Below are positions 1 through 28,212 of a stretch of 28,212 nucleotides of DNA, piece by piece. The position numbers were made by a program, and so were the translations under genes. The stretch is from a virus. Where the stretch lies: positions 1 through 28,212 of IMG/VR virus record IMGVR_UViG_3300049617_000230; one strand, given 5' to 3'. Numbering within the stretch: position 1 is the first letter of the stretch; every line of letters begins with the position of its first letter. The notes below the pieces were generated by a model. That model was not told the origin of the DNA. It saw only the letters and a program-made list of their open reading frames with translations, and made no database searches.

Positions 1-454
1 CGGCAACAAAGCGCTGGTAGAGCTCGGCGACGTCGGTGAGGATCTTCCGGTCGCTCTCCTCCTTCACGACCTGCGTATAGAGACTGTCCGGCGACGTCAG
101 CAACCAGATCGCGAACTGGTGCGGCACGAGGCTCAGGTCCGCGCCCGGCTCGGGCGCATCCAGGAACGCGCGCGGCCACGGTTTGGAAGCCTTCACCGTC
201 ACCCCTTCGAAGATGCGATCGTCCAGCAGCATCAGTGCGTAGGGGAAGCCGATCTCCGGCTCACCCAGGGAATGGTCGTACTTGTTGAAAGTGCACCAGA
301 CGGCGCAGCCTTTACCTTCCCCTCCGGTGGCCCCCTGGACGATCTCATCGGCCTTGGCGTGGGCGTCCATGCGGGCGAGGTATTTGGCTTTGATCTTCGG
401 GTCGCCATGGAAGGCGAGGAGCTTGGTCGGGCGGACGGGTGCGGCGGTGGTCAT
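1..454 (-). CDS. Conserved phage protein of unknown function (C-terminus outside the window)
   Basis: An open frame runs from an ATG at 454 off the left edge without a stop, giving about 151 residues. The ATG overlaps the stop of the preceding gene in an ATGA junction, so it continues the early operon. Visible features are an N-terminal LLAFHGDPKIKAKYLARM, then ADEIVQG, a glycine-rich GGEGKGCAVWC stretch with two cysteines, and later IFEGV, WPRAFLDA and GADLSLVPHQFAIWLL. This pattern (DP-x-K-x-KYLAR, ADEI, GKGCAV-x-C, D-x-IFEG, GADL) resembles a conserved hypothetical protein I know from many phages and bacteria; no activity is known to me. The Cys and His residues could bind a metal, but that is inference. 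The family assignment is from memory of the pattern, not from a search. Confidence 0.75.
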   Translation of the reverse strand, partial: MTTAAPVRPTKLLAFHGDPKIKAKYLARMDAHAKADEIVQGATGGEGKGCAVWCTFNKYDHSLGEPEIGFPYALMLLDDRIFEGVTVKASKPWPRAFLDAPEPGADLSLVPHQFAIWLLTSPDSLYTQVVKEESDRKILTDVAELYQRFVA

Positions 455-648
455 GATTGATCCTTGGGTTGACGGGGTTGGAGTTGGTAGGAAATCGAGG
501 GATGGCCGGTCGGGAAACGGAACGCCTCCTGCCGGCAGTCGGCGCCGACGGCCATCACCGGCCGCGAGCGCCACGAGCTTGTCTTTGCCGGCGGCCGCCA
601 GGCCTTACGCGTGAACCGGATGAGCGGGAGTTGGCGAGCTTTAATCAT
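451..648 (-). CDS. Small basic protein of unknown function, early operon
   Basis: A 65-residue frame rich in Arg, Lys, Ser and Pro, with no recognisable domain, one cysteine and no membrane segment. Support for coding comes mainly from its junctions: its ATG overlaps the stop of the upstream gene (ATGA at 645-648) and its stop overlaps the ATG of the downstream gene (ATGA at 451-454), the same coupling used along the whole operon. The composition alone would not convince me. A shorter start at the internal Met (VMAVGADCRQ) is possible but would break the overlap. Function unknown; given its place among early genes it could bind nucleic acid or modify a host function. Confidence 0.55.
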   Translation of the reverse strand: MIKARQLPLIRFTRKAWRPPAKTSSWRSRPVMAVGADCRQEAFRFPTGHPSISYQLQPRQPKDQS

Positions 649-827
649 GATTCGCTCCTCGGTTTTGCTTCATAGAGGAAGCGAGCCATCTGAAACTCGA
701 CACGATCGATTTTGTTATTGAGCAGATCGTCGGTCTTCTTTGCGCACCAGAGATCCCAGCCCTTCTTTCCCTGTTTAATCACATTCACGTGCCAGACCGG
801 AGAGAAGCATGGATAGTCATTACTCAT
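645..827 (-). CDS. Small hypothetical protein, early operon
   Basis: A 60-residue protein with balanced charge and aromatic residues (CFSPVWHVNV, GWDLWCAKK, VEFQMARFLYEAK), which looks like a small folded domain, not random sequence. Both ends overlap neighbours by 4 nt: its ATG overlaps the stop of the helicase gene (824-827) and its stop overlaps the next ATG (645-648). A purine-rich stretch ahead of its start, GAGGAGGGTGGG on the minus strand, contains GGAGG and is a good ribosome-binding site. No family is recognised. Its position directly behind the helicase gene raises the possibility of a helicase-associated role, but nothing in the sequence shows this. Confidence 0.7.
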   Translation of the reverse strand: MSNDYPCFSPVWHVNVIKQGKKGWDLWCAKKTDDLLNNKIDRVEFQMARFLYEAKPRSES

Positions 828-2287
828 CCCACCCTCCTCGTCTCATGCCGGACGGGATCGTCGAAGCGCGTGTAGGGCGCGTGGAACAGGATGTTCAGCT
901 CGTCGGTAGGGCCGTTGCGCTGCTTGGCGATATTCAGGATGTAGGGCAGGACCGGGCCGTTGCGCTGCGTCTCCACATCGTCGTCGGCCATCTCCTGCCG
1001 GTGCAGGAGCATGACGACATCGGCATCCTGCTCGATCGCGCCGCTCTCGCGTAAATTGTGCAACGCCGGCGGCGCCTTCTGTTCCTCCGATCGGCGATTG
1101 AGCTGCGCCAGGATGATGACCGGGATGCCGAGTTCCTTGGCCAGCGCCTTGATCCCGCGCGAGATCTCCGCCACCTCGTTCTGCCGGTTATCCTTCGCCT
1201 GGGCGGATTCCGATCGCAGCAGCTGCAGGTAATCGATGATGAGCAGCTCGATGCCGTAGCGCTGCTTCATCCGGCGCGCGCGGCCGCGCAGCTGGTTGAT
1301 GGTCAAAAACGATGAATCGTCGAGGTAGAGCTGCCATTCCTGCAGGTCCGCGCCGACCAGGCGGAGCTTTTGCAGGGAGTGGGCATCCAGGTCGCCCTGG
1401 CGGATCCGCTGCAGGCTTTCGCTCGCGCACATGGCGAGCAGGCGCAGCATGAGCTGCTCGTTCGTCATTTCGAGCGAGAACATGCCGACGGCGTGGCCCG
1501 GCTTGCGCCAGACATCGGCCGCCTCGTCGTAGCGCTGGTCCAGCGCGTGGCGCGCGAAGGTGAGCGCGAGGGCGGTCTTCCCCTGCCCGGGCCGCGCGGC
1601 AAGGACGATCATCTCGCCCGGCTTCCATCCGGCGGTCAATTCATCGAGCTTGTGGAAGCCGGTGGCGATCCCCTGCAGGTGGCCCTTGCGCTTGCTGTAG
1701 GCGTCGATCATGGCCAGGGCGCGGCCAATCTCCTCCCGCGCGCTGACAATGCCCTGGGAGCCTTCCAGACTCGTGATGGCAAAGATGGAAGCTTCCGCCC
1801 GGTCCAGGACGGACGGGACCGAGTCGGGCATCTCGGCGATGTCCTGGGCGATCTCGCTGCAGGCGCGCAGGAGATGGCGCAGCTGGCTCTTGTCTTTGAC
1901 GATCCGGATGTAGGCCGCGACGTTGAGATGCGTGGCGAAGCCAACGAGCAGCTCGGCGAGAATGCCGGGCGAGCCGACCGCCTCGGCCAGCTTACGGTCG
2001 GTCAACCACTGGTGGAGCGTCATGAGGTCGACGGGAACGCGGTTACTCCACATCCCCGCCATCGCTTCAAAAATTTCCTGGTGAGCCGGCACGAAGAAGT
2101 CTTCTTTCGTTAGCGCCTCGATCGCCGCGTCAATCACGTCCAGTGGCTGGCCAAGCATGCAGCCGAGGACCGCCTTTTCCGCCTCGGCGCTGTAGAGCAC
2201 CTGCGGCGGCGGATCGCCGGCCGGTGCGGAGCGGCGTCGATCGGCCTTGGATCCGCGCAGAGGTTCGGCGTCGCGCGACATTATCAT
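824..2287 (-). CDS. dnaB: DnaB-type replicative DNA helicase
   Basis: At 487 residues this is close to the usual length of bacterial DnaB. After a basic N-terminal tail, an N-terminal DnaB domain spans about 30-135 (EAEKAVLGCMLG, FFVPAHQEIFEAM). A linker leads to the RecA-like ATPase: Walker A ARPGQGKT at 231-238, SLEM at 271-274, Walker B LLIIDYLQLL with Asp352, LAQLNRRSE at 393-401, EQDADVVMLLHR at 419-430, and the KQRNGPT finger at 455-461. All core residues appear intact, so it should be an active 5'-3' hexameric helicase that unwinds the replication fork. It starts in an ATGA overlap with the DUF7352-like gene; a second ATG two codons in is an alternative. A helicase of its own is unusual for a Mu-like phage, since Mu recruits host DnaB. 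No separate loader (DnaC/lambda P type) is recognised nearby. Confidence 0.95.
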   Translation of the reverse strand: MIMSRDAEPLRGSKADRRRSAPAGDPPPQVLYSAEAEKAVLGCMLGQPLDVIDAAIEALTKEDFFVPAHQEIFEAMAGMWSNRVPVDLMTLHQWLTDRKLAEAVGSPGILAELLVGFATHLNVAAYIRIVKDKSQLRHLLRACSEIAQDIAEMPDSVPSVLDRAEASIFAITSLEGSQGIVSAREEIGRALAMIDAYSKRKGHLQGIATGFHKLDELTAGWKPGEMIVLAARPGQGKTALALTFARHALDQRYDEAADVWRKPGHAVGMFSLEMTNEQLMLRLLAMCASESLQRIRQGDLDAHSLQKLRLVGADLQEWQLYLDDSSFLTINQLRGRARRMKQRYGIELLIIDYLQLLRSESAQAKDNRQNEVAEISRGIKALAKELGIPVIILAQLNRRSEEQKAPPALHNLRESGAIEQDADVVMLLHRQEMADDDVETQRNGPVLPYILNIAKQRNGPTDELNILFHAPYTRFDDPVRHETRRVG

Positions 2288-2565
2288 GATTGCTTCCCCA
2301 GCAATTCGTAAACGTGGACGACCAGATTGCCGCCCGGCATGACAACCGTGCCGACGTGAATCTTGACGTGCCGAGGAAGTGGTCGCCCCGTCCCCGCGAT
2401 AAGGAAGGTGCGCAGATCCGTCGCTTTAGCGTCCGAATCGACTTCGGCCCACAAACACAAATGCCCATACTGCTCCGCCACTTTGATCACGATCGCATCG
2501 CGGGGCATTTCGAGGACGACCTCGTCGTCCAGCTTGAGCCGGTATTTGTAGATCGTCTGGTTCAC
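2284..2565 (-). CDS. DUF7352-like phage protein
   Basis: A 93-residue protein starting at a GTG that overlaps the preceding stop (GTGA, 2562-2565); its own stop overlaps the helicase ATG. Its layout is YKYRLKLDDEVVLEMPRDA, then CLWAEVDSDAK, then FLIAGTGRPLP, then a beta-rich end with VGTVVMPGGNLVVHVYEL. This order (an MP-x-xA strand, a CLWA strand, GTG-x-PLP, then a glycine-rich V-x-HVYE end) matches the small phage domain called DUF7352, as I remember it. The fold looks all-beta. The function is unknown; it is a common passenger in phage early and replication regions. Confidence in coding is high and in the family moderate. Confidence 0.8.
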   Translation of the reverse strand: MNQTIYKYRLKLDDEVVLEMPRDAIVIKVAEQYGHLCLWAEVDSDAKATDLRTFLIAGTGRPLPRHVKIHVGTVVMPGGNLVVHVYELLGKQS

Positions 2566-2642
2566 AGAATGCCCTCCAGGCGCATAACGATGGCGAGGCC
2601 GGCCGTGAAGGCGACCAGGGCGCGGAGGAGAGCGGTGCTCAC
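2562..2642 (-). CDS. Predicted 26-residue membrane peptide between gam and the DUF7352-like gene
   Basis: A very short frame begins with a GTG that overlaps the Gam stop (GTGA, 2639-2642) and ends in a TGA that overlaps the GTG of the next gene (2562-2565). The product would be 26 residues, nearly all one hydrophobic helix (TALLRALVAFTAGLAIVMRL), long enough to span or lie on the membrane, with three arginines spaced along it. The double overlap in the same style as the rest of the operon is the main argument for translation. It could simply be a translational bridge that keeps ribosomes moving between two larger genes. No family can be assigned at this size. Confidence 0.5.
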   Translation of the reverse strand: MSTALLRALVAFTAGLAIVMRLEGIL

Positions 2643-3181
2643 GCGTTCTCCTTCACCCGCGCGTCGGCGGTCTTGAGCTCGGTGTCGATGTAAAACCCGT
2701 CGTCCTGGACGATCTTCACTCCGAAGGCGTCGAAGGTCTTGGCCGCCTCGGTGTCGCGGTCCTCGATGATCGCGTTTTTGTTCACCTCGAACGTGGTGCG
2801 GATGTACCGGGTCAGCTTGAGCGATTGCAGGGCGGCGAGCGACTTCTCCCAGGACCACTTTTTATTGAGCAGCTTGGCCGTCGGGTTGCCCTTGCGGAAG
2901 CCGACCGTGCCGGCCGACATGGTGATGGACCGCGCCTCGCCGAACTCGGCCGGGTTGGCCTGGGCCCAATCGCGTGCCAGCGCCATCTTGAGGCCCAGCT
3001 CCTCCTCGATCGGTTTTAGGGTCTCGGCGCAGCCGGCCTTCAACTGCGTCAGCTCGGCGTTGAACTGGTCCAGCGTGCCCCGGGCCGAAAGGGTGAGCAG
3101 GGCGATCTCGGAGACGACCTTCTCCATTTCATCGCGGGATTTGATCGCGCTCGGCGCGGCTTTGATGCGTGACTTACTCAT
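2639..3181 (-). CDS. gam: Gam-like host-nuclease inhibitor
   Basis: A 180-residue protein, about the length of Mu Gam. Residues 15-75 form a long coiled coil (MEKVVSEIALLTLSARGTL, LDQFNAELTQLKAG, TLKPIEEELGLKMALARDWA), followed by the Gam core with TVGFRKGNPTAKLL, WSWEKSLAALQSL and the end VKIVQDDGFYIDTELKTAD. Gam proteins are Ku-like dimers that bind linear double-stranded DNA ends and block exonucleases such as RecBCD; in Mu the gene is early and lies just beyond A and B, as here. The ATG overlaps the end of the preceding gene by 8 nt, the longest overlap in the operon. The assignment rests on the coiled-coil-plus-core layout, length and location. Confidence 0.9.
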   Translation of the reverse strand: MSKSRIKAAPSAIKSRDEMEKVVSEIALLTLSARGTLDQFNAELTQLKAGCAETLKPIEEELGLKMALARDWAQANPAEFGEARSITMSAGTVGFRKGNPTAKLLNKKWSWEKSLAALQSLKLTRYIRTTFEVNKNAIIEDRDTEAAKTFDAFGVKIVQDDGFYIDTELKTADARVKENA

Positions 3182-3449
3182 GATGTTTTAACTCCAGAGG
3201 CGGTTTGAGTTGAGCCCGGCTAGCGTCGGGCGATCGGGAAGAAACCAGGTAAATGTCGCCTTCGGCCATGGCGACTTCGATAAAGGCGTTCAGGAGTGCC
3301 CGCTTGCGATCATGCTCGTCTTTCGGCGCGACGAACTGGGCCATGGTCGGCAATGCGACCATGTTCCAATGCGTCGTGCACATGACCTCACCCGGATCGA
3401 TTAGCTCGGTGCAACGCAGCGCGCAGCAGTGGTGCAGCGGGAAGATCAT
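3174..3449 (-). CDS. Small Cys/His-rich protein, possible zinc binder
   Basis: I place the start at the ATG at 3449, which overlaps the upstream stop (ATGA, 3446-3449) and has GGAGG six bases ahead; a longer frame reaching 3479 lacks these. The product has 91 residues. The N-terminus carries clustered cysteines and histidines (MIFPLHHCCALRC, then VMCTTHW) that could form one zinc site, as in short treble-clef or ribbon proteins. The rest is helical (DEHDRKRALLNAFIEVAMAEG) and ends in a short charged tail. No named family is recognised. The end of the gene overlaps gam by 8 nt, so the two are probably translated together. Confidence 0.7.
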   Translation of the reverse strand: MIFPLHHCCALRCTELIDPGEVMCTTHWNMVALPTMAQFVAPKDEHDRKRALLNAFIEVAMAEGDIYLVSSRSPDASRAQLKPPLELKHHE

Positions 3450-3727
3450 GGATGACCTCCGGCTTTCTGGAGCGCACACCGTGCAAAAAGCTGGTCCGCC
3501 GCGAGGGAGTCCTGGTCGATGACGACTTCCGTCGATCCTTCGGTCGCCACGACCTGGGGATTAAGCAGCCGCTCCAGCGCCTGGGCCATTTCGGGCGCGG
3601 CCGAGATCAGGGCGGCCCGCTCAGTCTTTTGCAGTCCGCTGCCGAACACGCACGCGATGAACTTGTCCGTTTCCGCCGTGCGCACGTCGCCGCAGGGCGA
3701 GACGATCCATGCCTCTTGCTCGCTCAT
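3446..3727 (-). CDS. Hypothetical phage protein (SAAPEMAQAL-type)
   Basis: A 93-residue protein joined by ATGA overlaps at both ends (3724-3727 upstream, 3446-3449 downstream). It starts with a beta-type stretch (EAWIVSPCGDVRTAE) and contains ISAAPEMAQALERLLN, a segment common in small phage proteins that otherwise resemble each other little. A run of acidic residues and valines follows (VVATEGSTEVVIDQD). No catalytic residues, membrane segment or signal peptide are visible. The function is unknown; the location in the block between the ATPase gene and gam matches the region that in Mu carries dispensable 'semi-essential early' genes. Confidence 0.7.
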   Translation of the reverse strand: MSEQEAWIVSPCGDVRTAETDKFIACVFGSGLQKTERAALISAAPEMAQALERLLNPQVVATEGSTEVVIDQDSLAADQLFARCALQKAGGHP

Positions 3728-4053
3728 GCGGCCTCCTTCATCTGGAAACCTTCACGGGCGGCGGCCGTGTCGAAATTCTTCAACTTGGAAGCTGCCGCCG
3801 TTTTCAAGGCGACCAGGTACTTCCGGTACGTGTGGATCTCCTCCAGGTCGGCGGCGAAGAAATATCCGAGGCCGGGAACGCCGCAGAGCACGCCGGGCCA
3901 GTCGCTATTGGCATGGCGCTCGATGATCTTGCGGATATCCCGCTCGCGGCCGTGGGACCAGCCCAGGCGCCGGCACAGGCGCGGCGCGCTGATCGCCGCT
4001 TCCCGGCCCCGGTGCGCGACCAGGGCGCTATGCACGCGCTCTTCCGGGCTCAT
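3724..4053 (-). CDS. Putative helix-turn-helix protein
   Basis: A 109-residue basic protein beginning in an ATGA overlap with the end of the MuB-like gene. Residues about 20-45 (AISAPRLCRRLGWSHGRERDIRKIIERH) fit a winged-helix or helix-turn-helix unit in which SAPRLCRRLG would be the positioning helix. This is followed by LCGVPGLGYFFAADLEEIHTYRKYL, a beta-wing plus helix that supports a winged-helix fold. It ends in a helical tail. A DNA-binding role in early regulation or replication is therefore likely, but the target is unknown. The coding call is firm because of the overlaps; the fold is inferred from pattern only. Confidence 0.75.
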   Translation of the reverse strand: MSPEERVHSALVAHRGREAAISAPRLCRRLGWSHGRERDIRKIIERHANSDWPGVLCGVPGLGYFFAADLEEIHTYRKYLVALKTAAASKLKNFDTAAAREGFQMKEAA

Positions 4054-5171
4054 CTGCGGGCGCCTTTCTTGGCGAGGCGTTCGATCTCCGTGCCGGCGGC
4101 CATCTGCGCCTGGGCGTTGACGATGTCCTGCAGGTTGGGCGCATGGCCCTCACGCTTCGCCTTGAACCTCGCCAAGGTGATCGCATTCACCATCGCTCCG
4201 CAGAACCCTTCCGTGCCGAGGGCGCCCAGGACGAGCTGGTCGATCATGGGCGTGTCCGCCTCGGGACAATGGAAGGAGGCGACCTTGGCCAGGTCGGCCC
4301 GGGACATCGTATCCTGGCAATGCCAGCGCACGACGCGGCCTTCCCACTGCCCGGGCGCCCAGCGCTCGCTCTTCGTGAGCGCCTGGTTCATCGAGACCGA
4401 GTATTGCGGCGTGGCCAGGACGACGATGCCGATTTCCTTCTTGTTCTCGTCCCAGAGCGTGCGCAGGAACTCGATGCGCTTCGGCTTGATCCGGATGTCC
4501 GACGGCCAGAGGCGCTGGCCCTCGTCCATGATGAGGAACGTCAGGCCGCCCCGGCCGAACATGGCGCGGATCTGCGCCTCGATCTGTGTGACCATCTTGC
4601 CGCCGCCGACCGATACGCCGCAGGCGCGGCCCAGGGCGAAGATGAAATCGCTGTAGCTGTCGGTCGCCGGGCAGACGCAGTAGATCGAGCGCTGGAGATT
4701 CTTGAGGTGGAAATGCTCGGCCGATTCTGTCTTGCCCATGCGCGTCTTGCCGATCACCTCGACGATCGCGCCCGACTCGGTCGCGAACTCCAGCGCCTCG
4801 GTGACGTCGCGGTGCACGCGCGTATTTGCCGGCTCTTTCAGGTTCGCATCGAGCACGGTGCGCAGCGATTCCACCTTGCCGACGAACTGCTTGATGTCGG
4901 CCTCGGGGTTGGTCAGCGCCGCGCGGATCGCGGCGCGATCGAGCCCGAGCGCCTCGGTCAGCGCATCGGCCGTGAGCTTTTCCCGCCGGGCGTAGTTGGC
5001 GAGCCAGAGGATGGCACCGCGCTCGCGCTCGCTCCGGGTGCGCGCGGCCCGCACGACGACGTTCATGCCGATCTGGATGTTGTTGCGCTGGGTGAAGCCG
5101 TTGACGGCCAGCTCGCTCCCGGGTTCGGAGAGATCGGCGCGCGGCGTGTAGAAAGGTTGGGGCTGGTTCAT
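4050..5171 (-). CDS. MuB-like AAA+ ATPase (transposition target protein)
   Basis: A 373-residue ATPase of the MuB / transposition-helper (AAA_22) type. Residues about 50-105 form a helical DNA-binding domain (LWLANYARREKLTADALTEA, LGLDRAAIRAAL). Walker A is GKTRMGKT at 141-148; Walker B is TFLIMDEGQRLWP at 211-223 with Asp216 and Glu217; VVLATPQ near 250-256 fits sensor 1. In Mu, B binds target DNA as ATP-dependent filaments, selects the site, activates the transposase and gives target immunity. It is preceded by an 82-aa gene whose stop overlaps its ATG (5168-5171), and the transposase gene lies just upstream of that, the expected pairing. The length is greater than Mu B itself (about 310), mostly at the C-terminus. 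Confidence 0.93.
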   Translation of the reverse strand: MNQPQPFYTPRADLSEPGSELAVNGFTQRNNIQIGMNVVVRAARTRSERERGAILWLANYARREKLTADALTEALGLDRAAIRAALTNPEADIKQFVGKVESLRTVLDANLKEPANTRVHRDVTEALEFATESGAIVEVIGKTRMGKTESAEHFHLKNLQRSIYCVCPATDSYSDFIFALGRACGVSVGGGKMVTQIEAQIRAMFGRGGLTFLIMDEGQRLWPSDIRIKPKRIEFLRTLWDENKKEIGIVVLATPQYSVSMNQALTKSERWAPGQWEGRVVRWHCQDTMSRADLAKVASFHCPEADTPMIDQLVLGALGTEGFCGAMVNAITLARFKAKREGHAPNLQDIVNAQAQMAAGTEIERLAKKGARR

Positions 5172-5416
5172 GATTTTTGGGGCATCAAGGGTTTCTCGGT
5201 TTGCTGCAGGGAAGCGAAGGAGGGCGGCACGTCTGTCTCGCCGAAGCAGGCCAGGACAAACGCGCGCTCCTCGGCCGGCAGGATGTCGAGCACCTCCGGG
5301 ATGTGCGCGGGCTCGGTGTCGATGACGTAGTCGACCATGAACGCGCGCCGCTCCCGGGTGAGGCCCGGGTAACCATCGATCAGCGCTTCGAGCGCGGGCG
5401 CGGCGAGCAGGATCAT
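5168..5416 (-). CDS. Small acidic protein between transposase and its ATPase
   Basis: An 82-residue acidic protein fitted between the transposase and ATPase genes by ATGA overlaps at both ends (5413-5416 and 5168-5171). It looks helical throughout: LEALIDGYPGLTRERRAFMVDY, then PEVLDILPAEERAFVLACF, then a short polar tail. No family is recognised. Its placement means it is made in step with both transposition proteins, and an accessory role in the transpososome, or as a bridge between the two, is an attractive idea without direct evidence. In Mu itself A and B are adjacent with no such gene between them. Confidence 0.75.
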   Translation of the reverse strand: MILLAAPALEALIDGYPGLTRERRAFMVDYVIDTEPAHIPEVLDILPAEERAFVLACFGETDVPPSFASLQQTEKPLMPQKS

Positions 5417-7749
5417 GGCTGCGCTTCCTCCTGGTTGACCGCGCCGGCCAGGGACCGCGCCAGGGCGGCTTGGCTGGATTTCATCTGGTCCGCGCGCGTC
5501 GGCTCGGATGCGGCCTCGTCGTCGCGGTTCGGGTGTTTGCTCTTCTCCAGCCGAATGCCCTTGGTCATGTAACTCAAGTCGGCTGTCTCCCGGTTAGCCC
5601 CGTTACTGGTGGTGACAACATCGATGAACTTGCTGACGGCGCGGCGCTCCTCCGTCCGCTGTGCCAGCATCGGCCCGTAGATCTTGGTGAGCGCCGCGAC
5701 CTTGCGATTGCGCACGCGCCACTGGGCCTGCGATTGCTGCGCCAGCGCCGCGTCGTCGTTGACCGGCGGCTTCTCATAGAGCGGCAGAGACTCGACGAAC
5801 TGCGCCGTATCGCCCTCCCGGTAGCCGGCAACGGCGTTGCGCAGGATGAAAATCTCGGAGAGGTCCTCCGGGTCGCAAAGCGCGATATATTGCTTCTTTA
5901 CTCCCGTCAGTAATCCCGCTTCTTCGCAGGCGATACTGTCCTCGTGCCAGTAGCGATAACGACGTTTGTCGACCTCGATCCAGGCGCCCTGCTGCGTGAT
6001 CGTGACGGCCCGCGCCTTATAGAGCAGCATGGCCGCTTCGGCCGGCGCGATGCGCTGCGGCGCCGTGCCGCGCTGCTCTTCCCGCCAGTTGAGATAGGTC
6101 CAGCGTTCGTTGCTCGATTCGGAAATATATTCGAGGCCGCCATTTTTCTTTTCCACCGGCAGCAAGCGAAAGCCCTCCCGGCGGTGTCCCTGCTCCGCGT
6201 TGTAGTGCTCGATCGCCTGGGACAACGCCTGACGGAAGACGGAGAGATGGAGCATGGGAATCTTGAGACCGGCCGCTTCCAGCGCGTCGCGGGCGTGCGG
6301 ATTGGTGTCGGTCCCTTTGCTCTTGAGGAACGCGCCGATCCGGGCGACCTCTCCGGTTTGCACCGCTTCATCCACCATGCCGCCGGCGTGGGGCGAGTTG
6401 GGATCGCCAACCATTTTAGGAGCTTTCTGGTAAATACTGCCGCGCTGGCCGGCGATGTGCCGGCAGCGATTGTTGAGGGTTTTGTTGAACGATTCGATGG
6501 CGCCCTTGCCCATCCAATGCCCGCTGTTTTCCTGGACGTAGTCGCCAGGGAAGTTCTGCCCGCCGTTCATCGAGGTGCGCTTGATCCTGAGCCGGGACGG
6601 GAACATCGATTCCAGGAAGAGCTGCCGCTGGCTGGAGCAGGCGACCGTGCCGCGTTCAAACTGGAACGTGGTCTTATATCCGGCGTTCGGGTGCGCGAGA
6701 CCGGAGCTGCGCAGCACGCGCGCCATCAGCCGGTCGACGTCGCTGGCATGCATGCTCCCTTCGCGCAGCGCATATCCGACGATCCGCCGGCTGGCCGCTT
6801 CCAGGCAGATGTAGAGGGTGATGTCCATCGGCTTTCCTGAGTCGTCGTCAATCGCGGTAACGTCGCTACGCGTGTCGTCCAGGATGTAGAGCTCGCAGGG
6901 CCGCAGCGTCTCGTAGGTCCGCGTCATGTGGGGCAGCGCATCGCGCAGCGCGGCCGCCTTGCCTTCATTGCCGAGCTTTCTCTCCGCCGTGCTCGGCGCG
7001 AACTTGCGCAGCTGCGTGATCTTGAAAGGAAACGGCTGGCGCGCCTCGGTCATCGAGCCGATCCCCGGGACCGATCGGCCGCACTGCCAATCCATCTCCA
7101 GCTTGCGCCAGGCGGCCGCCATGTTCATCGAGGGCTGCACGCAGAGCGCCTTGAACGCGTGGATTAATTCACCGGGGATGCGCGGCTTCTTCGTCCGGCA
7201 TTCCAGCCGGGCGTTTTCGTGCGGGCACGATTTGCGGTCCGCGTAGGCGGCGATCTCCGCGTGCTCGATCGTTCCCCGCTCATCGATCTTGGCCGCCCAG
7301 CGCTGGATCGTCTTCGCGTTGCACGCGGTGGAAAATTCCTCCAGCCATTTCGTCCGCGCGGCGCATTCGGCCTGGTGCTTGGTGCATTCCTCATCGAGCG
7401 CGGCGAAGTAAACCTGCATCACCGCCTTGACCTTGTACGCCTTCGCCTGGGAGAAGGCCGGCAGCTTGGCGAAGACGAAGTCGGGCTTCCAATGCGTCTT
7501 CGCCTGGAACACCTGGTGCAGAACCTCCGCCAGCGTCCAGAGCCCGCTGCGTTTCTTCACGAACCGGAGCTGCTCCTGGTAGTCGGCCGGGAATTGATCG
7601 AGTGCCCAGACACGGATGCCATCGCGCATCGCCGGCGCGATCTTCGCCATGCGCAGCTGAACGGCGCGAGGCTGCAGCTTCAGCAGCGTGGCGACATCGC
7701 GGACGGAGAGCAGCTCCACGACGGGAGCAAGAGCGAGTTGTTCGTTCAT
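5413..7749 (-). CDS. MuA-like DDE transposase
   Basis: A 778-residue transposase, longer than MuA (663). The N-terminus holds a MuA-type winged helix (about 12-60: LLSVRDVATLLKLQPRAVQ), followed by helical end-binding domains. The RNase H-like core starts near 285: first acid in CELYILDDTRSDV (Asp291/292), second position in FERGTVACS (Glu365), third in GKGAIESFNKTLN (Glu419). The 73 and 54 residue spacings match MuA (67 and 56). A beta-barrel follows, then a basic C-terminal region ending in RADQMKSSQAALARSLAG, comparable to the MuA part that contacts MuB. It would catalyse end cleavage and strand transfer in replicative transposition. The second acid is Glu instead of the usual Asp. The ATG overlaps the upstream stop (7746-7749) and the stop overlaps the 82-aa gene. 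Confidence 0.95.
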   Translation of the reverse strand: MNEQLALAPVVELLSVRDVATLLKLQPRAVQLRMAKIAPAMRDGIRVWALDQFPADYQEQLRFVKKRSGLWTLAEVLHQVFQAKTHWKPDFVFAKLPAFSQAKAYKVKAVMQVYFAALDEECTKHQAECAARTKWLEEFSTACNAKTIQRWAAKIDERGTIEHAEIAAYADRKSCPHENARLECRTKKPRIPGELIHAFKALCVQPSMNMAAAWRKLEMDWQCGRSVPGIGSMTEARQPFPFKITQLRKFAPSTAERKLGNEGKAAALRDALPHMTRTYETLRPCELYILDDTRSDVTAIDDDSGKPMDITLYICLEAASRRIVGYALREGSMHASDVDRLMARVLRSSGLAHPNAGYKTTFQFERGTVACSSQRQLFLESMFPSRLRIKRTSMNGGQNFPGDYVQENSGHWMGKGAIESFNKTLNNRCRHIAGQRGSIYQKAPKMVGDPNSPHAGGMVDEAVQTGEVARIGAFLKSKGTDTNPHARDALEAAGLKIPMLHLSVFRQALSQAIEHYNAEQGHRREGFRLLPVEKKNGGLEYISESSNERWTYLNWREEQRGTAPQRIAPAEAAMLLYKARAVTITQQGAWIEVDKRRYRYWHEDSIACEEAGLLTGVKKQYIALCDPEDLSEIFILRNAVAGYREGDTAQFVESLPLYEKPPVNDDAALAQQSQAQWRVRNRKVAALTKIYGPMLAQRTEERRAVSKFIDVVTTSNGANRETADLSYMTKGIRLEKSKHPNRDDEAASEPTRADQMKSSQAALARSLAGAVNQEEAQP

Positions 7750-7997
7750 AAAATAATTCGAGCGGGAAGGTCGTTGGCGAATTCGACTTCGGTTCCGGTG
7801 GCTTGCGCGGAATCCATCAACGTGCGGCCGAGCGCGGTGTCCTGGTGCGCGATCGAAGCCCGAAAGCCTTGGTCGGAGCGCTCGATGAAATAGACGTAGC
7901 CGTCGATCTCAGTCACCAGGGTCGTCTCGCCCATTTCGCCCAGCGCGCGGAGCGAAGATTCCAGGGCGGTGTAGACACGGACAGGTACGAGGTTCAC
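7746..7997 (-). CDS. Small hypothetical protein upstream of the transposase
   Basis: I start it at the GTG at 7997 that overlaps the previous stop (GTGA, 7994-7997); a longer frame to 8159 would run through the zinc-ribbon gene. The product is 83 residues, mixed alpha/beta: VPVRVYTALESSLRALGEMG, then a hairpin-like TTLVTEIDGYVYFIERSDQG, then a helix with HQDTALGRTLMDSAQATG. The stop overlaps the transposase ATG (ATGA, 7746-7749), so its translation probably feeds transposase synthesis. No family is recognised. Confidence 0.7.
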   Translation of the reverse strand: MNLVPVRVYTALESSLRALGEMGETTLVTEIDGYVYFIERSDQGFRASIAHQDTALGRTLMDSAQATGTEVEFANDLPARIIL

Positions 7998-8182
7998 GAT
8001 TGCCCCTCCCCAAGTTCGAGCTGCTCGGCCGGATCGGGCTGATGCGTCTCTCGGTGCCGGTGATAATCCGCCGGACGGTTCTCCATGATGCAGCTGAGGC
8101 AGCGCCAGGATTCGACGTTGCGCGCCACTTCCCTTTCCTTCCCGCAGCCGCCCGCGCATTCGATCGATTTGAAATTGGACAT
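7994..8182 (-). CDS. Small four-cysteine zinc-ribbon-like protein
   Basis: A 62-residue protein with Cys9-x3-Cys13 and Cys28-x2-Cys31 (IECAGGCGKE, WRCLSCIMENR), the spacing of a compact zinc ribbon of the kind seen in small phage proteins. The C-terminal half is polar and His-rich. The start chosen, ATG at 8182, begins MSNFKSIEC; a longer frame to 8299 would overlap the plus-strand membrane-protein gene. No Shine-Dalgarno sequence is seen ahead of this ATG. The first 14 bp of the gene are duplicated 496 bp away at 8665-8678, exactly where the excisionase-like gene ends; the original gene was probably coupled to that stop. Its stop overlaps the next GTG. Confidence 0.7.
   Translation of the reverse strand: MSNFKSIECAGGCGKEREVARNVESWRCLSCIMENRPADYHRHRETHQPDPAEQLELGEGQS
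8169..8182. repeat. Left copy of 14-bp direct repeat flanking a plus-strand cassette
   Basis: TTGAAATTGGACAT, one mismatch from the copy at 8665-8678. On the minus strand it encodes the first residues (MSNF) of the zinc-ribbon protein. Together with the other copy it brackets the only block where the early operon's chain of overlapping genes is interrupted. Confidence 0.75.
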
Positions 8183-8230
8183 ATAGGAGTTAGGCGTTGT
8201 GGAGGGGGGGCGCGGCGATAGGCTGGGCAG

Positions 8231-8662
8231 GTGACGCCGAAGCAGTTTCAAGAGCTGATAGAAGCCGCGAAGCGTCGAGATACGCTTCGCTATGTCCACC
8301 TTCGCCAGGTTCTGGTGATGGCCACCGGTGCTTTATCAGTTCTTGTAGCTCTGAACACAGGCGCCGGCAGTTCGGGCACTCCGCTATTTTTTCTTCACCT
8401 GGCGTGGATAACGGGAGGACTCGGTATCCTAAGCGGAACAATCGCGTTATCTGGCGAGCCGCACATGGCGACAAAGACGGTCCGTCAGCTATCGGCAATG
8501 CATACAGCGGCGCTGAAACAAGCAGCCGCCTCAGGCACCTATCCGCGTAGCGGGCCTTTCGCCATAATGCCGGCGTGGTGGATCCGACCCAGCGAAGTGG
8601 CTTGCAATACCAGCCTGACCATAGCCTTGCTGTCGCTGGTTGCTTTTGCTCTGACGAGATGA
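8231..8662 (+). CDS. Predicted membrane protein, inserted (moron-like) gene
   Basis: A 143-residue protein on the opposite strand to the operon around it, starting at a GTG with only a weak purine run (GGGCAG) ahead. After an amphipathic N-terminus (MTPKQFQELIEAAKRRDTL) there are three hydrophobic segments: about 28-46 (VLVMATGALSVLVAL), about 51-74 (FFLHLAWITGGLGILSGTI) and about 125-142 (SLTIALLSLVAFAL). A soluble helix lies between the second and third. Codon use is unlike the neighbours, with many A- and T-ending codons (tta, cta, ata, aca, gga), which points to separate origin. It is flanked by 14-bp direct repeats. A lysogenic-conversion or superinfection-exclusion role is plausible for a phage membrane moron, but that is inference. 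The opposite strand also has an open frame, considered under the 163-codon entry. Confidence 0.7.
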   Translation: MTPKQFQELIEAAKRRDTLRYVHLRQVLVMATGALSVLVALNTGAGSSGTPLFFLHLAWITGGLGILSGTIALSGEPHMATKTVRQLSAMHTAALKQAAASGTYPRSGPFAIMPAWWIRPSEVACNTSLTIALLSLVAFALTR

Positions 8663-8664
8663 CG

Positions 8665-8678
8665 TTGAAATTAGACAT
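8665..8678. repeat. Right copy of 14-bp direct repeat flanking the cassette
   Basis: TTGAAATTAGACAT, 13 of 14 bases identical to 8169-8182. It contains the ATG that overlaps the excisionase-like stop. Recombination between the copies would delete 496 bp and restore a TAATG junction to the zinc-ribbon gene. Confidence 0.75.
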
Positions 8679-8911
8679 TAGCGTTTCCTCTCCTTCAGAA
8701 ATTTGACGAGGCCGGCGCGCGTGATCACCGCCGAGCTCTTTTTCGCCTTTTTGCGCCGAGCATCGATGACCGGCCCAAACGCACCCTCCTCGATGAGGTG
8801 CTCCACGTGGCGACTCGAGTGGCATATAATCTCGGCCACTTCCCACACGCGGAACTGCTGTCGTCCCGTCGGGATGTGAAATTCAAAATCGAGTTCGTTT
8901 TTCGGGCTCAT
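8678..8911 (-). CDS. Excisionase/MerR-like helix-turn-helix protein
   Basis: A 77-residue basic protein. Residues 18-50 (QQFRVWEVAEIICHSSRHVE, then HLIEEGAFGPVIDARR) fit the winged helix-turn-helix of phage excisionases and MerR-type N-termini: a V-x-EVAEI positioning helix, a recognition helix with SSRHVEHLI, and EGAFGPVIDAR as the wing. The end is lysine-rich with a second short helix (AVITRAGLVKFLKERKR). In a transposable phage it is more likely a regulator of early transcription than a true excisionase. The ATG overlaps the preceding stop (ATGA, 8908-8911); the TAA stop ends at the 14-bp repeat that marks the insertion. Confidence 0.75.
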   Translation of the reverse strand: MSPKNELDFEFHIPTGRQQFRVWEVAEIICHSSRHVEHLIEEGAFGPVIDARRKKAKKSSAVITRAGLVKFLKERKR

Positions 8912-9105
8912 TTGAGGCTGGAGAAAAAGTCTTGCTGCATGCGAATGGAGCGACGTATGGCACGCGCGGTGTCTCTGGCCGCGCCAGCGTGGGGGGGGAG
9001 GAGCAGAAGAGAGGCGTCTTCGAGTAGTTGCGCGCGCTCTTCGATCGAAAGGCCGGCGGCCGTGCTGAGGGCGCGTAGCGCCACGCGATGATATGCGTCC
9101 TTCAC
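8908..9105 (-). CDS. Small helical protein, early operon
   Basis: Start chosen at the GTG at 9105, which overlaps the stop of the Ner-like gene (GTGA, 9102-9105); an ATG-started frame reaching 9360 would cover the whole Ner-like gene and the promoter region. The product has 65 residues, almost all helical (ALRALSTAAGLSIEERAQLL, then DTARAIRRSIRMQQDFFSSL). There is no recognisable domain, cysteine or membrane segment. Its early place between two DNA-binding proteins suggests a regulatory accessory role, but the sequence does not show one. Confidence 0.65.
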   Translation of the reverse strand: MKDAYHRVALRALSTAAGLSIEERAQLLEDASLLLLPPHAGAARDTARAIRRSIRMQQDFFSSLK

Positions 9106-9332
9106 GCGGCCCTTTCCAGGTACGCCTTGATCTGGCGATGGACCTTGGGGAAATACTCGGGATGGTGAATAGCCTGGCTCACCGTGTTGCGGTGCCGGCG
9201 AGGGCGTAGCCTTTTGGCCAGATCGGTGATCGTCAGGCCGCGACGATAAAGCTGGATCTTGATGTCCTCGCTGGTTTTGCCTTGCGCAGTAGTGGTCATT
9301 GGAGTAGCAGTTGCTCTGAGCGAATGCTCCAT
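9102..9332 (-). CDS. Ner-like DNA-binding regulator, first gene of the early operon
   Basis: A 76-residue protein with a lambda-repressor-like helix-turn-helix: SEDIKIQLYRRGLTITDLAK forms the first helices and the turn, and NTVSQAIHHPEYFPKVHRQI the recognition helix and following helix. The LYRRG-x-T-x-x-LAKRL and N-T-V-S-x-AI pattern is that of phage Ner/Nlp and similar short regulators; Ner in Mu shuts down early and repressor transcription. It is the first gene after the divergent control region, which fits. Two starts are possible: ATG at 9332, or ATG at 9299 (MTTTAQGKTSED). If the candidate promoter at 9332-9360 is real, only the second can be used. Neither has a good Shine-Dalgarno sequence. 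Confidence 0.8.
   Translation of the reverse strand: MEHSLRATATPMTTTAQGKTSEDIKIQLYRRGLTITDLAKRLRPRRHRNTVSQAIHHPEYFPKVHRQIKAYLERAA
9290..9298. promoter_or_regulatory. Candidate operator, copy 1 of TAGTGGTCA
   Basis: TAGTGGTCA lies over the second possible start of the Ner-like gene and recurs exactly at 9351-9359, 61 bp away, next to the repressor start. Paired copies around divergent starts fit binding sites for the repressor or the Ner-like protein. The motif is short, so this is only a candidate. Confidence 0.3.
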
Positions 9333-9360
9333 AGTTACCAGTGTGTTGAATAGTGGTCAA
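9332..9360 (-). promoter_or_regulatory. Candidate early-operon promoter
   Basis: On the minus strand TTGACC (9360-9355) is a good -35 box, followed by a 17-base spacer and TAACTA (9337-9332), a poor -10 box. It would start transcription near 9325, just ahead of the second start of the Ner-like gene. It overlaps the TAGTGGTCA copy at 9351-9359, so a protein bound there would block it. Support is pattern only. Confidence 0.35.
9351..9359. promoter_or_regulatory. Candidate operator, copy 2 of TAGTGGTCA
   Basis: Second exact copy of TAGTGGTCA, 10 bp before the repressor ATG. It lies within a loosely symmetric TTGA-N7-TCAA (9346-9360) and over the candidate -35 box of the early operon, a suitable place for repression in both directions. 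Confidence 0.35.
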
Positions 9361-9368
9361 TAGGAAAA

Positions 9369-10016
9369 ATGAGTATTTCGCAAAGAATTAAAAGTGCCAG
9401 GGACGCGCTTGGGTTAACCCAGATCCAGTTTGCTGACCGGATTGGCTTCTCGCGAAATTACATTTCTCGACTGGAAACCGGTCGTAACAGCAATCCGCTC
9501 AAGCGGTTTTTAAAAGAGCTTTCCCTGCTGGAAGAGGAGGCGCGGGTTCGGAAGGTGGCGGAGGCGCCTGCCCACTATTCATCGTCGAAGAAGGCCGCTC
9601 ATCCGCACGAAAATGTTGCTCCAGGCCTGATAGAGCTTCGGCGCGTGCGGGTCTACTCCATGGTCCAGGCCGGCATGGCCACCGACTTTGAGATGCTCCC
9701 GGGCGAGTGGGAAGACGAAGTGGCCTATCTCGGCGACGATCCGAGGGCGTACGGTCTTCGCATCGTGGGCGATTCTATGGAGCCGAAGTATTCACCTGGT
9801 GACATCGTGATTGTTTCTCCGCGCAATCCGGCCAGGAACGGAGATCGTGTCGTCGCGCACATCCGCGATCAGGGAGTGCTTTTCAAGCTCATGCATCATA
9901 GCGGTGACCTGCGCACGGTCACGCTGAGCAGCTATAATCCGGCGTACCGGGATATCACAGTGCCGCGCGAAGATCTTCTTTGGATGCATCCGGTCAAACA
10001 AGTCATCAAAATGTGA
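9369..10016 (+). CDS. CI/LexA-like repressor (XRE helix-turn-helix plus S24 peptidase)
   Basis: A 215-residue repressor. Residues 1-55 form an XRE-type helix-turn-helix (LTQIQFADRIGFSRNYISRL). Residues about 95-215 form an S24/LexA-type domain with a likely self-cleavage site Ala101-Gly102 (MVQAGMATDF), the nucleophile Ser136 (VGDSMEP), a PGDIVIV strand and the general base Lys173 (VLFKLM). It should hold the phage in lysogeny, and DNA damage could induce it through RecA-assisted self-cleavage. That is unlike Mu c, which lacks this domain and is not SOS-cleaved. The start has AGGA four bases ahead. It is divergent from the Ner-like gene across a very short gap and is followed after 10 bp by a membrane-protein gene. 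Its codon use is less GC-biased than the late genes. Confidence 0.93.
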   Translation: MSISQRIKSARDALGLTQIQFADRIGFSRNYISRLETGRNSNPLKRFLKELSLLEEEARVRKVAEAPAHYSSSKKAAHPHENVAPGLIELRRVRVYSMVQAGMATDFEMLPGEWEDEVAYLGDDPRAYGLRIVGDSMEPKYSPGDIVIVSPRNPARNGDRVVAHIRDQGVLFKLMHHSGDLRTVTLSSYNPAYRDITVPREDLLWMHPVKQVIKM

Positions 10017-10026
10017 AAGGACAACG

Positions 10027-10563
10027 ATGAGCAGGTATTATTATTATCCCGGGTCGGGTGATGTTCGCGGTCCGGTCGCGATCACTGAGCTGCAATCATT
10101 GGAAGCATCCGGTGTTATCGATCTTCATACGTCTGTGCGCGGAGAGACTCAGGAGGAATGGCAGGTATGGGCCGTTTTAAAAAGAGACGCTGCGCCTCCG
10201 CCTCTTCCCTTAAAGAAGAAAGATATAGATCCGCTCGACCCGTGGGATCAGATCCGGAGAGATGAAGTCCGCGCCCAGAACCTTCTGCTTGCCGATTCTG
10301 CAGCACAGAGATTGGACCTGCGCAGGAGAACGAGGTACCCCAAGCTACGAATTACATGCATGGTTTTGATCGTGCTTCAGGGACTTGCGGCGATCGGATG
10401 TCTCATTGCGGGCGCTAACAATCCCGACAGGGGACTTCCGTTCTTTGTGGCAGCAGGAGTGTCCCTGGCGGGAATATTTCCCTTACTTTTGTGCGGCGTT
10501 TTTTTCGACCTGGCCGACGGAGTTCAGAACCTTTTGACAAAGAAACAGGGACAGAGCGAATAG
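10027..10563 (+). CDS. GYF_2-domain (DUF4339-like) membrane protein
   Basis: A 178-residue protein. Residues 3-50 match the GYF_2 pattern: an aromatic start (YYYYPGSGDVRGPVAITEL), a helix LQSLEASGVI, then TSVRGETQEEWQVW. A charged linker with a proline run (APPPLPLKKK) follows, then two membrane helices at about 108-130 (RITCMVLIVLQGLAAIGCLI) and 137-160 (LPFFVAAGVSLAGIFPLLL). GYF_2 domains are thought to bind proline-rich peptides at the membrane. It lies 10 bp behind the repressor with a good ribosome-binding site (AAAGGA), so it is probably expressed from the prophage with the repressor. Codon use is A/T-richer than the late genes. A lysogenic-conversion role is likely but unproven. Confidence 0.8.
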   Translation: MSRYYYYPGSGDVRGPVAITELQSLEASGVIDLHTSVRGETQEEWQVWAVLKRDAAPPPLPLKKKDIDPLDPWDQIRRDEVRAQNLLLADSAAQRLDLRRRTRYPKLRITCMVLIVLQGLAAIGCLIAGANNPDRGLPFFVAAGVSLAGIFPLLLCGVFFDLADGVQNLLTKKQGQSE

Positions 10564-10595
10564 ACGGAATAGGTGGGTAACGCTCCAGGGCCGCT

Positions 10596-10612
10596 CCGTG
10601 ATTTTATCACGG
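10596..10612. promoter_or_regulatory. Perfect inverted repeat just before the first late gene
   Basis: CCGTGAT-TTT-ATCACGG, 7-bp arms with a 3-base centre, ends one base before the ATG at 10614. It has no T-tract, so it is a poor terminator. It occupies the place of the ribosome-binding site, so it could be a binding site for a late activator or repressor, or an RNA hairpin that controls the first late start. Confidence 0.6.
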
Positions 10613-10613
10613 C

Positions 10614-11519
10614 ATGCCCACGAAGCCGTTCTACAAATCGACGACGATCTGGAGCGCTGCGCTCCTTTTCCTCATCCAGCAAGCGCAGCAGCACGGCGTC
10701 ACCCTGGCCGACCTGGTCGCGCCGCTGAGCCTGTCGGTCGCGAACATCATCAACGCGCTGCCGCCCTTGATGAACGGCGTGGCGAGCTTCGCCGCCGTCA
10801 TCGGCATTATCGTCGGCCGGTTCCGGGCCGCGCAGCCCTTGGCCGTCCGCCCGACGCCGCCTTCCACTCCGCCGGCCAACCCCACCTCGGCGATTCGCGG
10901 GCTGTCGATTCTCCTGGTCCTGGGCGTCGCGGGCTCGGCCCTGACCGGCTGCGCCGGAACGCTCCCCAGCCAGTTCGAGAACTTCACGCCGGCTTTGACC
11001 ACGACGGAAACGAAGGTCGTGCTCGGCGCGGCTGCGCTCGACACGCCGGCCGCCCTGGCCGGGATTGAATCGGGCTCGGGCGCGTTGACCTCGGGCGCAA
11101 TGGCGCTCCTGATCAAGCAATCGAGTACGATGCAGACCGACGGGCTGCTCTTGTACGGTTGCGGGCAGGAGATGGAGGCACTGCCCTCGGGCAGCATCAA
11201 CGCGGGCGCGGTCGACGATATTTTTTCCGGAGCGAAGGCGAACGCCTCGACCACGGCGAGCGCGGCGACGCTTGCGCAGCTGGGCACATCGCTCGACGGG
11301 CTGATCGGGGCGGCCCGGACCTACGTGACCAGCCTGGCGACTTCGTCCAGCAACCCGTCGGTGACGGCCTACGTCGCGACCGTCTTTGGCGATGACGTGC
11401 ATGCGATAGGGAAAGGGATCTGCGATGCGACGGCGCAGTATGCGCCCGTCACCGCGCAGCTGCGCCTGCGCCTGAACTTCCTTCCGCCGCGCCAACACCT
11501 GCTCTGCCTCGATCTCTAA
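10614..11519 (+). CDS. Holin-like plus lipoprotein-like composite protein, first late gene
   Basis: A 301-residue protein with two unlike parts. Residues 5-70 (KPFYKSTTIWSAALLFLIQQ, then VANIINALPPLMNGVASFAA and AVIGIIVGRF) resemble small phage membrane proteins that act as holins or lysis accessories. A Pro-rich linker (PTPPSTPPANP) leads to a second hydrophobic stretch that ends in a perfect lipobox, LTGC at 110-113, after Arg95: by itself an excellent lipoprotein signal. The C-terminal part is Ala/Ser/Thr-rich and of unknown fold. The internal lipobox suggests that a holin-like gene and a lipoprotein gene have fused, or that the protein spans the membrane with an outer lipidated part. No internal start codon with a ribosome-binding site was found. 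The start directly follows the inverted repeat. Confidence 0.75.
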   Translation: MPTKPFYKSTTIWSAALLFLIQQAQQHGVTLADLVAPLSLSVANIINALPPLMNGVASFAAVIGIIVGRFRAAQPLAVRPTPPSTPPANPTSAIRGLSILLVLGVAGSALTGCAGTLPSQFENFTPALTTTETKVVLGAAALDTPAALAGIESGSGALTSGAMALLIKQSSTMQTDGLLLYGCGQEMEALPSGSINAGAVDDIFSGAKANASTTASAATLAQLGTSLDGLIGAARTYVTSLATSSSNPSVTAYVATVFGDDVHAIGKGICDATAQYAPVTAQLRLRLNFLPPRQHLLCLDL

Positions 11520-11527
11520 AGGCCGCC

Positions 11528-11740
11528 ATGATTACCGCCGCAACTATTTCGGCCGGCCTCGCCCTGCTCACCGCTGCCGGTGGCTGGGTCTGGAGCTGGT
11601 GGAGCAATCGCTATTCGGCGAACAACACGCCGGCCATGCAGGCGGCGGCCGCGAACCAGAAGCAGGTTTCGGCCGACGACAAGGTGAAGGCCGATGTGGA
11701 GTCGGCGAACACGCCGGCGACTCAGGAGGACCTGCAATGA
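11528..11740 (+). CDS. Small single-pass membrane protein, lysis cluster
   Basis: A 70-residue protein with one N-terminal membrane helix (ATISAGLALLTAAGGWVWSWW) and a polar, Ala/Gln/Lys-rich tail that is likely helical (MQAAAANQKQVSADDKVKAD). Small phage proteins of this shape in lysis regions are often holins or inner-membrane spanin subunits; this one is short for a spanin. Its end overlaps the start of the following lipoprotein gene, with an AGGAGGA ribosome-binding site (11724-11730) inside its coding region. Confidence 0.75.
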   Translation: MITAATISAGLALLTAAGGWVWSWWSNRYSANNTPAMQAAAANQKQVSADDKVKADVESANTPATQEDLQ

Positions 11741-12216
11741 CGCCCACCCGCTTTGGCGCCCTGCTTCTGTGTCTGGCGCTCGCGGGCTGCGTGGGCACCC
11801 GGACGCCGAACCTTGCGCGCTCTTCCGTCAACGATCCCGACGCGACCACGCCCCAGCAGTATCCGCAGAATAACAGCGGCTTTTTGGGCTACCACGACGA
11901 TCGCGCCTGGCTGACGCCCGACGGGAAGAGCGAGGTCGGCGGCGCGGCGATCCAGGGCGTCGTCTTCGGCGTGATCACGCCGGCCAAGCGCGCCGAGTAC
12001 AACGTCCTGATCTACCAGCACGCCGTCCGGTTCTTCGCGCAGTACGCCGTGGCGCTGCACGCGGACGACGGGCTGGCGCCCTGGGCGGATGCATACGGCA
12101 ACGCGCTCTGGCGGATGGATACCGCGCATGTGACCTACCTGGGCTGGCTCGAAAAATATCGCCGCAACCCGAATCAATTCCCGGTCGATTCACTGCTGCA
12201 GAAGGCGGGGCTATGA
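11737..12216 (+). CDS. Predicted phage lipoprotein, lysis cluster
   Basis: Start at the ATG at 11737, with AGGAGGA six bases ahead and a 4-nt overlap with the previous stop; a longer frame from 11599 is rejected. The 159-residue product has a signal peptide (MTPTRFGALLLCLALAGC) with lipobox LAGC and lipidation at Cys18. The mature part has YHDDRAWLTPDGKSEVGG near the start, then helical YNVLIYQHAVRFFAQYAVAL, and ends in a Trp/Tyr-rich region (WADAYGNALW, YLGWLEKYRR). It is much larger than Rz1-type outer-membrane spanins. It probably sits in the outer membrane or periplasm; a role in lysis or exclusion is inferred from the neighbours. Confidence 0.8.
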   Translation: MTPTRFGALLLCLALAGCVGTRTPNLARSSVNDPDATTPQQYPQNNSGFLGYHDDRAWLTPDGKSEVGGAAIQGVVFGVITPAKRAEYNVLIYQHAVRFFAQYAVALHADDGLAPWADAYGNALWRMDTAHVTYLGWLEKYRRNPNQFPVDSLLQKAGL

Positions 12217-12446
12217 AGTGGGGGCTTTTCAGATGTGCGTTCCTTGCGTCCTTCGTGGCTGCCACGATCTGGGCTTTCGTCTATCCGCGCGAGACGCCCG
12301 CCCAGGCCCGGATCGATCGGCTGGAAGAGACAATCTCCAGCGTTAATTCCGACATCACTTTTCGCCAGGCCGGCATCGACGAGGACCGCGAGCAGTTGCA
12401 CCAGGCGGAGATCGAGCTCGACGAGATCAAGAAGGAGAACCCTTGA
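12213..12446 (+). CDS. Spanin-like membrane protein (TM plus coiled coil)
   Basis: A 77-residue protein: one N-terminal membrane helix (GLFRCAFLASFVAATIWAFV), then a Glu/Asp/Lys-rich coiled coil to the end (RIDRLEETISSVNSDI, then EQLHQAEIELDEIKKE). This is the layout of a short inner-membrane spanin (Rz type), whose periplasmic coil joins an outer-membrane lipoprotein; the preceding gene codes for a lipoprotein and overlaps it by ATGA. It could equally be a small membrane anchor of another kind. The stop overlaps the TTG start of the glycosyltransferase gene. Confidence 0.75.
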   Translation: MKWGLFRCAFLASFVAATIWAFVYPRETPAQARIDRLEETISSVNSDITFRQAGIDEDREQLHQAEIELDEIKKENP

Positions 12447-13450
12447 GCCTGCCCGCCGCCCACGCGCCGTTTTCGGTCCCGCCGATCCAGCCGCACCCGG
12501 ACAAGCTCTACGTGGTGACGGTGATCTTCAGTCCGCGCCGCTACCAGGCCCGCTACCGTCTTTACCGCACGTTCGAGAAGATGGTGGCCGACGGCGGGGC
12601 GCAGCTGCTCACGGTCGAGATCGCCCTGGGCGATCGGCCCTTCGAGGTCACCTCGGCGGCCAATCCCTGGAACATCCAGCTGCGCACCAGGTCGGATCTT
12701 TGGCACAAGGAACGGGCGCTCAACCTGGGCATCCAGCGCCTTTGCCAGATGGTCCCGGAGGCGAAGTTCATCGCCTGGATCGATGCCGACGTCACCTTCA
12801 CGCGGTCGGACTGGGCGCAGGAAACGATGCAGCTGCTGGAGCATTACCCGGTGGTGCAGATGTTCGGCGAGGCGACAAATCTGGATCCTAAGGAGCATGC
12901 GCAGTGGACCTGCAAATCGGCCTTCCGAGAGTTCGTGGAGACGCGGGCCATCTCGCCCGATTTCTACGCCAACGGCACCGGCGGCCATCCCGGCCTGGCC
13001 TGGGCGGCGACGCGCGCGGCGCTCGACACGGTCGGCGGCCTGATGGATTTCTGCGTGTCGGGCAGCGCCGACACCTACATGGCGAACTCGCTGCGCGGCT
13101 ACTGGTCGAAGGGTGATTCCAACCACAAAACCATCACCGAGTTTTCGCCGCAGTTTGTCAACCTGGTCCGGATCTGGGCGAAGCGCGCCGAGGCGTTCGG
13201 GACGAACGTCGGCTACGTACCGGGCACGGTGTTCCACCACTGGCACGGCAACTCGTTCCAGCGCGGGCATGTGACGCGCTGGTACGCGATGCAGCGCCAC
13301 CAATTCGATCCGCACCGCGACATCGTGATGGAGACGAACGGGCTCTACCGCTTTGCCGGCAACAAGCCGCAGATGGAAATGGAGCTGCACGCCTCCATGA
13401 GCGGGCGCAACGAAGATTCCATCGACGTCTTTGGAGGAAGGAAGACGTGA
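12443..13450 (+). CDS. GT-A-type glycosyltransferase
   Basis: A 335-residue protein starting at TTG in a 4-nt overlap, with AAGGAG a few bases ahead. The opening LYVVTVIFSPRRYQARYRLY has the first strand of a GT-A fold. HKERALNLGIQRL at 88-100 is the usual helix before the acidic motif, and FIAWIDADVTFTRSDW carries Asp-Ala-Asp at 114-116 for metal and nucleotide-sugar binding. Then come NGTGGHPGLAWAATRAAL and a late histidine cluster (FHHWHGNSFQRGH). This fits a family-2-like transferase of the type I associate with phages, where F-x-P-x-x-Y-x-x-R-x-x-LY-x-x-F is conserved. There is no membrane segment, so it is probably cytosolic. Substrate and acceptor are unknown: phage DNA, virion protein or host surface sugar are all possible. 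Confidence 0.85.
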   Translation: MSLPAAHAPFSVPPIQPHPDKLYVVTVIFSPRRYQARYRLYRTFEKMVADGGAQLLTVEIALGDRPFEVTSAANPWNIQLRTRSDLWHKERALNLGIQRLCQMVPEAKFIAWIDADVTFTRSDWAQETMQLLEHYPVVQMFGEATNLDPKEHAQWTCKSAFREFVETRAISPDFYANGTGGHPGLAWAATRAALDTVGGLMDFCVSGSADTYMANSLRGYWSKGDSNHKTITEFSPQFVNLVRIWAKRAEAFGTNVGYVPGTVFHHWHGNSFQRGHVTRWYAMQRHQFDPHRDIVMETNGLYRFAGNKPQMEMELHASMSGRNEDSIDVFGGRKT

Positions 13451-13914
13451 CCTTTCCCGTCACCGGCAAGCAATCGTGCTTCGGCGGCCCGGACGATCAT
13501 GGCGTCGGGCTGACCGAAGGCCTGGCCTTGATCGAGCTCGAAGATCTCGTGCACTGGTGGTTCCGGCACCTCTTCCTGCGCGTTTTGCCGATCGGGATGG
13601 GCGTGGCCCGCAGCCTCAATCCCGACGCGTTCTACTGCGCGATGCGGTGGGACTACACGCAATATCCGCGCGAGGTCCTGCGCCGGTCCTATCTCAAGGT
13701 CAGCTCCAAGACGGCGACCATTTTTTGCCGCCCGGTCGATTTCGGCCCCGGGGACGGCACGATTATCGACGGACAATCGACGCCGGACACCGGCCGTATT
13801 CTGGACTTGTCGCCAGGCGGCCAGGAAGCGCTCGGGCTGCAGACCGACGACATCGTCACCTGCGATGGATTGATCCTGCCCGTTTCCTCGTTCCCGACGG
13901 GAGGGCCATCATAA
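13447..13914 (+). CDS. Double-psi beta-barrel (RlpA/barwin-like) protein, possible endolysin
   Basis: A 155-residue protein starting at GTG (GTGA overlap, good purine-rich ribosome-binding site). Its order VTGKQSCFGGPDDHG, GVGLTEGLALIE, VSSKTATIFCRPVDFGPGDG, IIDGQSTPDTGRILDLSPGG, QEALGLQTDDIVTC follows the double-psi beta-barrel of RlpA-type lytic transglycosylases, in which an Asp in a P-x-D-x-GP segment (here Asp98) and the R-x-x-DLS-x-x-x-x-x-x-L segment form the active site. No other muramidase, amidase or peptidase is found in the lysis cluster, so it is the best endolysin candidate. It has no signal peptide, so it would need a holin. Catalytic activity is inferred from pattern, not shown. 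Confidence 0.65.
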   Translation: MTFPVTGKQSCFGGPDDHGVGLTEGLALIELEDLVHWWFRHLFLRVLPIGMGVARSLNPDAFYCAMRWDYTQYPREVLRRSYLKVSSKTATIFCRPVDFGPGDGTIIDGQSTPDTGRILDLSPGGQEALGLQTDDIVTCDGLILPVSSFPTGGPS

Positions 13915-14069
13915 AAACCTTTTTGGCCGCGCCTGCCGGCCGGACCAGCGAGAGCGTGTGCAAAGCGCCTGTCGGCGTGCGGGCTTTTTGGGTCGAAGAC
14001 AGTCCGGGCGCGGCCGCCGTCCACCGTCAAGCGATTGCCATCGCAGCGGCCGGAAAGGAGACCGTCTGA
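13911..14069 (+). CDS. Small uncertain ORF between lysis and packaging genes
   Basis: An open frame ends in a TGA that overlaps the next ATG (TGATG, 14067-14071). Two starts are possible: TTG at 13923 (48 residues), or an ATA at 13911 that overlaps the preceding TAA and lies five bases behind GGAGGG. The second mirrors the overlap style of the operon but needs a very rare start codon. The product would be small and Ala-rich, with FWVEDSPGAAAVHRQAIAIA; nothing is recognised. Without it, 154 bases would have no gene. Confidence 0.4.
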   Translation: MKTFLAAPAGRTSESVCKAPVGVRAFWVEDSPGAAAVHRQAIAIAAAGKETV

Positions 14070-14398
14070 TGGTCTTTGCGCAAGAAATCCACATCGCGGC
14101 CGGCTTCGATAACTGGCTGGAGAACGCGATCGCGGCCCTGGCGATTGTGGCGCTGCTCATTCATGTCGCGAAGCTGTTGATGCCCAAGCCGGCGATGGAA
14201 AAGCAGCTGGAGATGTTGCAGGACGCGCTCCTGGCGCGGCTGGCGCAGATGGACCAGGACATGATCAAGCGGATGGTCGATCTCCGGGCGCATATCGACC
14301 TTGAAGTCTTCCGGATTCACGAGCGAGTCGATTCGCACGGTCGCGAGCTGTTCCATTTGAAGGGCCGCGTCGACGGCTGGCGGGAGCACATGCGATGA
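14069..14398 (+). CDS. Small membrane-anchored coiled-coil protein (Mu gp25 / DUF2730-like)
   Basis: Start at the ATG at 14069, coupled to the previous stop and preceded by AAAGGAG. The 109-residue product has a membrane helix at about 20-40 (ENAIAALAIVALLIHVAKLL) and then a long heptad-type helix (KQLEMLQDALLARLAQMDQD, HIDLEVFRIHERVDSHGREL). Mu has a protein of this build, DUF2730, in the same place ahead of the small terminase gene; its role is not known to me. The assignment is by layout and position. Confidence 0.7.
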   Translation: MVFAQEIHIAAGFDNWLENAIAALAIVALLIHVAKLLMPKPAMEKQLEMLQDALLARLAQMDQDMIKRMVDLRAHIDLEVFRIHERVDSHGRELFHLKGRVDGWREHMR

Positions 14399-14634
14399 AC
14401 CTGCGCAAGGCGATTATGCACGCGATGGCCTCCTACCCGGAGTTCTATCTGATCGATCCCGAGGTGCTCTTCATCGAGGCGACCAACAAGGCGGCCAACG
14501 TCTTCAGCTTCGCGGAAATGACGCATGAGCTGAACCAGATGGAGAAGGAAAAGCTCTGCCTGAGCCAACGAGAATACAACACCTTGAAGTGGCGGCTGAC
14601 CGGCGCCGGTCGCGCCTGGCTGAGGGGAGCATGA
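14395..14634 (+). CDS. Small Mu gp26-position protein, possible winged helix
   Basis: A 79-residue protein beginning in an ATGA overlap. It contains LRKAIMHAMASYPEFYLIDP, FSFAEMTHELNQMEKEKL and a C-terminal LKWRLTGAGRAWL, which loosely fit a winged helix like the small proteins found before the terminase genes in Mu-like phages (VpaChn25_0724 type). That match is weak. It ends exactly where the small terminase gene starts (TGA followed by ATG). Confidence 0.65.
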   Translation: MNLRKAIMHAMASYPEFYLIDPEVLFIEATNKAANVFSFAEMTHELNQMEKEKLCLSQREYNTLKWRLTGAGRAWLRGA

Positions 14635-15171
14635 ATGCGCAAGCCCCGCAGCGATTCCAAGCTGGATCATTTGCCCGACGAGCAAGCGCTTCAGATCGTG
14701 AAGTGGCTGATGGGCGGAATGTCGTACGAGAAGTGTCTCCTTCTGCTCGAAAAGGCTCCGTTCTACATCGAGACCAGCACGCGCGCCTTAAGCGAGTTCT
14801 ACCAGCACTACTGCTCGCTTGCGTTGCTGGAGCGTCGGCAGCGTGCCGCCAAGCTGGCGATGGGTGTGCGCAAGGAAATGGAGAGCAATCCAGCGGACTT
14901 CGATGCGGCGACGATCGAGCTGCTCAGCCGCTGGTCGTTCGAACTGGCGAGCGCGCGGGATCTCAACGTCAAGGACGTGAAGTCGATTATGACGCTGCTT
15001 TTGAAGCGTCAGGACCAGGACCTGAAGGGCAAGCAGGTCGATGTATCTGTCCGCAAGTTGGAGCTGATGGAGAAGCGCGAGGAGAAAATAAAGACCGTCA
15101 ACAACGACGCGAAGCTGTCTCCGGAAGAGAAGAAGGCGCGGATCAATCAGATCTTTGGGAAGGCGGCATGA
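14635..15171 (+). CDS. Small terminase subunit (Mu gp27 / DUF3486-like)
   Basis: A 178-residue basic protein. It opens RKPRSDSKLDHLPDEQALQI, close to the R-x-S-x-x-x-LP-x-x form of gp27-type proteins, then a helix-turn-helix-like KWLMGGMSYEKCLLLLEKA, long helices (LLERRQRAAKLAMGVRKEME) and a charged C-terminal coil (KLELMEKREEKIKTV). These proteins recognise the phage end for headful packaging and hand DNA to the large subunit, which follows with a 4-nt overlap (15168-15171). Confidence 0.85.
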   Translation: MRKPRSDSKLDHLPDEQALQIVKWLMGGMSYEKCLLLLEKAPFYIETSTRALSEFYQHYCSLALLERRQRAAKLAMGVRKEMESNPADFDAATIELLSRWSFELASARDLNVKDVKSIMTLLLKRQDQDLKGKQVDVSVRKLELMEKREEKIKTVNNDAKLSPEEKKARINQIFGKAA

Positions 15172-16574
15172 CGGTTTCGTCTCCGGTTTCTCCGCGCGAC
15201 ATGTTGCTGGACTACCAGCGCAGGTACGCCGACGACGAGTCGCGCTTCAAGGCTTGGTTGGCGGCGCGCCAGATCGGCAAGGACTTCACCGAGGGCGAGG
15301 AGATTGCGCGCGACTCGATGGTGACGCCAAAGAATACCTGGCTGATCGCCTCGCCCTCCGAGCGCCAGAGTCTCGAGTCGCTCGACAAGGTCAAGCAGTG
15401 GACCGAGGCATATCAGCTGGCGATCGAGGATTACCGGGAAGAGCGCGATACGCCCGGCGCGTTGATCAAATCGGCGACGATCACCTACGGCAACGACAGC
15501 CGTGTCATTGCCGTTCCGGGTCGCCCCGAGACGGTGCGCGGTTTTTCCGCGAACGTGTTCATGACTGAGTTTGCGTTTTTCGAGGATGCGGCCGCGACCT
15601 GGAAGGCGGTACTGCCCTCCATTACCAATCCGTTGCGGGGCGGGCTAAAAAAGGCGCGCATCGCGAGCTCCGCCAACGGCAAGAGCGGCCGGGGGGCGAA
15701 GTTTTACGAGATCCTCGACAAAAACTTTTTTAACGTGCCGCCCGGCACCAAGCCGGTCTGGAGCTGCCACGCCACGAATATTTATGACGCCGTCGCCGGC
15801 GGTCTCGAAGTCGACATCGAGGAGCTGAAAGCTGCGCTCGACGACCCCCTGGCATTCGCCCAGGAGGAAATGAACGAGTTCCTCGACGGCTCGAACATTC
15901 TGCTCCCGTACGATCTGATCCAGCTCGCGGAGAGCTTCGACGCCAACGAGGTCATTGATCACGAGTTTTTCCTGAAGGGTTTTCACAATCCGATTTATTG
16001 CGGCATCGATTTCGGCCGCACGAGCGACCCGACCGTCTGTTGGACGCTAGAGCAGATTGGAGACATCCTTTGGACGCGGGAAGTGCTGGTCCTGGAGAAC
16101 ACCTCCACGCCACTGCAGAATGAGATCCTCAAGTCGCGGATCCGCGCCTCGTCCTTGACCTGCGTCGACTACACCGGGCCCGGTATCGGCTTCGGCGATT
16201 ATGCCGTCCGCGATTTCGGCGAGCACAAGCCGGAGGGCCACACCTTCGGCAAGGTCGAGCTCTGCACCTTCACCAAAAAGTTCAAGCGGCAGATCTTCCC
16301 CAACCTGCGCCGCAAGTTCGAGGCGCCGACCAAGCTTCGCATCCCCAGCTCGGTTGCCGTGCGGGAGGACCTGCACGCGATGGAGCAGATCATCAGCAAC
16401 GGCGAATATGATTATTGGGCGCCCCGCACCCGGGACGGCCACAGCGACCGGTGCACGGCGCTGGCTCTGGCGATCCGCGCGGCCGGCGACCTGGCACCCT
16501 TCGCGTATCAGTCGCTCAAACTGCAGCGCGGCGCGCTCAAGAAAAAGCGCTTTGGTCAACGGAGGCTGGCGTGA
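15168..16574 (+). CDS. Large terminase subunit (Mu gp28-like)
   Basis: Start at the ATG at 15168 overlapping the small-subunit stop; 468 residues. The ATPase part begins near 28 with FKAWLAARQIGKDF, a Walker A variant (RQIGKD at 34-39, Asp where Ser or Thr is common). Walker B is FMTEFAF with Glu134, where Thr133 stands at the place of the more usual Asp. The RNase H-like nuclease follows with three acids: Asp281 (GIDFGRTSDPTV), Asp334 (CVDYTGPGIG) and Asp427 (DGHSDRCTALALA). It pumps DNA into the prohead and cuts it when full. A longer frame from 14589 is rejected because it would read through the small subunit. The stop overlaps the portal GTG. Confidence 0.93.
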   Translation: MTVSSPVSPRDMLLDYQRRYADDESRFKAWLAARQIGKDFTEGEEIARDSMVTPKNTWLIASPSERQSLESLDKVKQWTEAYQLAIEDYREERDTPGALIKSATITYGNDSRVIAVPGRPETVRGFSANVFMTEFAFFEDAAATWKAVLPSITNPLRGGLKKARIASSANGKSGRGAKFYEILDKNFFNVPPGTKPVWSCHATNIYDAVAGGLEVDIEELKAALDDPLAFAQEEMNEFLDGSNILLPYDLIQLAESFDANEVIDHEFFLKGFHNPIYCGIDFGRTSDPTVCWTLEQIGDILWTREVLVLENTSTPLQNEILKSRIRASSLTCVDYTGPGIGFGDYAVRDFGEHKPEGHTFGKVELCTFTKKFKRQIFPNLRRKFEAPTKLRIPSSVAVREDLHAMEQIISNGEYDYWAPRTRDGHSDRCTALALAIRAAGDLAPFAYQSLKLQRGALKKKRFGQRRLA

Positions 16575-18175
16575 AGAAGGCCAAGCCCAAGGTCAAGGCT
16601 GCCGCGCCGGTTCCGGCGCCGGAGAAGACAGTTTCCGATGTGCCGGCCGCGCGGGTGCAGATGTACCTGCGTTCGCGCTTCAACCCCATCCGCAACCTTT
16701 CGCCCGAGCTGCTCAGCCATTATCTGGACCGGCTCAAGATCGGCTGGCTGCGCGAGATCACGCTGATCTGGGACGCGATCCAGGAAAGGGACGACAAGGT
16801 CAGCCTGGTCTCCGCTTTACGGCGCAAGGCGGTCGCTCGGTTCGATTATCAGATCGAGGTGATCGACGACCTGGCGGACTCGGACAAGGCGACGGCGGCC
16901 GAGCATAAGGCGGCCCTGGAATACTTTTACAGCCACCTTTCCACGACCAGCGCGATCGACGAGAACGAACAGGGCGGCGTGAAGCTGCTGATCAAGCAGA
17001 TGATGGATGCGGTCGGGAAAAAGTACTCCGTCCATGAAATCGTCTGGCAGCCCCAAGCCGACGGATCGCTGACCGCGCAGATGCGCTGGGTGCCGATCTG
17101 GTTCTTCGAAAATACCACCGGAAAGCTGCGCTATATCCCGACCGAGGGCGAAGCCTACGGCCTGGACCTGGAAGAGGGCGGGTGGATGGTGACGGTCGGC
17201 GACGGCCTGATGATCGCGACCTGCATCGCCTACATGTTCAAGACGCTGCCCTTGCGCGACTGGGTGACCTACTGCGAACGCAACGGCATGCCGGCTTTCC
17301 TGGGCAAGACCAACGCCTCGCAAAACTCGCCGCAGTGGACCGCGATGGTCGCGGCGGTGGAATCGATCGCGGCCGATTACGCGGCGGTGATGAACACTTC
17401 GGAATCGATCGAGGCGCTGGACCTGAAAGGTTCCCAGGCAAATCTGCCCTACGAACCGCTGGTCCAGCTGATCAACGCGGCGATCGCCTCGCTCTGGCGC
17501 GGGGGTGACCTTTCCACGCAATCCAGCGGCAAGCAGTCCCAGGGGCGCGGATCCAACCGGCAGGAGGACGAGGCGGAGATCATCCTGGACGACGACGTCG
17601 AGATGATCAGCGAGACGCTGCGGATGAACGTCGACCGTTACGTCATCCAGAACCAATTTGGCGACGACCAGCCGCTGGCGCGCTTCACCATCATTCGGCC
17701 GCCGAAGGAGGCGACCGCGCAGGATCTCGCCGTCGACCAGTTCCTGATCGGGTCGAGCGCTCCCCTGGGCGTGGACGACGCCTACAAGCGTTACGGCCGG
17801 GTCGCACCGAGGCCGGGCGAGGCCCTCCTGGTCGCGCCGCAGCAACCGGAGCAGATCCCGCAAGGCCTGGCGAACATCAAAGCTGTCGGGATTGTTCATG
17901 ATGCTGGCGAGGCCGAGATGGCCAGGTTGATTGTCAATTCCAAGCCGGAGATCGCCGCCGGCCTCGCCCTGACGCTGCAGCCGATGGCGGAGCACTACCG
18001 CCGCGCGCTCGATGTCCCGGACGACCAGCTGGCCGGCTCGATCGACCGGTTCAGGGCATCGCTGCCGGCGTTGCTTAAGGAAATGAACGTCAAGCCGGAG
18101 ATCGTCCCGCAGCTCTCCAGCACTATCGCCACCGCCCTTTTGGGCGAAGTCACCCAGAAAGCACCCGCCAAATGA
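16571..18175 (+). CDS. Portal protein (Mu gp29 / DUF935-like)
   Basis: Start at the GTG at 16571, overlapping the terminase stop, with GGAGG five bases ahead; 534 residues. A Lys/Ala/Pro-rich tail precedes the portal core: DRLKIGWLREITLIWDAIQE, DDKVSLVSALRRKAVAR, KYSVHEIVWQPQADG, RWVPIWFFENTTG, and LPLRDWVTYCERNGMPAFLG, the last a strong mark of the DUF935 family. MNTSESIEALDLKGSQ and LINAAIASLWRGGDLS follow. It forms the ring at one vertex through which DNA passes. Leu433-Ala-Asn near the C-terminus is one of the Leu-Ala-Asn sites discussed separately. Its end overlaps the protease gene by 4 nt. Confidence 0.93.
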   Translation: MKKAKPKVKAAAPVPAPEKTVSDVPAARVQMYLRSRFNPIRNLSPELLSHYLDRLKIGWLREITLIWDAIQERDDKVSLVSALRRKAVARFDYQIEVIDDLADSDKATAAEHKAALEYFYSHLSTTSAIDENEQGGVKLLIKQMMDAVGKKYSVHEIVWQPQADGSLTAQMRWVPIWFFENTTGKLRYIPTEGEAYGLDLEEGGWMVTVGDGLMIATCIAYMFKTLPLRDWVTYCERNGMPAFLGKTNASQNSPQWTAMVAAVESIAADYAAVMNTSESIEALDLKGSQANLPYEPLVQLINAAIASLWRGGDLSTQSSGKQSQGRGSNRQEDEAEIILDDDVEMISETLRMNVDRYVIQNQFGDDQPLARFTIIRPPKEATAQDLAVDQFLIGSSAPLGVDDAYKRYGRVAPRPGEALLVAPQQPEQIPQGLANIKAVGIVHDAGEAEMARLIVNSKPEIAAGLALTLQPMAEHYRRALDVPDDQLAGSIDRFRASLPALLKEMNVKPEIVPQLSSTIATALLGEVTQKAPAK

Positions 18176-19272
18176 AACCCGTTCCCATTCCTTTCCGCCG
18201 CCAGTTTATCGCCCTTCTCGCCAACCACGCAGACACCAATATCCGTGGCGCCTTCCTGCTCGCGAACGATTTTGCTCCGAGCGAAGACGGCTGGATCCAG
18301 TTGGTGCCCTACGGCGATTATCCGCATTCCGGGCCGCTCGGTGGCGATGGCAAGCCGCTGAAGAAAAACGGTAAGGTGCTTTATCCCGTCGGCGTGGTGC
18401 AGCGCCTCGACAACGAGGCCGCGAAGGTCCTGGTCGACCAGTTCAACAGCGTGGCGGCCAAGCTGGCCCGCGCGTTCGTCGGGCTGCCCTGGTACATCGG
18501 CCATCCCGATCTGGATCCGGTCAAGTATCCCGATTCGAAGAGCTACGGCTGGATCAAGGACCTGGCCAATCGGGACGACGGCCTCTACGCCAAGGTGGAT
18601 TGGAACCCGGGCGGCAAGGAGCTGATCGAAGGCAAGTCGTTCAAGCTCTTCTCACCCTTCTTCAGCCGGGGCGAGGACACCGGCGAAAAGCTGCCCAACG
18701 GCCGGAACGTCATCCGCCCCACGCTACTCAAGAGCGTCGGCTTCACGAACAATCCGAATATCGACGTCATCCCCCTGGCCAACGCGGCCGACGGCGATGA
18801 CTTTTCGTCAACCGGCGAGGAAGCGGCCGCCGAGTTTCTGGTGGCCAACGCCATCGAGCGCGGCGTCTTGAATGAATCGGACCGCGCCGAGTGGATTTCC
18901 CATTTCGAGGAAGATTTTGTCAGCGCGCAATTCGTCCTGGCCAACGTCGGCAACAGCGAGGGCGCGAAGAAAGGCTGGATCACCCGGCGCGCGGCCATGG
19001 CGTCCAAGCCTGGTCCTTCCAAGGTGGCCGCCAAGGTCGCCGCGAAAACTGCTCGCCAAAAGGCAGCGCCGAAGAAGGCAGCTGCGGGCAAAGCGAAAGT
19101 GTCGACGGCAGCGCGCATAGCTGCTCGGGCAAAAACTCCCCCTCTGCCGCCGAAGACGGCCGCTTCACCGCCTCCGCTGCCCACCCGGGCCGCTCCGCCC
19201 CCGCTGCCCTCAACTCCCCGCGTGCCGCTCGCCGCGCGGGTGGCCTCGTGGATGGGGCGCAAAAACTCTTAG
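18172..19272 (+). CDS. Prohead protease (Mu I-like), with scaffold-type C-terminus
   Basis: A 366-residue protein. Residues about 20-200 fit the Mu I-like protease: GWIQLVPYGDYPHSGPL, GVVQRLDNEAAKVL, FVGLPWYIGHPDLDP with a likely catalytic His, SYGWIKDLANRDDGLYAKVD and KSFKLFSPFFSRGED. Residues 222-258 repeat a module also found in the next gene (LVANAIERGVLNESDRAEW). The C-terminus is low-complexity, first Lys/Ala-rich (KKAAAGKAKV), then Pro-rich (PPLPPKTAASPPPLPTR), as in disordered scaffold tails. Five Leu-Ala-Asn tripeptides occur. In Mu, I is cleaved and its C-terminal part is made separately as scaffold Z. No F-type head gene lies between portal and protease here. Confidence 0.88.
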   Translation: MKPVPIPFRRQFIALLANHADTNIRGAFLLANDFAPSEDGWIQLVPYGDYPHSGPLGGDGKPLKKNGKVLYPVGVVQRLDNEAAKVLVDQFNSVAAKLARAFVGLPWYIGHPDLDPVKYPDSKSYGWIKDLANRDDGLYAKVDWNPGGKELIEGKSFKLFSPFFSRGEDTGEKLPNGRNVIRPTLLKSVGFTNNPNIDVIPLANAADGDDFSSTGEEAAAEFLVANAIERGVLNESDRAEWISHFEEDFVSAQFVLANVGNSEGAKKGWITRRAAMASKPGPSKVAAKVAAKTARQKAAPKKAAAGKAKVSTAARIAARAKTPPLPPKTAASPPPLPTRAAPPPLPSTPRVPLAARVASWMGRKNS

Positions 19273-19303
19273 TCAGACAACCCCCAACGAACGGAAACCA
19301 AAA

Positions 19304-19990
19304 ATGAAAAGAATGAAGTTAATGGTCCTCGCTGCGGCCTCCCTACTCGTGGGGCCTCTGCGCGGAGAAACATGTGCCCTGGCCAACGAGAAGGCGGCGG
19401 GCAAGCCGGCCGATTACTGGAAGCGTAAAACCGCCATGGCGATCGGCAAGCCCGAGCTCGCCGACGCCAGCGACGATGACCTGGAAAAGGCGCACGACGC
19501 TCACATGGCGGCGATGTCGATGGCCAACGATGAGGAGGATGCGACCACGACGCCGGCGCCCGCCCTGGCCAATGAGCGCCGTGCGCAACAGAAGGACGAA
19601 ACGGGCCAGGAGCCGCTTCGCCTCGCCAACGAGAAGATCGCGGCGGCGCAAAAGAAGAGCGCCGATCTCTTGATCGCCAACGCCATGACCGAAGGCCGGA
19701 TCCTGGCGGCGACGAAAGCCGATTGGGAGGGACGCTTCGCCAACGACTTCGAGGAAGCGGAAGAAGCGCTGAAGGGCGAGAAGAAGAAGCTCAATACCTC
19801 GGCGCGGTCCGTCGGCCTGGCCAACGACAACAGCGGCGCCCATGTGACCGAAACCGAACGCCGGGGCAAGGTGCAAAGCCTGGTCAACGAAGAGATGACC
19901 AAGAACGGAGGGGATTACGACCTCGCCTTCACCACGGTGCAGCGCCTGCACAAATCGCTCTTCGAACCGAAGCCGGCCGCGAAGAAATAA
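19304..19990 (+). CDS. Scaffold-like protein with repeated LAN(E/D) motifs
   Basis: A 228-residue charged, mostly helical protein rich in Ala, Glu and Lys. Its chief feature is a repeated short motif: ALANE (25-29), SMAND, ALANE (87-91), RLANE, LIANA, RFAND, GLAND and SLVNE, at intervals of about 15-45 residues. Residues 121-165 (LLIANAMTEGRILAATKADW, then NDFEEAEEALKGEK) match the C-terminal module of the protease gene just upstream. That and the position before the capsid gene make a scaffold (Mu Z-type) most likely. The N-terminus (MKRMKLMVLAAASLLVGPLR) looks like a signal peptide, which is odd for a scaffold. It is separated from the protease gene by 31 bp and has an A-rich leader without a clear ribosome-binding site. 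Confidence 0.75.
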   Translation: MKRMKLMVLAAASLLVGPLRGETCALANEKAAGKPADYWKRKTAMAIGKPELADASDDDLEKAHDAHMAAMSMANDEEDATTTPAPALANERRAQQKDETGQEPLRLANEKIAAAQKKSADLLIANAMTEGRILAATKADWEGRFANDFEEAEEALKGEKKKLNTSARSVGLANDNSGAHVTETERRGKVQSLVNEEMTKNGGDYDLAFTTVQRLHKSLFEPKPAAKK

Positions 19991-20035
19991 CCGGCCAGCC
20001 CATCCATCCAGAACCAACCCAGAAAAACTATTCCC

Positions 20036-20425
20036 ATGAAAACTATCACTACCATCAAAAAGAACGCCACGGCCCCGGAAGACCCGCACGCCACGCACGC
20101 GGTGGACAACATCAAAAGCGGCGCCGGTCCCGTCGTCGAGCTGCACGTGCGCGTCCGCTCGCACTACCGGAAGCTGGTCGAATCCAAGGTGCTCGCCGGC
20201 ATCCCGCGCGACCTGGCCGAGGACACCGCGCGGCGCCAGATCGAGCACGATCACGGCGTCGACGTGGTCCGCGCCGTGTTCGAGGCCGCCCAGGTCGACC
20301 GCGAGGACGCGATCGCCACGGCCGGCGTCGCCTCGAATGCCCGGCAGGTACCGATCTCCGATCGGCCGGCGTCTATCCCTGTCGATGTCCGTCTCGACGA
20401 AACCAAACCCGCCTCGGACCTGTAA
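20036..20425 (+). CDS. Hypothetical head-region protein
   Basis: A 129-residue protein between the scaffold-like and cement-like genes, with 45 bp and 30 bp of leader on either side. The N-terminus is polar; the middle (VVELHVRVRSHYRKLVESKV, then LAEDTARRQIEHDHGVDVVR, then AVFEAAQVDRED) is alpha-helical and charged, and the C-terminus is extended with prolines. No family, cysteine or membrane segment is seen, and it has none of the Leu-Ala-Asn motifs of its neighbours. Its location suggests a minor head component. Confidence 0.7.
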   Translation: MKTITTIKKNATAPEDPHATHAVDNIKSGAGPVVELHVRVRSHYRKLVESKVLAGIPRDLAEDTARRQIEHDHGVDVVRAVFEAAQVDREDAIATAGVASNARQVPISDRPASIPVDVRLDETKPASDL

Positions 20426-20455
20426 GCCCGAAGCACCAACCCCAAGGAAAACCCC

Positions 20456-21352
20456 ATGTTACCTCATCTGCTTAGTCTGATGGTTCTACTGGTCGGGCTG
20501 CTGTTCTTCTGGCAGCTGCTCCGAAAAACCCGCTGTATCCGCACTCGCTTCGTTGCCCCGCCGCTGGACCTAGTTCAGCGCGTGCAACTGCGCAAGACGC
20601 GCACCGGCTGGAAAGCCTCGCTCTTCGGCTGGCTCGTCCCGCGCGGCGAGCCGATGTTCCTGGCGAACATCGCGGAAGGCCGGCACAAGGAAGGCAAGAT
20701 CAGCCGGCTTCCGGCCGTCGAGATCCCGCACGCGACGAATGGCACCCGGCTTTATCTCCTGGCCAAGAACACCGGGACGGTGGGCCAGGCGACGATCGCC
20801 GGCGTCGGCGACATCCCGATCGGGATCTTCGGCGACAGCACCGACCGGGGATCGTTCGGCGGAAACACGTTTACCGACCTGACCATTCCGCTGCTCGTTC
20901 AGCTCTTCGGCGCGACGATCGAGACGCAGCTCGTTTCGATCAATAGCAACGTGGCCCTGGGCGACCTGCTGGTTTGCGACGCGAATGGCTATGCCAAGAC
21001 GCTTCCCGCAGACACGGCGGGCTGCTTCTATGTCTTCGGCCGCGCCCTGCAAGCGGGTGTCGCGGGCGACAACATCGAGTTCGACCCGATCCTGCCCAAG
21101 CCCGGCTCGGGCTTCGTGCCGATCTTCGCCGGTGTCATGGCCGCGACGGTGGCCGGCGTCGATGACGTCCTGCCGATCGCCGGGCTCCTCGTAGGCGACT
21201 TCATTGTCGTCACGCTGAACACCCAGCACGGCGCAGAAACGATCACAACGGCACAGGCCGCTGCGGGCCAGATCAACGTCGTGCTTAGCGCGGCGGCCTC
21301 GATCGGCAACACCAAGTACAACGTCGCGGTCTTCCGCGCCGTGAACAGCTAA
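20456..21352 (+). CDS. Capsid cement/decoration-like protein (DUF2190-like) with a membrane-type N-terminus
   Basis: A 298-residue protein. Residues 1-22 are strongly hydrophobic (LLSLMVLLVGLLFFWQLL), followed by an Arg-rich stretch, which is unexpected for a capsid protein. From MFLANIAEG (67-75) on, the sequence is beta-rich: YLLAKNTGTVGQATIAGVGD, SNVALGDLLVCDANGYAK and TAGCFYVFGRALQAGVAGD, similar to DUF2190-type capsid cement proteins (a value passed from 'not controlled' to 'G-x-A-L-x-A'). The end (DVLPIAGLLVGDFIVVTL) forms another small beta domain. Cleavage after Leu-Ala-Asn at 69-71 would remove the hydrophobic part; alternatively translation starts at Met67, although no ribosome-binding site is seen there. 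GGAAAA precedes the first ATG. Confidence 0.65.
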   Translation: MLPHLLSLMVLLVGLLFFWQLLRKTRCIRTRFVAPPLDLVQRVQLRKTRTGWKASLFGWLVPRGEPMFLANIAEGRHKEGKISRLPAVEIPHATNGTRLYLLAKNTGTVGQATIAGVGDIPIGIFGDSTDRGSFGGNTFTDLTIPLLVQLFGATIETQLVSINSNVALGDLLVCDANGYAKTLPADTAGCFYVFGRALQAGVAGDNIEFDPILPKPGSGFVPIFAGVMAATVAGVDDVLPIAGLLVGDFIVVTLNTQHGAETITTAQAAAGQINVVLSAAASIGNTKYNVAVFRAVNS

Positions 21353-21381
21353 CCCCCGAAAGGAGCAAAAACGAAAACCAA

Positions 21382-22464
21382 ATGAAAACGACAGCTACCA
21401 AGCTACCGGATCGGGGACGCACGATGCGTTTGCCGAATAACCACGGTCTCGACCGTAACGCCCTCGTCCTGCCGCCCATCCCGAGCTATTCCGAAGCCGG
21501 CGTGGGCCAGATCTGCCTGGCCAACGAAGCCCTGATGACGGATGAGACGTTCAGCGTTCCGCTGACCTACTATTCCGTCGGCTACAGGGACCCGGAAAAC
21601 AACCAGGCCCTGGTGAACTTCCTTTCGCCCGATGTTCAGGTCGGCCGGCTCTTCGAGTTCAAGCAGCACAATAACGCGGAAGAGTTCTACACCGAGGCGG
21701 ACGACATCCGCGCGATCGGCGCCGAGTTCAAGCGCATCGATTACTCGGGCTCGACCCAGTTCAACAATACGTTGAACAAGGGCCTCGGCTTCCGCTACGA
21801 CATGGACTATGTGTCCCGGTTGGGCGTGAGCCAGGGGACCTACCTGGAGGACCCGACGGTGTTTCAGCAGCGGATCGTGGCGAAGATCCTGCGCCGGCTC
21901 TGGAGAAACGAGGCGGTGCGCACGGTGACCATGGCGGTCGCCGCAGCGGTGAACACCAATGTGACCTGGTCGGCGGCGACGGGAGAAGGCCCCTACGTCT
22001 ATCCCGATCCCGAGGGCGATGTGATGGCGGCGGCGGATGCGGCCCAGCTCGTGCAGGGCATCTATCCCAACCGGCTCCTCTACGCGAAGGACGCGTGGAC
22101 GAAGCGGTTCAAGGGTCTCGGCCTGGATGGCAATGCGGCCCGGTTCGGCAGCCGGTCCCTCACTCCCCAGCAGGTCGCGGACATCACCACGTTCGACTCG
22201 GCGATGATCAGCCGGTCGGTGTACCAGGCGAGCTCGGCCTCGAAGGCGCGGCTGCTCTCCAACCTGGTTCTGATGTTCCTGGCCATGGATGGCGTGGATC
22301 AGGACGACCCCACCAACTTCAAGCGTTTCACGACGCCGACGGAGTCGGGCCCCTACCGCGTGTACGTCAATAATTACGGCAAGTTCGTCGACATCTTTGT
22401 CGAGCTCTACAGCCGGATTGTGGCGACCAGCACGATCGGTGTGGCCTCCCTCACGGTGAGCTAA
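21382..22464 (+). CDS. Major capsid protein
   Basis: A 360-residue protein in the position of the major head protein, behind scaffold and cement genes and followed by a terminator-like hairpin. The N-terminal 48 residues are polar and flexible and end in QICLANEAL; the fold starts with TFSVPLTYYSVGYRDPEN, FEFKQHNNAEEFYTEADDI, AIGAEFKRIDYSGSTQF and KGLGFRYDMDYV, and continues with AAADAAQLVQGIYPNRLLYA and GPYRVYVNNYGKFVDIFVEL. This is typical of HK97-fold major capsid proteins from Mu-like phages, although it is diverged from Mu T. A Leu-Ala-Asn-Glu at 46-49, between the loose N-terminus and the fold, is exactly where a maturation cut would be expected. It has an A-rich leader. Confidence 0.85.
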   Translation: MKTTATKLPDRGRTMRLPNNHGLDRNALVLPPIPSYSEAGVGQICLANEALMTDETFSVPLTYYSVGYRDPENNQALVNFLSPDVQVGRLFEFKQHNNAEEFYTEADDIRAIGAEFKRIDYSGSTQFNNTLNKGLGFRYDMDYVSRLGVSQGTYLEDPTVFQQRIVAKILRRLWRNEAVRTVTMAVAAAVNTNVTWSAATGEGPYVYPDPEGDVMAAADAAQLVQGIYPNRLLYAKDAWTKRFKGLGLDGNAARFGSRSLTPQQVADITTFDSAMISRSVYQASSASKARLLSNLVLMFLAMDGVDQDDPTNFKRFTTPTESGPYRVYVNNYGKFVDIFVELYSRIVATSTIGVASLTVS

Positions 22465-22486
22465 AGCCAACCAGGCGATTCAACCC

Positions 22487-22518
22487 GAAAGCCCCGCCCC
22501 CGCACGTGCGGGGCTTTC
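22487..22518 (+). terminator. Terminator-like hairpin after the major capsid gene
   Basis: An 11-bp perfect stem (GAAAGCCCCGC ... GCGGGGCTTTC) encloses a 10-base loop, 22 bases after the capsid stop; only a short TTT tract follows. Inside it lies a second perfect palindrome, CCCCGCACGTGCGGGG (22498-22513), which competes with the main stem. It probably lowers transcription beyond the capsid gene, or protects the capsid mRNA 3' end. Confidence 0.7.
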
Positions 22519-22545
22519 CCTTGAATCTCCACTTCTTCGACCACG

Positions 22546-23019
22546 ATGCCCCAACCTTCCGAACCCTGGATCACGCTGCAGGCGACCGATCTCAACGATT
22601 ACCTCGTTGGGGCGCAGGCGACCGCTATGCGCACGGCCGCGCTCGCGCCGGGCCAGGCGGATACGTTCACGGCCGTGATGACCGACGTCGTCAACCGGGT
22701 GCGCAGCGAGATCCGCAGCAATATCCGCAACCTGGTCAGCCAGACGCCGCTGAGCATCCCGCCCGATCTCAAGTCGCCGACCATGGCGCTCCTGGTCGAG
22801 GCGATTTCCCTGCGCATCCCACAGCTGAAGCTGAGCGACGACCAGAAGAAGGCGGCCGATAATGCCCGCTCGTACCTGGTCCGCGTCGCCCGGGGTGAGG
22901 TCGTGATCACCATGCCGCCGGACCCGATGGTGCCGGACGACCAGGAACGCGGCGCGCCGATCACCGTCATTCACGCCGACCGGCGCCGCTACACGCACCG
23001 GCAAATGAGGGGGCTATGA
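22546..23019 (+). CDS. Mu gp36-like (DUF1320) head-tail connector protein
   Basis: A 157-residue, mostly helical protein: WITLQATDLNDYLVGAQATA, FTAVMTDVVNRVRSEIRSNI, PTMALLVEAISLRIPQLKL, and KAADNARSYLVRVARGEVVI. The opening aspartate-leucine, the row of helices and the closing L-x-R-x-A-x-GE-V are those of gp36/DUF1320-type proteins, which sit at the head-tail junction. In Mu this gene follows the capsid gene, as here. Its stop overlaps the next ATG. Confidence 0.8.
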   Translation: MPQPSEPWITLQATDLNDYLVGAQATAMRTAALAPGQADTFTAVMTDVVNRVRSEIRSNIRNLVSQTPLSIPPDLKSPTMALLVEAISLRIPQLKLSDDQKKAADNARSYLVRVARGEVVITMPPDPMVPDDQERGAPITVIHADRRRYTHRQMRGL

Positions 23020-24005
23020 CGACCGAAGAACCGATCCCGGATGACGTCGCGACGAAGTTCCTTCGCGACAAAAACGTCGTAGGGACTGGCTTAAGCTCGG
23101 CGCAGCTGAGTCGGCTTCCGGCCGCCTGGCGCGCCCGGTCGTTTTTTTCCGCCCGGGTGGTGAACGCGCAGATCGTTCAGGATTTTTGGAACGGTGTTTA
23201 TTCCATCGTTGCCGGAGAGACGAACCTGGCGACCGAGCGGGTGAAGCTCAAAGACATGCTCGACACGATCGAGTACCGCCCCGGCGCCGGCGCGGCCGGA
23301 GGCCTGCGCGACCTGGGCAGCAACCGGCGCCTGAACCTGATGCTCAATACGAACGTGTCGATGGCGCGCGGGTTCGGCCAGTTCCTGCAGGCGAACACGG
23401 AAGGCGCGCTGATGGCCTTCCCGGCACAGGAGCTCGTCCGGTTCGAGGCGCGCGTGGTGCCGCGTGAATGGTTCGAGATCTGGGACGAGGCTGCCGACGA
23501 GCTGGGCGACGAGACGAGCGCGACCGACGCGGGCGAGACGGGCCGGATGGTCGCCCTGGTGAACGACCCTATCTGGCTGGAAATCTCCGATTTCGATCAG
23601 CCCTATCCGCCCTTCAAGTTCAATTCCGGGATGGGCGTGCGCCCGATCGATTACGACGAGGCGGTCGCCCTCGGCGTGATGGATGCCGACGATCCCGCCC
23701 CGGAGCCGGACCAGGACCGCGATTTCAACGACGGCCTGGCGGCGAGCGTGGAGGGTTTGTCATCGGACCTGGTCCAGGTGCTGGAGCAGGATCTCTCCGA
23801 CGTGGCCCAGCTCGTCGAGGATAAGCTCGTTTTTAAGGCGCCCAAGCCCGCGCCCACACCGGATAAGCCTCTGGCCAACGCGGACGCGCTACGGGCGCGT
23901 GCGGAGCGAAATCTGGCCCTCCTGGCGAACATGGGCATCCCGCCGCTGCGCCGACTCGCCAATCGGCGGCTGGCCGAGGTCGACCAACTCCTGGAGACGA
24001 CATGA
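23016..24005 (+). CDS. Phage minor head / morphogenesis protein (Mu F-like part)
   Basis: A 329-residue protein. The middle (RRLNLMLNTNVSMARGFGQF, then ALMAFPAQELVRFEARVVPR, EWFEIWDEAADELGD) matches the TN-x-x-MA-x-G, PA-x-EL-x-R and PR-x-W pattern of head-morphogenesis proteins I associate with the C-terminal half of Mu F. FKFNSGMGVRPIDYDEAVAL follows. The C-terminus has three Leu-Ala-Asn tripeptides in 31 residues (286, 303 and 314). In Mu, F lies between portal and protease; here the F-like protein is downstream of gp36, a clear rearrangement. It is joined to the genes on both sides by ATGA overlaps. Confidence 0.7.
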   Translation: MTTEEPIPDDVATKFLRDKNVVGTGLSSAQLSRLPAAWRARSFFSARVVNAQIVQDFWNGVYSIVAGETNLATERVKLKDMLDTIEYRPGAGAAGGLRDLGSNRRLNLMLNTNVSMARGFGQFLQANTEGALMAFPAQELVRFEARVVPREWFEIWDEAADELGDETSATDAGETGRMVALVNDPIWLEISDFDQPYPPFKFNSGMGVRPIDYDEAVALGVMDADDPAPEPDQDRDFNDGLAASVEGLSSDLVQVLEQDLSDVAQLVEDKLVFKAPKPAPTPDKPLANADALRARAERNLALLANMGIPPLRRLANRRLAEVDQLLETT

Positions 24006-24637
24006 GCGTGGCCATGACCTTCAGCGAAAATGCGACGCCGGTCATGCGCGGGCTGAAGCAGGCGGCCAACAGCAAGGCGGCGAAGCAGGCCGTCGGCATG
24101 GGCTTGACGCGCGTGGTCGGCGACCATCTGCGCGCGAAGGACCTGGAGCCGAACAAGCAGGGCTGGCCGAAGACCCATTTCTACGCCACGGCCGCGCAGA
24201 GCATCACGGCGCCGGAGGTCGACGGCAACACGGTTTCCATCTCGATCACGCAGACCGGTTTTCGCCAGCGTTACCTGGGCGGGGACATTGATCCGATCGG
24301 CGGCCGCAAGTTCCTCACCATCCCGGGCAACGCCGTCGGCTACGGCAAGCGGGCGCTGGAGTTCGACGGCCTCAAGTTTGCCTTCGCCCAGGACGAGAAC
24401 GGCGAGTTGCACCCGGCCCTGGTGAGCACCGAGGCCTTCCAGGAACGGGGCACGGTGCGCAATCGCCGGGGCATGGGACCGAAACCTCCCTTCGGCCCGG
24501 ATACGGTCGTCTACTGGCTTTACCGGCATGTGCACCAGGACGGCGACCCGAGCGTGCTGCCGACGCCCGAGGAGATCGCCGCCGCCGCGCAGCAGGCGCT
24601 TTCCATTTACCTGCGCCGGGAGGCGCGGCCGCGATGA
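24002..24637 (+). CDS. Tail/head completion protein
   Basis: A 211-residue protein overlapping both neighbours by 4 nt. Features: GLTRVVGDHLRAKDLEPNKQ, WPKTHFYATAAQSITAPEVD, VSISITQTGFRQRYLGGDID, PIGGRKFLTIPG and YGKRALEFDGLKFAF. The helix-plus-sheet order and the R-x-L-GG-x-I-x-P segment suit a tail-completion or HK97-gp10-type protein of Mu-like phages. Such proteins join the tail to the head. I cannot name the exact family; the assignment is by pattern and position between connector and tail-terminator candidates. Confidence 0.65.
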   Translation: MSVAMTFSENATPVMRGLKQAANSKAAKQAVGMGLTRVVGDHLRAKDLEPNKQGWPKTHFYATAAQSITAPEVDGNTVSISITQTGFRQRYLGGDIDPIGGRKFLTIPGNAVGYGKRALEFDGLKFAFAQDENGELHPALVSTEAFQERGTVRNRRGMGPKPPFGPDTVVYWLYRHVHQDGDPSVLPTPEEIAAAAQQALSIYLRREARPR

Positions 24638-25434
24638 GCGCGCCCTTCGATTTCAAGTCGCTCGCCGACGACGCGCGCGACGAGCTCTTGGCCGATCCTA
24701 TCCTGGCGGCGATCCCGTCGACCTCCGGCTCGGCGATCGTGACGAGCGACGATCCCAAGGACATCGATACCGAGATCCAGAACAAGCTGAACCAGATCGG
24801 CCTGGGCATCCTGGTCCTGCAGCCGGCCCTGCACGTGACCAAGCCGGTGAAGCGCGGGCCGTACTTCGACAAGATCTATGTCGTCGTCAAGATCTACGAG
24901 AACCCGACGGTCAATCGCGACCGCGAGAATTACGTCACCTCGGGCCAGGTGGGCGGCATCGTCTGCGGGATCCTGCACGGGTTCTTCCCGCCGAGCGTCA
25001 ACGAGAGCTACTACGTCGTCGAATCGATCCCGGTCGTCGACGCGGACTACAACGTCTGGCAGGTGACACTCGCGACGGCCGCCGGCATTGCCTACGCGCG
25101 GCCGGCAATCGCGCCCCTGGTCGCCACGCCGTCGGCGCCGGGCGGCGGCAATGTCGTCCTTTCCTGCGCCACGCCGGGGGCGGCGATCTTCTACACGCTC
25201 GACGGGACCTACCCGAGCCCGAGCAACCCTTCCTCGCATCTTTTTGTCCAAGCGCAATCGATCACCACCGACGACGGCTCGGTGATCACGACCGATGCCG
25301 GCACGGTGATCGTCACCGGCAACGGCTACGCGCTTTCGCAGCTCAATATCGCCCCCGGCACCTTGCTGCGCGCCCGCGCCTGGCTGGCCGGTTACGCGCC
25401 GACCACCCCACCCGAAATCAACGTCCAGTACTAA
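24634..25434 (+). CDS. Tail terminator-like protein with C-terminal chitobiase-type Ig domain
   Basis: A 266-residue protein. Residues 1-155 (YFDKIYVVVKIYENPTVNRD, then VTSGQVGGIVCGILHGFFPP, then VNESYYVVESIPVVDADYN) fit a small tail-terminator or tail-tube-capping protein. Residues about 160-262 are a different domain: GAAIFYTLDGTYPSPSNPSS and LLRARAWLAGYAPTTPPE are hallmarks of the chitobiase/beta-hexosaminidase C-terminal Ig-like domain (CHB_HEX_C type). Attached Ig-like domains often decorate phage tails and bind sugars weakly. It overlaps the preceding gene by ATGA; a clear 18-bp gap then separates the tail-tube candidate. Confidence 0.75.
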   Translation: MSAPFDFKSLADDARDELLADPILAAIPSTSGSAIVTSDDPKDIDTEIQNKLNQIGLGILVLQPALHVTKPVKRGPYFDKIYVVVKIYENPTVNRDRENYVTSGQVGGIVCGILHGFFPPSVNESYYVVESIPVVDADYNVWQVTLATAAGIAYARPAIAPLVATPSAPGGGNVVLSCATPGAAIFYTLDGTYPSPSNPSSHLFVQAQSITTDDGSVITTDAGTVIVTGNGYALSQLNIAPGTLLRARAWLAGYAPTTPPEINVQY

Positions 25435-25452
25435 CCCACCCCACCCATCCTC

Positions 25453-26913
25453 ATGATCCCAACCATCGATCGCACGACAGTCATCAAGGGCCCCGCCCTG
25501 GTCACCCGCAACCAGGTGACATATCTCGTTTCCACCGGCATCAAGGTCACTCCCGTGAAGGAAACCTTCCAGTTGAGAAGCTCCTCGATCGGCACCTACA
25601 CGCGGCGTCGAAAGAACACTTCGATAAAGATATCCTATACGCCGGATGGGCGGATCGCGGCGGACCTGATCGGCGACACCTACGGCGCCTACGCCACCAT
25701 GCTGCCCGGCACCTCGATCTTTGGCGCGACGGATACGCCGCTCTATATCCAGACGCTGAACAACCAGAACCTGAAGTTCACGTTTCCCTGCACGGCCCAG
25801 ACCAAGATCCCGCAGTTCATGGCCGACCCGACGAAGACCGCGATCGGCGAGATGGAGTTCACCGCGATTCGCGGGCGCAACGTGGCGGTGACCGACCCGA
25901 ACGGCCTGGTGCAGATCACCGCGTCGACCTACTCAGTGCCCTCGGGCACGGTGACCGGCGCGACCAACGCCAACCCAACCGTCATCACCACGGCGGCCGC
26001 GCATCTTCTCGCCGTCGGCGACAAGGTGACGATCTCGGGCGTGGGCGGGAACACAAACGCGAACGGCACGTTTACGGTGGCGACGGTGCCGAGCGCAACC
26101 ACCTTCACGCTCTACCAGCTCGGGACGACCACGCCGATCGCGGGCAATGCCGCGTTCTCGGCCAACGGCGCATTCATCCGCGCCAATACCGGCGACGCGC
26201 TCAATAACAGCGACGTCATCACCAGCCCGTTCAATTCCTCGTGGGCGACGACGGTGCCGACCGGGACGATCACCGAGACCAGCGACGCGACACCCGACGT
26301 CATCACCACGGAGGCCGCGCACGGCCTGGAGGTCAACGACAAGGTGACCATCGCTGGCGTCCTGGGCGATACGGCCGTCAACGGGACGTTCTTCGTTTTG
26401 ACCACGCCGACGGCGGAGACGTTCACCATCTCAGAAACGCAGGGCGGGGCGGCGATCGCCGGCGCGGGCGCCTATACCAGCGGCGGGACGTTCACGCGCG
26501 CGAACGTCTGGGACAGCTTCGACACGGAGGACGGGTTCACGCTCGACTTCCAGCTGACCCTGAAGACCAAGCGGAGCTCCAATAACGGGATCTACGACAT
26601 GGAGTTCTCGGACCTGACCGTGACCGCGACGGCAAAGGCGATCGGCATGGCCGAGAGCGACGTGCTCGCCGCGATGAACATCCAGGGCTCGAACGCGCAG
26701 ATCGGCGCGGACGACAGCGTCGGCGCGCAGAACCTGAACCTGATCGGCACCGGCCTTTACGCCCGGGTCTACAACGCGGCGATGGATGAGGGCGCGTTCA
26801 ACTTCGACGCGGACAACAACCGCATCGATGCGCTCAAGTGGTCGGCCACGCGCAGCCTGGTCAATAACGCGCTTCAGCCGCTCTTCGCCATCAGCACCAC
26901 GCCGATCGACTAA
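25453..26913 (+). CDS. Tail tube candidate with two inserted beta repeats
   Basis: A 486-residue protein. The tube-like part is residues 1-160 and 355-486: KITSYTP-type strands (SIKISYTPDGRIAADLIGD), TLNNQNLKFTFPCTAQTKIP, and later GFTLDFQLTLKTKRSSNNGI. Two repeats of about 81 residues are set between them, 165-245 and 271-351, each with VITT-x-AAH, V-x-DKVTI-x-GV, NGTF-x-V, TFT and I-x-A-x-A-x-F-x-RAN. They are typical of small Ig-like or beta-sandwich domains on tail surfaces. The repeats are also alike at DNA level (GTCATCACCACGG in both). No sheath gene precedes it. It has no clear ribosome-binding site ahead of the ATG. Confidence 0.7.
   Translation: MIPTIDRTTVIKGPALVTRNQVTYLVSTGIKVTPVKETFQLRSSSIGTYTRRRKNTSIKISYTPDGRIAADLIGDTYGAYATMLPGTSIFGATDTPLYIQTLNNQNLKFTFPCTAQTKIPQFMADPTKTAIGEMEFTAIRGRNVAVTDPNGLVQITASTYSVPSGTVTGATNANPTVITTAAAHLLAVGDKVTISGVGGNTNANGTFTVATVPSATTFTLYQLGTTTPIAGNAAFSANGAFIRANTGDALNNSDVITSPFNSSWATTVPTGTITETSDATPDVITTEAAHGLEVNDKVTIAGVLGDTAVNGTFFVLTTPTAETFTISETQGGAAIAGAGAYTSGGTFTRANVWDSFDTEDGFTLDFQLTLKTKRSSNNGIYDMEFSDLTVTATAKAIGMAESDVLAAMNIQGSNAQIGADDSVGAQNLNLIGTGLYARVYNAAMDEGAFNFDADNNRIDALKWSATRSLVNNALQPLFAISTTPID
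25945..26187 (+). repeat. Tail-tube inserted repeat, copy 1
   Basis: Codes for residues 165-245 (GTVTGATNANPTVITT to IRAN) of the tail-tube candidate. The copy at 26263-26505 is 318 bp downstream and shares the VITT, AAH, DKVTI, NGTF and RAN landmarks in order. Confidence 0.7.
26263..26505 (+). repeat. Tail-tube inserted repeat, copy 2
   Basis: Codes for residues 271-351 (GTITETSDATPDVITT to TRAN). Same landmarks as copy 1 with a different sequence in the loops, so the duplication is not recent. Confidence 0.7.
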
Positions 26914-26934
26914 GCCGTCAGCCCGACATGAATC

Positions 26935-27408
26935 ATGGTCATTACCTTCGACGGAGTCGTGCTCGCCCGGGAACGCCAGGACGGCGGGACCGACGGCGTG
27001 ATGGGCTTCGACCCGGCGGGCAAGCAGCGCGTGCAGATCGCGGAGTTCATCCGCGCGCTGGACGCGGTGCCCTACGCGCGCGGCAACCGGATCCACACGC
27101 TCAAAGGAACGATCATGCCCGCCGTGTTCCCGAGCCCGGGCGCGGCGATGGCGGATCTATTGACCAGGTACTCGGGCCTGCCGCAGTCGGGCATCCTCCA
27201 GTTCGAGCAAGACGGCTTTTCGGTGCAGTTCGCCAACGCCGTTCTGGAATCGTTCGAATCGCAGCGGGACGGCTGCAGCTACACGGTCGACATCAGTTTC
27301 CAGGCGAGCGTCGTCAGCAAGATCACCTATCCGCCCCCGATCATCACCGATGCCGGCCAGGTGCTCGGCACGGACGACGGTAACGCCATCACCCCCGACC
27401 CCTCCTAA
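26935..27408 (+). CDS. Tail protein of unknown role
   Basis: A 157-residue beta-rich protein starting at the ATG at 26935 (a second ATG at 26928 is in another frame). VITFDGVVLARERQDGG opens it; GKQRVQIAEFIRALDAVPYA, NRIHTLKGTIMPAVFPSPGA, LTRYSGLPQSGILQFEQDGF and FESQRDGCSYTVDISFQASV follow. The pattern (G-x-x-L-x-x-x-x, then a central ARGN-R-x-H-T-L-K-G, then Y-T-V-D-I-S-F) resembles proteins encoded after the tail tube in siphoviruses of this kind. A role as tail tube partner or assembly chaperone is possible. No leader ribosome-binding site is seen. Confidence 0.65.
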   Translation: MVITFDGVVLARERQDGGTDGVMGFDPAGKQRVQIAEFIRALDAVPYARGNRIHTLKGTIMPAVFPSPGAAMADLLTRYSGLPQSGILQFEQDGFSVQFANAVLESFESQRDGCSYTVDISFQASVVSKITYPPPIITDAGQVLGTDDGNAITPDPS

Positions 27409-27415
27409 CCTCACC

Positions 27416-28212
27416 ATGAAACATATCCTCCTCTTCCTCGCTCTGCTCGCGCCGGGCCTTCTCCAGGCGCAGACCTATTCGCAGATCACGCCGTTCGGAC
27501 TGCCCCCGGCCTCGTCGGTCAATTCGACCGATTACATCATCGTCGAGCAGGTGAACGGCGCAAGCCCGACCGGCTATGCCACGCGCAAGGGAACCTTTCC
27601 CCAGCTGCAGACGGCCGTGCTCGATGGCCTGACGATTGCGGCGACGACCGGCACGCTGACGATCGGCAATGGCGACGCGCTGACGGTGAACAGCACGCTG
27701 ACCCTGGCCGGAACGAGCGGCGCGACCCTGAACATCGGCGGCGGCGGCACGCTCGGGACGGCCGCGTACACCGCATCGAGCGCGTACGATGCGGCCGGCG
27801 CGGCGGCGGCCGCGCAGGCGGCGAGCACGCCGGCCACGACGATCAACCTGACTGTGCCCGAAGCAATGACCACGTCGCAGCTGGGAAAGTACACGGTTAA
27901 CGATGCGGTTGTTCCGGCGGGTGCGACGATCGGGACGAGTTCCTATCCGCTGAAGGTGTCCGGCAGCCCGGTGATCAGTCCTGGTCCGCAGACCCTGCCG
28001 GCGAACACGACGGTCTTTGTGGGAAGTTCAACCGCTCTCGAGATCGATTGCATCAACGGCAATGTCGCGACGCTGGACACGACCGGCTCGACCACCGTCA
28101 CCGTTCCGGCCGGGCAGGTGGTCAGCAATGTCCTGATCGACTGCGAGGATAATTCGACCAGTGCGGACGGGAACAGCGCCGCCAAGGTGGTCTTCACGGC
28201 CAACCAGACCAA
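27416..28212 (+). CDS. Tail-fibre-like protein with signal peptide (C-terminus outside the window)
   Basis: An open frame from the ATG at 27416 to the right edge, 265 residues without a stop. It starts with a clear signal peptide, MKHILLFLALLAPGLLQAQ, with a probable cut after QA. The following part is Ala/Gly/Thr/Ser-rich and repetitive (TIAATTGTLTIGNGDALTVN, then YTASSAYDAAGAAAAAQAAS), then SSTALEIDCING, TLDTTGSTTVTVPAG and further beta strands. Short strands and Ala/Ser/Thr runs are typical of trimeric phage fibres with a beta-helix. A Sec signal on a virion fibre is unusual. CCTCC, not a Shine-Dalgarno sequence, lies ahead of the ATG. Confidence 0.75.
   Translation, partial: MKHILLFLALLAPGLLQAQTYSQITPFGLPPASSVNSTDYIIVEQVNGASPTGYATRKGTFPQLQTAVLDGLTIAATTGTLTIGNGDALTVNSTLTLAGTSGATLNIGGGGTLGTAAYTASSAYDAAGAAAAAQAASTPATTINLTVPEAMTTSQLGKYTVNDAVVPAGATIGTSSYPLKVSGSPVISPGPQTLPANTTVFVGSSTALEIDCINGNVATLDTTGSTTVTVPAGQVVSNVLIDCEDNSTSADGNSAAKVVFTANQT

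Follow-up and report, generated by a model that had tools for sequence, protein, structure and literature searches.

Among described head maturation proteases, that of T4 cuts after (L/I)xE, that of phiKZ after (S/A)xE and that of SPN3US after AxE; their substrates include the scaffold and the capsid protein among other head proteins, and the protease has been described as processing its own C-terminus (PMC9026906, PMC10052503, PMC5694885). The herpesvirus protease assemblin cuts between Ala and Ser, unlike the Asn motif reported here. No published Mu-type cleavage motif was found in the open-access literature searched. We analysed a 28,212-base Mu-type phage record from a virus collection (the window, meaning this whole stretch of DNA), which carries MuA- and MuB-like genes and a head module in the order portal (PF06074), protease (PF10123), scaffold, cement and capsid. 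We propose that the tripeptide LAN, which recurs in these proteins, is very likely the P3-P2-P1 recognition tripeptide of the phage's own Mu-type head maturation protease; cleavage, its position after Asn and the identity of the enzyme are inferred.

By script count, LAN occurs 15 times in six head proteins between nucleotides 17867 and 23963: once each in the portal, cement and capsid proteins, five times in the protease, four times in the scaffold-like protein and three times in the F-like protein. The initial annotation had reported about 15 copies in these six proteins, including one at portal position 433, and a single copy outside the head genes, in the MuB-like ATPase. The first claim held exactly; the second also held, as scanning the 31 other proteins gave LAN only once, in MuB. 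The comparison with composition-shuffled controls that it had proposed was passed: the head proteins hold 15 LAN versus 1.12 ± 1.05 expected (maximum 6 in 3000 shuffles) and six LAN[ED] versus 0.14 expected, and the other 31 proteins one LAN versus 2.31 ± 1.47. In the protease and scaffold together, LAN is the most over-represented tripeptide (9 versus 0.4). Enrichment is individually significant in the protease (5), the scaffold (4) and the F-like protein (3). The single copies in the portal, cement and capsid are not significant on their own, so relatives were needed for these proteins.

Table 1. Coordinates in the window of the head-module features discussed in the text (a slash marks the proposed cut).
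Feature	Position	Strand	Evidence
Portal C-terminal tail, site GLAN435/I (PF06074; gene 16571-18175)	17867..17875	+	Own-code tripeptides enriched in tails
Head maturation protease (PF10123 Mu-like_Pro)	18172..19272	+	Pfam E 8.2e-12
Protease, second putative N-terminal site LLAN18/H	18217..18225	+	xAN nearby in several relatives; weaker than N32
Protease, putative N-terminal processing site LLAN32/D	18259..18267	+	Asn in 41/42 proteases; residues 19-34 disordered
Protease catalytic domain, LAN133 (LAN from residue 131)	18562..18570	+	Strand 126-134, pLDDT about 95; not conserved
Protease, catalytic domain end and scaffold-like tail start, site PLAN204/A	18775..18783	+	Asn in 73/74 proteases, His in L084
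Protease tail, VAN226 (VAN from residue 224)	18841..18849	+	Similar scaffold-protein stretch reads IAN126
Protease tail, LAN258 (LAN from residue 256)	18937..18945	+	Script count, relatives' alignment
Scaffold-like protein, similar to the C-terminal scaffold part of head proteases	19304..19990	+	Weak PHROG matches
Cement (decoration) protein precursor	20456..21352	+	7/9 aligned family members match PF09956 Phage_cement_2
Cement propeptide, membrane-helix-like segment (residues 6-22), then basic residues	20471..20521	+	Kyte-Doolittle
Cement, site FLAN71/IAEG (LAN = residues 69-71)	20660..20668	+	Asn in 68/75 relatives
Major capsid protein, HK97 fold, proposed 48-residue propeptide	21382..22464	+	Foldseek 3bjq E 2.6e-14
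Capsid, site CLAN48/E	21517..21525	+	Asn in 74/77 relatives, else Asp, Asp, His
F-like protein end, three LAN (starts 286, 303, 314)	23871..23963	+	Enriched in window, p 0.001

Relatives were obtained only through a protease search, which gave eight contigs, and subsequent capsid alignments, which extended the set to 80 loci; removal of duplicates left 77 distinct capsid proteins, whose identity to the window's capsid is mostly about 40% and for most lies within 33-56%. Single-protein queries with the capsid and terminase returned no relatives from viral_contigs, neither a capsid query nor the A8 search matched anything in genome_contigs, and the phages collection gave no capsid match. The second check proposed by the initial annotation, whether the motif is conserved at equivalent places in relatives, was also passed. 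In the capsid (LAN at residues 46-48, proposed cut N48/E49), the P1 column of the 77 proteins reads Asn in 74, Asp in two and His in one, with Glu, Asp or Ala at P1'. The leader upstream varies in both length and sequence. Because the conserved stretch already begins slightly upstream of the site (G42, I44), some of the conservation could reflect structure. The protein passes the test for the HK97 fold (HK97 Head II, Foldseek E 4.8e-8, in addition to 3bjq), and residues 10-25 and 52-65 of its model fall below pLDDT 50. In the cement protein, four of the seven relatives without Asn (L023, L073, L084, L091) have only 0-3 residues before the site, and in another, L082, the alignment is off by one residue and the site reads RLN/A. 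In L073, L084 and L091 the cement gene encodes no propeptide and starts within 0-3 residues of the proposed cut.

The capsid, cement and protease, which are mutually non-homologous, share a P1 Asn column. Leu, Phe or Ala predominate at P3 and Ala at P2. The plain LAN is only one form of a looser code, [L/F/A/M]-[A/G/S/C/V]-Asn, which varies by drift among relatives; in this the initial reading of a plain LAN code is amended. Chance, or the compositional bias of Ala/Leu-rich head proteins, could be held to explain the repeats, and two sets of copies, LAN131 of the protease and those of the F-like protein, are indeed not conserved. The composition shuffles and the conservation in 77 capsid, 75 cement and 74 protease relatives refute this explanation and leave it practically no room. 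About 11 of the 15 LAN, together with the VAN, MAN, IAN and FAN variants, remain as candidate sites, since the three F-like copies and LAN131 are not conserved.

The protease is a member of Mu-like_Pro (45.7 bits versus a curated cut-off of 25.2), and its LAN copies start at residues 16, 30, 131, 202 and 256. An AlphaFold2 model shows a confident domain spanning about residues 36-202 between disordered stretches at 19-34, which holds N32, and 205-211, which adjoins N204. Compared with solved structures, the domain matches T4 gp21 first (VIA Z 8.4), followed by herpesvirus proteases (Z 7.7 and below); these two groups take all of the top 25 ranks (Z 8.4 to 4.8), and the domain shares their fold. 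Foldseek gives an E of only 0.04 for this fold, and a protease profile compared with solved structures by sequence matched only helical proteins, apparently by chance. The likely catalytic pair, inferred from conservation alone, is H111 and S161, which lie 50 residues apart and do not vary among 42 relatives. LAN131 lies within a folded strand, is not conserved, and is probably a chance occurrence rather than a cleavage site.

A scaffold-like tail that follows or overlaps the protease, a trait of PF10123, is present, and the window also has a separate scaffold gene. Protease and scaffold form one chain in most relatives aligned; the window, like L004, thus departs from this arrangement. The scaffold-like protein shows weak PHROG matches to the C-terminal halves of head proteases (E 0.003-0.013). 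LAN starts at its residues 26, 88, 107 and 172, and the variants that the initial annotation had listed were confirmed as MAN73, IAN124 and FAN145. If cut, these seven sites would yield pieces of 15-54 residues.

The window's own cement copy does not match PF09956 alone but aligns over the body with family members that do (best E 6.3e-9). Its leader contains a hydrophobic segment (Kyte-Doolittle 17-residue maximum 2.39). A segment of membrane-helix strength occurs in the cement leaders of 80% of 66 relatives (median of maxima 2.56, Kyte-Doolittle), the helix ending about 18 residues upstream of the proposed cut. The mean charge is +2.5 after the segment versus +0.4 before it, and basic residues follow it in 46 of 48 decided cases, so the body is predicted to be cytoplasmic. 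Membrane-helix leaders were also sought in the proteases, where the threshold was reached in only one of 42; the window's scaffold leader, at 1.49, lies just under it. Proheads of T4 are built on the inner membrane, from which they are released after proteolysis, and those of SPN3US were seen to remain membrane-attached when proteolysis failed (PMC9026906). Given the leader helix and these two precedents, it is plausible, as an inference by analogy, that the cement precursor stays tethered to the membrane until it is cut.

Such leaders raise the alternative that host signal peptidase cuts xALA/N after hydrophobic leaders of the cement and scaffold, LAN being part of an export signal. The hydrophobic cement leaders are consistent with it, as is CALA/NE in the scaffold, which fits A-x-A. 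However, the P2 Ala varies (G, S, C, V, L) and the Asn does not, membrane-helix-strength segments occur in only 3% of capsid leaders against 80% of cement leaders, and the basic residues after the helix predict a cytoplasmic body. We consider export by signal peptidase as good as ruled out.

Own-code tripeptides were defined for each phage from its capsid, cement and protease only; counts in these three proteins include the code-defining sites, so the portal and the control families alone are independent. In 69 portals, 56 own-code tripeptides fall in the tails (10,115 residues) versus five in the cores (23,516 residues), and portal matches total 72 versus 20.4 expected. Of the portals without a site, nine have a tail of only 35-44 residues. 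The window's portal LAN occupies residues 433-435 if translation starts at the GTG at 16571. No such excess was observed in the controls TerL (9 versus 7.4 expected) and gp36 (5 versus 4.4), nor in three tail-region families (3 versus 5.1, 3 versus 5.4 and 7 versus 7.1). The F-like family shows 17 matches versus 7.8 expected, but these are confined to 11 of 49 homologues and are absent from L012, the closest relative; the window's F-like LAN copies therefore probably lie outside the system. The initial suggestion that LAN marks maturation-protease sites is supported for five of the six proteins, with cleavage still an inference; the three F-like copies and LAN131 are probably non-functional.

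If one enzyme reads all sites, P3 and P2 are expected to match between unrelated proteins of the same phage. Using representatives under 60% identity, we found that capsid and cement carried an identical P3 residue in 18 of 34 phages versus 8.4 ± 2.2 by permutation, capsid and protease in 17 of 40 versus 11.1, and cement and protease in 15 of 34 versus 8.9. Because shared ancestry could produce such matches, all variable capsid-cement column pairs were scored alike, and the P3-P3 pair ranked first of 12,890. Same-residue matching was absent at P5-P9 and at primed positions of the capsid-cement pair. A stricter test on non-overlapping nearest phage pairs gave moderate support (P3 co-change, Fisher p 0.012); three of eight co-changing pairs showed an identical change in both proteins. 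The substrates thus covary.

Several lineages spell the motif differently. In L084, the protease has His at all six positions where relatives have a motif Asn, and at none of six folded-domain positions where relatives have Asn (four Asn, Glu and Ser); its capsid site reads ELAH/A and its portal tail contains QMIH/A and AMVH/A. This phage appears, as a likely inference, to have exchanged Asn for His jointly in capsid, portal and protease. The His code rests on a single contig; searching for further His-coded relatives of L084 led back to that contig and otherwise only to Asn-coded ones. In L082 the sites take the form x(L/I)N/A in protease, capsid, cement and portal, with LNA seven times in the protease, and L066, L071 and L078 have FCN in both capsid and cement. 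Inferred from sequence alone, these spellings are what would remain if the specificity of the protease had changed and every substrate had followed. The capsid site ends in Asp (MAD/LAD) in L063, L073 and L119, which have Asn at the protease sites, so the concert between substrates is imperfect.

A further alternative is that the tripeptide is not cut and instead serves for docking, with scaffold, capsid, cement and portal each using it to bind one shared partner within the prohead. Any common recogniser would yield cross-protein covariation and the His exchange, which speaks in favour of docking. But the sites fall within disordered linkers where domains meet, on either side of the protease domain, and at the border between an unconserved leader and a conserved body; leader-less cement genes start where the cut would fall, and nine of the site-less portals are also without the tail. 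Docking is very unlikely on these grounds. That the bonds are cut, after Asn, by the PF10123 enzyme nevertheless remains inferred, the exact bond resting on the leader-less cement genes and on the T4 and SPN3US precedents.

In the cleavage model, the Mu-type protease, which is related to T4 gp21 and to herpesvirus assemblin, would act in prohead maturation. It would release itself at N32 and N204, chop the scaffold into small peptides at the repeated motif sites, remove the N-terminal propeptides of capsid and cement after N48 and N71, respectively, and trim the C-terminal tail of the portal after N435.

Set against known systems, the window shares with T4 gp21 its fold (Z 8.4), a hydrophobic P3, a fixed P1, many scaffold sites, a capsid propeptide (65 residues in T4) and, by inference, protease autoprocessing. 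It differs in having Asn rather than Glu at P1 and a preference for Ala at P2, and its portal tail is apparently a substrate; in T4, gp20 escapes processing (PMC5694885). With SPN3US gp245 (A-x-E) and phiKZ gp175 (S/A-x-E) it shares a long capsid propeptide bearing several sites and, by inference, a protease that cleaves its own C-terminal part and a processed portal; it differs from both in its P1 Asn, Mu-type gene order and Mu-type protease. The window does not share the Glu code common to T4, phiKZ and SPN3US, and Asn at P1 is inferred to be a specificity distinct from those in the papers found. Herpesvirus assemblin shares the fold (Z up to 7.7) and a scaffold downstream of the protease. 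The I/Z/T head module of phage Mu shares the PF10123 protease, a scaffold following or overlapping it and the PF06074 portal, but its protease repeats LSA, not LAN. A RefSeq note states that the start of Mu gpT was confirmed by sequencing, so the Mu capsid protein seems to have no propeptide; capsid leaders may possibly be particular to the window's family.

Significant tripeptide repeats were also found in the proteases of Mu (LSA, six), B3 (FAE, five) and B23 (ALN, five), and none in those of D3112, Pelagibaca P1, Rhodovulum P1, Akkermansia, Riverbug, Mushu and a Helicobacter prophage. As several Mu-type proteases lack a significant repeat, any general claim rests on Mu, B3 and B23, and weakly on MuM16-2 and martha. 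A bolder reading has two parts, which taken together we regard as no likelier to be right than wrong: that Mu-type phages carry a re-writable proteolytic code, rewritten in concert with protease specificity (LAN, FCN, AAN, LVN, xLN/A and xxH in the window's family, LSA in Mu, FAE in B3, ALN in B23), and that the cement of the window's family is a membrane-tethered precursor freed by the same protease.

These results indicate that the code of uncultivated phages can be read by sequence comparison alone, with Asn, or His in one contig, replacing the Glu described for T4 and giant phages. They yield exact and cheap predictions of neo-N-termini and point to the portal tail as a substrate. As a prohead protease cuts several proteins at one short motif, a change of specificity would be almost fatal without a simultaneous change in all substrates; one lineage, L084, seems to have been caught after such a rewrite, and the relatives form a natural enzyme series for studying the coevolution of protease and substrates. 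If the bolder reading is true, a membrane-tethered cement precursor would link head assembly to the host membrane.

At the proposed capsid site, the N-termini from three related phages (L063, L073 and L119) carry MAD or LAD, and Asn is retained at their protease sites. Either Asp is tolerated at P1, the position after which the head maturation protease would cut, or capsid cleavage has been lost in these phages.

The cement protein precursors of the window and its homologues in related loci L004–L091 begin with a hydrophobic, membrane-helix-like leader, in which basic residues come after the hydrophobic segment and which stops short of the proposed cleavage site. The window protease ends, past its scaffold-like region, in a Lys/Ala/Pro-rich tail (AAKVAAKTARQKAAPKKAAAGKAK... 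PPPLP), and a similar tail is found in the L004 protease. Judged from sequence alone, the window phage appears to combine a DnaB-like helicase with MuA- and MuB-like genes and to carry a glycosyltransferase-like gene upstream of the terminase, and in the related L009 a small HNH-endonuclease-like frame appears to lie between the protease and scaffold genes.

Coordinates of the features discussed
Feature	Source	Positions	Strand
Apparent DnaB-like replicative helicase gene (inferred)	window	824-2287	-
Glycosyltransferase-like gene (inferred)	window	12443-13450	
Protease C-terminal tail	window	19000-19269	
Cement precursor region with the leader	window	20456-20668	
HNH-endonuclease-like open frame (inferred)	L009	11424-12017	
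Mu protease (gene I)	L110	3057-4142	
B3 protease	L109	5858-7129	

Tripeptides also recur in the proteases of Mu (LSA, six times) and B3 (FAE, five times), and these may represent the cleavage codes of these laboratory phages.
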